Assembly: GCA_031257835.1 (NCBI GenBank)
Contig: JAIRNY010000020.1
Span: 1 to 64,000 of the forward strand
Length of the DNA stretch: 64,000 bases
DNA from: Candidatus Endomicrobiellum cryptotermitis
Lineage (GTDB): Bacteria; Elusimicrobiota; Endomicrobiia; Endomicrobiales; Endomicrobiaceae
Direction of reading: 5' to 3'
The notes beneath the pieces are model-generated. The model saw nothing but the letters and a program-made list of their open reading frames with translations. It did not search any database and had not been told where the DNA came from. A program made the position numbers and the translations under genes. This document shows, piece by piece, positions 1 to 64,000 of this stretch (within the stretch, counting starts at the first letter, position 1; each line of letters begins with the position of its first letter).

Positions 1-313
1 AACTAGCAAAATGATAAGACAAGCAAGAGTTAACTGTATTTAGCTTCAAACAATGAATAAGGTCTGTCTAAAAACCTTAGCGCATATCCTTGCAATTATA
101 GGCATTAGGGTTTTTTAGACAGACCCCTTTTGCAATATTAAATGTTTATTGCTCATAGAACGCTCTTTAAGCTAACTCCGATAAGATATACTAAACTAGA
201 CCAACTTTGATTTGTTTTAAAAATAATGGCCTATCAAACAACAAATTACTACAACTTACTTGTTATATTACCAAATTTATCACCTAAAACTATTTCTAAA
301 TGACTCTTTTTTG
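1..313. repeat. Gene-free region with a diverged interspersed repeat
   Basis: No convincing gene. Apart from the MITE-like element at 61-126, bases around 10-25 (ATGATAAGACAA) and 137-210 (TTAAATGTTTATTGCTCAT, then alternating matches) resemble 47138-47230. In the second place the two blocks lie next to each other; here they are separated by the MITE-like element and some extra bases. The minus strand of both carries a short broken frame resembling YLKER.MSNKHL, possibly the start of a dead transposase, but the family cannot be named. The region lies downstream of tadC. Confidence 0.45.
61..126. mobile_element. Short MITE-like element, internally deleted copy
   Basis: A 66-bp element bounded by near-perfect terminal inverted repeats (GGTCTGTCTAAAAACC at the left, its complement at the right). 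The same termini and subterminal bases (CTTAGCGCATATCCTT on one side, ATTATAGG.ATTAGGG on the other) bound the 160-bp element at 59267-59426, in inverted orientation; this copy lacks the middle of the longer one. No reading frame is inside. It interrupts a second repeat that is continuous near 47.14-47.23 kb, which supports insertion as a unit. Clear target-site duplications are not visible. Confidence 0.7.
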
Positions 314-1192
314 CTAAAACCCTGCACTTAAAAAATTAATTGCAATAGGACCAAATATAACTATAAAGATTGTAGGGAATATTAACAAAACTAAAGGTAT
401 AAGAATTTTTACAGGAGCCTCATGAGCTCTTTTTTCTGCATTAGAGTAGATATCGTTTCTTAAAGAATTAGACAAACATTTAAAAGATTCAGCCATACCA
501 GACCCTGAATCTAAAGAAGTATTAATTACCCTAACAAAAAAAGAAAGTTCTTTAATATCTGTTTTATTAGTCATATCGTAAAAAGCAATTTTTTTATCGC
601 ATCCTAAAGATATCCTTGATAGGGCATTTTTAAAATCTAAAATTAAAGGGCCTTCCATTATTTGGATAACTTTGTCACACGCTCTATAAAAGTCTAATCC
701 AGAAGCCAACATAATTGAGAGTAAATCTGCTACGTCTGGAAGCTGTTTTAAAATAAGTTCGTTTCTCTTTTTTAATTGCTCTTTAATTTTTATAAGAGGT
801 AGAAAAAAAAACAACAAAGCAACCAAAGCAACAAGTAGAATATTAAAGCTTATAAATAGTGCACAAAATATAGCGCCAAAAACACCAGATAGTATTTGCA
901 CTACTAAAAACTGGTAAGGGTCAACCTCTTTAATATCAGATCTTATAGAACACAAATTTGATTTAATATTATTAATATAATCTAAAAACTTTTTGTTTTT
1001 GATATATTTAAACCAATATCCCAATTTCGATGCAATATTAAAAACAAAAAAAACTACAATATTTTTATTTTGTTTTTTATCTATAGAACTTTCTACTTTA
1101 CTAGCTTTTTTAACTTTAGATATTTTATCGCATATAACAAAAACAAAAGAAACCACAAAAATAGCAAAACTTAAATAAAAAAGTATTATCAT
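314..1192 (-). CDS. tadC: Tad pilus inner-membrane platform protein TadC (T2SSF domain)
   Basis: A 292-residue membrane protein of the type II secretion F family, the class that forms the inner-membrane platform of Tad/Flp pili. Hydrophobic segments lie at the N-terminus (about residues 1-20), at about 95-135 and at the C-terminus (LIPLVLLIFPTIFIVIFGP). Between them is the cytoplasmic T2SSF helical domain, with the typical LPDVADLLSIMLASGLDF start and a GSGMAESF stretch. It is the last gene of the minus-strand operon; its start codon abuts the stop of tadB at 1192, so the two are likely translationally coupled. Assignment to TadC rather than TadB rests on gene order and length. Confidence 0.85.
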   Translation of the reverse strand: MIILFYLSFAIFVVSFVFVICDKISKVKKASKVESSIDKKQNKNIVVFFVFNIASKLGYWFKYIKNKKFLDYINNIKSNLCSIRSDIKEVDPYQFLVVQILSGVFGAIFCALFISFNILLVALVALLFFFLPLIKIKEQLKKRNELILKQLPDVADLLSIMLASGLDFYRACDKVIQIMEGPLILDFKNALSRISLGCDKKIAFYDMTNKTDIKELSFFVRVINTSLDSGSGMAESFKCLSNSLRNDIYSNAEKRAHEAPVKILIPLVLLIFPTIFIVIFGPIAINFLSAGF

Positions 1193-2001
1193 TAAAAATC
1201 TATCTCCGTCATTTTTCTTATTACAAAAGAACCTAAAGTAACCATAAAAACAACTATTAAAAGTAAAATGTTGCCACTTGTAGTAACAAACAAAGGTTGT
1301 ATCATGTCAGGTTCTATTAAGTACATCATAAAAATTATAACAAAAGGAACCAAACTAACTATATTACCTGAAAGTTTACCCTGAGACGTCAACGCATCTA
1401 TTTTCGATTTAGCTGCAATTCTTTTAGACACTAATTCTATAATCTGTTCAAATATATCTCTTAAACTTGCACCCGTATCTTTAGATATTTCAATTGTATT
1501 TAACATAAACTTAAACTCTTTGCTGCTAGTTTTAGAAGATACTTGTTCTATTGCTTCATCAAAACTTAAACCTAATGATATAGATTTTGATATTCGTGCA
1601 AATTCGCTTTTTATAGGCTCTCTAAGTTCATTTTCTACATCAAATATAGCATTTGCTATAGTGCGCCCTGCACCTAAAGAATTCTTTATAATAGTTAAAG
1701 CTTCTACAATTTGTGCATCAATAATGTTTGAAGTCTTTTGTTTTTTTAGATAGCTTAAGTGCCAGTAAAAATAAACACACAAAACACATAAAATGACAGA
1801 AAAGACAATATTTTGCATTACGATAAAAGATATAACAAGCACACCAAATAAAAAAATAATCTTTTTTCTTTTAAAAACTAAATTTGTAAAATTTGATCTA
1901 TTGCCAAACTTTTTATTCTGTATTAGATTAATATTTAAAATAAAATACATTAAGCAAAATGTGCATACAAATATAGAAAACAAAAATAAAACTTCTTTCA
2001 T
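1192..2001 (-). CDS. tadB: Tad pilus inner-membrane platform protein TadB (T2SSF domain)
   Basis: A 269-residue type II secretion F family protein, partner of TadC in the Tad pilus platform. It has N-terminal membrane segments (about 1-25 and 45-85), a cytoplasmic T2SSF domain (IVEALTIIKNSLGAGRTIANA, then GASLRDIFEQIIELVSKRIAAKSKI) and two C-terminal membrane segments. The GAS.RDIFEQI pattern is typical of TadB. The start overlaps the end of the ATPase gene by 4 bp (ATGA type), showing tight coupling. Length is near the usual 270-320 residues. Confidence 0.87.
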   Translation of the reverse strand: MKEVLFLFSIFVCTFCLMYFILNINLIQNKKFGNRSNFTNLVFKRKKIIFLFGVLVISFIVMQNIVFSVILCVLCVYFYWHLSYLKKQKTSNIIDAQIVEALTIIKNSLGAGRTIANAIFDVENELREPIKSEFARISKSISLGLSFDEAIEQVSSKTSSKEFKFMLNTIEISKDTGASLRDIFEQIIELVSKRIAAKSKIDALTSQGKLSGNIVSLVPFVIIFMMYLIEPDMIQPLFVTTSGNILLLIVVFMVTLGSFVIRKMTEIDF

Positions 2002-3998
2002 TTAAAGCACTCCATATCTACATTAACCCCATTTTGATAGGCACAATTAATGAATTCTGGAATATAATCACAAAATACAAAATCTCCAGAAACAACATTA
2101 TTCTCAAAAGATTTTTGAACATATTTAAAAATAGGATTTATTTCATATATCTTATCATCGCTTGTTCTATTTATGTGAGAAATTGATGATATTTTTCTTG
2201 AACCGTCTTGATATCTTGCAAGTTGCACAATAACATCAACAGCAGACGCAACTTGTGCGATTATAGACTCTTCAGGAATTTCTATTCCAGACATAAAAAT
2301 CATTGTTACAAGTCTAGAAATAGCATCTTTAGGAGAGTTGGCATGCAAAGTAGTAAGACTGCCTTCATGCCCTGTAGACATTGCCTGTAACATATCTAAA
2401 GCTTCTCCACTGCGACACTCACCAACAATTATTCTATCTGGCCTCATTCTTAAAGCATTTACAACAAGTTTTCTAATGTTTATTTCTCCTATACCTTCCT
2501 GAGATTTAGGTCTACTTTCAAGCCTTACAACATGCTTCTGTTGTAAGTTGAGTTCTAAAGAATCTTCTATAGTTATTAGTCTTTCATTTGCAGGAATAAA
2601 AGAAGAAATTATGTTTAGCAAAGTAGTTTTGCCTGTACCAGTACCGCCAGAAACAATAATATTTTTCTTTAACAATATAGCTGCTTTTAAAAATTCTACC
2701 ATTTCTTTACTTATACTTTTTGAAAAAAGCAAAGAATCTATTAAAAGTTTATCTTTAGAAAATTTCCTTATTGTTACAATACTACCATCTAAAGATATAG
2801 GACTTATCACAACATTAACCCTAGACCCATCTTTAAGCCTAGCGTCAACAATAGGGGAAGCTTCATCAACGTGCCTTCCAACTTGACGAATTATCCTATC
2901 TATAATTATTTTAAGATTTGCTTCGCTTGAAAATGACAAGCCTGTTTTAGATATTTTCCCAGATCTTTCAACAAATATATTATTATAACCATTTACCATT
3001 ATTTCTGTAATTGAAGAATCTTCTAGCAAATCTTCTAAAATTCCAAGGCCTGATATTTCACTACAAAGCTCTTTATTTAACCTATTTAAAATCTCTCCTG
3101 GTATATTTAAGTTATTAGCCTTTATTATTTTAAATATGAGAGTTCTTATGATATTACGTAATTTTTTTTCATCTTCTTCCTCAGAGAACTCTTTCATTTC
3201 TTCTACAAGCATCTTCTGTATACTGTTTTTAAGCTCTATGTAAACATTTTCATTTTGGTAGTAACTAATACTAGACGTGTCCTTACATTTTGTTTGCAAA
3301 GAATTTAAAGTTACAATTTTTTCTAAAGCTAAAACATAAGAATTTGATTTATCTCTATAAGAAAATGTTGGCGACAATATTTGTTCTTGAATAGAAGTAT
3401 CAAAATCTGCACTAACAATATCACTTATACCAAAACTTTCTAGCATTCTATCACAATAAAAATCATAATTTAAATTAAGTTTAAACAATATAAAATCTAA
3501 CCCACTATTAATAGAGTTGTATTCTTGCAAAGATAAAACTGTGTTTTTTGTAGACAGACTATCAGAAAAATAAGGTATAAGACAATGTTTTGCTTCTTTA
3601 ATTAAATATAAAACATTTTTACTCTTCTGGCATGGCAAAATAACATAAACATTGTTAAAATATATGTCCAAAACAGATAAAAGATAAACAACATTTCCTA
3701 TGCTATCTACACTTTCAAACGTGCTTTTAATGCACAAAACACTAGCAGTTCCACTAGAAGATAAATAATCTTTTATAATGCTAAAATTTCCACCCGGCAA
3801 AACAGGTAAAATATCTTCTACATACTTTACCGAATTTTTATAAATAGACCAAAAAGCACTAGGATCTGACACTGAAAAATCAACAATAATACTATCAATT
3901 TTTTTATTAAAATTTACAGAATCTAATCCATACGCAATAAGATTGCACTGTAATAAAGAAATACTGTTTGGAGATATTAAAAGCATTTTATGCCTCAA
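1998..3998 (-). CDS. tadA: Tad pilus assembly ATPase TadA/CpaF with TadZ-like N-terminal extension
   Basis: The secretion ATPase that powers Flp pilus assembly. Residues about 250-640 form a complete CpaF/TadA module: a helical N-domain (GILEDLLEDSSITEIMVNG), Walker A GGTGTGKT at 451-458, Asp box (TIEDSLEL), Walker B-like region (RPDRIIVGE) and His box (GSLTTLHANSP). The protein is 666 residues, about 200 longer than usual. Residues 1-230 resemble a ParA/TadZ (CpaE) domain without a Walker A motif: a degraded Rossmann-like stretch (NNVYVILP) followed by a ParA-type tail (FGISDIVSADFD, then SPTFSYRDKSNSYVLALEKIV). I infer a TadZ-TadA fusion. No separate tadZ is nearby. A methionine at residue 5 could also serve as start. 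Confidence 0.9.
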   Translation of the reverse strand: MRHKMLLISPNSISLLQCNLIAYGLDSVNFNKKIDSIIVDFSVSDPSAFWSIYKNSVKYVEDILPVLPGGNFSIIKDYLSSSGTASVLCIKSTFESVDSIGNVVYLLSVLDIYFNNVYVILPCQKSKNVLYLIKEAKHCLIPYFSDSLSTKNTVLSLQEYNSINSGLDFILFKLNLNYDFYCDRMLESFGISDIVSADFDTSIQEQILSPTFSYRDKSNSYVLALEKIVTLNSLQTKCKDTSSISYYQNENVYIELKNSIQKMLVEEMKEFSEEEDEKKLRNIIRTLIFKIIKANNLNIPGEILNRLNKELCSEISGLGILEDLLEDSSITEIMVNGYNNIFVERSGKISKTGLSFSSEANLKIIIDRIIRQVGRHVDEASPIVDARLKDGSRVNVVISPISLDGSIVTIRKFSKDKLLIDSLLFSKSISKEMVEFLKAAILLKKNIIVSGGTGTGKTTLLNIISSFIPANERLITIEDSLELNLQQKHVVRLESRPKSQEGIGEINIRKLVVNALRMRPDRIIVGECRSGEALDMLQAMSTGHEGSLTTLHANSPKDAISRLVTMIFMSGIEIPEESIIAQVASAVDVIVQLARYQDGSRKISSISHINRTSDDKIYEINPIFKYVQKSFENNVVSGDFVFCDYIPEFINCAYQNGVNVDMECFK

Positions 3999-4006
3999 AT
4001 AAATTA

Positions 4007-4837
4007 TTATTTGTTTACCTTTGCATACTTGTTTATTATCTCTAAAACTTCTTTTTGATTTGTAAGTTTTACGTCTTTTGAATAATTTTGATTACTTATG
4101 ACTCTTGAAATATCTTTAATTATAGACGAAACTTTTAAAGGCTCAACATCATAACTTTTTGTGTCACCAGCAGGTCTTATTAAATATTTTAAACTGCCTT
4201 TTTGAGAAAAAAGAATAACTTTTTGAGCATCTTCTACAGATAATGCCAAAGTCAACACGTTGACATTACTAAGCTCATCATCTTGTTTTTTTACTAAGCC
4301 TATACAACTGTTACCTACAGCTAAAACAAAAACATCTTGCGCTACGGAAAATACTGTTTCTTGTAACTGCCTATTAGAATCTGTATATTCTATTACTGCA
4401 TAAATATCTATTTTATTCCCTGGAGATAAAACACTTACATTATCTACATCAAAAGCTATAGATATAGCCTTTTTGCCTTCTGGAATTAAATTACTTATTC
4501 CATATTCACTTATTCTCGATAATTTAGTTGAAAGGATTTGCTCATTTTCCTCTATTGTATTTAACGATATATATTCACAAGTGCCGTCCGGCAAAAAAAG
4601 TTCTTTTATATCATTAAAAACTCTTGGTTGAGCATACTCTTTAGGGACGTATTTCTCCAAAAGCATATCTTGCTTTATAACTGTACCTTGAGGTATAACC
4701 TGCAAAGCAACGACCACTTTAACTGGTTCAAGCATAATTTTATATTTCGTTTCCACGTCAGAAATATAAACATATGCAAAAAACAAAGAAAGTATTGCAA
4801 AAATTAAAGCTATAAGTAATACTTTTTTATTATTCAT
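4007..4837 (-). CDS. cpaB: Flp pilus assembly protein CpaB/RcpC (SAF domain)
   Basis: A 276-residue periplasmic Tad pilus protein. It has one N-terminal membrane anchor (about residues 5-25), then a SAF domain (VKVVVALQVIPQGTVIKQDML; later EGKKAISIAFDVDNVSVLSPG), the classic CpaB/RcpC layout in which the second half (RcpC) is thought to contact the secretin or peptidoglycan. It sits 8 bp before the ATPase gene and 6 bp after the flp pilin gene in the same operon. No secretin (rcpA/cpaC) is in the window, so the outer-membrane part must be elsewhere or lost. Confidence 0.88.
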   Translation of the reverse strand: MNNKKVLLIALIFAILSLFFAYVYISDVETKYKIMLEPVKVVVALQVIPQGTVIKQDMLLEKYVPKEYAQPRVFNDIKELFLPDGTCEYISLNTIEENEQILSTKLSRISEYGISNLIPEGKKAISIAFDVDNVSVLSPGNKIDIYAVIEYTDSNRQLQETVFSVAQDVFVLAVGNSCIGLVKKQDDELSNVNVLTLALSVEDAQKVILFSQKGSLKYLIRPAGDTKSYDVEPLKVSSIIKDISRVISNQNYSKDVKLTNQKEVLEIINKYAKVNK

Positions 4838-4843
4838 GTGTAT

Positions 4844-5017
4844 TTATTCTTTATCTGCTTTTTGAATAACTTTTGTTGCGATTTCAAACTTATTTTTAAC
4901 TTTTTTCCCTAAAGATTTATATGCAACAAAAACAATACCTACTACAACTGCTACAATCAGAATATACTCTACCATCCCTTGCCCTTTATGTCTTTTAATC
5001 CAGTTAAAGTTTAGCAT
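4844..5017 (-). CDS. flp: Flp/Fap type IVb prepilin
   Basis: A 57-residue gene read directly from the minus strand. The product starts MLNFNWIKRHKGQGMVEYIL: a short basic leader, then the G-Q-G-M-V-E-Y processing and assembly motif of Flp prepilins with the conserved Glu and Tyr, a hydrophobic helix (ILIVAVVVGIVFVAY) and a short basic C-terminus. This is the major pilin subunit cleaved by a TadV-type peptidase; no tadV is in the window. It lies between tadE and cpaB, the expected place in a tad operon. It is short enough to be missed by automatic gene calling. Confidence 0.88.
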   Translation of the reverse strand: MLNFNWIKRHKGQGMVEYILIVAVVVGIVFVAYKSLGKKVKNKFEIATKVIQKADKE

Positions 5018-5051
5018 CTACTATCTCCCCTTACACTTTATTTTTTTCGCT

Positions 5052-5504
5052 TTAGAGACTACCAGCCCCTGATAAAACTTCTAGTTTAGAGTTTATATTA
5101 ATATTTTCTTTACCAATAACTTTTAATACTTTTGGAATTTTGTATGAATACGTTATCTCTACAAAAGATTTTTTCGGAACTAACCATTTACTACAATCAA
5201 GAACATTATCATTAGGTTTATAATCATTTATCTGAACTACTACATTTAGCCTATTTAAATCTAAAATTCTGCCAAGTGTTCTTGTATTGCAGAGATAATC
5301 TTTTATATCATTTTCTATATATTTTTTGTCAAAATCTGTATAAGCAATCAAATCCACACCGTACTTTGTAGCAGTTACAATTTGTTGCCAACTTAGCATA
5401 AGACTAGCAAACCAAACAATTGAAAAAAGAAAAACAACAATTAAAGGAGAAATTAAAGCAGCCTCAACTAATGCTTGCCCCCTTAATTGTTTAAAGTATT
5501 CCAT
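5052..5504 (-). CDS. tadE: TadE-like pseudopilin
   Basis: A 150-residue protein with a TadE-type N-terminus: basic leader, then GQALVEAALISPLIVVFLFSI, the hydrophobic signal-anchor with the conserved Glu used by TadE/TadF pseudopilins. The rest is a soluble periplasmic domain. TadE/F are minor pilins processed by the same peptidase as Flp. It is the first pilus gene of the operon and starts 3 bp after the stop of the upstream RND gene, so it may share that gene's transcript. TadF or TadG are not seen. Confidence 0.8.
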   Translation of the reverse strand: MEYFKQLRGQALVEAALISPLIVVFLFSIVWFASLMLSWQQIVTATKYGVDLIAYTDFDKKYIENDIKDYLCNTRTLGRILDLNRLNVVVQINDYKPNDNVLDCSKWLVPKKSFVEITYSYKIPKVLKVIGKENININSKLEVLSGAGSL

Positions 5505-5507
5505 AAT

Positions 5508-8500
5508 TTATAAATCCTGTTTATGTAGTTCTTCTTCTGGATAGTCTATCATTCTTTTTGCAGGTCTTTTTACAAGTTTTCTTAAAAACAATCTAAAATT
5601 GTCCATATACTCAAAGATTGCAGGCACAACAATTAACGTAAGTATTGTAGAGCTTACAACTCCACCTATAACAACTATTCCCATACCTCTTCTAAACTGG
5701 CCAACTTCGCTAAGACCTAACGCTGTTGGAAGCATGCCAGCTATAAGAGCAAAAGATGTCATAAGTATAGGGCGAAGTCTTACAACGCCTGCTTTCACTA
5801 TAGCATCGTTCATACTTAAACCATTTCTCATTTGTTGTTGAACATAATCCACTAAAAGGATAGAATTCTTAGCTACAATACCAAGAAGCATTATCATGCC
5901 AATAAGTGTAAACATGTCAATCGACTGTCTTGCAATAAGCAAAGCACAAAGTCCACCTATGATAGCTAAAGGAAGTGCCGTCATAATTGTAAACGGAGTA
6001 ATAACGGACTCATATAAACTTGCAAGGACCATGAAGATAAATATTACAGATAAACCTGCAGCAATAATAATACTCTTAAACATCTCTGAAATATCTGCTG
6101 CGTTTCCATAAAGACCAAAATGCACATATTTCCATTTTTCTAAATTTTCTGGTTTTGCTTTTTCTTCATTAAATATTCTAATTGCTTCTGTTTGTATTTC
6201 ACCTATTGCTCCACCTGCTGCAAGATTGCCCTCAACTGAAACATAGCGCACTCTATCTTCTCTAAATATCTGTGTAGGACCTTCAGCCATTTCTATAGAT
6301 GCAACATTTTTTAATTTTACAAGTTTATTATTAACATTGTTTACATAAATGCTGTCTAAATTTTGAACAATATCTTGCTGATCTTCTGCAAACCTAACTT
6401 TTATATCGTACTCTAAACCATGCTCTCTAAACTTGCCGGCTAATGCTCCATCTATCATAGCTCTAACTTCGTTACCAACAACAACAGAACTTACACCATA
6501 ATCTTCCATCTTCTTAGAGTCCATTTGTATTTGTACTTCAGGTTTGCCAATTTTATAGTTGGAATGCACATCCACAAAGTAAGGTATCTCTTTAAATCTC
6601 TTTATTAAAGTTTGAGCAACATCGTATAAAACATCTATGCTATCTCCATTGAGTTGCATAATAAATTCACTTTCTCCACCACCAAAGCTTTGCCTTACTA
6701 TAGAAACTTCTAACTCATCTTTAAACTTTTCTTCAAAAACTTCTCTAAGGAAGTCTTTCATTTGTGAGCTTGAACGAGTTCTTTTAGGAGTATCTTTTTT
6801 ACCAAAAAGTCCAAAAAATTTCACGTGAGAGTCTGCAGGAATCATCCTTACATATATACTTGCTTGACTTGCAAGAGAAGAAAACATTCCACTTTGTCCT
6901 ACCGCTACAGAAACAAGCTCTATATTTTGGTCGTTCATCAATATTTGTTCCACTTCTTTAGTATATTTGTCCATCTGATCTAAAGATGTTCCCGGTTTAG
7001 CTTGTAAATTAATATTAAATTCCCCCCACTCAGCAGCAGGCATAAAAGTAGCTTTTAGATATTTTTTCGACAATCCTATAGTAAAAACAAACACAAATAT
7101 AGCAATAGCAAGAGTAGCAAATTTCCAACTTACAGAGAAATGTCTGTTATTTTTGACAAACTTAAAATCTAATACTTTTGCTTCTACAATAAAATAAATA
7201 AATTTTTTGTATGAACGCTCTAAAACATTAAAACTCTTATTAAACCAATCTACTGTAACACTTCTAAAAAGTTTAATTACTATTTCTTGGATTTTCCATT
7301 TTTTTACTTTTTTAGCATTATGGTCAGGAATCATGTACGCTGAAAGCAAAGGTGCAATTGTTAAAGCATCTAATATAGATATTAACATAGCAAAAACAAC
7401 TGTTAACCCAAACTCTTTAAAAAATTGTCCCATAACACCGCTTAAAAACGCCATAGGTAAAAATACCGCTACAACAGTGCCTGTTGTAGCTATAACAGCC
7501 AAAGTAACTTCATTTGTGCCATCTAAAGCTGCTTTTATTGGGTTTGCACCTTCTTGGTAATGTCTAAAAATGTTTTCTCTAACAACAATAGCATCATCAA
7601 TTAACAGGCCTACAGCTAGTGACAATGCCATTAAAGACAACACATTTAAGCTAAACCCAAAAGCATACATAAAAACAAAAGAGCCTATTAAACTGTTTGG
7701 CAAAGAAAGCGCTGTAATAAAAGTTGAACGCCAGCTAGCTAAAAAGAAATAAACAACTAGAACTGCAAGGAAAACACCTTCAATAATTGTAGATTTGACA
7801 TTTTCTATGTTCATTCTTACGCCATTGGCCGCATCAGAAATCATAGTAAGTTGAGGTTTTCCGTCATACTGTAAATATTTTTGATTAACCTCTTCAATTT
7901 TTTTCTTTAGTCCATTTGATATTGCTACATCATTACCTTTTGCCTGCCTATAAATTTGCAATAATAAAGCAGGCTCTGAAACAAACTTGCCATCTTCTAC
8001 AACGTCTATTCTTGCACGTGAAACTTCTTTTACAACACCATCCTCTATTACGGCAACGTCGTCAACTGTAACATGTTTATCATTGCCCAAAAAATTTACA
8101 ACAACATCGTTAATCTGAGATATAGATTTAAACTCGCCAAGAGTTCTAAACTCTACTTCGTTTACTCCTCTATTTACTTTTCCTGCAGGGATATTTAAAG
8201 AGTTTAACTTAATTTTTGCTGCAAGAGATGTAAGTGTAAGTTCATAATTTTTAAGTTTTTTCTTATCTGCGTTAATATGTATTTCTCTTTTTTGGCCACC
8301 AATAATATTAATTTGCGATACTCCAGAAACTTGAGCCAAATCTTTGGAAACTACATCATCAGCAAAATCATACATTTGTTTAGGACTAAGACCTTTTGCT
8401 TTTAAACTAACAGTTCCTATAGGAAGACTGTTAATATCTGCTTTCATTATCACTGGCTCTTTTATATTGTCAGGTAAGTCAAGTCTAATTTGTCCTACTT

Positions 8501-8831
8501 TATCCCTAACTTCTTGAGTTGCTATATCAGGATCTTTAGAAAGTTGAAACTCGCAGAAAACTATAGACATGTTATCTTGGTTTATTGAACTGACGTGCTT
8601 TAAAGCTGAAACTCCACTAACAGCATCTTCTATAGGCTTTGAAACAAGTTGCTCTATTTCTGCTACGCCTGCGCCAGGGTAAGCAGTCATAATTAAAACA
8701 TACGGAAACTCTACATCAGGAAACATCCTAACGCTAAGCTTACTTAAAGAAATTGTTCCCAAAATAATAAACACTATAAGTAATGCCATTATAAAAGTTG
8801 GCCGTTTAATTGCTATTTTTGCTAGATTCAT
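5508..8831 (-). CDS. RND family efflux transporter (HAE1/AcrB type)
   Basis: A 1107-residue inner-membrane proton-driven exporter. It shows the full RND layout: TM1 (PTFIMALLIVFIILGTISL), a large periplasmic loop with porter repeats (FPDVEFPYVLIMTAYPGAGVAEIE), TM2-6 with the TM4 proton-relay acids (LIDDAIVVREN), a second periplasmic loop and TM8-12 with the TM10 Lys (AKNSILLVDY). The length is slightly above the usual 1030-1050 because of an insert after TM6 and a charged C-terminal tail. The substrate cannot be told from sequence. It follows a tolC gene by 29 bp, but no membrane fusion (adaptor) protein gene is adjacent, which is unusual. Confidence 0.93.
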   Translation of the reverse strand: MNLAKIAIKRPTFIMALLIVFIILGTISLSKLSVRMFPDVEFPYVLIMTAYPGAGVAEIEQLVSKPIEDAVSGVSALKHVSSINQDNMSIVFCEFQLSKDPDIATQEVRDKVGQIRLDLPDNIKEPVIMKADINSLPIGTVSLKAKGLSPKQMYDFADDVVSKDLAQVSGVSQINIIGGQKREIHINADKKKLKNYELTLTSLAAKIKLNSLNIPAGKVNRGVNEVEFRTLGEFKSISQINDVVVNFLGNDKHVTVDDVAVIEDGVVKEVSRARIDVVEDGKFVSEPALLLQIYRQAKGNDVAISNGLKKKIEEVNQKYLQYDGKPQLTMISDAANGVRMNIENVKSTIIEGVFLAVLVVYFFLASWRSTFITALSLPNSLIGSFVFMYAFGFSLNVLSLMALSLAVGLLIDDAIVVRENIFRHYQEGANPIKAALDGTNEVTLAVIATTGTVVAVFLPMAFLSGVMGQFFKEFGLTVVFAMLISILDALTIAPLLSAYMIPDHNAKKVKKWKIQEIVIKLFRSVTVDWFNKSFNVLERSYKKFIYFIVEAKVLDFKFVKNNRHFSVSWKFATLAIAIFVFVFTIGLSKKYLKATFMPAAEWGEFNINLQAKPGTSLDQMDKYTKEVEQILMNDQNIELVSVAVGQSGMFSSLASQASIYVRMIPADSHVKFFGLFGKKDTPKRTRSSSQMKDFLREVFEEKFKDELEVSIVRQSFGGGESEFIMQLNGDSIDVLYDVAQTLIKRFKEIPYFVDVHSNYKIGKPEVQIQMDSKKMEDYGVSSVVVGNEVRAMIDGALAGKFREHGLEYDIKVRFAEDQQDIVQNLDSIYVNNVNNKLVKLKNVASIEMAEGPTQIFREDRVRYVSVEGNLAAGGAIGEIQTEAIRIFNEEKAKPENLEKWKYVHFGLYGNAADISEMFKSIIIAAGLSVIFIFMVLASLYESVITPFTIMTALPLAIIGGLCALLIARQSIDMFTLIGMIMLLGIVAKNSILLVDYVQQQMRNGLSMNDAIVKAGVVRLRPILMTSFALIAGMLPTALGLSEVGQFRRGMGIVVIGGVVSSTILTLIVVPAIFEYMDNFRLFLRKLVKRPAKRMIDYPEEELHKQDL

Positions 8832-8860
8832 TATATTATTCCTCTAAACTGTAATACTTT

Positions 8861-10297
8861 TTAATTCACTTTTATTTCAAAACTATAATCATAAAACGTT
8901 TTTGCTGTTTCAGATATTTTAATAAGCTCCAAAACGCTCCCAAGAACATTTAATGTAGCGTCATCTAAAGCTTGTTCTGTTTGCAAAGCTAAGTAAGTTG
9001 TTGTTCTTCCTGTTTTTAACAACATCTCGTCTTCTTGTTTTCTTTGTTTTTGTATTTCCTCTATTTCTACAGCAATAATATTTTTCAACTTCGCATCATT
9101 CCAATCTTCCAAAAGTTGTTGCCAATCATTATTTTCTTTAACAGACAAATATTTTGCTTTTTCTTGAGTCGAAACTTTTGCTGCTTCATAACCTTGATCT
9201 AATAGTTTTCTCAATTTAAAATTTAAAGGCAAACTATATCTCAAACCCAAAGAGTATGAAGATCTTTCAGCTTTTGTTAAGTTATCTTTAACAAATTCAA
9301 AATCCTTATCTACCCCATTAAGTGCAAATTGGCCATTTAAAACCAAATCTGCTCCACTACTCTTTTTATTTGCAATTTGATCATACATAGCACTATTTAC
9401 ATCTTCTAAAACAGAAAGAACATCAAGCCTTGTACAATTTTTTTTAGGTTCATCATCACTATAAAAGAACTTTCCTTTTCCTTCAAATTTTTCAACATCG
9501 TATTTAACCATCATATCTGATATAGACAAAAATTGGTTTACCGCTCTATTTGCTCTATTTTCTTGTTCATAAGCAATTTTCAAATTTAAATTTCCAAGTT
9601 TTACTGCCACTTGAGACTGTAAAAGATCTGATTTTTCTACTAAGTCCATGTTAAATCTTTTTTGGTTCCAGTCTAAAATTTTTTGCACTCTCTTTAAAGC
9701 ATTTTTTCTAAAATCCACAACTGTTTTTGCATAAGATAAATTCCAATAAGCCATTTTTGCATTAAGCAAAGCATTTTGTTTTTGATACTCTAATAAATAC
9801 AAAGCTGACTTTGCACTAGATTTAGCTTTTGCAATCGAAGCTTTTGTAGAACCATCATTTATGTCTTTCAATAATGACTGTTGCAGTTTTACAAATGGAG
9901 CTATATCAATAACATTAAAATCCATAGCATCATTTGCAAAATTAGAGCCACTATGTGAACCATTTAAACCCAAAGAAACTTGAGTACCAAACCCAAACAT
10001 TTTATTTACAGTTGCATCATAAGCAAAAATTTTTACTTCATCTGGCCTACCAAGCATAGAAAAAGGCCTACCACTTTTGTCATCTGCGTAACTAGCTCCA
10101 GCACTTAAAGAATACGAGTATACCATCTCTATTTGAGCAAGTTTTCCTTTAACTGCATCAATGCTTGATTGTATGGAATTTAATTCATTATTGTTTTTTA
10201 AAACTAACTCCAAATAATCATCCAAAGTTAAAACATCCGCATTTACATTGACTACAAAAAACAAAAAAACAAACACTACCTTTACTATCCTGTTCAT
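8861..10297 (-). CDS. TolC family outer-membrane efflux protein
   Basis: A 478-residue protein with a signal peptide (MNRIVKVVFVFLFFVVNVNA) and two outer-membrane efflux protein repeats: long helical regions such as LVEKSDLLQSQVAVKLGNLNL and the C-terminal LLKTGRTTTYLALQTEQALDDA. It would form the trimeric channel-tunnel for the RND pump encoded next (29 bp gap). It follows rlmD by 27 bp, so the three genes may be co-transcribed although rlmD is functionally unrelated. The homology is by fold-level pattern; no specific substrate or paralogue can be assigned. Confidence 0.85.
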   Translation of the reverse strand: MNRIVKVVFVFLFFVVNVNADVLTLDDYLELVLKNNNELNSIQSSIDAVKGKLAQIEMVYSYSLSAGASYADDKSGRPFSMLGRPDEVKIFAYDATVNKMFGFGTQVSLGLNGSHSGSNFANDAMDFNVIDIAPFVKLQQSLLKDINDGSTKASIAKAKSSAKSALYLLEYQKQNALLNAKMAYWNLSYAKTVVDFRKNALKRVQKILDWNQKRFNMDLVEKSDLLQSQVAVKLGNLNLKIAYEQENRANRAVNQFLSISDMMVKYDVEKFEGKGKFFYSDDEPKKNCTRLDVLSVLEDVNSAMYDQIANKKSSGADLVLNGQFALNGVDKDFEFVKDNLTKAERSSYSLGLRYSLPLNFKLRKLLDQGYEAAKVSTQEKAKYLSVKENNDWQQLLEDWNDAKLKNIIAVEIEEIQKQRKQEDEMLLKTGRTTTYLALQTEQALDDATLNVLGSVLELIKISETAKTFYDYSFEIKVN

Positions 10298-10324
10298 TTA
10301 CTTAATATCTCCAATTCATAAAAA

Positions 10325-11677
10325 CTAGTTTAATTCTAACGCTACTACAATTTCTAAATGGCTAGTATGTGCAAATACATCAACAGAAACAATTTCTGTT
10401 GGCTTATATTTACCATTTTCAATAATAATTTGCAAATCTCTTGCTAAGGTAGAAGGATTACAAGAAATATAAACAATCCTTTTGGCTTGCGAAGAAAGCA
10501 AAAAAGTAATAACATCTTCTGTAAGTCCAGTACGAGGGGGATCAACAACTATTAAGTCAAACTTGTACTTTGTTGTATTAAGCCAATCCTGACAACTAGA
10601 AACAAAAAATTGAGCATTACTAATATTATTTATTATCAAATTTTCCCTAGCATTTTCAACTGCTTGATACAATAACTCTATACCTACAATCTCTTTAACA
10701 CTATAGGCCATAGACAAGCCTATAGCACCTATTCCGCAATACAGATCTAACAATATATCATTTTTGGCAGGCTTTAAAAGTCTTAAAACCTGATTATATA
10801 GAACCTCTGTAGCTTTTGAGTTTATTTGAAAAAAAGAAAAGGGAGATATATTGAAATAAAAATCTTTGTTGCCAACATTAAGTTTTTCCCTTATTAACGG
10901 ACTTCCATGTAATAAAACTAACTTATCTGAATTTATACCATTTGATTTTTTAGAATTTATAGTCCAGTATAAAGCATCAACAAACGTTGAAAGTTCTTCT
11001 ACAATAGGGTTCAATATATCTTGGTTTGTTTTAAGTTCATTTGTAACTATGTTTACAAGAAACTGACCACTATTTTGAACTTTACGTAAAATTAAATGTC
11101 TAAAAAAACCTTCATGCTTTTTATTATCATAAGCTAGCAATTTACTCTTTTTAGCAAAATTTTTTACAACCTCTACAACTTTAACAAAATCTGCATCAGC
11201 TATAAAACAACAAGGTACTGAAATATACTTATTAAAACTCCCCTTTTTGTGAAGGCCTAAGTCTACAGTATCGTTATTATTAAAAAAACTAAATTCCATC
11301 TTATTTCTGTAGTGCCATTGCAAAGGACTTGGCAGTATATTAGAAACTGTTAAATCTGTAAAACTCAAAAGTTCTTTTAAATATTCTTGCTTTAAAGATA
11401 ATTGATTTTCATAAGAAATATTCTGAAAACAACATCCCCCACAAACGCCAAAACAACTACATTTAGGGTCAATTCTATATTTGGATTTTAAAGTAACATT
11501 TTTTAAAATGCCTTCTCTATAAGTCTTTGTATCTCTTACAACTAAAACTTCTGCACTTTCTGTTGGTAAAAGCCATTCTGTAAATAGAGCTAAACCATCC
11601 TCACACCTACAAAGAGAGCGACCAGGAAAAACAATTTTTTCACAAACAACATTAATAATTTGATTTTTTAAAGACAC
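10325..11677 (-). CDS. rlmD: 23S rRNA (uracil-5-)-methyltransferase RlmD/RumA-like
   Basis: A 450-residue SAM-dependent RNA m5U methyltransferase. It has an N-terminal TRAM-like region, a [4Fe-4S] ligand cluster (C-S-C-F-G-V-C-G-G-C-C, residues about 73-83), a SAM motif (LLDLYCGIGAIGLSMA), a DPPRTGL motif and the catalytic SCNPSTLARDL loop. The Fe-S cysteines fit RlmD/RumA or RlmC better than TrmA; the exact rRNA position modified is inferred. The start is GTG at 11677; the stop of a frameshifted upstream small gene overlaps it. Confidence 0.9.
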   Translation of the reverse strand: MSLKNQIINVVCEKIVFPGRSLCRCEDGLALFTEWLLPTESAEVLVVRDTKTYREGILKNVTLKSKYRIDPKCSCFGVCGGCCFQNISYENQLSLKQEYLKELLSFTDLTVSNILPSPLQWHYRNKMEFSFFNNNDTVDLGLHKKGSFNKYISVPCCFIADADFVKVVEVVKNFAKKSKLLAYDNKKHEGFFRHLILRKVQNSGQFLVNIVTNELKTNQDILNPIVEELSTFVDALYWTINSKKSNGINSDKLVLLHGSPLIREKLNVGNKDFYFNISPFSFFQINSKATEVLYNQVLRLLKPAKNDILLDLYCGIGAIGLSMAYSVKEIVGIELLYQAVENARENLIINNISNAQFFVSSCQDWLNTTKYKFDLIVVDPPRTGLTEDVITFLLSSQAKRIVYISCNPSTLARDLQIIIENGKYKPTEIVSVDVFAHTSHLEIVVALELN

Positions 11678-11846
11678 GAATTTACTTCTTTCAAAGAATT
11701 GATTTCCTTTTTTGCAGTTTCTAAATCTAAAAGAGCAGTTTGTAGTTCTACAATTTTAACTTCTAGCTTTTCATAAACTTAGCGTTGCTGATAGATTGTA
11801 CAATTTGAGATGCAAACACTAAAATTCTACCTTTACTTACAGACAT
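11668..11846 (-). pseudogene. Frameshifted small coiled-coil protein gene
   Basis: The minus strand opens with ATG at 11846 and reads MSVSKGRILVFASQIVQSIS, then NAKFMKS and a stop. In a second frame the same DNA continues as VYEKLEVKIVELQTALLDLE, followed by a short Lys/Glu-rich tail, to a stop overlapping the rlmD start. Joined, the two give a protein of about 59 residues with a helical N-terminus and a clear coiled coil. One base change in length separates the frames. It lies between yajQ and rlmD in the same direction. The family is not recognised. Confidence 0.5.
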
Positions 11847-11856
11847 TTTTCACTTC

Positions 11857-12354
11857 TTATCTATAATTGGCAAACTGTAAAGGCAAAGAAAAAGAAACTT
11901 TTTTTAAATAAGCTATTACTTGTTGCAAGTCATCTTTTTTAGAAGAAATTACTTTAACTTTTGCACCATCTATTTGTGTTTGAACTTTTATTTTAGAGTC
12001 TTTAATAAGCTTTGACAATTCTTTAGCTTTATCTGAAGGAAGTCCTGAAATAATTTCAGCAACTTGCCTAATGTATCCTTCAAAAGCTTTTTCTTGAGCT
12101 TTATAATTTAAAGACTTTATAGAAATGCCCCTTTTTGCAAAACGGCTTTCTAGTATATCTTTTAAAGCTTTCATTTTGTAGTCGTCATCTGCAACAAGAG
12201 TAACTCTTTTATCATTCTTATTTAACTCAATAGAAGACTTACTGCCCTTAAAATCAAATCTATTTGAAAGTTCTTTTTGTGCTTGATTAACAGCATTTTC
12301 AACTTCCATCATACTTACTTCAGAAACAATATCAAAGGAAAATTTATCAGCCAT
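11857..12354 (-). CDS. yajQ: YajQ family nucleotide-binding protein
   Basis: A 165-residue protein matching the YajQ/UPF0234 family end to end: it begins ADKFSFDIVSEVSMMEVENA, carries the conserved NRFDFKGSKSSIEL segment and ends in a SLPLQFANYR tail. The fold is two RRM-like ferredoxin domains. Some members bind cyclic di-GMP or tRNA; the role here is not known. It has the usual length. It lies downstream of a tiny membrane-protein gene and upstream of the broken coiled-coil gene and rlmD. Confidence 0.92.
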   Translation of the reverse strand: MADKFSFDIVSEVSMMEVENAVNQAQKELSNRFDFKGSKSSIELNKNDKRVTLVADDDYKMKALKDILESRFAKRGISIKSLNYKAQEKAFEGYIRQVAEIISGLPSDKAKELSKLIKDSKIKVQTQIDGAKVKVISSKKDDLQQVIAYLKKVSFSLPLQFANYR

Positions 12355-12377
12355 TTTAACACCTCAAAAACCACAAT

Positions 12378-12476
12378 TTATTTAACATTACCTTTTATAA
12401 TTATATATACAAAGAAAAAAATAAATAAAGCCATAAACATATACGCCGGCCAGTCTGACAATAAATCAATGTACAT
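12378..12476 (-). CDS. Possible tiny single-pass membrane protein (32 aa)
   Basis: An ATG-started frame of 32 codons beginning MYIDLLSDWPAYMFMALFIF and continuing as a hydrophobic helix, ending KGNVK. A purine-rich ribosome binding site (AGGGGGGAAGA) lies just upstream at about 12478-12488, stronger than for most genes here. The layout (short polar N-terminus, one helix, basic C-terminus) is typical of small membrane proteins. It precedes yajQ by about 25 bp on the same strand. No family is recognised, and the frame could be chance; the ribosome binding site is the main support. Confidence 0.4.
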   Translation of the reverse strand: MYIDLLSDWPAYMFMALFIFFFVYIIIKGNVK

Positions 12477-12604
12477 TTCTTCCCCCCTCATTCCTCCTCA
12501 TTAGCAATAAAATGAACTTGTATTGTACTTTTTTAGAAGAGTAACAGCTAATATAAATTGCCACATTATTTCCTATTTGATTATCCTTGAGAATCAAATT
12601 AATT

Positions 12605-13786
12605 TTAAAATTTTTTATACACTGGCGACATCAAGCGTAACTTTTCAACAATCTTAGGCAATTGTTCCAAAACATAATCAACTTCATCTTGGGTATTATA
12701 GTGTCCAAAAGAAAATCTTATAGTTCCCTGAGCAGACACAGGGTCAACACCCATGGCTTGCAAAACATGCGAACCACCAAACCCTGTCGCACAAGCAGAC
12801 CCCGTAGAAACAGCTATACCAGACATGTCTAACATTATAAGCAAAGCTTCACCCTCTATATACTTAAAACTTACATTTAAAATATTAGAAACAGCCCTAC
12901 TACCACTTCCATTAATTATTATTTCTGAGATTTTTTTTATAATCCCTTCTTTTAACTGTTCTCTCAAAAATAATACGCGTCTATCATCTTCTTCCAGATT
13001 AGCATTTGCTATATTAAATGCTTTAGCAATACCGACAATATAAGGAATATTTTCCGTACCTGGACGAAGTGCATTTTCTTGACTACCACCAAAAGTTATA
13101 GGTTTAATTTTTGTCCCTTTTTTTACATATAAAACACCTATACCCTTTGGAGCGTAAAACTTATGCCCCGACATTGTAAGCAAATCTACCTTTAATGTTT
13201 TAACATCTAAATAAACTCTCCCTGCTGTTTGAACTGCATCCGTATGAAAGTAAACTTTATTTTTTCTATTTGCATTTATTGTTTTTAAGTAGATTCCTAT
13301 TTCCTCTATAGGCTGTATAGCTCCTACCTCATTATTTGCATGCATTATGCTTACAAGAACAGTGTCAGCTCTAATAGCTTGTTTTAAGTCATTTAAAGAA
13401 ATAACCCCGTCTTTGTCCACATCAAGGTAAGTTACGCTATAGCCATTTTTTTCAAGATGTTGACAAGAATACAAAACAGCATGATGCTCAATTTTTGTAG
13501 TAATTATATGACCTTTTGTGTTTTGAGCGTTTACTATACCAAAAATTGCGATATTGTCCGACTCAGTGCCACCCCCTGTAAAAAATATTTCATCTATACT
13601 AGCGTTTAAAAGACAAGCTATTTTTTCTCTGGAGCTATCTAAAGCTTCTTTTGCTCGTCTCCCCCAAAAATGAATACTTGAAGCATTACCATACATGCCA
13701 GAAAAGTAGAGTCCCATTTCTTTTAGAACTTCAGCATTTACTATTGTAGTAGCGCTATTATCCAAATAAACTTTATTTAGTTGCAT
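12605..13786 (-). CDS. nifS: Cysteine desulfurase (NifS/IscS-like)
   Basis: A 393-residue PLP enzyme that releases sulfur from cysteine for Fe-S cluster assembly. It starts with YLDNSATT, has the PLP lysine in MSGHKFYAPKGIG, the nearby TDAVQTAG and the active-site Cys loop STGSACATGF. The long Cys loop and SHVLQAMG follow the class I (NifS/IscS) pattern. No scaffold (iscU/nifU) gene is adjacent, so the exact subfamily is open. It lies 4 bp after mltG. The many Fe-S proteins encoded nearby (HydABC, HydG, RlmD) would need its activity. Confidence 0.92.
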   Translation of the reverse strand: MQLNKVYLDNSATTIVNAEVLKEMGLYFSGMYGNASSIHFWGRRAKEALDSSREKIACLLNASIDEIFFTGGGTESDNIAIFGIVNAQNTKGHIITTKIEHHAVLYSCQHLEKNGYSVTYLDVDKDGVISLNDLKQAIRADTVLVSIMHANNEVGAIQPIEEIGIYLKTINANRKNKVYFHTDAVQTAGRVYLDVKTLKVDLLTMSGHKFYAPKGIGVLYVKKGTKIKPITFGGSQENALRPGTENIPYIVGIAKAFNIANANLEEDDRRVLFLREQLKEGIIKKISEIIINGSGSRAVSNILNVSFKYIEGEALLIMLDMSGIAVSTGSACATGFGGSHVLQAMGVDPVSAQGTIRFSFGHYNTQDEVDYVLEQLPKIVEKLRLMSPVYKKF

Positions 13787-13790
13787 GTAA

Positions 13791-14747
13791 TTAATTGACC
13801 TCTTTGTTTTTAGAAACTTCTTGCTTATTTTTGTTATGTTCTTTTAACGTATCTGCAAACATATGATGCCCATCACCTTTAGAAACAAAAAATAAACTTT
13901 TAACATTTGCAGGATATAATGCTGCATTTATTGACGCAATCCCAGGACTACATATAGGGCCAGGCGGAAGGCCAGAATGCAAATATGTATTATAGGGAGA
14001 CCTGAACTTTGTGTCTTCTATAGTGAGTTTTTCTTTGTTTATGCCCATAGCATACAAAACAGTTGCGCAGGATTGCAATCTAATATTTTTTCTGAGTCTG
14101 TTATAAAAAACTGCAGATATTATTGGTCTCTCATTAGATTTTACTGCCTCTTTTTCAATAATTGATGCAAGAATTACAATATCTTTAAAATTCATATTTA
14201 TTTCTTTTGCTCTTTGCAACATGCCAGGTGTTATTTTTTTATTAAATTCATTGTACATCATATCTACTATTTGTTCTTCATTCATTCCAGGAACAACAAA
14301 ATATGTTTCTGGCATCAAATAACCTTCTAGATTTCTTATTGCTACTATTTTAACAAATTTCTCTTTATCAATTCCTATATTTTTAGATATTATTTGGGCT
14401 ATTTGCTTAATATTATTACCTTCAGGAATTGTAAATTTTATACTATTTTTTGATCCTGTTATTAAATCTTTTAGTATTGTAACCATAGTATCTTTACAAG
14501 AAAACGTATAAACACCTGCCTTTAACTTACTGCCTGCATTTTTAAAATTAACCAATTTCAAAAATAATCTTTTAGATAATATCAGATGATTTTCTTTAAG
14601 TTGATTAGCTATAGAAAAAAATGTTGCTCCTTGATTTACCACTATTGTAATATGCCTGTCTGGAAGTAATAAATATACAGACGAAAAAATAACAATGAAC
14701 ATTGTAAGCACAAGTGCAATTAAAGAAATCTTTATTTTTTTAGCCAC
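13791..14747 (-). CDS. mltG: Endolytic peptidoglycan transglycosylase MltG
   Basis: A 318-residue YceG-family protein that cuts nascent glycan strands at the inner membrane. It has an N-terminal anchor (about residues 7-27), a LysM-like segment (TIVVNQGATFFSIANQLKEN), then the catalytic domain with the conserved Glu in ILASIIEKEAVK and the C-terminal SPYNTYLHSGLPPGPICSPG and DGHHMFADTLKEHN motifs. The start ATG is preceded by GAGGAAC. The decayed yacP and then ruvX lie upstream on the same strand; mltG next to ruvX is a common pairing. Confidence 0.94.
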   Translation of the reverse strand: MAKKIKISLIALVLTMFIVIFSSVYLLLPDRHITIVVNQGATFFSIANQLKENHLILSKRLFLKLVNFKNAGSKLKAGVYTFSCKDTMVTILKDLITGSKNSIKFTIPEGNNIKQIAQIISKNIGIDKEKFVKIVAIRNLEGYLMPETYFVVPGMNEEQIVDMMYNEFNKKITPGMLQRAKEINMNFKDIVILASIIEKEAVKSNERPIISAVFYNRLRKNIRLQSCATVLYAMGINKEKLTIEDTKFRSPYNTYLHSGLPPGPICSPGIASINAALYPANVKSLFFVSKGDGHHMFADTLKEHNKNKQEVSKNKEVN

Positions 14748-14782
14748 ATAAGTTCCTCGTTTATTTCATTTTTATATCAACA

Positions 14783-15199
14783 TCAAACTCTCTTGTTTTT
14801 TTCCCTACTCCCTCTAGACAAAAACATCTCTACACTCTCATTCTTTGCGCCACTTGTACCTATCCTACGTCTTATACCCTTGTCATTTGTAATGACTGTT
14901 ATATTATAGGGAGTTTCTGGCATCTCTACAATTTCTACTATAATCTCATCTAGACATAACACCGTCACTAAATATTATTTCTATGCTGTCTATATGAGCT
15001 TTATTATAGCTGTTTAATTCATATGGATTTTTTGATTTAAACTCTAAAACTATTGATTATAGAGTCATTTTTCAGATTGCCATGTAATATAAAGTCTCTA
15101 GCAAATTGGATTAATTTGTTCCGTCTACCTTATAACATATTAGAAACAAACATGTCGTTTGAATTTATTATATCGTAACTGTCTAGTATATAATGGCAT
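14783..15199 (-). pseudogene. yacP: Decayed NYN-domain (YacP-like) ribonuclease gene
   Basis: The longest open piece (14783-14968) reads DEIIVEIVEMPETPYNITVI then TNDKGIRRRI..GAK.ESVEMFL, the C-terminal half of the YacP/DUF901 NYN domain, where TND/TSD precedes the basic R.R stretch. Upstream on the same strand, in other frames, are YILDSYDIINSND (the family's DGYN start, with Gly changed to Ser), NKLIQFARDFILHGNLKND and YNKAHIDSIEIIFSDGV, in the right order and separated by stops and shifts. The whole family length is accounted for, so this is a dead full gene. It lies between ruvX and mltG. Confidence 0.72.
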
Positions 15200-15261
15200 T
15201 AAGCCCTCTACAACATAAAGTTAAGTAGTTTGATAAGATTGTTAGAAAAATTTTAAAGAGC

Positions 15262-15681
15262 TTATTTACATCGCATGTCTAAATAAATCTGCAAAATAAG
15301 AGATGCAGCTATTTTGTCTTTTAAACCTTTACGTTTTTGCCTTGACACGTTTGCTTCACAAATTAACATTCTTTCTGCTTGAGATGTAGTAAGGCGTTCA
15401 TCTACTGTTGCAACATCAATATCTGAGATTAATTTAATTTCTTCTACAACTTTACGCACAGACATTGCCATTTCGCCTTCTGTGCCATTCATGTTTATTG
15501 GAAGGCCAACCACTATACAAGACACATCATTATTTTTTGCAATATTTACAATTTCTGCAGCATCTTTTTTTAAAGACACACTTTCAATTATATCAAACGG
15601 ACTAGAAACAACTTGCAATATATCTGTCATGGCTATACCTATACGTTTTAAACCATAATCTATCCCCATAATTCTGCTCAT
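15262..15681 (-). CDS. ruvX: RuvX/YqgF family pre-16S rRNA nuclease
   Basis: A 139-residue RNase H-fold protein of the YqgF family, linked to 16S rRNA 5' end maturation and once proposed as a Holliday-junction resolvase. It shows MGIDYGLKRIGIA with the first catalytic Asp, VVGLPINMNGTEG, the VDERLTTSQAE motif and a late KDKIAA segment with the last acid. A GTG three codons upstream could start translation, but the ATG at 15681 has purines (AAGTGGG) at the right distance and is preferred. It follows hydA by 16 bp. Confidence 0.9.
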   Translation of the reverse strand: MSRIMGIDYGLKRIGIAMTDILQVVSSPFDIIESVSLKKDAAEIVNIAKNNDVSCIVVGLPINMNGTEGEMAMSVRKVVEEIKLISDIDVATVDERLTTSQAERMLICEANVSRQKRKGLKDKIAASLILQIYLDMRCK

Positions 15682-15697
15682 AACACCCACTTATTTT

Positions 15698-17695
15698 TTA
15701 TTTAAGCTCTTTATCAATTGCTTCTTCAATAACTTTATCTGAAGCTTTACTTATTGTTGTGCCAGCAACTTTCACATTTGGAGCGCTAAAACACTCTTCT
15801 AAACATATAGATGCAGATATATTTACTTTATTTTTACACTTTTTACTTTCAACATAGTCTAGAATATGCTTTAAAATATCTTTTGCCCCTTTTTTCATAC
15901 AGTGATTACCAAAACAAACGTTAACTTCCACACCTTTGTTGCCATTATCTGAAATTGTTACACTTTCCTTATAGCGTTTTTTGTAGTTGTAATGCGTATG
16001 TAAGTACTCATGAGCTCTTGTGCTGCCAGGTACACCGCCAAGGTAATCATTATATAATTTCTGAACATAAGGATTGTCTTGCGGTTTATGAAGCTCTAAG
16101 GTTTTATCATTTTCGTATAAAACTTTTGCTCTATTTTGCCTTGTAATTAAATCATTATAAACAGGCTGCCCTGCACCTCCTACACACCCTCCTGGGCACG
16201 CCATAACTTCCACAAAATCGTACTTTCTCTTTTCAGTTTTAAGCTCTCTTAAAACTTGTCTTGCATTTCTTAATCCATATATAATTGCAATTTTTAGTTC
16301 TTTGCCTAAAAGATTTATTGTTGCTTCTCTTATTCCATTATCGCCTCTTACAAAACTAAATTGTTCTGACTCATCTTGACCATCAGTCATACTACTTGCA
16401 ACATTTCTTAGAACAGCCTCTGTTACGCCACCAGAATTACCAAATATCACACCCGCTCCTGTTTTAAAACCAAGTGGCATATCAAAAGCATAAGGTTCTA
16501 ACTCTTGAAACCTCAATCCTGATTCTTCTATCATCATTGCAAGTTCTTGAGTAGTTATAACATAATCAATATCTCTGTCTCCATTATCTGCAAGTTCTTT
16601 TCTTCTTGCTTCATATTTTTTAGCTGTGCACGGCATAATAGAAACCACAACCAAATGTTCTTTCTTTACACCTAAAACTTCTGGCATAATTCTTTTAGCA
16701 ACCGTTCCATACATACCCTGAGGAGAACGACAACTTGAAAGGTTTTTAATAAATTCTGGATAATATTGTTCAACAAACTTCACCCAGGCTGGGCAACAGG
16801 AAGTAAACAAGGGAATATTATTATTTTCTTTTACTCTCTCTAAAAACTCATTAGCTTCTTCCACTATAGTCATATCCGCAGTAAATGATACGTCAAAAAC
16901 TCTGTAAAAACCCATTGTTTTTAAAGCTGTAACTATCCTGCCGGCAGCTTCAGTGCCATTTTCTTTAGCAATACCAAAAACTTCGCCAATTGCAGCTCTA
17001 ACAGCAGGAGCTATAGCAACTATAACTTTTTTATTTTTATCACTTAAAGCTTTCCACACTTGTCTAACTTCTGACTTAGGAGTAATTGCACCTGTTGGGC
17101 AAACTCTGCTACATTGACCACAATATACACATTCGGACAACTCTAAATCTTTACCAAAACTTGGACAAACTACAGATTTTGACCCTCTATTTACAAATCC
17201 TAAAGCGCCTATACTTTGTATTTCATCACAAAACCTTACACAGTCACCACATAAAACACACTTATCTTGCTCTCTAACTAAAGCATATGTAGATAAATCT
17301 TTGTCTGCTTTATGAGTAACATTCTTAAATCTAACAGTTTCTATCCCAAGCCTTCTTGCAAGAGTTTGAAGTTTACAACTCTGACTTTTTTGACAAGTAG
17401 TACACTCTCTGTCATGGTTTGCAAGTAAAAGCTCTATCACAATTTTTCTCATATTGATTATCTTTTCAGTATTCGTGTTGATAACCATTCCAGAACTACA
17501 AGGAGTAGAACAGGCAGGAATTATCCCCATATTCTCAACTTCAACCATACAAAGCCTACACGCGCCATATGTACTTAATTCTGAATGATAACAAAAAGTT
17601 GGGAGCTCTATTTTTGCTTTTCTTATAACTTCTAAAATATTTCTTTCGTTGTCAAAAAAAACTTTTAGACCATTTATTATCAAATATTTTTCCAT
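15698..17695 (-). CDS. hydA: [FeFe] hydrogenase catalytic subunit HydA (NAD-linked, trimeric type)
   Basis: A 665-residue hydrogenase large subunit. Domains in order: [2Fe-2S] ferredoxin (Cys 35, 46, 49, 62), His-Cys3 [4Fe-4S] site (His 94, Cys 98, 101, 107), two [4Fe-4S] clusters (Cys 146/149/152/156 and 189/192/195/199), then the H-cluster domain with TSCCPAW (Cys 300), MPCTAKKYE (Cys 356) and MACPGGCVGGAGQP (Cys 500 and 504), the small-subunit motif, and a C-terminal thioredoxin-like [2Fe-2S] domain (CFGNHCMKKGA, later CLEECF). All H-cluster ligands are present, so it should be active. With HydB and HydC it matches electron-bifurcating or NADP-reducing hydrogenases. It starts 2 bp after hydB. 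Confidence 0.96.
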   Translation of the reverse strand: MEKYLIINGLKVFFDNERNILEVIRKAKIELPTFCYHSELSTYGACRLCMVEVENMGIIPACSTPCSSGMVINTNTEKIINMRKIVIELLLANHDRECTTCQKSQSCKLQTLARRLGIETVRFKNVTHKADKDLSTYALVREQDKCVLCGDCVRFCDEIQSIGALGFVNRGSKSVVCPSFGKDLELSECVYCGQCSRVCPTGAITPKSEVRQVWKALSDKNKKVIVAIAPAVRAAIGEVFGIAKENGTEAAGRIVTALKTMGFYRVFDVSFTADMTIVEEANEFLERVKENNNIPLFTSCCPAWVKFVEQYYPEFIKNLSSCRSPQGMYGTVAKRIMPEVLGVKKEHLVVVSIMPCTAKKYEARRKELADNGDRDIDYVITTQELAMMIEESGLRFQELEPYAFDMPLGFKTGAGVIFGNSGGVTEAVLRNVASSMTDGQDESEQFSFVRGDNGIREATINLLGKELKIAIIYGLRNARQVLRELKTEKRKYDFVEVMACPGGCVGGAGQPVYNDLITRQNRAKVLYENDKTLELHKPQDNPYVQKLYNDYLGGVPGSTRAHEYLHTHYNYKKRYKESVTISDNGNKGVEVNVCFGNHCMKKGAKDILKHILDYVESKKCKNKVNISASICLEECFSAPNVKVAGTTISKASDKVIEEAIDKELK

Positions 17696-17697
17696 AA

Positions 17698-19572
17698 TTA
17701 ACTCCTGGAAATAGCATTAAATTTGCAAGAATCTTCACATACTCCACATTTAACACATTTTAATACATCAATTTTATGTTTTTCTTTAACTTTTCCAGTA
17801 ATAGCTCTCACAGGACATTTACTAGCACATAAACCACAACCTATACATTTGTCAGTTATTTGATAGTTCAACAACTTAGCGCACTCACCCGCAGGGCATT
17901 GCCTATCTTTTACATGTGCCTCATACTCATCTTTAAAATATCTTAAAGTAGATAGTACTGGGTTTGGAGCTGTCTTGCCAAGACCACACAAAGAACCTAT
18001 TGCAACAGCTTTTGCAAGCTCTTCAAGTAAAGGCAAAGTATTGCTGTTTGCTTTTCCTTCTGTAATATCTGTAAGCATTAAAAGCATCTGCAATGTGCCT
18101 TCTCTACATAAAACACATTTACCACAAGACTCACTTTGAGTAAACTGCATAAAAAATTTCGCAACATTTACCATACAGTTATGTTTACTCATAACAACAA
18201 ATCCACCAGAACCTACCATTGCTCCAACAGTTTTCAAAGAATCATAATCTAAAGCCATGCTTAAATGTTCTTTAGTTAAACAGCCACCTGAGGGTCCACC
18301 TATTTGTACAGCTTTAAAGTTATCTTCGCTTAAGTTCCCTTTATCATCGGGAACACCACCTGCAATATCAAAAATAACATGCCTTAGACTTGTACCAAAT
18401 GGTACTTCTACAAGTCCTGTATTTAAAACATTTCCAGTTATTGCAAATATCTTTGTACCTGAAGAACTCTGTGTTCCATTCTTTTTAAAAGTATCTGCGC
18501 CATAATTAATTATTATAGGAACATTAGCAAGCGTTTCAACATTATTTATAGCAGTAGGGGTCCCCCAAAGACCACTTTGAGCAGGTATAGGAGGTTTTGG
18601 TGAAGGCATACCTCTTTTACCTTCAATAGAAGCTATTAGGGCCGTTTCTTCTCCACAAACAAAAGCACCTGCTCCTTCCATAACATGTAAAACAAAATTA
18701 TGTTTTGACCCAAAAACATCATTGCCAAGTATACCAATGTCAGTAGCCTCTTTTACAGCTTTTTGCATTCTAGAAACTGCCAAAGAGTATTCTGTTCGAA
18801 CATATATGTAGCCTTCATCTGCCCCTATTGCTTTTGCTGCAATTATTAAACCTTCTATAACACTGTGAGGATTCCCTTCCATAACACTTCTATCCATAAA
18901 AGCGCCAGGATCACCTTCATCTCCATTACAAATAACATATTTTTTCACGGATTCTTGAAGCCTAGTAAAGTCCCACTTTTTACCTGTTGGGAAACCAGCT
19001 CCTCCGCGACCTCGCAATCCCGACTTTATAAGTTCATCACAAATTTCTTTATCAGTCATGTCTACACACGCTTTTTTTGCTGCTTTATAACCACCATTTG
19101 CTATATATTCTCTAATATTTTCCGGATCTATAACACCGCACTGTTTTAAAACAACCCTATTTTGTTTTGTATAAAAAGGTATATCTTCTTGACCTTTACA
19201 AATTCTGCCTTTATCGTGATAACACAATCTAGCTATAATTTCACCTTTTAAAATAGTTTTTTCTAAAATTTCTTTAATATCAGAGGTTGTAACTTTTGCA
19301 TAAAGTATCCCTTGAGGCAAAATATTAACTAAAGGGCCATGCTGACAAAATCCTTGACAGCCACTTTTAGAAATTAAAGTACCCTTGTTTTCTTCTTTTA
19401 TCTCTATATGAACATCTATTTTCATTTGTCTAGACATGTCTACAAGACTTTTAAACACATCCAAAGAACCGTTTGCCACACATCCTGTACCTGCACAAAC
19501 AATAATTCTTTTTTTTATATTTTTCTTTGAATTTTCAAATTCTTGAGTTATATTTTCTAAATCTATATTCAT
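17698..19572 (-). CDS. hydB: Hydrogenase subunit HydB (NuoF-like flavoprotein)
   Basis: A 624-residue NADH-binding iron-sulfur flavoprotein. Its N-terminal 110 residues form a thioredoxin-like [2Fe-2S] domain (CAGTGCVANGS, then SGCQGFC). The NuoF core follows, with glycine-rich FMN/NADH motifs (GLRGRGGAGFPTGKKW; CNGDEGDPGAFMDR), an SLBB segment and the [4Fe-4S] motif ESCGKCVLCREGT. The C-terminus carries two ferredoxin clusters (CIGCGLCASKCP and CVKCGVCEDSC). This is the layout of HydB/HndC in trimeric [FeFe] hydrogenases that couple NADH and ferredoxin to H2. It lies 3 bp after hydC. Confidence 0.95.
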   Translation of the reverse strand: MNIDLENITQEFENSKKNIKKRIIVCAGTGCVANGSLDVFKSLVDMSRQMKIDVHIEIKEENKGTLISKSGCQGFCQHGPLVNILPQGILYAKVTTSDIKEILEKTILKGEIIARLCYHDKGRICKGQEDIPFYTKQNRVVLKQCGVIDPENIREYIANGGYKAAKKACVDMTDKEICDELIKSGLRGRGGAGFPTGKKWDFTRLQESVKKYVICNGDEGDPGAFMDRSVMEGNPHSVIEGLIIAAKAIGADEGYIYVRTEYSLAVSRMQKAVKEATDIGILGNDVFGSKHNFVLHVMEGAGAFVCGEETALIASIEGKRGMPSPKPPIPAQSGLWGTPTAINNVETLANVPIIINYGADTFKKNGTQSSSGTKIFAITGNVLNTGLVEVPFGTSLRHVIFDIAGGVPDDKGNLSEDNFKAVQIGGPSGGCLTKEHLSMALDYDSLKTVGAMVGSGGFVVMSKHNCMVNVAKFFMQFTQSESCGKCVLCREGTLQMLLMLTDITEGKANSNTLPLLEELAKAVAIGSLCGLGKTAPNPVLSTLRYFKDEYEAHVKDRQCPAGECAKLLNYQITDKCIGCGLCASKCPVRAITGKVKEKHKIDVLKCVKCGVCEDSCKFNAISRS

Positions 19573-19575
19573 AGC

Positions 19576-20049
19576 TTACCCCTTTATTTGCTCAATTAAC
19601 ATAACAGCTTTAGATGCAGTCATTTGTCCGTATACTTTATCGTCAACGACAATAACTGGAGCAAGTCCACAAGCCCCAAGACAAGAAACAGTCTCTAACG
19701 TAAAAAGCATATCTTTTGTTGTTGTCTCAGACTCATTTAAATTAAGCTTTTTCCTTAAAGCTTCTATTATGCTTGATGATTTTTTTACATGACAAGCTGT
19801 TCCATCACAAACTCTTATAATATGTTTACCTTTAGGAGTTAATGAAAAATGAGAATAAAAAGTTACTACACCATAAACTTTTGCTGGAGAAATATTTAAA
19901 GCTGAAGATATAAAAGCTAAAATTTCTTGAGGTAAGTATTTATACTCTTCTTGTATACCTTGCAAAATTGGAATTAGTTTTGATTTATCAAAAGAATACT
20001 CTTCTAAAATACTGCATACAGATTTAAATTTTTCGTAGTTTGATTTCAT
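19576..20049 (-). CDS. hydC: Hydrogenase subunit HydC (NuoE-like [2Fe-2S] protein)
   Basis: A 157-residue NuoE/HndA family protein with a helical N-terminus (LIPILQGIQEEYKYLPQEIL) and a thioredoxin-like [2Fe-2S] domain (VCDGTACHVKKS, later CLGACGLAPV). It is the first gene of the hydCBA operon and would pass electrons between the NADH module and HydA. A good ribosome binding site (GGAGAGA) precedes the ATG. An AT-rich TATATA box lies about 30 bp upstream but no clear -35 box is seen. The length is normal. Confidence 0.95.
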   Translation of the reverse strand: MKSNYEKFKSVCSILEEYSFDKSKLIPILQGIQEEYKYLPQEILAFISSALNISPAKVYGVVTFYSHFSLTPKGKHIIRVCDGTACHVKKSSSIIEALRKKLNLNESETTTKDMLFTLETVSCLGACGLAPVIVVDDKVYGQMTASKAVMLIEQIKG

Positions 20050-20394
20050 TTATCTCTCCAAAAAAAAAGTTACAGTGCAAAACTTATATACTACATTTAA
20101 AATCCTTACATTATTAGGAGAAAATAAGCCTGCTTTTATCTAGAATTTACGGCCATTATAAAACTAATTGTTTTATGAGTAAATTTCTTCTTTCTAAAAA
20201 AGATGGCTTAGTGAAATCTAAACAAAAGAAAAAATTAAATCTTTTTAATTAGTTATCCCACGAAAAGCGATATCTTACTAAAAAAACAATCTATAAATAA
20301 ATAGTTAAATTAACAAAAGTGACTGCTACAAAATTAAATAGCTTATTGAATTTCAATTTTAGTAACAACTAATCGATTTTATTTATATCAATTC
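20050..20394. other. Gene-free leader region of the hyd operon
   Basis: About 345 bp with no gene in either strand. It holds the probable promoter of hydC (an AT-rich TATATA box near 20085-20090 on the minus strand) and otherwise AT-rich DNA with short homopolymers. No Rex-type operator (TTGTGAAN4TTCACAA), riboswitch or strong hairpin was found by eye. An element of regulation by redox state would be expected here but cannot be shown. Confidence 0.4.
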
Positions 20395-20673
20395 TTAATT
20401 ATTATAAACAAACAACTTAATTTTTAAAACAATTTTTTTTATCGACGCAATAAACTGCTTTATACTTTTAAACAACTTACCAATTTCAAAATTATTTTTA
20501 ACTGCATTAGCTTTATTATATATAGAAGAAACATTTTCTGAAATAAACTCTTGAGTATTTACATTTTTTGTAGTTTCTTGCTTTTTTGCAAATTCATAAG
20601 GCTCCTCTAAAACAACTTCTTTCGCATCAAATGCATCTACATTATCTACAACAAAAGAATTCATAAAAAACAA
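20395..20673 (-). CDS. Hypothetical secreted protein, N-terminus disrupted by a poly-A length change
   Basis: An unrecognised protein of about 92 residues read from a TTG at 20673: a short hydrophobic start, then a charged region (KEVVLEEPYEFAKKQETTK) and an amphipathic C-terminus (FIASIKKIVLKIKLFVYNN). The frame continues upstream as KKIDFFLALL, completing a good signal peptide. The only ATG for it (20703-20705, just after the antiporter stop) is out of frame by one base, because the run after ATGAC has seven A. Eight would give an open frame starting MTKKIDFFLALLFF. It is either a new pseudogene or a gene rescued by slippage. It belongs to the antiporter operon. Confidence 0.5.
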   Translation of the reverse strand: MFFMNSFVVDNVDAFDAKEVVLEEPYEFAKKQETTKNVNTQEFISENVSSIYNKANAVKNNFEIGKLFKSIKQFIASIKKIVLKIKLFVYNN

Positions 20674-20706
20674 TAAAGCTAAAAAAAAATCAATTTTTTT
20701 GTCATG

Positions 20707-21873
20707 TTATTTTTTTTGTTTTGATAAAAGATATTTCAATATTATTGGCGTAATAAAAGTTGTAAGCATTATAACAGCAACTAAAGAACTATAATCTTTT
20801 ATTCCAAAAACATTATTTTTTAAACCAATACCAGCAAATATTAAACCAACTTCTCCTCTTGGAACCATAGAAACTCCTATTAAAAACTTATTAATACCTT
20901 TTTTAAATACAACAAAGCCAGCAGAAACTTTACCAATAAAAGCTACAACAAAAAGTATTGCCATTAAAGCTAAAATTTCCCTGTTTGTAGCAACGAAAGG
21001 ATTAAAAGTACTTATATCGACATTAGTTCCCATTAAAACAAAAAATATAGGAACAAAAAACGCATAAATAGATTTAATATCTCTTTTAATCTCTTCACTT
21101 TGCTTTATTGTAGAAAGTATTAAACCAGCTACAAATGCGCCTACTATCGGAGCAAGCCCAACTTTAGTTGAAAATGCAGAAATAATAAAACAAAAAATTA
21201 TACCTACAATAAATATTACATGCGATTGTTTCATCTTTACAACAACTTTATAAATAGAAGGAGCAATAAGCACCCCTACTAAACCAGATAAAACTAAAAA
21301 CAAAATAGCTGTACCACTTATAGAAGCGACTTTACCAAAAGTAATACTTCCTCCTTGTACAAGCTTTAAAACGACAGCTAGTATAGCAAGGCCTATAACA
21401 TCATCTATGACAGCAGCTCCTAAAACTATTTTTGCTTCTTGTGTTTCAAGCCTGTTTAGGTCCATAAACACTCTGGCAGTAATACCAACAGAAGTTGCTG
21501 TAAGTACTGCTCCTGCAAAAATTGCTTGAGTACTTGTAAGTCCAAAATGTAAAAATACAAAATACCCTAAAAAGTAAGGTAGTACTACTCCTACAATAGC
21601 TACAGCTATTGCCCAAAGGCCAGCTTTTAAAAACTCTTTCATATCTGTAGAAAGACCTACTTCAAAAAGGAGTATAATCGCACCAATCTCTGATATATTA
21701 GAAAGAATTGCTGTTTCATGTACAAGACCTAAAACGCTCGGACCTATAACGATCCCAGCTAAAAGTTCTCCTACAATAGCACTTTGACCAAGTTTTAAAG
21801 CAAGTTCGCCAAAAATTTTTGCAAAAAATAAAATGCTTGCTAAAGCCATTAAAAACACAAAAACGTCATGCAT
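20707..21873 (-). CDS. Na+/H+ antiporter (CPA2 family)
   Basis: A 388-residue membrane protein with about 11-12 hydrophobic segments, matching the CPA2 (KefB/NapA/GerN-like) monovalent cation-proton antiporters. Recognisable are GELLAGIVIGPSVLGL, LLFEVGLSTDMKEF, the ion-site pair in VLGAAVIDDVIGLAIL (two adjacent Asp, the electrogenic type) and a MVPRGEVGLIFAGIG segment. It lacks the C-terminal TrkA-N domain of Kef channels, so a simple Na+/H+ exchanger is likely. It follows thyX by 17 bp and is followed at once by the small secreted-protein gene. Confidence 0.9.
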   Translation of the reverse strand: MHDVFVFLMALASILFFAKIFGELALKLGQSAIVGELLAGIVIGPSVLGLVHETAILSNISEIGAIILLFEVGLSTDMKEFLKAGLWAIAVAIVGVVLPYFLGYFVFLHFGLTSTQAIFAGAVLTATSVGITARVFMDLNRLETQEAKIVLGAAVIDDVIGLAILAVVLKLVQGGSITFGKVASISGTAILFLVLSGLVGVLIAPSIYKVVVKMKQSHVIFIVGIIFCFIISAFSTKVGLAPIVGAFVAGLILSTIKQSEEIKRDIKSIYAFFVPIFFVLMGTNVDISTFNPFVATNREILALMAILFVVAFIGKVSAGFVVFKKGINKFLIGVSMVPRGEVGLIFAGIGLKNNVFGIKDYSSLVAVIMLTTFITPIILKYLLSKQKK

Positions 21874-21890
21874 ATACTTTCTCCTGTACT

Positions 21891-22568
21891 TTAACTATCA
21901 GCAATCTTTTGCCAAGGTTTGCCACAGACAAAAGTTTCACGGCAACCTTCTCTTATACAACTTGGCCCTGCATTATTAAAAAGTAAAGGAGCCTCTTTTT
22001 TAACAAGATTTAGCATATAACAAGCTAACTCTTGTATTTCCCATTGGGCTCTATTACAAGTTCTTAAAGAAAAAAAGTGTCTTAACTCTCTTGCATTCAT
22101 AGTAAAGAGAATTTTTGTAGTACTAGCATTAGGAAGAATAAATCTTGCATCTTCAGTAGGCACACCTGCATCTAAAAACTCTTTATAAAGTTTTTCTACA
22201 TGACTTAAAAAATCATTATATTTTTTTAAAAGGTTTGTGTTTTTCTTTATACTTTCCGGCACAGTAAACTCAAGTCCATCCTTAAGCTTAACATATCGTT
22301 GACTTTGAACTGAAAAAGAAGCTACTCTATGCCTTGTAAGTTGAGCAAGTAACGCTCTGGAAACATCTTCAACTCCAAAAGTAAAAGATGCATGCTCTAA
22401 CACAGAGTAATGCCCAGAAGAAATAACTTTAGATAAAAGTTTTTCAATTTTTGCTTTATCAAAACTTTTAGAAAGTTCATCTATAGTTGTAGGACTGTAA
22501 CAAAGCCTTGCAGCTAATGCACAAACTTTTTCAGGTTCTTGGGTGAATTGTAATAGTTTAACTTTCAT
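21891..22568 (-). CDS. thyX: FAD-dependent thymidylate synthase ThyX
   Basis: A 225-residue flavin-dependent thymidylate synthase making dTMP from dUMP with methylene-tetrahydrofolate. It has the signature RHRVASFSVQSQR (RHRx2Sx4SxR motif), VLEHASFTF upstream and the late RELRHFFSLR.C..AQWEI segment. The start at 22568 (MKVKLLQFTQ) is chosen because an upstream extension of 13 residues is hydrophobic and unlike the family, overlaps purA, and a GGGGA element lies before this ATG. No thyA is in the window. It follows purA on the same strand. Confidence 0.94.
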   Translation of the reverse strand: MKVKLLQFTQEPEKVCALAARLCYSPTTIDELSKSFDKAKIEKLLSKVISSGHYSVLEHASFTFGVEDVSRALLAQLTRHRVASFSVQSQRYVKLKDGLEFTVPESIKKNTNLLKKYNDFLSHVEKLYKEFLDAGVPTEDARFILPNASTTKILFTMNARELRHFFSLRTCNRAQWEIQELACYMLNLVKKEAPLLFNNAGPSCIREGCRETFVCGKPWQKIADS

Positions 22569-22597
22569 AAAAAAAACAATTCCCCATATATGCAAAA

Positions 22598-23890
<1,293 letters not shown>

Positions 23891-23907
23891 TTACCTTCCA
23901 AAAATAA

Positions 23908-23937
23908 CCGTTTAAACTTCACCAAAAGTCTAAACGG
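23908..23937 (-). terminator. Hairpin terminator after the tRNA-Lys/tRNA-Glu unit
   Basis: Stem CCGTTTAGACTT...AAGTTTAAACGG (one mismatch) with a loop of about six bases, followed on the minus strand by TTATTTTT. This is a reasonable factor-independent terminator for the tRNA transcript, located just before purA. Confidence 0.6.
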
Positions 23938-23977
23938 CTTAAAATTTGGCCGAAAAAGCCATTAGACCTAAAACAAA

Positions 23978-24050
23978 CGCTCCCAACGAGATTTGAACTC
24001 GTGTCGCAGGATTGAAAATCCTGTGTCCTAGACCCCTAGACGATGGGAGC
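23978..24050 (-). tRNA. tRNA-Glu (anticodon TTC)
   Basis: A 73-nt cloverleaf on the minus strand. Acceptor GCTCCCA pairs with TGGGAGC, the anticodon loop TTTTCAA carries TTC, and the T-arm includes GTTCAAATC. Discriminator base G. CCA is not encoded. It lies 3 bp downstream of tRNA-Lys in the same transcript. Confidence 0.95.
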
Positions 24051-24053
24051 AGA

Positions 24054-24126
24054 TGAGCCCGGTGCGGCTTGAACGCACGACAACCTCATTAAAAGTGAGG
24101 TGCTCTACCAGCTGAGCTACGGGCCC
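24054..24126 (-). tRNA. tRNA-Lys (anticodon TTT)
   Basis: A 73-nt cloverleaf on the minus strand. Acceptor GGGCCCG pairs with CGGGCTC (one G-T), D-arm AGCTCAGCTGGTAGAGC, anticodon loop CTTTTAA with TTT, T-arm GTTCAAGCC. Discriminator A, CCA not encoded. It is first in a two-tRNA unit behind a consensus promoter at 24191-24219. Confidence 0.95.
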
Positions 24127-24190
24127 CTTAAATTAAAATGATTATAAAAACAGATAGAACAAAATGTTCAAGCTCACTCACAACTCAAGA

Positions 24191-24219
24191 ATTATATCAC
24201 AATTCATATTTCTTGTCAA
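24191..24219 (-). promoter_or_regulatory. Consensus sigma-70 promoter for the tRNA-Lys/Glu unit
   Basis: Minus strand: TTGACA at 24214-24219, exactly 17 bp, then TATAAT at 24191-24196. Both boxes match the consensus perfectly. The tRNA-Lys 5' end is about 65 bp downstream. A second TTGACA occurs 10 bp further upstream. Confidence 0.8.
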
Positions 24220-24417
24220 ATCTTGTCAAACTTCTGTAGTGTATCACAACATAGTGGAGCAGGCATCTATAATATACCTACTCCTCATAATATTTAAATA
24301 ACCGGACACGGCATGTACAAGTCTATAATGAGATAATAATTTTGTTTCTACTAAAAATTAAGGAGTAGACATATCAATCCACTAGAAAAAACGCACTAGA
24401 AAAAGAGAAGGTAAAAA

Positions 24418-24703
24418 ATTAAGCATATATAAAAGAACTTTTAGCATAAAAAGCCTTAGAGCAATTATTGATAATAATTAAAAGCTTACCGCATAATAGA
24501 GCAACAATCAGCAACCATTTTAAGCTTGCCGTTGTTAAGAAGATGATGATAAAAAACCTTTAAAAGGGGATTATGTTTAATAGCAACAAGGGCGCACATA
24601 AAGAGAGAGCGTTTAACAAGAGGTCTACCCAGATTAGTCCTTTGCTTTTTAGATTATCGCTTTGTTCTAAAATCTTACGCTTACGTTCCTGTTCTTTATT
24701 CAT
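24418..24703 (-). pseudogene. IS110-family transposase remnant (C-terminal part)
   Basis: The minus strand encodes, with internal shifts and stops, GRPLVKRSLFMCALVAIKHN followed by PLLKVFYHHLLNNGKLKMVA and MRKLLIIINN. This order (GRP.vrr.Ly..ALvA.rhNp..k.FY..Ll..GK....A....mRKLL.i.N) is the conserved C-terminal Transposase_20 region of IS110-type transposases. A weaker N-terminal frame (MNKEQERKRKILEQSD) precedes it. The DEDD catalytic N-terminal domain is missing, so the element is dead. It lies between the tRNA-Lys promoter and dprA. Confidence 0.7.
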
Positions 24704-24770
24704 AGCTACTCCCTTCCTAATTATACTTCAAATAAGGTCCATATCTATTTTGACTTTAACACTTAATATT

Positions 24771-24800
24771 TTGACAAATTTTTAATAAATTGTTTACAAT
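24771..24800 (+). promoter_or_regulatory. Promoter placed for a leaderless dprA transcript
   Basis: TTGACA at 24771-24776, 18 bp, TACAAT at 24795-24800. The dprA ATG begins at 24810, only 9 bp after the -10 box, so transcription would start at or within a few bases of the start codon. No ribosome binding site precedes that ATG, which agrees with a leaderless message. Confidence 0.6.
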
Positions 24801-24809
24801 AGTTTCTTT

Positions 24810-25895
24810 ATGAATGAAAAAAATTTATTTTTATTTAATTTTATTCTAAATACAGACATATGCGCTACAAAATTTTTTAAACTACTTGAAAAATTTGGCA
24901 GTGTAGATAATATTGTTAAGTCAAACAAAAAAGATTTGATGTCAATAAGCGGAATAGGAGACGCGCTAACAGAAAAAATTTCTAATTCTTCAAATTTAGA
25001 TAAAGCATTAAAAGAAATTGAACTTGCAGAGAAAAACAATATAAACATAATACTATACAATAGCATTTTATATCCAAAAGCTTTAGAAAACTTGCCAGAT
25101 AAGCCTCTTGTTCTGTACGTAAAAGGAAATATTATAGACTCTGATTACGATTCTGTGTCAATAGTAGGTTCAAGAAAGGTAAGCAACTATGGCAAAACTG
25201 TTACTTTAGAATTTGCTTCTTATTTTGCAAAGCTGGGAATAACAATAATATCTGGACTTGCTAGAGGGGTAGACACTTTGGCTCACAGTTCTGCTATAGA
25301 AAATCACTCTAGAACTATAGCTGTTTTAGGAAATGGACTTTTGATAAACTATCCACCTGAAAACAAAAACCTGCAAGAAGAAATCTCCCAAAGTGGAGCT
25401 ATAATAAGCGAATTTCCTTTGACTCAAAATCCAGATAAAATTACTTTCCCTAGAAGAAATAGAATAGTAGCAGGATTATCTAAAGCTACTTTAGTAACAG
25501 AAGCATCTTATAATAGTGGAGCGCTTATAACTGCAAAATTTTGCGCAGATTACGGCAAAGATGTTTTTGCAGTACCTGGGAACATTTATTCTGAAGTTTC
25601 TAAAGGTACTAATGAACTTATACAAAATGGAGCATATGCAGCTTTAAACCCTAAAAACTTAGCAACTAGTTTAGGTTTCTCTTTAAAGAACAACAAAACT
25701 AACAAAAAAAACTTAAAAGGACTTGAGTTAGAAGTTCTTAATTTGATAGAAAATAACGAAAACGGCATACCATTAGACTTAATTGTTAATAAGCTAAATA
25801 GAAACATTTTAGACACATCTTGTGCATTATTAAAATTAGAATTGACAGGACTGATAAAAGCAGCTCCTGGACAAATATATTTCAGAATTTACTAA
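24810..25895 (+). CDS. dprA: DNA processing protein DprA/Smf
   Basis: A 361-residue protein that loads RecA on incoming single-stranded DNA in natural transformation. It has an N-terminal helix-hairpin-helix-like region (LMSISGIGDALTEKI), the Rossmann-like core (VSIVGSRKVSNYGK, IISGLARGVDTLAH, AVLGNGL, ISEFPL, FPRRNRIVAGLS, VTEA..NSGALITA, VPGNIYSEVSKGTNELI) and a C-terminal winged-helix region. It is complete and intact, notable in a genome losing genes. No ribosome binding site is present. It heads a plus-strand dprA-topA-xerC cluster, a common order in bacteria. Confidence 0.95.
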   Translation: MNEKNLFLFNFILNTDICATKFFKLLEKFGSVDNIVKSNKKDLMSISGIGDALTEKISNSSNLDKALKEIELAEKNNINIILYNSILYPKALENLPDKPLVLYVKGNIIDSDYDSVSIVGSRKVSNYGKTVTLEFASYFAKLGITIISGLARGVDTLAHSSAIENHSRTIAVLGNGLLINYPPENKNLQEEISQSGAIISEFPLTQNPDKITFPRRNRIVAGLSKATLVTEASYNSGALITAKFCADYGKDVFAVPGNIYSEVSKGTNELIQNGAYAALNPKNLATSLGFSLKNNKTNKKNLKGLELEVLNLIENNENGIPLDLIVNKLNRNILDTSCALLKLELTGLIKAAPGQIYFRIY

Positions 25896-25929
25896 TACAT
25901 TTGCCTGCATTTTTCAGAGAGGTAAAACA

Positions 25930-28116
25930 ATGGTGAAATATCTTGTTATAGTAGAGTCTCCAGCAAAAGAAAAAACTATATCAAAAATTTTAGGTAAAGA
26001 GTTTATTATAAAAAGTTCCTTTGGACATATAAGAGATTTACCTAAAAGTAAACTTGGTATTGACATAGAAAACAACTTCAAGCCAACATATATAGATATG
26101 GCTAAATCAAAAAAAATTATATCTAATTTAAAAAAAATATCTGACAATGTAGGTAAAGTTTATTTGGCCACAGACTTTGACCGAGAAGGAGAAGCTATAG
26201 CTTGGCATTTAAAAGAAGCTCTCAAACTTCCAAACTCAAAAATTTCTAGAATAACATTTCATGAAATTACCCCAGAGGCTATCCTTAATTCTGTAAAACA
26301 TCCACGAAATTTAGACATGTGGCTTGTAAACAGTCAACAAACTCGCAGACTTTTAGATAGACTTGTAGGTTATAAGCTTTCTCCATTATTGTGGAAAAAA
26401 GTAAAAGTAGGTCTTTCTGCTGGAAGAGTACAATCTGTAGCTGTAATGATTATATGTGACAGAGAAGAAGAAATAAAAAAGTTTATTCCTCAAGAATATT
26501 GGAGTATAGAAGCAGAATTATTAAAAAACTTTTCTTTTAAAGCACAACTCTTTGCAAAAAATGATGTAAAATTTGAAAAACTTTCTATAAAAAACGAAGA
26601 ACAAGCAAACCAAATAATTAAAGAGCTAGAAGGCGCAAAATACGTAGTACAATCTATAGAAACAAAACAACGCAAACGTTTACCTTATGCACCTTATACA
26701 ACATCTACAATACAACAAGACGCATCAAGAAGGCTTGGGTTTTCTGCATCAAAGACAATGATGATAGCTCAAAAATTATATGAAGGTATTAATATTGGAA
26801 ACAGCCAAGTAGGTCTTATAACATATATGAGAACTGACTCTTTAAACATTGCAAAAGGAGCTCAAGAAGAAACTTTAAAATTTATAGAATCTGAGTATGG
26901 CAACAAATTTCTACCAAAATCCCCTAGAATTTATAAAACAAAATCAAAAGGGGCACAAGAAGCACACGAAGCTATAAGGGCAACATCTGCAAAAAGAAAG
27001 CCAAGCAACATAAAACAATATTTATCTAACGACGAATTTAAACTCTATGATTTAATATGGAAAAGATTCTTAGCAAGCCAAATGACAGACGCTATTTATA
27101 ATGTAGTAACAGTTACCATATCTGCAAACAAATATTCTTTTAGAGTTTCCGGTAGCACACTAATTTTTGAAGGGTTTCTAAAAGTTTACACTATTGATGA
27201 AGAAGAAAAAGAAATAAAATTACCGCTTTTAAAAGAACAAGAACTATTAACTCTTTTAAAAATTATACCTATCCAACATTTTACAGAACCTCCCGCCCGT
27301 TACAATGAAGCAAGCTTGATTAAAGCTTTAGAAGAGCACGGTATAGGAAGACCATCAACATATGCCCCTACAATTAAAACAATTTTGGACAGACTGTATG
27401 TTCGCCTTGATAAAAAAAAGTTTATACCTACAAATCTTGGCATTATTGTAAACGATGTTTTAAAAAATCATTTTGGGAACATTATTAATATAGAGTATAC
27501 TGCACACGTCGAAGAAAAATTAGACAAAATTGCCGAAGATAAAGCTATCTGGCAAGACGTGTTACAAAATTTTTACAAACCTTTAGAAAAAGATTTAAAA
27601 AAAGCGGAAAAAAATTTAGAAAGACAAAAAATTAAACCTCAAGAAACCGAATTCAAATGTCATAACTGCGGTAAAACTATGGTAATTAGAGGCTCAAGAA
27701 CAGGACAGTTTTTAGCTTGTTCTGGATATCCAGAATGTAAAACCACATTGCCTTTAAACAAAGAAGGAGCTCCTGTGCAAGAGCAAGAAACAGATATGAC
27801 ATGCGACAAATGCGGAAGTCCTTTAATTAAAAAAGTAGGTTTTAAAGGTAAGGAATACTTGGCTTGTAAGAGGTCTCCAGAATGTAAAACAACTTATAAT
27901 ATAGACAGAAATGGTCAAAAAGTTATAAAGCCAGAACCAGAACATACTGGCATTAAATGTGGAAAATGTGGTTCAGAAATGTTAAAAAGGATAGGTAAAA
28001 GAGGCCCATTTCTTACTTGTTCCGCATTCCCTAAATGTAGGAACTTACAATGGATAAAAACAGTCAAAGACAAGAATTCCAAAACGCAAAAGAAAGTATC
28101 CGAGAAGAAATCTTAA
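25930..28116 (+). CDS. topA: DNA topoisomerase I
   Basis: A 728-residue type IA topoisomerase that relaxes negative supercoils. It has the Toprim domain (LVIVESPAKEKTI, DFDREGEAIAWHL), the active-site region with Tyr in GLITYMRTDSLN, HEAIR, and three C-terminal zinc-finger repeats with four Cys each (CHNCGKTM...C..YPEC, CDKCGSPL...CKRSPEC, CGKCGSEM...CSAFPKC). The start ATG has GAGAGG upstream. It ends 9 bp before the preferred xerC start. Confidence 0.97.
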   Translation: MVKYLVIVESPAKEKTISKILGKEFIIKSSFGHIRDLPKSKLGIDIENNFKPTYIDMAKSKKIISNLKKISDNVGKVYLATDFDREGEAIAWHLKEALKLPNSKISRITFHEITPEAILNSVKHPRNLDMWLVNSQQTRRLLDRLVGYKLSPLLWKKVKVGLSAGRVQSVAVMIICDREEEIKKFIPQEYWSIEAELLKNFSFKAQLFAKNDVKFEKLSIKNEEQANQIIKELEGAKYVVQSIETKQRKRLPYAPYTTSTIQQDASRRLGFSASKTMMIAQKLYEGINIGNSQVGLITYMRTDSLNIAKGAQEETLKFIESEYGNKFLPKSPRIYKTKSKGAQEAHEAIRATSAKRKPSNIKQYLSNDEFKLYDLIWKRFLASQMTDAIYNVVTVTISANKYSFRVSGSTLIFEGFLKVYTIDEEEKEIKLPLLKEQELLTLLKIIPIQHFTEPPARYNEASLIKALEEHGIGRPSTYAPTIKTILDRLYVRLDKKKFIPTNLGIIVNDVLKNHFGNIINIEYTAHVEEKLDKIAEDKAIWQDVLQNFYKPLEKDLKKAEKNLERQKIKPQETEFKCHNCGKTMVIRGSRTGQFLACSGYPECKTTLPLNKEGAPVQEQETDMTCDKCGSPLIKKVGFKGKEYLACKRSPECKTTYNIDRNGQKVIKPEPEHTGIKCGKCGSEMLKRIGKRGPFLTCSAFPKCRNLQWIKTVKDKNSKTQKKVSEKKS

Positions 28117-28124
28117 AAATAATA

Positions 28125-28985
28125 ATGTCTTTTGAAAAATATCTTGAAGCTGAAAAAAATTTTTCTAATCATACTTTAAGAGCTTATTTAAAAGATATTC
28201 TTGATTTTGCTATATTTTTACAAAACAAACAAAAAAACTTTATAGGCGCAAACAAGCACGACATTAGAGAATTTTTAGAAACTTTAAACACAAAAAGTAT
28301 AAGCAAAACAACTATTGCAAGAAAATTTTCCACATTGCGCACTTTTTATAAATTTTTAATAATTAATGGCATAGAAACAAAAAACCCTCTAGAAGCAATG
28401 AGCGCCCCTAAAAAAGATAAAAAAGTACCTTTGTTCTTAACAGAAAATGAAATGCAGTCTTTATTTAACATTAAAGATATAAACCTTCAAGACAAAGCAA
28501 TGATTGAACTTTTGTATTCTTGTGGTCTTAGAATAGAAGAGCTTATGAACTTAAATATTAATAACATAGATTTTATATATAATACTATTATAATCAAAGG
28601 AAAAGGTAACAAAGAGAGAATAGTGCCTGTTGGTAACAAATGTTTAAACGCTGTAATGGAATACCTAAACCAACGACGCGCTAGCAAATTGCCTTACGAT
28701 ATGCAATCCCCACTATTTTTAAACAAACATTTAAACAGGCTTGACCAAAGGACAGCAAGAAGAATTTTACACAAACACCTTATTAAAGCAGGACTTACAA
28801 AAAAAGTAAGTCCTCATACTTTACGACATACTTTTGCAACACACATTTTAGATAGAGGCTGTGACTTAAGAAGTGTACAGGAAATGCTTGGACATAAAAA
28901 TCTTTCTACTACACAAATTTACACACACGTTACAATAGAAAGTTTAAAAAAAATATATCAAAAAACACATCCAAGAGCAAAATAA
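28125..28985 (+). CDS. xerC: Tyrosine recombinase XerC-like
   Basis: A 286-residue site-specific recombinase for chromosome dimer resolution. It has an N-terminal SAM-like core-binding domain (MSFEKYLEAEKNFSNHTLRA start) and a catalytic domain with all residues: Arg in SCGLRIEELMNL, Lys in KGKGNKERIVP, H-x-x-R in PHTLRHTFATHIL, His in LGHKNLSTT and Tyr in QIYTHV. An in-frame upstream extension to 28050 lies inside topA and is unlike the family, so the ATG at 28125 is preferred. XerC rather than XerD is chosen by synteny with dprA-topA; a second Xer may exist elsewhere. Confidence 0.9.
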   Translation: MSFEKYLEAEKNFSNHTLRAYLKDILDFAIFLQNKQKNFIGANKHDIREFLETLNTKSISKTTIARKFSTLRTFYKFLIINGIETKNPLEAMSAPKKDKKVPLFLTENEMQSLFNIKDINLQDKAMIELLYSCGLRIEELMNLNINNIDFIYNTIIIKGKGNKERIVPVGNKCLNAVMEYLNQRRASKLPYDMQSPLFLNKHLNRLDQRTARRILHKHLIKAGLTKKVSPHTLRHTFATHILDRGCDLRSVQEMLGHKNLSTTQIYTHVTIESLKKIYQKTHPRAK

Positions 28986-29020
28986 CAAATATAACTTTTG
29001 AAGGATATTATATTAAGTTT

Positions 29021-29926
29021 ATGAAACAAATTGACCATTTAAAACTTTTAATGGAAGAAACTGGCTGTGAAAAATCGCAAGCAGAGCTTGCGTTAAACCT
29101 TTCTGACAACAATCTTGAAAAAGCCATATCTACAATAGGTTTCTTATTAAAACTTATAAAAATATTTAAAATTAAATTAATATTGCCAAAAGAAAACATC
29201 TATGGACTAGTACAGGTAGCAATCAATATGAAAACCTCAGAGATTTTACGTTTCAGCACAGCATTTTCGCAAAATCCAAAAATTTACGAAATATCTGAAA
29301 ATACAGATTGGTTTTCTTTTGAAAAAGCAATTTTTTCAGCTAGGCTTGAAGCTGGCTCTTTAGAAAAATATACTCAAAATATTGAAGAGAACTTTAGACT
29401 ATATGCTCAACAAGCAATAAAAGAAATTATCTCTGTTTCAACTGATGAAATTTCAGAGATTATAAAAGCATTTTTTAGTCCAATTAATATAGACATTAAA
29501 GCTTTACAAGAAGAATTAAATCTCACACAATTTAAAAAATTTCCAGACAAAAATTTAAGAACCGATATCCTACCCTCTAAAGGATACGATATCGGCTTTG
29601 TAAAACTTGATGCTAAGATATTAGAAGAAGAGGATGGAAAACCTATAAACAAAATTCAAGAAGGAGAAACAGTACTTTCAGTAATAACAGATCAAAGAGA
29701 TATAGCACATTATCTTGTACATTTAATTGGCGGGAAAGAAACCGGCATTATATCATCAATACCTGCAACTGTGCAAAAGGTTTATTATAAAAACGAAAGT
29801 TTTGAAGTACACTTATATTATGCATCTTCCATAACTGGCCTTGCAATAGTCCAGAAAGATTCCAAATTAAAAACCTTAGGGGAAAAACAACTTTGGTGGG
29901 GGAAAAAAATCATCTTGCATTGGTAA
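29021..29926 (+). CDS. Conserved-looking hypothetical protein with UBA-like N-terminus
   Basis: A 301-residue protein of unknown function. The first 40 residues (LLMEETGCEKSQAELALNLSDNNLEKAISTI) resemble a UBA/TS-N three-helix domain as found in elongation factor Ts. A mixed alpha/beta region follows, with no signal peptide or membrane helix, ending in YYASSITGLAIVQKDSKLKTLGE and a Trp-rich tail. No enzyme motif is seen. It follows xerC by 35 bp, with AAGGA before the ATG, and is the last gene of the plus-strand cluster. It could be a small-molecule or ribosome-related protein, but this is a guess. Confidence 0.7.
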   Translation: MKQIDHLKLLMEETGCEKSQAELALNLSDNNLEKAISTIGFLLKLIKIFKIKLILPKENIYGLVQVAINMKTSEILRFSTAFSQNPKIYEISENTDWFSFEKAIFSARLEAGSLEKYTQNIEENFRLYAQQAIKEIISVSTDEISEIIKAFFSPINIDIKALQEELNLTQFKKFPDKNLRTDILPSKGYDIGFVKLDAKILEEEDGKPINKIQEGETVLSVITDQRDIAHYLVHLIGGKETGIISSIPATVQKVYYKNESFEVHLYYASSITGLAIVQKDSKLKTLGEKQLWWGKKIILHW

Positions 29927-30058
29927 AAACTTTCGTATACCTAACTTGACCAATGGGGTCCCTCGATTAATTAAATACAAGAGTAATATAAATAAAGAGC
30001 AAAAAAACTTAACTTAAATATACACTTCTTAAAAAAAGACCTTGTTTAGCACAAAATT

Positions 30059-30105
30059 ACATAAAAATATAAGTTTGTGGGTCCCCCAACCTAATATTTT
30101 TATGT
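30059..30105. terminator. Hairpin between convergent genes
   Basis: ACATAAAAATAT (30059-30070) and ATATTTTTATGT (30094-30105) form a perfect 12-bp stem, with further G/C pairing in the loop (TGTGGG against CCCAAC). It lies between the convergent hypothetical gene and groEL, so it probably ends transcription from the plus side, though it lacks a strong T-run. The rest of the 29927-30224 interval holds no gene. Confidence 0.5.
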
Positions 30106-30151
30106 GTAAACCCCTCATTTCTCCTTAAACCCAGTCAAGTCAGGGTAAATA

Positions 30152-30191
30152 TTTAAAGGCCTTCCAAATTTATCTAGGAAAGGCCTTTAAA
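30152..30191 (-). terminator. Hairpin terminator after groEL
   Basis: TTTAAAGGCCTTCC and GGAAAGGCCTTTAAA form a strong stem about 35 bp after the groEL stop. The T-run on the minus strand is weak (AAATATTT), so the assignment rests on stem strength and place. Confidence 0.6.
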
Positions 30192-30224
30192 CTAAACAAT
30201 CACGTTATCTGTGTTACTAAACTA

Positions 30225-31877
<1,653 letters not shown>

Positions 31878-31887
31878 TTATTGTTAA

Positions 31888-32172
31888 TTAACCAAGTATT
31901 CCCAAAATATCATCTTGAGACATTATAAGATGCTCTTTATCGTTCAGTTTAACTTCTGTCCCTGAATATTTCCCAAAAAGAACTTTATCTCCAACTTTTA
32001 CATCTAAAGCAATTACTTTCCCATCATCAGTTTTTTTACCTGTACCTACAGCTATAACTTCACCTTCTTGAGGTTTTTCTTTTGCAGTATCAGGAATAAT
32101 AATACCACCTTTTTTTACTTCTTTAGTTTCTGTAGGTTTAACCAAAACTTTGTCACCTAATGGTCTAAACAT
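31888..32172 (-). CDS. groES: Co-chaperonin GroES
   Basis: A 94-residue lid of the GroEL chamber. It starts [19 protein letters not shown], contains the mobile loop ([18 protein letters not shown]) and the [13 protein letters not shown] and ILGILG segments. The start at 32172 is preferred over an upstream extension because a near-perfect ribosome binding site (GGAGGAAG) directly precedes it and the extension is not conserved. Confidence 0.97.
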
Positions 32173-32210
32173 CTTCCTTCCTCCTTCATTTAGTTTGTAA
32201 ATTTTCTTTT

Positions 32211-32237
32211 TTAGCACTATCACTGTGCGACTGCTAT
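32211..32237 (-). promoter_or_regulatory. Degenerate CIRCE operator (HrcA site)
   Basis: TTAGCACTA, nine bases, GACTGCTAT. The consensus CIRCE element is TTAGCACTC-N9-GAGTGCTAA, so the left arm has one mismatch and the right arm two, with the spacing exact. It sits right at the expected start of transcription of groESL, where HrcA binding would block the polymerase. hrcA is not in the window. Confidence 0.65.
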
Positions 32238-32240
32238 TAT

Positions 32241-32269
32241 ATTATATGACAAAAAGTTTCTTTTGTCAA
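32241..32269 (-). promoter_or_regulatory. Consensus sigma-70 promoter of groESL
   Basis: Minus strand TTGACA at 32264-32269, 17 bp, TATAAT at 32241-32246. Both boxes are perfect. It lies about 70 bp upstream of the groES start and just upstream of the CIRCE-like operator, indicating HrcA-type control rather than a sigma-32 promoter. Confidence 0.8.
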
Positions 32270-32300
32270 TACTATTTTACAATTATTCTTGTTAGACAAT

Positions 32301-33686
32301 TCAAATATATTTATCTCTTATTCCATTGTCTATATCATTAAAAAAGTTCTCCAATATTTTTAAACTTGCATTATCAAGCCTAGCTTTACTTCTTTCAATT
32401 AAACTATACCCCACTTCTTTAACTTCTGAACTTGCAAAATCTTCAAGATATTCCTTTAAAGTAACTAAAGCGTTAATATCGCACATATTCTTTATGTGTC
32501 CAGGTTTTGCCAAGTTCATAAAATTTTTGCCTGTCCTATTTTTGCGATAGCAAGCAGCACAAAAGCTCGGCACATAACCTTGAGACAACAAAGATTTTAT
32601 TATCTGGTCTAAAGTTCTTTGATCATTAAGACTAAACTGTCTTTGGAAGTTATCGTTGTGTGAAAAATTTCCATCATAACCACCAGGAGTAACTTTAGAC
32701 TCTGCACTTATTTGAGAAACCCCCAAATTTACAAGTTCGTCTCTTAACTGTGCAGTTTCTCTTGTAGACATTATAATGCCAGTATATGGAACAGAGAGTC
32801 TTAAAACTGCAACTATCTTTTTAAATTCTTCATCATTAATTTTATATTCTGGATTTGAAGCGTATACTGAACCAGGAGCAGGTTCAACACGTGGTACTGA
32901 AATTGTGTGAGGGCCAATGCCATAAGTTCTTTCTAAATACTCTATATGAAGCATCATAGCAAGCACTTCAAAATGGGGATTGTAAAGTCCTAACAGCGGG
33001 CCTATACCAATATCGTCAATGCCAGCTTTAAAAGCATTGTCAATTGCATCTAAACGATTATTTGGATCAGACTTTGCACCGTTAACATGAAGTTTTCTAT
33101 AAGTTTCCTCATGGTAAGTTTCTTGAAATATTTGGTATGTTCCTATACCAGACGTTTTTAGTACTTTAAAACTCTCAATATCCATAGGCGCAACATTAAC
33201 GTTAACTCTTTTTATTTTATTGCCATTATAACTTGCACTATATATAGCATTAACTGCACCTATATAATAATCTAAATTTTCTTTTGAAGACGCCATTTCA
33301 CCTGCAACCATTAAAATACGTTTATGGCCTTTTTTAAGAAGTATTTCCGTTTGGTTTTTTATTTCTTCAAAAGTAAGTTTTTTCCTTATAGTAAGTTTAT
33401 TATGTGCAGCAAAGCCACAATATAAACAACTATTTGAACAATGGTTGCTTATATATAAAGGAACAAAGATTACAATACGTTTACCGTATATTATTTTTTT
33501 AACATACGAAGCAGCAGCATAAACTTTTTGCAAACTCTCAAAGTCTTTAATTGATAAAAGTTTAGCAGTTTCTTCAATAGACAGTCTTTGAAGCGTCCTA
33601 GTTTTACTTAAAATACTGTTAAGTTCTATGTTAGTTATTTTGGTCTCTAGTAGCGAATTTATTCTATGTTCATCTATATGCTTCAT
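32301..33686 (-). CDS. hydG: [FeFe] hydrogenase maturase HydG (radical SAM)
   Basis: A 461-residue radical SAM enzyme that splits tyrosine to make CO and CN for the hydrogenase H-cluster. The N-terminal radical SAM motif CSNSCLYC (C-x3-C-x2-C) and C-terminal auxiliary cluster motif (CAACYRKNRTGKNFM, ending in a third Cys in NMCDINAL) both fit HydG rather than the related ThiH. SVPRVEPAPG, GPHTI and GLYNPHFEVLAMMLH are also typical. It lies 12 kb from hydABC, and hydE and hydF are not in the window. It is immediately downstream of thrS on the same strand. Confidence 0.93.
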   Translation of the reverse strand: MKHIDEHRINSLLETKITNIELNSILSKTRTLQRLSIEETAKLLSIKDFESLQKVYAAASYVKKIIYGKRIVIFVPLYISNHCSNSCLYCGFAAHNKLTIRKKLTFEEIKNQTEILLKKGHKRILMVAGEMASSKENLDYYIGAVNAIYSASYNGNKIKRVNVNVAPMDIESFKVLKTSGIGTYQIFQETYHEETYRKLHVNGAKSDPNNRLDAIDNAFKAGIDDIGIGPLLGLYNPHFEVLAMMLHIEYLERTYGIGPHTISVPRVEPAPGSVYASNPEYKINDEEFKKIVAVLRLSVPYTGIIMSTRETAQLRDELVNLGVSQISAESKVTPGGYDGNFSHNDNFQRQFSLNDQRTLDQIIKSLLSQGYVPSFCAACYRKNRTGKNFMNLAKPGHIKNMCDINALVTLKEYLEDFASSEVKEVGYSLIERSKARLDNASLKILENFFNDIDNGIRDKYI

Positions 33687-33708
33687 TTAAGTCACCTTTG
33701 TCCAAACT

Positions 33709-35445
33709 TTATAGTTTATTTATACCAAGCATACTTTTTTCTTTTACTAGAGCGATAAAAGTGTCAACTGACATTAACCCTAAATCTTTATTTCCACGCG
33801 CCCTTAGAGCAACGAAATTTAAATCTTTCTCTTTATTACCAACAACAGCTATATAAGGAACTTTTTGTAAAGCATTCTCCCTTATCTTATGACCAATTTT
33901 TTCATTTCTATTATCTAAAATTGTCCTTATACCATTTTGTTTTAACTTTTGAAATAAATCTTTACAATAGGATTCTTGCTCTTCATTTATATTTGCTATA
34001 GCAACTTGAACTGGGGAAAGCCAAAGCGGCAAAGCTCCAGCATAGTGCTCTAAAAGCACTCCTACAAACCTTTCTAAAGATCCTAACAATGCTCTATGTA
34101 TCATATAAGGTCTTTTCTTTTTACCTGAAGAATCTACATACGAAATATCAAAACGCTCCGGCAAATTAAAATCAAACTGTACAGTAGAACATTGCCAAAG
34201 TCTACCTATAGCGTCTTTTATCTTTATATCTATTTTGGGACCATAAAAAGCACCGCCACCTTCGTCTACTTCATATTCATATCCTGTTTTCTTTAAAGCA
34301 TTTTCAATAGAGTGTTGCGCTTTTTGCCAATCTTCTTTTTCCCCCACATACTTTTTTTCTGGCCTTGTAGCAAGGAATATTTTATACTCGTTAAACCCAA
34401 AAGTTTTTAAACAACTAACTGCCATATTAAAAACTCTAAGCATTTCTTCTTCTAATTGTTCTGGAGAAACAATAACATGACCATCATCTTGAGTAAACCC
34501 TCTAACTCTCAAAAGACCGTGCAAAACACCTGACTTCTCAAATCTGTACACGGTACCAAGTTCTGCATATCTTATTGGAAGTTCTCTATATGAGTGCAGT
34601 TTTGTTTTATATATCATCAAATGCATTGGACAGTTCATCGGTTTTACTCTATACGGTTTGCCTTCTATTTCCATAGAAGAGTACATATTTTCACAATAAG
34701 TTTGTAAATGGCCACTTATTCTAAAAAGTTCTTCGCTTGCAAGGTGAGGAGTAAGCAAAAGATCATATCCATTTTCTATGTTAAATTTTTTCCAATAACT
34801 TTCAATAATATCTCTTAAAAGCGTCCCTTTTGGATGCCAAAGGACAAGACCTCCACCAATTGCTTCATTTACACTAAACAAATCTAAATCTTTACCTAAC
34901 TTCCTATGATCTCTTTTTTGAGCTTCTTGAAGCAGTTGTAAGTACTCATCTAAACCTTCTTTTGTCAAAAAAGCTGTACCATAAATCCTCTGGAGTTGTT
35001 CTTTAGAAGAATCTCCTCTCCAATAGGCACCCGCAACAGACAACAGCTTAAAATACTTAAGTTCCCCTGTAGATTTTATATGAGGCCCTTTACATAAATC
35101 TGTAAAATTGCCAGACTTATACATTGTTACAGTGTTTCCTTCTATTTGTGAAGCAATCTCTGACTTATATTTTTCACCTTTTTGATTAAAATCTTTTATA
35201 GCTTGTTCCTTAGACACAGAGTAATGTTCAAACAAATAGTTTTCACCAATTATCTCTTTCATTTTTTCTTCTATTTTTTCAAGATCGGCAACAGTAAAAG
35301 GTTCTTGCCTATCAAAATCATAATAAAAACCATCATCTATAGCTGGCCCTATAGCCACCTTTGTTTCAGGAAAAAGTTCAGTTACAGCCACAGCCATTAT
35401 GTGCGCAGCAGAATGTCTTAAAATTTTTAGCTCGTTATTTGTCAT
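33709..35445 (-). CDS. thrS: Threonyl-tRNA synthetase, lacking the TGS domain
   Basis: A 578-residue class II synthetase. The editing domain comes first (RHSAAHIMAVAV, with HxxxH, and the later Cys/His pair), then the catalytic core with zinc ligands Cys in MNCPMHLMIY and the two His, motif 2 (YRFEKSGVLHGLLRVRGFTQDDGHV), motif 3 (IHRALLGSLERFVGVLLEHYAG) and the anticodon-binding domain. Most bacterial ThrS are about 640 residues with a TGS domain first; here the start is directly at the editing domain and the DNA upstream encodes no TGS. The ribosome binding site AGGTGG supports this start. It should still be functional, as TGS-less forms are known. Confidence 0.94.
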   Translation of the reverse strand: MTNNELKILRHSAAHIMAVAVTELFPETKVAIGPAIDDGFYYDFDRQEPFTVADLEKIEEKMKEIIGENYLFEHYSVSKEQAIKDFNQKGEKYKSEIASQIEGNTVTMYKSGNFTDLCKGPHIKSTGELKYFKLLSVAGAYWRGDSSKEQLQRIYGTAFLTKEGLDEYLQLLQEAQKRDHRKLGKDLDLFSVNEAIGGGLVLWHPKGTLLRDIIESYWKKFNIENGYDLLLTPHLASEELFRISGHLQTYCENMYSSMEIEGKPYRVKPMNCPMHLMIYKTKLHSYRELPIRYAELGTVYRFEKSGVLHGLLRVRGFTQDDGHVIVSPEQLEEEMLRVFNMAVSCLKTFGFNEYKIFLATRPEKKYVGEKEDWQKAQHSIENALKKTGYEYEVDEGGGAFYGPKIDIKIKDAIGRLWQCSTVQFDFNLPERFDISYVDSSGKKKRPYMIHRALLGSLERFVGVLLEHYAGALPLWLSPVQVAIANINEEQESYCKDLFQKLKQNGIRTILDNRNEKIGHKIRENALQKVPYIAVVGNKEKDLNFVALRARGNKDLGLMSVDTFIALVKEKSMLGINKL

Positions 35446-35466
35446 ATCATTTACACCACCTGCCCT

Positions 35467-35515
35467 TAGTTCATCTAATTATATAATATTTTCTTTTACT
35501 TTTTAGCAAAAAATT
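35467..35515 (-). promoter_or_regulatory. Probable thrS promoter
   Basis: Minus strand: TTGCTA, then an 18-20 bp AT-rich spacer, then overlapping TATATA/TATAAT boxes, ahead of the thrS ribosome binding site. The same TTGCTAAAA string recurs upstream of other genes in the window. No T-box leader or threonine codon leader peptide is visible. Confidence 0.4.
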
Positions 35516-35579
35516 TCAAAGTTGGAATATGTGCAAAACCTTGAAGTCTTGAAGTAAATATAAATTATCTTTATAAAAA

Positions 35580-35933
35580 TTAAGCAGCGCCGAGGATACT
35601 TTTAACAGCATTAGTAGAAGTTTTAGTTCTACGTTTTGCATCTTCTATTATCCTTTTAAACGATATCTTGTTTATCGAATCATTTAACACTGCTAAACTT
35701 ATTGCTATTTGCCCTATCTCTGTTTCTCTTATCTCTATCAAACCTGACACCTCTATTTCATTTGTTATACTGTTTACATAACTTGCCATTACTTCTCTTT
35801 GCTCTTCAAATGTAACTGCAGAGGATTCCTTAATCATAGTCTTTTCTACTTCTTTCATGTACTCTTTCAAAGCTTCTTTACTATCAAACTTCTCTGGACT
35901 TGCTAAATACGCTTTCACCAATACTATCCCCAA
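35580..35933 (-). pseudogene. Giant-protein fragment: C-terminus
   Basis: The last piece of the giant reading frame, 117 residues, mostly helical (SKEALKEYMKEVEKTMIKES, then ISKRIIEDAKRRTK-like) and ending ...AVKSILGAA before the stop. The frame upstream of its first Met continues as NRDRQALGIV and joins the 35950-36246 fragment across a one-base shift. No motif is recognised. Thr/Lys-rich tail. The natural stop here probably marks the original end of the gene. Confidence 0.5.
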
Positions 35934-35949
35934 TGCTTGTCTGTCTCTG

Positions 35950-36393
35950 TTACACTGTTCTTATCTTATTATACACTTCTTGCGTAAAATCAAATGCTCT
36001 CATATACCTTGTTACAAGTGAGGTCTCCACTAAACCTCTTGCAAAACCTAATGCCTCTAACACTCGCTCCGTACCTTCCTCTCCTTCTACTGCTCCTTTT
36101 AACACCTTCTCTATATGCTTTTCTACCTCTGCATTTAACCTCGCTTGTTTTACTGCTTCTCTTATTTGCCCTGCAGTTATAACCTCTCCTTTTGTATTCA
36201 ACAAACCTTTCATTTGAGCTATATTAAACGCTTCCTGTCTTCCCACTTTTGCCGCTATGGCAACTAAGTGCGGGATTTCCCACTACAACAGCTATCGCAT
36301 CTTCATAATTTACTTGCAATCTTGTAAGTTCTGGATGAAGGTTTGCCCAATCGTAAATATCACCCATAGACACTATAAACTCTTCTAGCGCAT
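35950..36393 (-). pseudogene. Giant-protein fragment: LEEFIVS helical region
   Basis: Bases 36250-36393 encode, in one frame, NVNALEEFIVSMGDIYDWAN then LHPELTRLQVNYEDAIAVVV, and after a shift 35950-36246 continues AFNIAQMKGLLNTKGEVITA and QIREAVKQARLNAEVEKHIE. The LEEFIVS.GDIYDW part directly follows the HELRH motif and is repeated at 38.2 kb (LEEFIVSFRNVFRWF), showing that the zincin-like module was duplicated. Function unknown. Confidence 0.5.
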
Positions 36394-36645
36394 TTACGTT
36401 ATGTGTACCATTTTACTAAGCTGATCTTGGTTTAGTGCATAGCCTCTATGTCTTAACTCATGCTTTACAAATACTTCTAACAAACCTTTATTTTTAATAT
36501 TCCCTTGTTCATCAAAAAACATTGCTCTAAGCATTTTATAGTTTACATGTATTTTAGCATCATAAGTGTTAAATGACATCACCACACCAGGAGTAGTGTC
36601 TTCACTAATAGACACATTCTTACTAAATGCATCTTTATACACCAA
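36394..36645 (-). pseudogene. Giant-protein fragment: zincin-like module copy (HELRH)
   Basis: 83 residues carrying KIHVNYKMLRAMFFDEQGNI then LEVFVKHELRHRGYALNQDQ and KMVHI. HELRH fits the HExxH zinc-protease signature (36448-36462). The stretch is a clear paralogue of 42983-43276 (IKINYAMIRSKFFYESGKNI, LEVFVKHELRHESF, KFVHSI). A stop ends the open piece; the module continues in another frame. Confidence 0.55.
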
Positions 36646-36936
36646 AAGGCAAGCTGTTAGTTATCATGCCAAGAACTATAGAATCATCAATGCCCATATA
36701 TATAGTTTAAACTTGTTACAGATTCTTGAGCTATTTTTATTTGTTCAGTCTGATAATTTTCAAACTCGCTTATATTTTGACATAAACTTAAACATTACTG
36801 CAAGTGGAAGTTGGGCCAATTTATCCGGTGTTGTAATTCTAGCAGCATCTATTGCTAAAGCACTTGCTATCTGCGCAGTCTGCAATACTACTTCAGAAGC
36901 AGTCTCTTGAGATTTTTGTTTTCTTTCTATTCTCTG
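36646..36936. other. Degraded part of the giant gene without a usable frame
   Basis: About 290 bp between two open fragments. Short minus-strand pieces such as SQETASEVVLQTAQIASALA and IDAARITTPDKLAQLPLAVM are still readable in order, so the DNA is worn coding sequence and not an intergenic region. A plus-strand frame over it is a shadow. Confidence 0.4.
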
Positions 36937-37254
36937 CTATTGAGGACTTATGTGTATAACTACTTCACCACCTATATTTTTATATTGCAAATCTTCCTTT
37001 TTTATATCAAATCCATTTATAGCTTCTTCTCTGCTAACAACTATTGACTTGCCTCCAATAACTATTTTAAAACCATTAAATTCAAAACCGTCAACTTGTG
37101 GCATCCATTTTCTACTTCCCCAAGCACCCAGCCAATTAACGTAGCCTCTTTTCACAAGTCCAGGGAAATGAAAATCCTCATCAAACTTAATAGGAAAATC
37201 TTTTGATGCCAAATCATCCTTTACTACTTTCATGATACCCGTGTCTACTTGCAC
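36937..37254 (-). pseudogene. Giant-protein fragment: beta-rich segment
   Basis: 105 residues with alternating hydrophobic pattern (DLASKDFPIKFDEDFHFPGL, VKRGYVNWLGAWGSRKWMPQ, VDGFEFNGFKIVIGGKSIVV), suggesting a beta-strand domain. It ends GGEVVIHISPQ at a stop. It joins the coiled-coil fragment upstream through a frameshift near 37250, where KRE/KIGKEIRVQVDTGIMKV continues. A related pattern (beta strands plus FPGF/FPGL) occurs at 37.8 kb. Function unknown. Confidence 0.45.
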
Positions 37255-37874
37255 ACGAATCTCTTTCCCTATACTTTCTTTTTTCAGCTTCCTCTTCTTT
37301 TAATCTCTTTTCTCGAGCTGCTTTTTGTTCTGCTAACGCTTTTCCCTGAGCAGCTTTTTCTTGCTCTTGCTTTTCCAGTTCTTCTTTAATTTTTCTTTCT
37401 TGTTCTTGTCTTCTTTCCTTTGCTGCATCTACTGACTTTTGAAACTCTTGTTTTGTTTTATCATCTTCTTGTCTTATTTTTTCTTTAGCTTCTTCTTGTT
37501 GTTTTGCAAAGTCTTTTTCAGAAATCCACTGCATTGTAATTTCTAAATTACCTATTGCATACTGCCCTTCTATATTAAAAGCGTCCATCGTACCGTCTGA
37601 TTTAGCATCAAAATTCCAACTTCGTACTGTTTGTCCCTTTCTATCCCTAGCTACAACTTTAACGCCAGTAAACTTAATACCCTGCTCGTTGTGGAACCCA
37701 ATATAATCCCATATCAAAAAAAGAATTAATAAATCCAGGAAATGTATACCCTCCGTCAGACTGTGAAAAACCACTGGCTAAACTCGATGGCAAGTATTTT
37801 ACACTATCCGTTTGGCCTTCCATAACACCAGTAAAAAATTTTATTGGATGGCTAGTCAAAATCTGAAAATACAT
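37214..37874 (-). pseudogene. Giant-protein fragment: beta region and charged coiled coil
   Basis: Two overlapping frames. The first (37674-37874) reads SSLASGFSQSDGGYTFPGFI. The second (37214-37774) continues GIKFTGVKVVARDRKGQTVR, then ITMQWISEKDFAKQQEEAKE and a long K/E/Q/R-rich helix (ERRQEQERKIKEELEKQEQE, then KAAREKRLKEEEAEKRK). The last part is a strong coiled coil of about 90 residues. It separates two zincin-like modules, perhaps as a stalk. Confidence 0.5.
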
Positions 37875-38139
37875 TATCTTGATATAATGGATTTTCCTCC
37901 CAGTGCGGCGTTAACACTGAAATATCTTTTGCATCAAACTTTGTTCTTCCAAACTCAAAATTAGGAACTTCAAGCCCATTTCTTGTAACTTTATAAGTAA
38001 GAGTCCCTCTTCTACCATCGGCTAGCTGTACATGACAAGTTTGTATATTTGGAGCATCTATAAAGCCCTGCTCGTTTACTTTTTTTACTAAAATATCTCC
38101 AAGAGCTAAACCTTCAGACAAGTTCCAAACAACAGACAC
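37852..38139 (-). pseudogene. Giant-protein fragment after the HELHH module
   Basis: 95 residues with beta-rich character (MSVVWNLSEGLALGDILVKK, TCHVQLADGRRGTLTYKVTR, FEFGRTKFDAKDISVLTPHW). It overlaps the end of the preceding fragment by about 34 bp and follows it after a frameshift. The GDILVKK and VQLADGRRG segments look like a small beta-barrel or SH3-like fold, but no family is recognised. Confidence 0.45.
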
Positions 38140-38342
38140 TCCTCTAAACTCTCTCCAACTATCTTCAACTTTGCGTCAAACCACCTGAAAACATTTCTAA
38201 AAGATACTATAAATTCTTCTAACCCAGGAAAAATTCTATGAATAAATCCTCTCAACCCGCTTGTTGATTTTGCGTATTCTAAATGGTGCAGTTCGTGCTC
38301 TACAATAACTCTAAGCATTATAGGATTATTATTAAGTAATGC
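38106..38342 (-). pseudogene. Giant-protein fragment: zincin-like module copy (HELHH)
   Basis: Reads IVNALLNNNPIMLRVIVEHE then LHHLEYAKSTSGLRGFIHRI, FPGLEEFIVSFRNVFRWFDA. HELHH (38283-38297) is the HExxH signature; LR.IVEHEL.H.EYA aligns with LEVFVKHELRH..YA of the other copies, and LEEFIVS follows at the same distance as in the 36.4-kb copy. It ends at a stop after a short shifted tail. Confidence 0.55.
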
Positions 38343-38426
38343 ATTTACAATATATTGAAGACATTATAGACATAGTGCCTATAATAGCAAGGACAGATGC
38401 CCCTATAGCTGCTGCAATAACAGCGC

Positions 38427-38669
38427 CTAAACCTGTAAAAGTAACACAACAAGAGCTACAAAACCACCTGTATTAAAAGAGGTAAATCTCGCACTGGCAA
38501 CAGATTCCTGCATGGCAGGATTTGCTGCGTTTTCAAATATGGGTTGTAAAACAGGCTGTAATGGAACGGCTGGACTAGTATTTGTAACTGGAGCTGTTGG
38601 ATATACAAGGCTTTGATAACCTCTTAAAAATTGTGATTCGTCATCGTATAAATCCTTACCAAGAAACAT
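38427..38669 (-). pseudogene. Giant-protein fragment: Pro/Thr/Val linker and hydrophobic end
   Basis: 80 residues. A low-complexity Pro/Val/Thr stretch (SLVYPTAPVTNTSPAVPLQP, VLQPIFENAANPAMQESVAS) is followed by FNTGGFVALVVLLLQV and, in another frame, more hydrophobic sequence (AVIAAAIGASVLAIIGTMS). The pattern is a flexible linker leading into a membrane segment, like the one at 43.5 kb. Confidence 0.45.
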
Positions 38670-38759
38670 TGGTCTTTTTTCATGATTATGTCTTGCTACA
38701 AGCTAATCGTACAAATCTTGTTGCCCGTTTGCATCTGTACCAAAAACTTTTTGCTCCTC

Positions 38760-38981
38760 TTATAGGTTCTTAAAACCAACTCCTTCCTCTTTTATAAATT
38801 GGTATAGGAATTCTCCTTTATCAAAACTAGGATCAATTTCTTCCATAGCACTAGACACTCCAAAAACTACTTCCCTTGCTACTTCAACCTGCTGCCCCAC
38901 ACCAAACAATGTCTGGCTTCCAGTAACAGCTAACACAATAGATGCTTTCAGCAATGCTCTAAAATTAAACTGTTTCCCCAT
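38760..38981 (-). pseudogene. Giant-protein fragment: hydrophobic segment at 38.9 kb
   Basis: 73 residues starting FRALLKASIVLAVTGSQTLF, a possible membrane segment, then VEVAREVVFGVSSAMEEIDP. The upstream sequence in a neighbouring frame (SAARGLMNSIKAASRRNGE) runs straight into it, so this Met is not likely to be a gene start. The C-terminal FLYQFIKEEGVGFKNL ends at a stop; EEQKVFGTDANGQQDLYD continues after it. Confidence 0.45.
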
Positions 38982-39098
38982 TGCGCCTAGATGCTGCTTT
39001 GATTGAATTCATCAACCCTCTTGCTGCAGAATGCTATTCCTGTGATGATTCTTCTCTTGTTTTTGCCAAGCTTTCTATTTCTGCTTGACTTTGTGCTT

Positions 39099-40320
39099 CT
39101 ACTGCTTGGTCAGCTCTAAACGCTTTAAATGCCTTGCTTCTACTCGCAATGAGCGATAACTTTGATATGTAATTTTGAAATAAAATGAATTAAATACTCC
39201 TGAAACGGAATCCGCAAACTGCTCATGAAACATATCCCTTGCTTTTGTTTCACTATTAAACCCTAAACTGTAAAGATATCTATGTCCTAACTCATGTGCT
39301 ATTACCGTATAATAAGCGTCATATGGATCTTTGCCAAAATACTCAATTCCTTCCAAGTTTCTTACAAAACTTAAAGAAGAATCAGCGTTAAAAGTTTCAC
39401 CTTCAACAAAATTAGCCTGTAATATTTGTTGATACATACTCTGCTCATCTTTTCTTATATCACCTGCTTTATCTTTAAAACCTGCTTGTTCCACTTCTTG
39501 TATTACTTTCTCACTTGCTATTAAATTAATTCCAGTTATTAACGCTCTCAAATCAAAATACGATTCTGTATGTTTTAATTTTTTTACTTCCAACATCTCT
39601 TTAACGTCACTTTTTAAAGCCATTGCTACTGTGTCTACATTAACACCATCAACGTTTTGTACTCCTCTAGATTTTAACTGTGCAAAAGCGTAAAGCCTAT
39701 AACGCAACTCTTGAGTTTGATCTTGCAAATAATCCAACAACTTTTTATTATCGTTTCCTACACTAAGGATTTCATAATACCCGATTTCATGTGGTAAATT
39801 TCTTCTTATAAATTCTGAACTTGCAAAAAATACAATTGTATCATCTTCCTCAAAAAAAGGAACAGATATACCTCTGCTAATCTTATTTTCCTTCTGTTTG
39901 ATAACATAACTAGCAATTCGATCTAGTTCTTCTTGTTTTAATATCTTTTTTGCTATCTTTAAAAAATCTGGATTCATAAAGTACCCTGGATTAGTATGAT
40001 TAATAAATTCTACGAGCCCTTTTCCAAAGTATAAGTTTGTGTTTAGCAAACTATTTAAAAATTCAACATTTTTGTCGAGATGGACACGAATACGTTCTCC
40101 TCCCAAAAAGGTCATCCCTACCGAAGATAGTATCCCTTTTAAATAAGGAGAATCACTAAGAATGCCATTAACTGTACTAAAAAAATCTACGCTTCGATTT
40201 AATTCTTTTGCTATACGCTCATCTAATATTGTTTTTGCAAACTCAGGGTCAAACTTTTTGGCTGCTAAATAATATGGTGTCGGCTGCGCATCAAAAAGAG
40301 ATTCTTTATTCTGTTTTAAA
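39099..40320 (-). pseudogene. Giant-protein fragment: HELGH domain, best preserved part
   Basis: The longest open piece (39099-40115, 338 residues) extends upstream in the same frame to about 40320 (FDAQPTPYYLAAKKFDPEFA). It holds YYTVIAHELGHRYLYSLGFN followed by KARDMFHEQFADSVSGVFNS. HELGH (39282-39296) with a downstream Glu in HEQFAD is a good HExxH + E (gluzincin/M48-like) arrangement. Upstream are long helical segments (DYLQDQTQELRYRLYAFAQL). It differs from the other three HELxH copies and is probably the best candidate for a true protease domain. Confidence 0.55.
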
Positions 40321-41197
40321 TCATCAGTACATTAGTACCTTTTAGCTCTTGGTCAGATAATTCTTGAATTTGTTGTACTGCTTTTTCTTCACCCTTTATT
40401 TCCTGACTTGTTTCTTTAGGTTCTTCTTGAGGTGCTTGCTCTTCTTCTTGAGTTATTGTTGGTACTTCTTCTTCTGTCGTTTGAGTTTGTATTTGCTCTT
40501 GAGTTTCTTGAATTGCTCCTTGTGATTATATAGCCTCAGTAACGCGCTCTTGTGGGATTGTGTATGCTGAAGGTTGCTCTATTTGCGAAATTGTTTGCTG
40601 ATAATCACTTTGAGCTAGCTGTAAAGATTTTAAAGTATTAAGATTTGGTAAAGTAATTCTTGGCGATGAGTCTTTCCCATTTGACAAAACTTCTTGAAAT
40701 TTTGAAATAGTATCATTAACAGTATTAACTAAATCAATCCTTGCAAATTCTTTAGCTGCACTCCCAGAAGGCAACCAATAACGCAACCTCTCTAAGATTA
40801 TTCCTGTTTCCATTCTACTGGAAACTGACGTTTCTAAATCTGTTGTAAGCGTTTGGTATAATGCACACATATCATTTAAGACTGTATTAAGTCTAGAAAA
40901 TGTTAAGGCTACGTATAAATTAGAAATATCTCCTTCCTTTAAAGCGAAATTTACATTTGTATCAATTTCATTTCTTAAAAAACTTTCAAGAGTTGTTGTC
41001 TTAAAATTAGCTTGTAATCTTAACAAGCCGTCAATAGCAAAAGACACTAGAGACAATCCATCCCTAATACCTAAAGCGTTTAGAGATTTTTGTTGAATTA
41101 AAATATCTAAAGGTCCAATTACCGCAGCATTATATATATCCAAGTTTAAGTCACGGTCAGAATGACTTATAAGAGCCATAGGTCTGCATTGCTGCAC
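40321..41197 (-). pseudogene. Giant-protein fragment: helical domain and E/Q-rich linker
   Basis: The open piece 40526-41197 (223 residues) is helical (LDILIQQKSLNALGIRDGLS, FKTTTLESFLRNEIDTNVNF). At its end EAI is followed by TAA (40526-40528), and the same frame continues past it as SQGAIQETQEQIQTQTTEEE and VPTITQEEEQAPQEEPKETS for about 60 residues. This is the cleanest nonsense mutation in the giant gene. The E/Q/T-rich linker suggests a flexible, extracytoplasmic spacer. Confidence 0.55.
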
Positions 41198-41476
41198 AAG
41201 ATCTTTTAACTGTTCAAGGCATCTAGATCAAAATCTCCCTTATCAATAACAGTTTGTGTAATGTTATAGTACTTACCATACGTTTTGCACTTGCTGACAC
41301 GTTTTGCCCTGCAAATATAGCATCGTCTAACTTACTTTGCGAACTGGTTAAATTTTTTAACGCTTGTTTATCATTTTTAGTTTCTCTTGCTTATTCTTCT
41401 TGACTGAACGCTTGCTGCTGAGTAAACAAACGATCTTGTGGGTGTTCAATATTAGAAACACCTACACCCGTATCCT
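41198..41476. other. Degraded linker part of the giant gene
   Basis: No long frame is left, but the minus strand still reads SLFNILKDTGVGVSNIEHPQ then DRLFTQQQAFSQEE, a TAA at 41391-41393, then ARETKNDKQALKNLTSSQSK and LDDAIFAGQNVSASAKRM, then a frameshift into ITQTVIDKGDFDLDALNS. This bridges the fragments on both sides. Confidence 0.45.
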
Positions 41477-42307
41477 TTAAAATATTAAACAACGAAGTGC
41501 GTATATATCTAAGATTTGAACCGATTTTAAAAGCAACTGCACCATTATTATAGGATAATCTAAAACTGATAAAGCGTATTTCCCATAATTTTCAATTAAA
41601 AATTGTGCTCTTTGCTTTTCAGGAGTGTCTTCAGTAGAAAAATTATTTAGTTCTATTAAAATGAGCATGTACATCTTCATGTCAGGAATAAGCCTTTCTT
41701 GATCATTAGACGTTTGCAAAATTAACGATTCTCCATTTAATATTTCACCTTGCATGTACTGCATAGAAAGCGGAAACAAGTCCGCAATAGCTCTTTGTAA
41801 GTTTACATCATTGTATATACGTCTATTGTTAACCAAAGCAGTAAGCAATCTACTTAAAGCACCTAGAACCTCATTTTTACTTGTCATAGATTCAAAAAAA
41901 CTAATAATTGATTCTACAGTTGCTGAGTCGTAATATTGTTTAAGAAAATTGGCAAGCTTATCTCTAGTCTCTTTACTTCTTAACTGTTCCCTACTATTTT
42001 CTGTTATAAAAGCATCTTTTATAATGTTTACAAACTCTAATGTCTGTTGATTGTATTGCGATTGATCTATAACACTAAACGAATATTCTCTTAATGCATT
42101 ATTTCTATCTTTATCTAAATCTTCCAAATTAGATTTATCTATAGTACTAATATTTTGCCCTTTTTTTGCAAGAGACACACTTAACAAATCTAGTTCATTT
42201 TGTTTTTTGCTTATAACTTGTTTTAATAAAGACTCTTTGGCATTAACCACAGCCTTTGTTAAATTGCCCAAATTAAAAAACAAATTTGCAATTATGTCAT
42301 TAAACAA
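41477..42307 (-). pseudogene. Giant-protein fragment: 276-residue helical domain
   Basis: A continuous 276-codon stretch, almost all helical and polar (SLLKQVISKKQNELDLLSVS, LVNNRRIYNDVNLQRAIADL, FLIENYGKYALSVLDYPIIM). No signature motif. The end is shifted: the frame after ALR continues as TSLFNILKDTGVG in the next. Its length without a stop shows that decay is recent. Confidence 0.5.
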
Positions 42308-42322
42308 CAGATCTTTTGTTTG

Positions 42323-42514
42323 CTACGTTTTAAATTCCTGAGGTAATATATTTTCTAGTGAAGCATACAACTTATCTGAAAGTTTTTGTCTTACTAAACT
42401 TTCAAACAAATCCTGAAAGGAAATAATTGCTTGATTATTAGATAAATAAAAGTTTTCAATGGTAGTTTTTATGTCATTTTCATTTATGTCTTGCGAAGCT
42501 AGCATGTTTTGCAA
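42323..42514 (-). pseudogene. Giant-protein fragment: short helical piece
   Basis: 63 residues (QDINENDIKTTIENFYLSNN, LFESLVRQKLSDKLYASLEN) ending ILPQEFKT at a stop. It lies between two other open pieces, and the preceding frame supplies FSKGFFTLQLIALQNML, so the order is preserved. Nothing else can be said. Confidence 0.4.
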
Positions 42515-42576
42515 TGCTATAAGTTGCAGCGTAAAGAACCCCTTTGAAAATGCTTCAGATAGAGTTTGTCCGTTTC

Positions 42577-42945
42577 TTATTTCGATTTTATTACATTATT
42601 GTTTACTTTATGGATTAGAGTTTCTTTTAATTCTTTAAATTTTGCAGCAGAAGTATCACCAACTGCACTTCTTGCTATATTTTTAAATTCTTCAAAAGTA
42701 TTAGATGAATTGTATCCCAACAACTCTATTGCTCTTGCTACAACAACAGCGTCAGGATTACCTGTGTTTATAAGTTGTTTTACAAGCTCTAGTGGTTGGC
42801 TTGAAGATAACATATCTTCAAAATTCAAGCTTTGAGCATTAACATTTAAATTAAAATTTACACCTGCAAGAACTTTAGCATCTTCTTTACTAAATCCCAA
42901 ATTTGTAAAAACTTCTTCTGTAAGATTTACATTTGGGTTTAACAT
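42577..42945 (-). pseudogene. Giant-protein fragment downstream of HELRH copy A
   Basis: 122 residues beginning NPNVNLTEEVFTNLGFSKED and including SSSQPLELVKQLINTGNPDA and YNSSNTFEEFKNIARSAVGD. Helical, Asn-rich, possibly a set of short helical repeats. It follows the HELRH copy A fragment after a stop (TAG) and shift near 42950-42983. Confidence 0.45.
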
Positions 42946-42982
42946 ACAAAAAGTCTGTATTTTCTAAGATATTTCTCTACTG

Positions 42983-43276
42983 TCACGTCCAAGGTATTGA
43001 ATGAACAAATTTTCCAAAAAATCCTGTAGATGTTCTAAAAGACTCGTGTCTTAGCTCATGTTTAACAAAAACTTCTAACATTCGCTGATTTACTATGTTT
43101 TTGCCAGACTCATAAAAAAACTTTGACCTAATCATTGCATAATTTATTTTTATACCTGTATGGCCAGTTTCCATGACAGCGTCAGTTTCAGTTAAATTTA
43201 AATCTTGAAGTCTTTTAGCTAAATCACTAGCATATCCGTACAATAAAGTATCAACAGAATCCAAAGGCACTTGCAA
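42983..43276 (-). pseudogene. Giant-protein fragment: zincin-like module copy A (HELRH)
   Basis: 97 residues: VPLDSVDTLLYGYASDLAKR, then IKINYAMIRSKFFYESGKNI and LEVFVKHELRHESFRTSTGF, GKFVHSI. HELRH at 43046-43060 is an HExxH motif. It is clearly paralogous to the 36394-36645 fragment over about 60 residues. It ends at a stop in W-T-*. The next frame upstream (VYMFKKMLQKS) joins it by a frameshift. Confidence 0.55.
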
Positions 43277-43740
43277 CGCTGCTGCAGCGAACTCTTTTGC
43301 AACATCTTCTTAAACATATAAACATCTGTCATACGACGTTCTGGCACATCACTAGGAGTAGAGTCTTCTTTTGCTAAAAAAGAATCTTGGTATAGCTCAT
43401 ACCCCATAAAAGACATATTCCCTATAAATAAAAGCCCAAAAAATATAAGCGGAGCTAAAAACCAAAGAACTCCTGTTACAACTGCAAGCAAGACCTATCG
43501 CCACACTTGACCCAGCTACAATTGCTGCAGATACAGCACTTATAGCTATAAAACTTTTAACTGCAGACCCTATGCTCCTTCTAGACTTTTGGTTACCTTG
43601 GACTTGAGCTCCTTCTTGCATTTGAGCAGATTCGCTAACAGGTTTAACTTCAAATCCTGAATTTTTATAATTGTATGTGGTCGTTTGACCGTTTCTTGAA
43701 ATTTTTAACTCTAAAGTATCTAAATTGTTTAAACTACCTG
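43219..43740 (-). pseudogene. Giant-protein fragment: membrane segments after the GGFHT domain
   Basis: Readable in order through two shifts: AQLTGSLNNLDTLELKISRN, GFEVKPVSESAQMQEGAQVQ, then SFIAISAVSAAIVAGSSVAI and VVTGVLWFLAPLIFFGLLFI, two strong hydrophobic stretches, then DSTPSDVPERRMTDVYMFKK. The frames 43397-43621 and 43219-43491 are parts of this piece. It indicates an internal membrane hairpin between the N-terminal domain and the first zincin-like module. Confidence 0.5.
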
Positions 43741-44460
43741 TTAATTGAGCCGTCTCTCGCCTTGTGCTAAAACTGTTTTTAAAGCTTCGTTTATTGCTTC
43801 AATTGTGTATCCTTTCTGAGTTAGTATTTCTGTAAGCATAACAGGTTTTAAACCTTCTCGAACTTGTGTTAAATTTAATGTAGCAAGCGCTTGAAAAAGT
43901 ATTTTACTTTGCTCTTTTGCTAACGCATAATACACGTCTTCAGCTAACTTTACTTCTCCACTTACATTAGGTGTTATTACCACATATGATATACCTTGCT
44001 CTTTAAGTAATTCACAAATGACTTGCGTATGGAATCCGCCTGTTATTATCATAGATACATTTTTTGCTTCTTTTAAAGATTGTATTACTTTATCTGCTTC
44101 AGACAGCTCTTGCGTAAACTCTTTAGACATTTTGCTTGAATCTTTTATAATGTCTATATTTTCAATAAAATAATTATTTCTATCTAAATTTATTTTATAG
44201 AACGTTTCTGCCGTACTTTCATATTTACTTAAACTTTTTAACTTTTGGTTGTCTATATATTTGATCCATAATCTTTTAAATTTCTTTATATTCTTTTCAT
44301 AATAATTATAGTCGTCAGAGGTTATTTTACTAGACAGATAATCCTTAAGATATGGCATAAATTCAGACAGAAAAGCTATTTCTTGTTCTCCAGTGTCATA
44401 GGCAAAGGCTATATTTAGCTCTTCTTTTAGCATGTCCATCGGATTTATTTTTTCGCTCAA
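43741..44460 (-). pseudogene. Giant-protein fragment: GGFHT half of the N-terminal domain
   Basis: 239 residues. The C-terminal part VSMIITGGFHTQVICELLKE then QGISYVVITPNVSGE resembles the end of TraB/ChaN/EreA-fold proteins, where a glycine-rich G-x-x-H motif follows a strand. The frame before its first Met overlaps the previous fragment by 65 bp; NYYRVE runs into LSEKINPMDMLKEELNIAFA across a frameshift. Assignment to that superfamily is inference from motif order only. Confidence 0.5.
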
Positions 44461-45220
44461 CTCTATAATAATTAAAAAACTTAGTAAGTTCAGGGAAATT
44501 TACTGACAAATCTATATTATTTTTTCTAGACAACCTAACCAGATATGTATACAACCTATCAATATCACTAAAATCTGACGTTGAGTCCAATATCATCTTA
44601 TAGGCACCATAAGGCAATAATTCTTTTAACTTTAATATCAACAATTGCGATTCTTTTGTAGATTTCTCATAATCTATTTGCCTGCCTAAACGTAAAAGTT
44701 CTATATATAAACTTATATTCTCATACTTGTTTAAATCAACACCTAAACTGTCAGCATACTTGCTTAACAAAATAAAATATTTTTTAGCTTCTAGATCGCC
44801 AGATATGTATCTTTTTGACAATTCTTCTATTTTATTTTGCTTTCTATTAAAATACAAAGATTTAAGATCCCTAACATTACTTTCTATACTATTAAAAACT
44901 TTTGTAATTTCACCCTGAGCATATAAAATGTCCCCAAACCTTTTTAAATTGTTTAAATAAGGCACTTGACTTTCTAGCCCTTTAATTATCGTTGGCTTAT
45001 TTGACATAGCAGAATAGTATTCTGCACCAGTTAAAGCACCTGTTGCAAAAATTGAATTTATTGTTTCCTCTTTTTTATCTTTATCTTTTATATTAGCAAG
45101 CCAAGAAGTATCTACTTGTCCATATGCACCTTCTAAATATATATTTTGTAATCCAAACTCTTTATCAAAAGTCGATATAATATTACTTATATTTTTTTGA
45201 GTTTCAGGGTGTAAATGCAA
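44396..45220 (-). pseudogene. Giant-protein fragment: HLHPE/EGAYG half of the N-terminal domain
   Basis: 274 residues. The start IQDLHLHPETQKNISNII and LQNIYLEGAYGQVDTSWLAN match the first half of a TraB/ChaN-like fold (His-rich strand, Gln, then EG after a strand). With the GGFHT half it forms one domain of about 480 residues. Helical inserts (LSKYADSLGVDLNKYENISL) lie between. It is linked to the membrane anchor by a small deletion at about 45210: VIIN should lead into IQDLHLHPE but instead reads TRFAFTP and stops. Confidence 0.5.
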
Positions 45221-45527
45221 ATCTTGTATTTATAATAACAGTATCGCTTCCAGCATAATTTGCTGATGTAATCTTCCCATACGAATACGGAAGTGTGAAA
45301 TCATTAAATATTTGTTTAAATTGTTCTGTAGCTTTTATAGTTTGTATTACTTGAGCAATAGATTGACCATACACGAATGTAAGTAATAGAGAAATTATTA
45401 ATATGATAGAAACTATTTTTACAAGATTTAGCTCATAGTACCACTGTTTACAACTTAAAATAAAGTTTAAAAACTTTTTAAACAATACACTTAAACCATT
45501 TAATGTACACTCAACAAAACAGTGCAT
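45204..45527 (-). pseudogene. Giant-protein fragment: N-terminal membrane anchor
   Basis: From ATG 45527 the frame reads MHCFVECTLNGLSVLFKKFL, then LNLVKIVSIILIISLLLTFV (a membrane or signal segment) and VYGQSIAQVIQTIKATEQFK, leading to PYSYGKITSANYAGSDTVII. A frameshift at about 45210 ends it. The ATG is preferred over an upstream GTG; it is preceded by a long G-rich tract. This is probably the true N-terminus of the giant protein, exported or anchored in the inner membrane. Confidence 0.55.
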
Positions 45528-45615
45528 GAAGGCCCCCCCTCCCCCCACGTATTATTTAATATTTATTAATATAATTATTATAAGTAATCGTAAATAATGG
45601 TAAATAAATAATAAA

Positions 45616-45641
45616 ACCAACTTTATCAAAATAAAGTTGGT
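45616..45641. terminator. Perfect 11-bp hairpin upstream of the giant gene
   Basis: ACCAACTTTAT, CAAA, ATAAAGTTGGT. A perfect stem with a four-base loop, flanked by A-rich DNA on the left and TAGATAGGTATATTTTT on the right. It may be a terminator of plus-strand or minus-strand transcripts or a leader structure of the giant gene. The rest of 45549-45769 has no gene. Confidence 0.4.
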
Positions 45642-45769
45642 AGATAGGTATATTTTTATTGATAACTTTTATAAATATAGGGCCCCTCCTGGAAGAGACA
45701 ACATCATAATTAAAAAATTTAGTATAAGTTTAAACTCGTAGTTTACTTTAAAAATGTTAAACAGTCTAG

Positions 45770-46075
45770 TTATATTACACTTCCTTTATACTTATAATTT
45801 AAATGATTCTTAAAAATTTTAAATTTAAAAGCAATTAAAGAATTTAAAAAGACGTCCAAAAACATATCTTTTTGGCCAGGATTGTTTGTTTTACCTTTTT
45901 TGATTATACAACGAACAGAGTTGACATTATGTACCAAAGTTTTTAAATTATTTTCTATATTTATATTACATCTTAATATTTTACTTGCCAATTTTATTGG
46001 AACATTTATAGCACCATAAATTGTGCATAGATGACTTTTAAGTTGGAAAATTTCTTTTTTTGGCAAAGTAAACAA
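45770..46075 (-). pseudogene. Small protein remnant, possibly a four-helix-bundle (IVP-like) protein
   Basis: A 101-codon frame that only starts at TTG (46075). LPKKEIFQLKSHLCTIYGAI then NVPIKLASKILR resembles the F-P-K-E-E...L..Q..R.A..SIP.NIAEG.R pattern of the four-helix-bundle 23S-intervening-sequence family, but the match is weak and the C-terminus is Lys/Asn-rich. No ATG or ribosome binding site is present, so it is likely dead. Alternative: an unrelated hypothetical. Confidence 0.3.
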
Positions 46076-46110
46076 GTGTCAACATTTGAAAGGAAAGAGG
46101 TAAACAAAAT

Positions 46111-46139
46111 GTTTAATAGCAAAGAAATTGCTATTAAAC
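46111..46139 (-). terminator. Perfect 12-bp hairpin beyond mazEF
   Basis: GTTTAATAGCAA, AGAAA, TTGCTATTAAAC. On the minus strand it is followed by ATTTTGTTT, which is a passable T-rich tail. It lies about 200 bp beyond the end of the broken mazF and could end that transcript. Confidence 0.45.
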
Positions 46140-46314
46140 CAGAAACTATAACTGTTGTTTGCAATAATACTTTTTATTGTTTTAACCAATATCACATCTA
46201 AAACAATTAAAAATTAGAGTCACAACAAAATTGTATTCTTATATAAATTTTTAGATCAACATGCATGTATTATAACATAATAAAAGATAAATAAACACGT
46301 ATAAACATTTAACC

Positions 46315-46332
46315 ATAGACAATATTGTCTAT
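46315..46332. other. 18-bp perfect palindrome after mazF
   Basis: ATAGACAATATTGTCTAT is perfectly self-complementary and starts four bases after the TAA of the broken mazF. It has no loop and no T-run, so it may be a protein-binding site or chance in AT-rich DNA rather than a terminator. Confidence 0.35.
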
Positions 46333-46335
46333 AAG

Positions 46336-46684
46336 TTAATCTGAATTTGTAATTAAAACAATAAATTTATTTATTACTTCTTCCATTTCATTTTCTGAAA
46401 CTTTTGTTATAAAAGAAGCTTCTCTTTTATTCCAATCCAAACTTTTTATTTGATCTGCTAATACAACTCCATCTATTTTCTTATTTATAATTCTAACTTC
46501 AAAAGGATAGTTTTTTACTTTAACTTGTTATTGGACAAAAAAGAGCCAGATCTACTTTTTCGTTATATTCAAGAGGAGAAACGGCTATTGCAGGACGTTT
46601 TCCCTTTTGTTCATGTCCAAACTGCGGATCAAAATTAAGCCAAACTATATCACCACGTTCAGGCACATATATCTTTTTTACCAT
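46336..46684 (-). pseudogene. mazF: MazF-type endoribonuclease toxin, frameshifted
   Basis: From ATG 46684 the frame reads MVKKIYVPERGDIVWLNFDP then QFGHEQKGKRPAIAVSPLEY and ALFCPITS, a textbook MazF/PemK N-terminus (GDIVW, RPA, P.T). It then meets TAA. Removing one T near 46525 restores KVKNYPFEVRIINKKIDGVV, then DQIKSLDWNKREASF and a normal C-terminus to the TAA at 46336. A single-base insertion has thus inactivated the toxin; MazF cuts mRNA at short sequences. The antitoxin gene, overlapping its start region, is intact. Confidence 0.82.
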
Positions 46685-46685
46685 A

Positions 46686-46919
46686 TCATATTTCATTACC
46701 TATTGCAACACCAGTTTTAGTTTCTGCATGAATATTTTTTTTATTAATATTTTTAATAAGGTCAGACAATCTAATTTTTTGTTTACGTTTAATAATAATT
46801 TCATTATGATTACTATTTATTTCAACAAGTGAGCCGTCTTCAAAAAACATCTCTTTAACAATTGTATTAGGAATCCTTACTCCTAAGCTATTACCCCACT
46901 TTTTAACTACCGTTTCCAT
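46686..46919 (-). CDS. mazE: MazE-like antitoxin (AbrB/SpoVT swapped-hairpin)
   Basis: A 77-residue antitoxin. METVVKKWGNSLGVRIPNTI is the AbrB/MazE DNA-binding fold, and the C-terminal half (IRLSDLIKNINKKNIHAETK) is the extension that blocks MazF. The start at 46919 is preferred over an upstream one because GGGAGG lies at the right distance. It would repress its own promoter. The partner toxin is frameshifted, so it is now an orphan antitoxin, perhaps kept for a time by neutrality or to neutralise a related toxin. Confidence 0.85.
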   Translation of the reverse strand: METVVKKWGNSLGVRIPNTIVKEMFFEDGSLVEINSNHNEIIIKRKQKIRLSDLIKNINKKNIHAETKTGVAIGNEI

Positions 46920-46959
46920 AACACCTCCCGCATATTGCCTCTTAAATATTAGATACAAA

Positions 46960-46989
46960 AGTATATACTATGTTAATACTTTTTGTCAA
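46960..46989 (-). promoter_or_regulatory. Probable mazEF promoter
   Basis: Minus strand TTGACA (46984-46989), 18 bp, TATACT (46960-46965). The palindrome AGTATATACT overlaps the -10 box and could be the MazE operator. Confidence 0.5.
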
Positions 46990-47264
46990 ATGACACAAAA
47001 CAAAACTATTTGGTAATCTAATTGGGCAGGCATAGAAATAGTTAGTTTTGTCTAGTTTAGAACCTTATCTACGCTACTAGACTGTCTCACTCTGAGATCA
47101 ATCGCAACAAACATTTAATCAAATTAGCAAACTTACAAAATGATAAGACAAAAAAGACTTAAATGTTTATTGCTCATATACCGTTCTTTGAGGTAACGCA
47201 GGTAAGATTATAAACTAGATCAATATCTGCTACATTTTGTTCTAGTCAAGTCAGCTGTTATTTT
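46990..47264. repeat. Gene-free region with a copy of the 5'-end repeat
   Basis: No intact gene. Bases 47138-47230 repeat, with divergence, the sequence at 10-25 plus 137-210 (ATGATAAGACAA, TTAAATGTTTATTGCTCAT, GTTCTTT-like and TAAACTAGA stretches). Unlike the first copy it is not interrupted by the MITE-like element. A broken minus-strand frame with LRYLKERYMSNKHLS hints at an old transposase start. Confidence 0.4.
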
Positions 47265-47273
47265 TGCTAAAAT
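47265..47273 (+). promoter_or_regulatory. Extended -10 promoter of the PHP-UvrD gene
   Basis: TGCTAAAAT, an extended -10 box (TGnTAAAAT) without an obvious -35, 28 bp before the ATG. The same nine bases occur upstream of proA (57957-57965). Confidence 0.4.
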
Positions 47274-47300
47274 TAATAATGTTTTATTGGAGGATTTATT

Positions 47301-50249
47301 ATGTTTTTTTATGCTGACCTGCATATACATTCAAAATATTCACGCGCAACCAGCAAAAGTTGTAATCTGGAAGAACTTGCTATCTGGGCACAAAAGAAAG
47401 GGTTGAGCTTAATATCAACAGGTGATTTTACACATCCAGCATGGCTTAGCGAAATAAAAGAAAAACTTGTCCCTGCTGAACATGGCGTTTTTAAATTAAA
47501 AGATGATATTGAAAAACAGTTTCTAACAAACAACTATCACTTAAGGTTTCTGTTATCAGTTGAAATCTCAACCATATACAAAAAGGGCAAGAAGACAAGA
47601 AAAGTTCATCACATTGTATTTGTCCCTGATTTTAAAAGTGCTCAAAACCTAAGACAAAAACTTTCTGCTGTTGGAAACATTGTTTCTGATGGTCGTCCTA
47701 TACTAGGATTGGATTCAAGAGATCTTCTTGAAATAACTTTAGAATCCGGCGAAGGCTCATATATAGTTCCAGCACATATTTGGACGCCGTGGTTTTCAAT
47801 ATTAGGTTCAAAGTCAGGGTTTGATTCAATAAAGGACTGTTACGAAGATCTTTCAGACCATATTTTTGCATTAGAAACTGGATTATCTTCAGATCCAGAA
47901 ATGAATTGGCGAGTCTCTAGCCTTGATAAATATAGGCTAATATCTAATTCTGACGCACATTCCCCTGCTAAACTTGCCCGTGAAGCTACAGTTTTTGATA
48001 CAACTCCAGACTATTTTGCTATAAGAAAAGCGCTAAAAACTGGTGAAGGATATATTGGCACTGTAGAATTTTTCCCTGAAGAAGGTAAATATTACGAAGA
48101 TGGTCACAGAAAATGTAACGTTTGTCTAACCCCTGAAGAGACAAAAAAACTTAAAAGTATATGTCCTGTCTGCAATAAACCTCTTACAATAGGAGTTATG
48201 CATAGGGTTAACGAATTAGCAGATCGTAAAGATAAAGATTTCATTACTCCAAAAACCGCAGGAAAAGTATTTAGTCTTGTCCCTTTGCAAGAAATTCTAT
48301 CTGAAATTATGCAAGTTGGTAGCGTTAGCAAGTCACTAAATATTACATATGAAAAACTAATACAAAAACTAGGCTCTGAGTTAGATATTTTAAGGAACAT
48401 ATCTATAGACGAAATATCAAGAGCACATTCTTCTTTACTTGGAGAAGCAATCTCCCGATTAAGAAACGAAAAAGTTATAAAACATGCAGGATTTGACGGT
48501 GAGTATGGTGTTATAAAATTATTTGAACAAAAAGAACTAGAAAGAAATAATTTTACAAACTTGATGTTTGATATGGAAATACCTACAAAGCCTTCAAGAA
48601 ATGAAGAAAAACCTGTCAGTTTAGCTAAAAAAGAACTAGGAATATCAGAATTGAATCATCAAAGTTATAGTTTTGATATCCCTGCTTTAGAAAACAATGA
48701 AGTATTATCAGGTCTTGATGAATATCAGCTAAATGCAATAAAAAACACTAACAAACAACTTTCAATAATCGCAGGACCTGGATCCGGAAAAACTACAGTA
48801 CTCACAAAACGTATAGCTTATATGGTTTTAGAAAATAATAGTGCTCCTGAAAATTTCCTTGCAATAACATTTACGCACAGAGCAGCTCATGAGATGAACG
48901 ATAGACTGAATATGTTGCTTCCTAAAAACTATAGTACTATCAACATTCATACATTCCACTCTTTGTGTTTTCTCATTTTAAAAGAAAATCATGATAAAGC
49001 AGAAATAAGCTCTAATTTTAAAGTAGCAAGTAAGCATGAAATAAACTTGTATAAGGAACTATATCAATCAGAAAACATTCTAAATTTTGACGATTTGATA
49101 ATCTTTACAATAAAACTTCTTAAAGATAATCCAGACATTGCTAAGTCCTACCAACATAGATTCAAATATATTTCAGTTGATGAATATCAAGATATTGACG
49201 CAAAACAATATGACCTAATTAGACTACTAGCGCCCTCCGACGGAAATTTATTTGTAATAGGGGATCCTAATCAAGCAATTTATGGATTTAGAGGAGGGGA
49301 TTTGAAATTTTTTGAAAGTTTTTCTAAAGATTATCCTCTCTCTAAAACAATTAGTTTAAAAAATAACTATCGCTCTACTGGAACTATTGTCGATGCTTCA
49401 AATCAAATTATTAGTTCATACAATATAACAGCAAAATATGATAAACCTCATGAAAAAATTACTATACATACAGCCCCAACTGATAAATCAGAAGCAGAAT
49501 TTGTGGTCAAAACTATTGAGAATCTAATTGGTGGGCATACTTTTTTTTCTATTGACACTAACAGATCTTTGGGAGAGGAAACCAATCTTTCATTTTCTGA
49601 CTTTACTATTTTATACCGTACATTTTCTCAACTGGAACCTATAGTTGAGGCACTTCAAAGATCTGGCATGCCTTTTGTAAAATTATCCAATGATTTGCTA
49701 TGCGACAAAAAACCAGTCATAGAAATGTTGAACCAATTAACAAATGGCGAGCCAGTTATATCAGAGCTCAATAAGCTTACTGAGAAGTTCAAGAAAAAAA
49801 TTGACGACAATATTCTTAACCATCTTGTTAAACTAGCGAAAACCTATAGAACGAAAAATGAATTTATTCATGAAGTGTCTCTTTTATCTGAAATAGATAC
49901 GCTTGATAAAAGAGCTGATAGAATTTCTTTATTGACGTTACATTCTTCAAAAGGACTAGAGTTTAAATGCGTTTTTATAGTTGGAATGGAAAACGGAATT
50001 ATTCCTTTTTATCGCGCTCAAAAACTTTGTGACATTGAAGAAGAAAGACGTTTATTATATGTTGGCATGACAAGAGCAGAACAAAGATTATTCCTAACTC
50101 GCTCTATAAAAAGAAAATGGTTAGGAACTTACAAAAGCTTAGAAATTTCACCATTTTTAGAGAAAATTGAAAGCAAACTGTTGAGATTTAGCAAACCTGA
50201 AAAGACATTTCAATCAAAAGAAAAATCATCTCAGCTTGATTTACTTTAA
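47301..50249 (+). CDS. PHP domain fused to UvrD/PcrA-type helicase
   Basis: A 982-residue protein. Residues 1-240 form a PHP phosphoesterase domain (ADLHIHSKYSRAT, later SNSDAHSPAKLARE, both metal-binding). A four-Cys zinc-binding knuckle (CNVC...CPVC) follows at about 270-295, then a linker and a complete superfamily 1A helicase: Walker A AGPGSGKTT (about 491-499), FTHRAAHEMNDRL, VDEYQDIDAKQYDLI, GDPNQAIYGFRGGD, LKNNYRST, LLTLHSSKGLEFK and LLYVGMTRAEQRL. Such PHP-zinc-UvrD fusions exist in scattered bacteria; the role is probably DNA repair with an attached nuclease or phosphatase, but this is not established. All motifs are intact. GGAGG precedes the ATG. Confidence 0.9.
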   Translation: MFFYADLHIHSKYSRATSKSCNLEELAIWAQKKGLSLISTGDFTHPAWLSEIKEKLVPAEHGVFKLKDDIEKQFLTNNYHLRFLLSVEISTIYKKGKKTRKVHHIVFVPDFKSAQNLRQKLSAVGNIVSDGRPILGLDSRDLLEITLESGEGSYIVPAHIWTPWFSILGSKSGFDSIKDCYEDLSDHIFALETGLSSDPEMNWRVSSLDKYRLISNSDAHSPAKLAREATVFDTTPDYFAIRKALKTGEGYIGTVEFFPEEGKYYEDGHRKCNVCLTPEETKKLKSICPVCNKPLTIGVMHRVNELADRKDKDFITPKTAGKVFSLVPLQEILSEIMQVGSVSKSLNITYEKLIQKLGSELDILRNISIDEISRAHSSLLGEAISRLRNEKVIKHAGFDGEYGVIKLFEQKELERNNFTNLMFDMEIPTKPSRNEEKPVSLAKKELGISELNHQSYSFDIPALENNEVLSGLDEYQLNAIKNTNKQLSIIAGPGSGKTTVLTKRIAYMVLENNSAPENFLAITFTHRAAHEMNDRLNMLLPKNYSTINIHTFHSLCFLILKENHDKAEISSNFKVASKHEINLYKELYQSENILNFDDLIIFTIKLLKDNPDIAKSYQHRFKYISVDEYQDIDAKQYDLIRLLAPSDGNLFVIGDPNQAIYGFRGGDLKFFESFSKDYPLSKTISLKNNYRSTGTIVDASNQIISSYNITAKYDKPHEKITIHTAPTDKSEAEFVVKTIENLIGGHTFFSIDTNRSLGEETNLSFSDFTILYRTFSQLEPIVEALQRSGMPFVKLSNDLLCDKKPVIEMLNQLTNGEPVISELNKLTEKFKKKIDDNILNHLVKLAKTYRTKNEFIHEVSLLSEIDTLDKRADRISLLTLHSSKGLEFKCVFIVGMENGIIPFYRAQKLCDIEEERRLLYVGMTRAEQRLFLTRSIKRKWLGTYKSLEISPFLEKIESKLLRFSKPEKTFQSKEKSSQLDLL

Positions 50250-50265
50250 AATTAAAAAACATATC

Positions 50266-50296
50266 GGATTTTTAAACCAAGAAGAAAATCCTTTTT
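50266..50296 (+). terminator. Factor-independent terminator of the PHP-UvrD gene
   Basis: GGATTTT, 12-base loop, AAAATCC, then TTTTT. Good stem plus T-run on the plus strand, 17 bp after the helicase stop and just before the convergent tRNA-Pro gene. Confidence 0.65.
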
Positions 50297-50300
50297 AAAA

Positions 50301-50374
50301 TCGGGGCGACTGGACTTGAACCAGCGACCTCTCCCACCCCAAGGGAGTGCGCTAGCCAACTGCGCCACGCCCCG
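50301..50374 (-). tRNA. tRNA-Pro (anticodon GGG)
   Basis: A 74-nt cloverleaf on the minus strand. Acceptor CGGGGCG pairs with CGCCCCG, anticodon stem CTCCC/GGGAG with loop TTGGGGT (GGG), T-arm GGTTCAAGTCC. Discriminator A, CCA not encoded. It is 15 bp downstream of the merR-like gene and may share its transcript. Confidence 0.94.
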
Positions 50375-50389
50375 ACAAAAAACTAAAAT

Positions 50390-50755
50390 TTATGAAACGC
50401 CTTTTAATAACTTTAAAATATATTTCAATTCACTTTTAACATCTTGCAAAAACTTAGAATCTGGAACACAATCTTGAAAAGTAGAGCTGTCACTTTTATA
50501 CTTTTTATTTTTTAGCAAATATTTTTTAGCACCTTCTATTGTATAGCGTTCGTTATATAACAAATTTTTAATTTTAAAAACTGTTTCTATATCTTCTTTA
50601 CGATACATTCTTTTGCCGTCAGCATTTCGTATAGGACGTAAAATTTTAATTTCATCTTCCCAATATCGTAAAGTATGTTTAGGGACCAATGTTATACGCG
50701 AAATTTCACCTATAGTAAACTTTTCTTTTTCTGGAACAAAGTTTGCTTGAAACAC
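50390..50755 (-). CDS. MerR family transcriptional regulator
   Basis: A 121-residue regulator with an N-terminal winged helix of MerR type (FTIGEISRITLVPKHTLRYW, then EDEIKILRPIRNADGKRMYR) and a short C-terminal dimer helix (YTIEGAKKYLLK). It lacks an effector domain with metal-binding cysteines. It is immediately downstream of an HU/IHF gene, overlapping its stop by one base; such IHF-MerR pairs are common in several phyla, but the target is not known. Confidence 0.88.
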   Translation of the reverse strand: MFQANFVPEKEKFTIGEISRITLVPKHTLRYWEDEIKILRPIRNADGKRMYRKEDIETVFKIKNLLYNERYTIEGAKKYLLKNKKYKSDSSTFQDCVPDSKFLQDVKSELKYILKLLKGVS

Positions 50756-51033
50756 TAAAGCACCTCGTTACTTTCTGAAAAAAAGTCCTTTGATGGTTTA
50801 AACCTAATTTTTTTCATAGGAGATATAAAAAGTTTTTGCCCTGTTTTGGGATTTCTACCATTCTTTGTTTTTGTTTCAAACATATTAAAACTTCCAAAAC
50901 CTGTTATAACAACTTTCTCACCATTTTTTATAGCGCTTGCCATTTCCTCAAATATTTTGTTTACAACAATATCTGCTTCTTTTTTTGAACTTAACATTTT
51001 AGACAATGCACAAGCTATATCATTTTTTGTCAT
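50755..51033 (-). CDS. HU/IHF family DNA-bending protein
   Basis: A 92-residue histone-like protein: MTKNDIACALSKMLSSKKEA, GEKVVITGFGSFNMFETKTK and GRNPKTGQKLFISPMKKIRF include the conserved GFGSF and the R-N-P-x-T-G arm that inserts into the DNA minor groove. The close link to a MerR-like gene suggests the IhfA-type, though HU cannot be excluded. It follows gpsA by 13 bp. Confidence 0.92.
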   Translation of the reverse strand: MTKNDIACALSKMLSSKKEADIVVNKIFEEMASAIKNGEKVVITGFGSFNMFETKTKNGRNPKTGQKLFISPMKKIRFKPSKDFFSESNEVL

Positions 51034-51046
51034 AATAAATTCCTTA

Positions 51047-52039
51047 TTATTCTTGCCTTGGAACTCTTGTCATTAAATCATTTACAGTAACAAGAGGATT
51101 TTTGCACTCAAATAAAACCTTATAAATCTCGTTTATTATTGGAAGTTCTAACTTTAATTTTTTACCTATCTCATAAGCACTGACTGCATTCTTTACACCT
51201 TCTACTACCATACTAATATTATTTTGAGCTTGGCACAAAGTTCTGCCAGATCCAATAGCTTCTCCAACAGCACGGTTTCTTGAGTGTTTAGAAAAACATG
51301 TTACCATCAAATCACCAGCGCCTGAAAGACCAAAAAAAGTTTCTTCTTTACCACCTAAAGCAACACCAACCTTTGCTAACTCTTTTAGTCCTCTTGACAC
51401 TATAGCAGCTTTAGTATTGTCCCCATACTGCAAACCATCTACTATACCAGAAGCTATCGCAAAAACATTTTTTAATGCTGCACCAACTTCAACACCTATA
51501 ATGTCATCTTGTATATAAACCCTAAAAAAGTTGTTCATGAATAAAGACCTACATCTTTCAGACACTTTATAATTTGCAGATGCAGACGTAACAGCTGTTG
51601 GCACTTTTCTACAAACTTCTTCTGCATGGCTTGGCCCAGAGAGCACAGCTATGTTATTGTAAACACCGCTAAAAACAGATTCTATGACCTCAGACATTCT
51701 GAGTAAAGTTTTATTTTCTATGCCCTTTGTGGCGCTTATTATAAGTTTATCTTTTAAAGAAACTCCATTACTTTTAAGCAAATTGCAGGTTGCTCTCATA
51801 TAATCTGAAGGTACAACAAACAAAATTGCGTCACTAATATTAAAACTTTCAAAAGTATTTGTGACGTTTATCCCTTCTGGTAACAAATCACCTGCTTTAA
51901 AAGGTTTTAGCTTTCTCTCATTTAAATCTTTTGCTCTTTTAGCGTCAATTTCCCAAATAGTAACATTATGCCCATTTTCAAATAAAAGGGTTGCAAGTGT
52001 TGCACCCCAAGAACCAGCCCCTAAAACAGTAATCCTCAT
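51047..52039 (-). CDS. gpsA: Glycerol-3-phosphate dehydrogenase [NAD(P)+]
   Basis: A 330-residue enzyme reducing dihydroxyacetone phosphate to sn-glycerol 3-phosphate for phospholipids. It has the dinucleotide motif LGAGSWGATLATLL, the catalytic Lys regions ISATKGIENKT and GAALKNVFAIASGI, GPSHAEEV and SGAGDLMVTCFS..SRNR. The length is usual. It is directly after plsY (1 bp), which uses its product. Confidence 0.96.
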   Translation of the reverse strand: MRITVLGAGSWGATLATLLFENGHNVTIWEIDAKRAKDLNERKLKPFKAGDLLPEGINVTNTFESFNISDAILFVVPSDYMRATCNLLKSNGVSLKDKLIISATKGIENKTLLRMSEVIESVFSGVYNNIAVLSGPSHAEEVCRKVPTAVTSASANYKVSERCRSLFMNNFFRVYIQDDIIGVEVGAALKNVFAIASGIVDGLQYGDNTKAAIVSRGLKELAKVGVALGGKEETFFGLSGAGDLMVTCFSKHSRNRAVGEAIGSGRTLCQAQNNISMVVEGVKNAVSAYEIGKKLKLELPIINEIYKVLFECKNPLVTVNDLMTRVPRQE

Positions 52040-52040
52040 A

Positions 52041-52640
52041 TTATTTCCTCTTAAATAGTACAGACTTGTTTTCCTTGCCTTCTTTAATTCTTGTTAAATT
52101 TGTTCTATGCTTATAAACAATTAACATCGCCACCGCAAAAGAAAATATTATAGGCTCTAAAGAATACCCGCAAAGATATGAAATAATCGGAAGACTTACA
52201 GCTGCACATATTGAAGACAAAGACACATAGCCAAAACACACAAACACTAATACAAAATTACCAAGAGCAATTATAGTCGGTATAAACATAAGAGCTAAAA
52301 ATACGCCAAGTCCTGTAGCAACTCCTTTACCTCCTTTAAAACCAAAAAAGATTGGAAACATGTGCCCTAACAACACTGCAAAACATACCGCTACACTATA
52401 GGAAAAAGAATCATTAACAAATATAGCAAAAAATACAACTACAAAACCTTTAAGTACATCTAAGATCAGTGTAAGAATAGCAGGCATTTTACCTGCTATT
52501 CTTAAAACGTTGGTAGTCCCAGGGTTCTTAGAGCCTACTTCACGTATATCTATATTAGCTACCATCTTAGTAATAAGATATGCAAAATTTATTGAGCCAC
52601 ACAAATAAGCAAAAAATATATAAATTATCGCTAGCAACAT
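52041..52640 (-). CDS. plsY: Acyl-phosphate glycerol-3-phosphate acyltransferase PlsY
   Basis: A 199-residue integral membrane enzyme for the first acylation of glycerol 3-phosphate. It has five to six hydrophobic segments and the three motifs: GSKNPGTTNVLR, GFKGGKGVATGLG and the C-terminal YKHRTNLTRIKEGKE. The operon der-plsY-gpsA couples phospholipid precursor supply. It is 1 bp from the der stop. Confidence 0.95.
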   Translation of the reverse strand: MLLAIIYIFFAYLCGSINFAYLITKMVANIDIREVGSKNPGTTNVLRIAGKMPAILTLILDVLKGFVVVFFAIFVNDSFSYSVAVCFAVLLGHMFPIFFGFKGGKGVATGLGVFLALMFIPTIIALGNFVLVFVCFGYVSLSSICAAVSLPIISYLCGYSLEPIIFSFAVAMLIVYKHRTNLTRIKEGKENKSVLFKRK

Positions 52641-52641
52641 T

Positions 52642-53964
52642 TTAATTGTCCACTTTTTTTCTATAATATTTTCTAAACTTTAAAATTATAGGAGTTCCGT
52701 TAAAGCCAAATTTCGTCCTTAAACAATTTTCTAAATATCTTTGGTAAGAAAAATGTATAAGCTCTACGTCATTAACAGAAAATATAAATACAGGAGGTTT
52801 TATAGCTACTTGAGCATACTCTTTAAGCTTTAAAGTCTTCCCTTTACTTATATAGGGTTTTCTAGTTGTTGCATCTCTTACAGCTTCATTAAACTCTTCT
52901 TGCGTTAGTTGTCTTGAATATTGTTCAAAAACAAGTTCTGCTTCTTGAAAAATTCTATTTAATCTTTGCCCTGTTTTTGCAGATATAAAAATAATACTTA
53001 CCCAACTCATAAACTTTATTCTTTCTCTTAGCTGATCTGTAAAATATTTTATAGTTTCTTCTTTCTTTTCTATAAGATCCCACTTATTTACAGCAACAAT
53101 AGCAGGCTTATCCTTTTTGCATAAGAGTCTTGCTATTTTAGTTTCAGTATCACCTACGCCTTGCAAAGCATCTACAACCAAAACAGCAACATCTGCATCA
53201 TCAATTGCATAAGTTGTACTTAAAGTTGAAAGATATTCCATATCATCTTTCATTTTACTACCTCTATGAAGTCCTGCTGTGTCTATAATAATATACTCTT
53301 TATTGTCAATGTTTACATGCGCAGACAACGAGTCCCTTGTAGTGCCTGGAACATTATGCACAATACTACGCTCTTCTTTAGTTACAACATTTACAAAAGA
53401 AGACTTACCTACGTTAGGTTTACCAACAAGAATTATTTTTAAAAGTTCTTCCTTTTTCTTTACCTTTCTATCGTATTTAATATTTTTCCAAATTTTATCT
53501 AACAAATCGTGTGTACTACGACCATGACTTGCTGACACAAAAACAATATTTTCAAAGCCTAAAGAATAAAACTCATAACCTTTTATTTCTTCTGCCTGTG
53601 TATCTATTTTATTGACAACCAAAATTGCAGTTTTACGACTGAGCCTTACTTGATGAGCAATTTGCCTGTCCATCGGATGTAGACCTACTTTACCATCAAC
53701 AACAAATAAAATAATATCTGCTTTCTCTATAGCTATATCTAGCTGGAAAGACATCTCAGAAGAAAACACAGAACTATCTGTGCTCCACCCTGCAGTGTCT
53801 GTAACAATAAACTTTTTATCTTTCCAAGAAACTTCATAATCATTTCTATCCCTAGTTGTCCCTGGCATGGAATGTATAATTGCCTTCTTCTTGCCTATAA
53901 GCCTGTTAAAAAGGGCACTTTTACCTACGTTAGGTCTACCTACTATAACGACTTTTGTTAACAT
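52642..53964 (-). CDS. der: Ribosome assembly GTPase Der (EngA)
   Basis: A 440-residue double-GTPase for 50S ribosome maturation. It has two G domains, each with P-loop (GRPNVGKSALFNRL; GKPNVGKSSFVN), DTAGW/DTAGL switch motifs, NKID and NKWD, and a C-terminal KH-like domain (NGTPIILKFRKYYRKK). The start at 53964 (MLTKVVIVGRPNVGKS) is preferred over an upstream 16-residue extension because the family begins at the P-loop and AGGAC lies in place. Confidence 0.96.
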   Translation of the reverse strand: MLTKVVIVGRPNVGKSALFNRLIGKKKAIIHSMPGTTRDRNDYEVSWKDKKFIVTDTAGWSTDSSVFSSEMSFQLDIAIEKADIILFVVDGKVGLHPMDRQIAHQVRLSRKTAILVVNKIDTQAEEIKGYEFYSLGFENIVFVSASHGRSTHDLLDKIWKNIKYDRKVKKKEELLKIILVGKPNVGKSSFVNVVTKEERSIVHNVPGTTRDSLSAHVNIDNKEYIIIDTAGLHRGSKMKDDMEYLSTLSTTYAIDDADVAVLVVDALQGVGDTETKIARLLCKKDKPAIVAVNKWDLIEKKEETIKYFTDQLRERIKFMSWVSIIFISAKTGQRLNRIFQEAELVFEQYSRQLTQEEFNEAVRDATTRKPYISKGKTLKLKEYAQVAIKPPVFIFSVNDVELIHFSYQRYLENCLRTKFGFNGTPIILKFRKYYRKKVDN

Positions 53965-54512
53965 TTTAAGACAAGTCCTTTGTATAATTAATTGAACATT
54001 TTTAGCTATCAAACAACTTAACGATCATATTTAATTGACTACTAAACGTTGTTAACAAAACTTGGTTTTTTAAAAATTTTTCAAAACAATTTTATAATAT
54101 TATTAATATATTAACAATTAAACGCATTGATTAACATACTAAAGTTATTTATAACCTGTGTCAGAAAACCCCAGGCTTAAAACTCTGGGGTTTTCTGACA
54201 CAGGTTATAAAAGCGGGCGATGAACTTTTAACTCATATTATTATATAAAATAAGCTCTATATGTAAGCAATGCTATAAATTTACTACACTTTGCCAAGTC
54301 TTTTTATAGCAAAAAACCTCCCCTTGTTTAGACGCGCAGGGATATATAAAAGTCCAAAAATTTATGTAAGCAATTTGCAAGTAAGGATTGATTAAACTTG
54401 ATAAGTCTTGACTACTTTTGATAAGGTTGATTTAGGGAGTTTTGTCGTCAGGAAATGAAGTGAATTTTGAGACATCGTCAACAAATTTGAAAACTCTTAA
54501 AACAAAATTAAA
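53965..54512. other. Gene-free region with a strong hairpin and a tRNA-Gly 3'-end fragment
   Basis: About 550 bp with no intact gene. It contains the 25-bp inverted repeat at 54150-54209 and, right after it (54209-54222), 14 bases identical to the 3' end of the tRNA-Gly gene as it appears at 54510-54523. The remaining sequence (54240-54480) has no hit I recognise; a minus-strand frame with SKFTSFPDDKTP may be a remnant of something. Confidence 0.45.
54150..54209. repeat. Perfect 25-bp inverted repeat (hairpin)
   Basis: Left arm 54150-54174 and right arm 54185-54209 are exactly complementary over 25 bp, with the 10-base loop GCTTAAAACT. The arms contain CCTGTGTCAGAAAACCCCAG. The stem is longer than a normal terminator and has no T-run. 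It is better explained as a small mobile or repeated element, or a structured RNA, than as a terminator. Confidence 0.7.
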
Positions 54513-54584
54513 AGCGGGCGATGGGATTTGAACCCACGACCTTCTCGTTGGCAACGAGACGTTCTACCACTGAACTACACCCGC
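54513..54584 (-). tRNA. tRNA-Gly (anticodon GCC)
   Basis: A 72-nt cloverleaf on the minus strand. Acceptor GCGGGTG pairs with CGCCCGC (one G-T), anticodon stem CTCGT/ACGAG with loop TGCCA in TTGCCAA, T-arm GGGTTCAAATCCC. CCA not encoded. It is the distal gene of the gapA-pgk-secG-tRNA-Leu-tRNA-Gly string. Confidence 0.95.
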
Positions 54585-54604
54585 AAACATAACTTTTAAT
54601 AAAA

Positions 54605-54686
54605 TGCTGAGGACGGGATTTGAACCCGCATCCGGTTAAGGACACGCCCCTCAAACGTGCGCGTATGCCAGTTCCGCCACCCCAGC
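54605..54686 (-). tRNA. tRNA-Leu (anticodon GAG)
   Basis: An 82-nt class II cloverleaf on the minus strand. Acceptor GCTGGGG pairs with CCTCAGC (one G-T), anticodon stem CACGT/GCGTG with loop TTGAGGG (GAG), a variable arm (TCCTTAACCGGA) and T-arm GGGTTCAAATCCC. Discriminator A, CCA not encoded. It lies 9 bp downstream of secG; secG-tRNA-Leu is also the arrangement in E. coli. Confidence 0.93.
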
Positions 54687-54695
54687 AACGTAAAC

Positions 54696-55016
54696 TTATT
54701 TATCTACAGACTCTCCTGTAACGCTTACAGGAATATTAGAACGTTGTTTAACTACAGACATCATACCTCCTATGTTGGTAGAAAGTTTTGTAAGCATTAA
54801 AGAGGTAAACAAAAATATACAAGCCATAACAACTGTCAACTTTTTTACAAATGCTACACCTGAGAGCGCATTAAAAATCTGATCTGAGCCACCACCAAAA
54901 ATGCCTGCCATACCACCACTTTTCCCAGCTTGTAAAAGAACCACAGCAATTAATCCTATGCACATACAATAATGTACAAATTTAAATGCAAAAAATATTA
55001 TATTTACTGTATTCAT
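54696..55016 (-). CDS. secG: Protein translocase subunit SecG
   Basis: A 106-residue membrane subunit of the SecYEG channel. It has two membrane helices and the signature VVLLQAGKSGGMAGIFGGGSDQIF between them. The start at 55016 (MNTVNIIFFAFKFVHYCMCI) is preferred over an upstream extension because the first helix is then at the N-terminus as in the family; no strong ribosome binding site is seen for either. It lies in the gapA-pgk-secG string. Confidence 0.93.
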   Translation of the reverse strand: MNTVNIIFFAFKFVHYCMCIGLIAVVLLQAGKSGGMAGIFGGGSDQIFNALSGVAFVKKLTVVMACIFLFTSLMLTKLSTNIGGMMSVVKQRSNIPVSVTGESVDK

Positions 55017-55074
55017 CGTTTTTTTAGTGTACCACAAAACTCCCGACGTGTCAAGCACGTTATACTTTATTACT

Positions 55075-55117
55075 TTCTCGTCTATTCAGTTTTTTTACTA
55101 ATTAATAGAGACGAGAA
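55075..55117 (-). terminator. Hairpin between pgk and secG
   Basis: TTCTCGTCTATT and AATAGAGACGAGAA form a stem with one bulge around an AT-rich loop. There is no T-run, so it may act as an attenuator or mRNA-processing site, not as a full stop before secG. Confidence 0.4.
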
Positions 55118-55126
55118 TAATATTTT

Positions 55127-56377
55127 TCACTTTTTGTCCGGAAGAGCCATAATTCCCGGCAATTGTTTACCTTCTAAAAATTCTAAAGAAGCTCCTCCAC
55201 CTGTAGAAATATGGCTTATCCTTTTATCTGCCCCTGCTTTTTTTACAGCAGAAACAGAGTCCCCGCCACCAACAACAGATATAGCCTCATCATCAGTTGC
55301 CTGAGCAACCAAATCAGCAATAGCAACTGTACCTTTAGAAAATTCATCTATTTCAAAAATTCCAAGAGGGCCATTCCAAAGAATAGTTTTTGAGGTCTTA
55401 ATAACTTCCGCAAATTTCTCTACCGACTTAGAGCCTATATCCACACCCATAAAATTGTCAGAAATTACTTCATCTATTGTTTCTTCAACTTGAGCCCCTT
55501 TTGGGATTTGCTTATTTGCAAAATCAACTTTATTTACAACTATATGATCTAAAGGAAGCAAAAAGTCTATTTTCATTTTTTTTGCTTTTTTAATAAGTTC
55601 AGATGCTAAATCCAATTTATCGTTTTCAACAAGAGACGTCCCCGTACTTACCCCTTGAGATTTTAGAAAAGTGTAAGCCATTGCACCACCAATTATAATA
55701 GCATCTACTTTGTTTAAAAGATTCTTTATAACATTTATTTTATCTGAAACTTTTGCACCGCCTAAAATTGCTAAAAATGGCCTTTGGGGATTTTCTAAAG
55801 TTTCTCCTAAAAATTTAAGCTCTTTCTCCAAAAGAAAACCTGCAGCAGCATCTTTAACGTACTTAACTACAGCAACTGTTGAAGCATGGGCCCTGTGGAC
55901 CGTACCAAAAGCGTCTTGAACAAAAATTTCACCCATTGAAGCAACCTTTTTTGCAAAATTTCCCATTGCAACGTTGTCTTTTTCTCCAGCGGCATTTTTA
56001 CCTTCTTCTTCAGGATGAAATCTTAAATTTTCAAGTAAGAGAATTTCACCAGGGTTTAAACTTGTTGCTACTTGTTTAGATTCTTTACTCACACAATCTC
56101 CACCTACAAATTTAACAGACTCATCTAAAAGCTCGCTTAAACGTAGTGATACCGGTTTTAGACTCATTTCCGGAACAAACTTACCTTTTGGCCTCCCAAG
56201 ATGAGACATAAGGATTATTGCTGCATTTTCTTTTAACAAGTATTTAATCGTAGGAATAGTCGCAACTATTCTTTTATCATTTGTTATATTAAGGTTTGCA
56301 TCTAAGGGAACATTATAATCAACTCGAACTAAAACTTTTTTACCTTTCACATTAATATCTTTAAGTGTTTTTTTCAT
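55127..56377 (-). CDS. pgk: Phosphoglycerate kinase
   Basis: A 416-residue glycolytic kinase making ATP from 1,3-bisphosphoglycerate. KKVLVRVDYNVPLD, LMSHLGRPKG, LLENLRFHPEE, the ILGGAKVSDKI hinge, GGAMAYTFL, LWNGPLGIFE and GGGDSV are all present. The start at 56377 (MKKTLKDIN) is chosen because GAGG lies upstream and a six-residue extension is not conserved. It follows gapA by about 130 bp with a hairpin between. Confidence 0.97.
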   Translation of the reverse strand: MKKTLKDINVKGKKVLVRVDYNVPLDANLNITNDKRIVATIPTIKYLLKENAAIILMSHLGRPKGKFVPEMSLKPVSLRLSELLDESVKFVGGDCVSKESKQVATSLNPGEILLLENLRFHPEEEGKNAAGEKDNVAMGNFAKKVASMGEIFVQDAFGTVHRAHASTVAVVKYVKDAAAGFLLEKELKFLGETLENPQRPFLAILGGAKVSDKINVIKNLLNKVDAIIIGGAMAYTFLKSQGVSTGTSLVENDKLDLASELIKKAKKMKIDFLLPLDHIVVNKVDFANKQIPKGAQVEETIDEVISDNFMGVDIGSKSVEKFAEVIKTSKTILWNGPLGIFEIDEFSKGTVAIADLVAQATDDEAISVVGGGDSVSAVKKAGADKRISHISTGGGASLEFLEGKQLPGIMALPDKK

Positions 56378-56397
56378 TGTATATACCTCAAACAACA

Positions 56398-56433
56398 GAC
56401 CGCACTACACATACAATATGTATAAATGCGGTC
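56398..56433 (-). terminator. Hairpin between gapA and pgk
   Basis: GACCGCA and TGCGGTC arms with partly paired ACACATAC/GTATGTGT-like inner bases (TTATACATATTGTATGTGTA). It lies in the gapA-pgk gap and probably gives partial termination or mRNA stability, setting gapA above pgk. Confidence 0.5.
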
Positions 56434-56510
56434 TTGCTTATTATTTTTATATCTATTATTTTTATAGTATTATCAACAAACGCCATAAATCTCCAATTAA
56501 TTATTAGTTT

Positions 56511-57527
<1,017 letters not shown>

Positions 57528-57578
57528 CTAGTGGTTCTATTCATAAAGTACAAAAATAAGCAAAGTAGTCACTTCTTG

Positions 57579-57610
57579 AAGATATTATAAAATTACAATA
57601 TCTTAGTCAA
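57579..57610 (-). promoter_or_regulatory. gapA promoter overlapping an inverted repeat
   Basis: Minus strand TTGACT (57605-57610), 15 bp, TATAAT (57584-57589). AAGATATT...AATATCTT (57579-57604) forms an 8-bp-arm inverted repeat around the -10 box, a possible repressor site. Spacing is short, so strength is uncertain. Confidence 0.45.
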
Positions 57611-57679
57611 ACTATCATAAGATTTAGTAAGACACTAATTTATTTACATATTTTATCCAACAATATGAAACTTGTATAT

Positions 57680-57950
57680 ATAATTAGCCGCAAAAATATC
57701 CTCCTGCTCAATCTAAACTACCTCTCTTGGCTCTTTTAACTCTCCTTCAACATAACATATGTCACTACTCCATTTTAACCCACTATCCACTGACTCTCTT
57801 AACTTTTTTATCTTTATACCAGTAACATTATTTCCTTACCTGCCATCTTGTTTCTCCTATCTTAAGTACCTGCATCTTCACCTTTTACCCCTTTTATCCA
57901 CATTTTAGTTAATATCCTTCCACTTTTTTAACTACTTTTCGTTTTTGTTA
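57680..57950 (-). pseudogene. Coding remnant of unknown origin
   Basis: Between gapA and proA the minus strand has base use like coding DNA. Across two frames it reads VLKIGETRWQVRK and VTGIKIKKLRESVDSGLKWS then SDICYVEGELKEPREVV, then IEQEDIFAANYIYKF. Purine-rich, with several stops and no start. The sequence is coherent enough to be an old gene piece (a phage-type protein is possible), but no family is recognised. Confidence 0.3.
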
Positions 57951-57956
57951 GTTTTT

Positions 57957-57965
57957 TGCTAAAAT
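57957..57965 (+). promoter_or_regulatory. Extended -10 promoter of proA
   Basis: TGCTAAAAT, identical to the box before the PHP-UvrD gene, 33 bp upstream of the proA ATG. No -35 box is seen. Confidence 0.4.
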
Positions 57966-57998
57966 ACCAAAATAAATAAACGTACGGTGGAGCTAATT

Positions 57999-59264
57999 AT
58001 GGAAAACAATCAAGAAAAACAAATAGTGTTTTTAAAAGCTAAAGCTGCCAAAGAAGCTTCAAAAAAGCTTGCCACAATGAGTGCTGAACAAAAAAATAAC
58101 ATACTCTCAGCTATGGCTTGTGCTATAGAAAAAAACATTAAAGAAATCCTGTTCCACAACGAGATAGATGTACAAGCCGCTAAGGAAGCAGGTATAAACA
58201 ATGTTTTAATAGATAGACTTACGTTAAATGAAAAACGCATAAACGAAATGGCCAAAAGTATCAAAGATATCGTACTATTACTAGATCCTGTAGGCACTAT
58301 AGTTGAAGAATTGACTGTTTCAATAGACATAGATGTAAAAAAAATAAGGGTGCCTTTAGGTGTAATAGCTATAATTTATGAAGCTCGTCCAAATGTAACT
58401 ATTGACGCTAGTGCTTTATGCCTAAAAGCTGGAAATTCTGTAATTTTAAAGGGTGGTTCTGAAGCTATAAATTCTAACACAAGTCTTATAAATATAGTAT
58501 CTGAAGCAGCTAAAAAAGCGGGTATGCCAGAAGGAGCAATACAGTTTATTGACACAACAAATAGAACTGCTGTACAAGAACTTATACATTTGGAAAATTT
58601 AATAGATTTACTAATCCCTAGGGGCAGTAATGATTTAATTCAATTCATAAAAGCTCATTCTTTGATTCCAATTTTATCACATGGAAAAGGTTTGTGTCAT
58701 ACATACATAGATGAAAGCGCAAATATAGATATGGCAATTAAAATAGCTCTAAATGCTAAATGCCAAAAACCTTCTGTATGCAATGCAACAGAAACTATTC
58801 TTGTACATAAAAATATTGCTGGGAAAATATTGCCTCAACTATGTAAACTGTACATAGAATCTGGAGTTGAAATAAAAGGTTGCTCCATAACAAAAAAAAT
58901 AGTTCCTTCTGTGAAAGAGGCTCAAGAAGAAGATTGGCAGACAGAATATCTTGACTTAAAAATATCTATAAAAGTTGTAAACTCTCTAGACGAAGCGATA
59001 GAACATATAAACAAATATGGTTCTATGCATTCTGAAGCTATAATAAGTGACAACAAAGATGCCGCAAATAAATTTATCTCCGAAGTTGATGCTGCAGCTG
59101 TTTTTGTGAATGCATCTACTAGACTTCATGATGGAGGAGTTTTAGGTTTGGGATGTGAGATTGGAATTTCTACACAAAAGCTCCATGCAAGAGGGGCTAT
59201 GGGCATTAAAGAACTAACTACTACAAAATACGTAGTGCAAGGTAAGGGAGCAATAAGAAATTAA
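57999..59264 (+). CDS. proA: Glutamate-5-semialdehyde dehydrogenase (gamma-glutamyl phosphate reductase)
   Basis: A 421-residue NADPH enzyme of proline synthesis. VPLGVIAIIYEARPNVTIDA, LKGGSEAINSN, LIPRGSNDLI, HGKGLCHTYID, the catalytic Cys in SVCNATETILVH and LGLGCEIGISTQKLHARG are present. The start ATG at 57999 is favoured over GTG 57987 because GGTGGAG lies at the right distance. proB is not adjacent. The MITE-like element follows the stop by 2 bp. Confidence 0.95.
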   Translation: MENNQEKQIVFLKAKAAKEASKKLATMSAEQKNNILSAMACAIEKNIKEILFHNEIDVQAAKEAGINNVLIDRLTLNEKRINEMAKSIKDIVLLLDPVGTIVEELTVSIDIDVKKIRVPLGVIAIIYEARPNVTIDASALCLKAGNSVILKGGSEAINSNTSLINIVSEAAKKAGMPEGAIQFIDTTNRTAVQELIHLENLIDLLIPRGSNDLIQFIKAHSLIPILSHGKGLCHTYIDESANIDMAIKIALNAKCQKPSVCNATETILVHKNIAGKILPQLCKLYIESGVEIKGCSITKKIVPSVKEAQEEDWQTEYLDLKISIKVVNSLDEAIEHINKYGSMHSEAIISDNKDAANKFISEVDAAAVFVNASTRLHDGGVLGLGCEIGISTQKLHARGAMGIKELTTTKYVVQGKGAIRN

Positions 59265-59266
59265 AT

Positions 59267-59426
59267 GGGTCTGTCTAAAAACCCTAATTCCTATAATGCT
59301 GTGAATTTTTTGGCAATGCAAGGCAAAAAACGCAGGGTTTATTGTGTGATAAACACAAGTTTTTTAACGCAACAGTGTCTAAAAAAGGCATAGTAAGGAT
59401 ATGCGCTAAGGTTTTTAGACAGACCC
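59267..59426. mobile_element. MITE-like element, 160 bp copy
   Basis: Bounded by GGGTCTGTCTAAAAACC and its exact complement at the other end (17 bp, perfect). The interior has no gene but contains short AT-rich palindromic stretches (TTTATTGTGTGATAAACAC). The subterminal sequences match the 66-bp copy at 61-126 in the opposite orientation. It fills the gap between proA and ychF, starting 2 bp after the proA stop and ending 16 bp before the ychF start, so it may now act as a terminator or RNA structure. No transposase with these ends is in the window. Confidence 0.75.
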
Positions 59427-59442
59427 GAATCTAAGGAGTTGT

Positions 59443-60534
59443 ATGAAACTTGGCATTGTAGGACTTCCAAATGTTGGTAAATCAACATTGTTTAATGCTA
59501 TAACAAAAGCTGGTGCAGAAGTTGCAAATTATCCTTTTTGTACTATAGATCCAAACGTAGGCATCGTACCTGTACCAGATAAACGATTAACTTTTTTACT
59601 AAATCTTTATAATGCAAAAAAAGTAGTATCTGCTATATTAGAATTTGTTGATATTGCAGGTCTTGTAAAAGGTGCCTCAAATGGAGAAGGGTTAGGAAAT
59701 CAATTTTTAGCACATATAAGAGAAACTGCTGCCATTATACATGTTGTAAGATGTTTTGAAAGCAAAAATGTAACACATGTTATGGGAGATGTTGATCCTT
59801 TAAGAGACACAGAAATTATAGAAACAGAACTTATTCTTGCAGACATGGATTCACTTTCTAAAAGAATTGAAAGACTTCAAAAAGAAACAAGGCTTAATGA
59901 CAAAAAAATGCTCTCAGAAAGAGAACTTGCGATAAAAGTAAAATCTCACTTAGATGCAGGTAACCCAGCAAGAACTCTTGATTTAAATGACGAAGAAAAA
60001 ATAACTATAAAAGACTTTTTCTTAATAACAGCAAAGCCTGTACTATATGTGTGTAATGTCGATGAAAGCAATTTGCCTTCTATGGAAAACAAATACACAA
60101 ACCTTGTAAAAGAAAAAGCAGAGAAAGAAGGAACTCAAGCAATTTCTATATGCGCAAAAGTAGAAGCAGAACTCTCAGAACTATCTGAAAACGATCAAGA
60201 AATTTTTTTAAAAGATTTAGGTTTACAAGAACCAGGATTAAACAGACTAATTAAAGCAGGATATAACCTTTTAGGCCTAGAAACATTTTTGACAGCAGGA
60301 CAGACACAAGTAAGAGCGTGGACAATAAAAAAAGGGTTTTTGGCACCTCAAGCTGCTGGCGTAATACACTCTGATTTTGAAAGAGGTTTTATTCGCGCAG
60401 AAGTAATGAGTTTTAACGATTTATTTAGACTCGGCAGTCAAAAAGCTGTAAAAGATGCTGGTCTCCTTAAAAGCGAAGGAAAAGAATATGTTGTTAAAGA
60501 TGGCGATATTATAGAATTTCGTTTTAATGTCTAA
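59443..60534 (+). CDS. ychF: Redox-regulated ATPase/GTPase YchF (OLA1 family)
   Basis: A 363-residue P-loop protein that binds the ribosome and hydrolyses ATP rather than GTP. GLPNVGKSTLFNAITKAGAE, NYPFCTIDPNVG, DIAGLVKGASNGEGLGNQFL, NVDES (in place of NKxD, as expected) and the C-terminal TGS domain (FLTAGQTQVRAWTIKKG, YVVKDGDIIEFRFNV) are complete. AAGGAG precedes the ATG. Confidence 0.96.
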   Translation: MKLGIVGLPNVGKSTLFNAITKAGAEVANYPFCTIDPNVGIVPVPDKRLTFLLNLYNAKKVVSAILEFVDIAGLVKGASNGEGLGNQFLAHIRETAAIIHVVRCFESKNVTHVMGDVDPLRDTEIIETELILADMDSLSKRIERLQKETRLNDKKMLSERELAIKVKSHLDAGNPARTLDLNDEEKITIKDFFLITAKPVLYVCNVDESNLPSMENKYTNLVKEKAEKEGTQAISICAKVEAELSELSENDQEIFLKDLGLQEPGLNRLIKAGYNLLGLETFLTAGQTQVRAWTIKKGFLAPQAAGVIHSDFERGFIRAEVMSFNDLFRLGSQKAVKDAGLLKSEGKEYVVKDGDIIEFRFNV

Positions 60535-60574
60535 AAGTTAACAACATATTATATTAAAACTTTTGGAGCATAAG

Positions 60575-61289
60575 TGGAAACTTTACCTATACTGTGGTTG
60601 CTATTTTGGCTTATTATTATAGTTCCCTTGTTTATGGATAGCTATCGCAGTTACGTTTGGTATAGTTATTTATGTTTTGCTAGGGCAACCAAAAGCTTTA
60701 GAGTTTTTTACAGGATACTTAGTTGAATATTCTTTGTCTATTGACAATATGTTTATTTTCTTAATGATTCTTTCTTTTTTCAACATTTCTAAGCAAAATC
60801 AACCAAAAGCTTTAATTTACGGCATTATTGGAGCAGTTATTCTTAGATTTTTGCTTGTTTTTATTGGTATAAGTTTAATAAATGCTTTTTCTTGGACAAT
60901 ATATTTATTTGGCATTATTTTAATTTACACATCAATCAAAATAATAACACAAAAAACAAGAAATTTGACCCATAAAACAATGTTGCATATAAAATTCTAA
61001 AAAAAAATAATGCCTATAGATAACACTAAATAAAACAAAAAGCTTCCTTATAAAAAAGGTAAGCTTTTATATGCAACACCTATGCTTGCTGCCGTTATAG
61101 TCATAGAAATGAGCGACATAATATTTGCCATAGATTCTATCCCAGCTGTACTTTCTTTTATTTGTTGGATTTAAAATGTTACTCTCGCACTTCATAAACA
61201 TTCCAACTGCATTATCCCTTTTAATAATTACAATACTCTTATCCTCAATCATAGCATCAAAATACAGCAGTAATCCTAAGTTTGACTAA
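60575..61289 (+). pseudogene. TerC/Alx family membrane protein, decayed
   Basis: The open piece at 60677-61000 reads LGQPKALEFFTGYLVEYSLS then IDNMFIFLMILSFFNI, a clear TerC/Alx core (metal-related export). The same frame begins upstream (WIAIAVTFGIVIYVL), preceded by a start-like GTG and LPILWLLFWLIIIVPLF at 60575. After TAA codons at 60998 and 61031 the same frame goes on: KLPYKKGKLLYATPMLAAVI then VIEMSDIIFAIDSIPAVLSF, the second conserved TerC block, and a shifted tail IPTALSLLIITILLSSIIAS ends at 61289. Stops, a shift and internal losses show it is dead. Confidence 0.8.
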
Positions 61290-61362
61290 TTATAGTGTAA
61301 ATTTGTAAAATCCTGATTATATTTTACTGCTTATTTAAGACCAAAATAAAGGAGATGTTATA

Positions 61363-62235
61363 ATGAAGAATCTAATGTTGGTGGCTAGTGTATTATGTGT
61401 AGGGTTTTCTTTGTGTTCTTGCAAAAAAGACAGCCCTGTAGTGATTCAAGTTGGAAACGAAAAAATTACAGATGCTAAATTAAATGAAAGGTTAGCTGCA
61501 ACCCCTGCAGAATATCAAAAATATGCATCTACAGCTATAGGTAAAAAACAATTTATTGATGCCATTCTAAAAGAAACTGTTGTTGTAGAAGCTGCAAAAA
61601 AAGCTGGCGTTGAAAAACGTGAAGAATACAAAAATGCTTTATCGGCTTTTGAGTCAGAACAAAAAAAGCAACTATTAGATTATAAGAACGGGTTACTTAT
61701 AGAATCTTATATTAAAGAAATTCATGAAACTGTAGAACCTAGTGATGAAGAAATACAAAAATATTATGACAACAACAAAGCTTTATTTGATGAACCAATT
61801 GCATACACTGTAAGACATGTACTTGTTTCAGACTTGCAGTCAGCACAAAACGCACTTGATAGGTTAAATAATGGAGAATCTTTTGAAAAAGTAGCAAAAG
61901 AAGTTTCTCAAGACACTGGTTCAGCTTCTAATGGTGGACTTGTTGGCCCATTTAAAAAAGGAGATTTGGTTCCAGAATTTGAAGAAGCTGTTGTAAACTT
62001 AAAAACAAATGAGATGTCTGGTATAGTGGAAACTCCTTATGGATATCATATAGTATTTAAGGTATCCGAAAAGAAACTGCCTGCTATATCTTTTGACCAA
62101 GCAAAAGAAACCATTAGAAAAACATTAGAAAAAGAAAAATTTAATAACTGGTTTAATAAACAAAAAGAAAAACTTAATGTCAAAGTAAATTACGATTTAT
62201 CTTTAGCTTCATCAGAAGAAAAAAAATCTAAGTAA
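61363..62235 (+). CDS. Parvulin-type peptidyl-prolyl isomerase lipoprotein
   Basis: A 290-residue envelope foldase of the PrsA/PpiC type. The N-terminus is a lipoprotein signal with lipobox L-C-S-C (cleavage before Cys 20). A helical SurA/PrsA N-domain follows (ITDAKLNERLAATPAEYQKY), then one parvulin domain (YTVRHVLVSDLQSAQNALDR, GPFKKGDLVPEFEEAVVNLK, VETPYGYHIVFKV). A ribosome binding site AAGGAG is in place. It is followed by a second parvulin gene and pdxA. Confidence 0.92.
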   Translation: MKNLMLVASVLCVGFSLCSCKKDSPVVIQVGNEKITDAKLNERLAATPAEYQKYASTAIGKKQFIDAILKETVVVEAAKKAGVEKREEYKNALSAFESEQKKQLLDYKNGLLIESYIKEIHETVEPSDEEIQKYYDNNKALFDEPIAYTVRHVLVSDLQSAQNALDRLNNGESFEKVAKEVSQDTGSASNGGLVGPFKKGDLVPEFEEAVVNLKTNEMSGIVETPYGYHIVFKVSEKKLPAISFDQAKETIRKTLEKEKFNNWFNKQKEKLNVKVNYDLSLASSEEKKSK

Positions 62236-62260
62236 CTTAAAATAAAGCTAGGAGCAAACT

Positions 62261-63307
62261 ATGAAGAAAATTGTAGTAAGTTTTGCAAGCCTTTTTATAG
62301 CTTTTACAGTTTTTGCAGCATCGCAAGTTGTAGACAAGACATTAGCTGTTGTAAATGGGGAACCTATTTTGTCTTCTGAATTCAATAGCTTATTTGCACC
62401 TATTTACGAACAATACGAAAAAGCAACACCAAAATCATCTCAAACTATTCAAAAAGAAAACGAGCTCAAAGATCTTGTTTTAAATCAAAAAATAGGTGAC
62501 GTTCTTTTAAAACAACAAGCAAAAAAGCAAAATGTTAAAGTTTCAAAAAAAGAAATCCAAGATGGGCTTACAGAAATAAAAAAAAGCTTTTCTAGCTACG
62601 GAGAATTTAAGAATGAGCTTAAAAAAGCAAATATGACAATTGCTGATTTTGAAAAAAAACTTAATGACCAAATAGCAATCATGAAACTTTTTAAGCAAAA
62701 TGTTGAGCCTAAAGTAAAAACTCCTACAGAAGTTGAAGCTAAAGCCTTATATGACAAGATAAGTGTAAAAATGAAAGGTGGTAAAACTAACCTTTCTCCT
62801 GAAGACGATTTTTTAGTTAAAAATTTGGCAACAGCATTAAAAAGAATGTCTGGCGAACAGTTGAGGCTTAGACAAATTTTTATCGCTTGTCCTAAAGACG
62901 CAAATGAAACTGAAACTAAAGCAGCGCAAGCAAAAATTGCAACTATAAAAAAAGAACTTCAAAAGAAAACTTTTGCAGGTGTTGCAAGCGAATATTCTGA
63001 AGATCCTATTTCTAAAGGAAGAAATGGCGATTTAGGGCTAGTGGTAAAAGATGACCTTGTCCATAACATAAGCAAAGTTGCTTTCTCAATGAAAGTTGGC
63101 GACTACACAAAAGAACCCATAAAAACAGATACTGGATACCATTTTGTAAAAGTTGAAGAAAAACGTGCAAAAAGAGATATAAATTTTGATGATGTAAAAG
63201 GTGACATATTAGAACTATTATATCAAGCAAATGCAAGAGTTGCATACAATGACTATATTAATACTCTAAAGTCTAAATCTAATATAAAAATTAATAAAAA
63301 CTGGTAA
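62261..63307 (+). CDS. SurA-like periplasmic parvulin peptidyl-prolyl isomerase
   Basis: A 348-residue exported chaperone/isomerase with signal peptide MKKIVVSFASLFIAFTVFAA. The SurA-like N-domain (VVDKTLAVVNGEPILSSEFN) is followed by helices and one parvulin domain (RLRQIFIACPKDANETETKA, GDLGLVVKDDLVHNISKVAF, TDTGYHFVKVEEKR). It has one PPIase domain, where E. coli SurA has two. surA-pdxA neighbourhood, as here (pdxA 3 bp downstream), is the classic order. Confidence 0.92.
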   Translation: MKKIVVSFASLFIAFTVFAASQVVDKTLAVVNGEPILSSEFNSLFAPIYEQYEKATPKSSQTIQKENELKDLVLNQKIGDVLLKQQAKKQNVKVSKKEIQDGLTEIKKSFSSYGEFKNELKKANMTIADFEKKLNDQIAIMKLFKQNVEPKVKTPTEVEAKALYDKISVKMKGGKTNLSPEDDFLVKNLATALKRMSGEQLRLRQIFIACPKDANETETKAAQAKIATIKKELQKKTFAGVASEYSEDPISKGRNGDLGLVVKDDLVHNISKVAFSMKVGDYTKEPIKTDTGYHFVKVEEKRAKRDINFDDVKGDILELLYQANARVAYNDYINTLKSKSNIKINKNW

Positions 63308-63310
63308 GAA

Positions 63311-64000
63311 ATGTTAAAACCTCCCGTAGCAATTACTTTAGGAGACCCAGCGGGAATAAGTTATGAAATAGTTTGCAAGGCTGCAAGTTCTTTAAAGGTT
63401 CAAAGAACTTGCAGCCTTGTACTTTTTGGTGATAAACAAATCTTTAATTATTACTCTAAAAAATATTGTAAAAATAAAAAAAATTTTGAATTTATTGCAA
63501 CATCAAATCTAGGACCTGTAAAACGCTCTGTCCCTTCAACAAAAGCTGGGTTAATTTCCGTTTTTGCTATCAAAGAAGCTGTAAAGTATTGTTTAAACAA
63601 TAAAGCAAAAGCTCTTGTTACAGCCCCTATATCAAAAGAATCTTTAAAACTTGCCGGCATAACTTTCCCTGGGCATACAGAACTACTTGCAAATCTCACA
63701 AATTCTAAAAAAGTGGCTATGTTAATGGCTTGTAATACTATATTAGGTGTTATGGTTACAAGACATATCCCTATATCGCACATTACTAAAAATTTAAAAA
63801 CAAAAAATATTATACAAACTATACTTCTAAGTATTGACTTTATTAAAAAAAATAAAAAAAAGATAAAAATAGCATTATGTGGACTCAATCCGCACGCTGG
63901 AGATAATTCTATTTTAGGAAATGAAGAAAAAAAAATTATAATGCCAGCATACAAAAAATTAATACAGCTAGGCGTCCATATAACACCACCTATACCAGCA
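63311..64000 (+). CDS. pdxA: 4-hydroxythreonine-4-phosphate dehydrogenase PdxA (partial, runs off window)
   Basis: The first 230 residues of PdxA, the vitamin B6 enzyme. It begins MLKPPVAITLGDPAGISYEI and shows ALVTAPISKESLKLAGITFP, GHTELLA (metal/substrate His) and LCGLNPHAGDNSILGNEE, with the conserved NPHAGE/D motif. No stop occurs before the window ends. It starts 3 bp after the surA-like gene. Confidence 0.93.
   Translation, partial: MLKPPVAITLGDPAGISYEIVCKAASSLKVQRTCSLVLFGDKQIFNYYSKKYCKNKKNFEFIATSNLGPVKRSVPSTKAGLISVFAIKEAVKYCLNNKAKALVTAPISKESLKLAGITFPGHTELLANLTNSKKVAMLMACNTILGVMVTRHIPISHITKNLKTKNIIQTILLSIDFIKKNKKKIKIALCGLNPHAGDNSILGNEEKKIIMPAYKKLIQLGVHITPPIPA

Follow-up and report, generated by a model that had tools for sequence, protein, structure and literature searches.

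The 160-bp sequence between proA and ychF of this Endomicrobium genome belongs to a genuine family of miniature inverted-repeat transposable elements (MITEs), nested in a second family of palindromic repeats. Taken as a whole, the best explanation, to which we assign a probability of about 0.88, is a gene-less MITE of about 160 bp that was mobilized in trans, of which one copy became nested and then spread as a passenger, and which is now decaying. The steps are envisaged as follows. A cut-and-paste-type transposase, supplied in trans, would have recognized the 17-bp ends, GGGTCTGTCTAAAAACC, and the element would have entered A/T-rich sites with the 4-bp duplication that is seen when copies are compared. 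One copy would have landed in a larger palindromic repeat in an ancestor that this species shares with its three closest sisters. The identical position of the element in nearly all nested copies suggests that the combined unit then spread with the element as its passenger. The shared position of the copy between proA and ychF shows that it entered behind the proA stop codon at a time before those sisters diverged. Copies now lose internal sequence, some of them until a single end is left, and movement of the family here is probably over.

The element and its copies

The window, that is, the whole 64,000-nucleotide stretch of DNA that was analyzed, begins at base 1 of contig C4 of a draft assembly (genus Endomicrobium; 28 contigs, 1.05 Mb). 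The features at and around the named copy are:

59267..59426, plus strand: full-length 160-bp MITE copy in the proA-ychF interval, at the same position in sister species G023 and G017
59267..59283, plus strand: left terminal inverted repeat (TIR), GGGTCTGTCTAAAAACC, exact
59410..59426, minus strand: right TIR, the exact reverse complement of the left
59263..59266: AAAT, the target duplication on the left side (intact in G023, with AAAT on either side)
59427..59430: GAAT, the target duplication on the right side, which has decayed in this genome (3/4 bases matching)
57987..59264, plus strand: proA, glutamate-5-semialdehyde dehydrogenase (TIGR00407, NF001221), its stop codon just upstream of the element
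59443..60534, plus strand: ychF, redox-regulated ATPase (TIGR00092), directly downstream of the element

The TIRs of the named copy agree at 17 of 17 bp, and the element is too short to encode a transposase. Matches to the TIR with at most 3 mismatches number 4 in the window, as compared with 0.25 expected from shuffles. The best named relatives of the neighboring YchF, from Endomicrobium sp. and other Endomicrobia, are 78–72% identical in a search from which records of this genome itself may be missing.

A genome search with the TIR, which the earlier note had proposed, places the family at no fewer than 14 loci here and also finds it in four sister species. The 13-mer GTCTGTCTAAAAA occurs 17 times genome-wide, against once for the same pattern read backwards. 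In this genome there are eight full-length copies (159–171 bp), three shortened copies (105–141 bp), and one further form truncated where contigs C8 and C27 end; every end that matches the 16-mer with no more than one mismatch lies within one of the short family copies. The sister species yield 19 (G031), 22 (G017), 14 (G020), and 5 (G023) matches. In the rest of the genus, a few species have single diverged copies and most have none, and other families give only marginal matches. A scan of viral contigs for the element returned one match, a chance one inside a coding sequence.

Most full copies measure 149–188 bp, and the TIRs are conserved across 36 copies. In G020, about 15 copies stand alone, with unrelated flanks. 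Three further genomes (G033, G013, and G010) carry other elements of 128–145 bp that have the same ends and different interiors. Column 7 of alignment A1 and its partner, column 214, vary between G/C and C/G (GTCTGTCT or GTCTCTCT), and in about half of the copies the two ends carry matching variants, perhaps through conversion between ends. G020 also has, at loci L351–L353, L357, L359, L361, L362, and L368, many partnerless single ends, GGTCTGTCTAAAAA, far above the reversed-pattern control; these are probably remnants of deleted copies.

The element is strongly self-complementary. Its DNA fold has z = −7.2, the single strand has z of about −7 relative to shuffles, and the predicted fold has the two element ends forming a closing stem. 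This folding, the intergenic setting, and a terminator-like site on the minus strand at 59267–59284 are what a structured non-coding RNA gene, or an intergenic regulatory hairpin such as a terminator or an mRNA-stability element, would lead one to expect. Against such an origin, Rfam has no match for the element and covariation in the 36 copies is almost nil (covariation term −0.01; double changes in 3 of 26 pairs). Moreover, presence at a given locus is not conserved, internally deleted copies are tolerated, and target duplications are present. These alignments give no support for a structural RNA role, and we consider an RNA or hairpin origin quite improbable; the element may nonetheless have been put to regulatory use later.

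Target duplications and orthologous loci

The test for target duplications, also proposed earlier, placed the element ends by a fixed rule, each one base beyond GGTC...GACC, so as to avoid the bias that hand-picked boundaries could bring. In G020, perfect flanking 4-mers accompany 8 of 16 TIR pairs, with 1.4 expected in permuted pairs (p = 1e-4). Over all genomes the count is 10 of 34 (1.1 expected, p < 1e-4), in a set where a few short or doubtful pairs and some orthologous ones cause dilution or slight bias; the test on G020 alone is not affected by orthology. Neighboring duplication lengths fit worse than 4 bp, and lengths of 2 and 6 give no signal. Neither a TA duplication, as in the IS630 type, nor one of 5 bp, as in the Tn3 type, fits as well as 4 bp. 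The duplication is therefore present and of fixed length, and, since it begins exactly where the 160 bp had been delimited on first reading, those boundaries are exact. The duplicated target sites of stand-alone copies are A/T-rich.

At proA-ychF, the insertion lies at the identical base in this genome (flanked by AAAT and GAAT), in G023 (AAAT and AAAT), and in G017. The shared position shows that the insertion is an old one, made before the three closest sisters diverged. Insertion-free homologous sites, to which the earlier note had attached weight, do exist. The interval lacks the element in the outgroup G004 and in G031, where it reads AGAAGTTAGGAG. The absence in G031 is a loss, since the ychF tree places this species inside the element-bearing clade with 95/95 support. 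In G020 the interval reads AAATTAAAAGGGTAAATCTAAG, which could be a small remnant of the element.

The other stand-alone copy of this genome, at C20:49152–49312, has a duplication that matches at only 1 of 4 bases. At the corresponding site, G031, G023, and G017 have ATAATGGGT(C/T)TGTTTAAAAAGGA, a single 15-bp end. The single-end remnants at these sites and in G020 make decay by deletion the visible process, and recent transposition is not shown. No species-unique insertion by the core's own ends is proven in this genome (the core being the 160-bp element as it sits within the larger repeat), and the family is probably inactive here.

Nesting in a larger repeat and the search for a mobilizer

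Features that belong to the larger repeat in the window are:

1..202, minus strand: larger palindromic repeat carrying a short copy of the element, truncated on its right by the contig start and with its left end, TCTAGTTTAG..., at about 190–202
60..126, minus strand: short copy of the element (67 bp), which has lost its interior and lies within the larger repeat; the same deletion form opens contigs C25, C20, and C12
47049..47220, minus strand: another example of the larger repeat, shortened internally and lacking the 160-bp core

The short copy (66/67 bp) was correctly described in the earlier note as having kept both subterminal ends and lost its center. What remains is 34 bases from one end plus 33 from the other; about 94 bases in the middle are gone. 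Its ends, at 60–76 and 110–126 on the minus strand, have one mismatch each, and direct reading of the sequence bears out near-perfect TIRs of 16–17 bp in both it and the 160-bp copy. The opposite orientation of the two copies, about 59 kb apart, is likewise as reported. What is not supported is insertion of the short copy by its own ends; like most copies in this genome, it is carried inside the larger palindromic repeat, a setting that was not visible to the author of the earlier note.

Contig C4 thus begins inside a larger repeat, and the starts of C4, C25, C20, and C12 all carry the 67-bp form. C25 is joined to C20 by synteny with contig C50 of G017. It follows that the 67-bp form occupies two loci and that C4 joins C12 by elimination.

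The larger repeat is an imperfect palindrome with inverted ends of its own, TCTAGTTTAGAATCTTATC..., and has 47 matches in the genome, with about 30 further places beyond the one at 1..202 of the window. It often lacks the core (CAAATTAGCATTG), and in core-less repeats the insertion point matches the opposite arm. Apart from the stand-alone copies, almost every copy in this genome, like almost every copy in G031, G017, and G023, is bordered on both sides by the same sequences, which belong to the larger repeat. The simplest reading is a single insertion of the core followed by spread of the composite unit. No clean duplication is seen around the insertion into the larger repeat.

This single position would also be expected if the 160-bp unit were merely the center of one larger palindromic repeat, the latter being the real mobile or recombining unit and the stand-alone copies its fragments. 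The fragment reading is largely refuted by the stand-alone copies of G020, whose flanks are unrelated and whose 4-bp duplications lie exactly at the edges of the 160 bp. In addition, the flanks of the proA-ychF copy are unique in three species, and the larger repeat is intact without the core, its two arms matching across the insertion point. A fragment origin is accordingly judged improbable, and a MITE nested in a separate repeat is preferred.

Individual nested loci differ between species. The locus C2:12648 is filled here, empty in G017, and partly deleted in G023, and the core and the whole repeat are both absent from G031. At three orthologous junctions (G000:C4:90918–91047, C21:10662–10795, and C13:51246–51409, where G000 is the present genome, versus L332, L334, and L373 of G017), the larger repeat is inverted, and the core is found in only one of the two species. 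It is conceivable, because the terminal repeats of the larger repeat give homology on both sides, that the larger repeat is an exchangeable cassette, a resident copy being swapped for another in either orientation, with or without the 160-bp element. We offer this as a tentative and rather doubtful suggestion. If it were true, the MITE would have spread by recombination instead of transposition.

The original proposal of a non-autonomous element moved by an end-recognizing transposase holds in its first part. Copies, duplications, and empty sites give good support for a small gene-less element with exactly these ends, whereas a transposase with these ends was not found. Among the matches listed for this genome and the sister drafts, with ends paired at 0.5–3 kb, there is neither a longer element nor an insertion sequence with the same ends, for which the earlier note had suggested a search; drafts under-represent, and lose, multi-copy insertion sequences. 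The DDE families DDE_Tnp_1, DDE_Tnp_1_2, and DDE_Tnp_1_6 (PF01609, PF13586, and PF13751), representing an IS5/IS1182-type partner, have no match in this genome. Matches to DDE_Tnp_1 in G004, G020, G013, and G033 have no pair of these ends nearby. The single DDE_Tnp_1_6 match, L390, shares its contig and reading frame with L308, which was checked. In a survey of Endomicrobia from 2024, more than half of the genomes were reported to have transposons (PMC11257099), so the source may have been lost or left unassembled. An 808-bp segment with the same ends, G010:C4:21222–22029 (L303), was set aside; it is also bounded by a long exact inverted repeat of the flanking gene end (rplQ-like) and looks like an assembly fold-back.

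One segment does place a transposase gene between two copies of the ends. In G017:C29:15149–16506 (L264:1350–2707), 1.36 kb contain an IS110-type gene (PF02371, E = 2e-14), which would make this IS110-family insertion sequence the autonomous partner to which the ends belong. The reading frame is broken, and the IS110 element is enclosed by the two halves of a 160-bp core as well as by the two arms of the larger repeat; it therefore inserted into a core. IS110 elements are generally without such TIRs and often target palindromic repeats (PMC1525189). The nested arrangement refutes the partnership, to which we give next to no credence. An IS110 element inside a core within the larger palindromic repeat fits the known target preference of that family. 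The locus comprises three nested mobile units, IS110 in the core in the larger repeat.

Relation to known elements and significance

Correia, RUP, and ERIC elements are similar in being intergenic elements of 100–160 bp with TIRs, mobilized in trans or decayed. Correia and RUP differ in having a TA duplication (IS630 type) and another end sequence, whereas the Endomicrobium element duplicates 4 bp. MITEAba12 of Acinetobacter (PMC6382973) is also short and non-coding, with near-perfect TIRs of 16–17 bp, many copies, and A/T-rich target duplications. In contrast to the present family, hosted by the genus Endomicrobium of the Elusimicrobiota, MITEAba12 is accompanied by a resident insertion sequence that has identical ends, and it makes 9-bp duplications; for the Endomicrobium element, with its 4 bp, such a partner was not found. 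The nested repeats are also reminiscent of REP sequences, palindromic repeats struck by an IS110-family element (PMC1525189). However, REPs are 20–40 bp long and tied to REP-associated tyrosine transposases, whereas the Endomicrobium element is 160 bp long with TIRs and target duplications, and only one IS110 case is seen.

A literature search found no paper mentioning Endomicrobi- alongside 'miniature inverted-repeat', so the family appears to be undescribed in the literature covered, although bacterial MITEs as a kind are known. A text search with the end sequence gave nothing relevant.

Repeats of this kind break draft assemblies, so that the family itself allows two contig joins to be deduced, C25 to C20 and, by elimination, C4 to C12. 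They also shape the decay and rearrangement of small symbiont genomes, and this family offers relatively dated events of insertion, decay, and loss across sister species.
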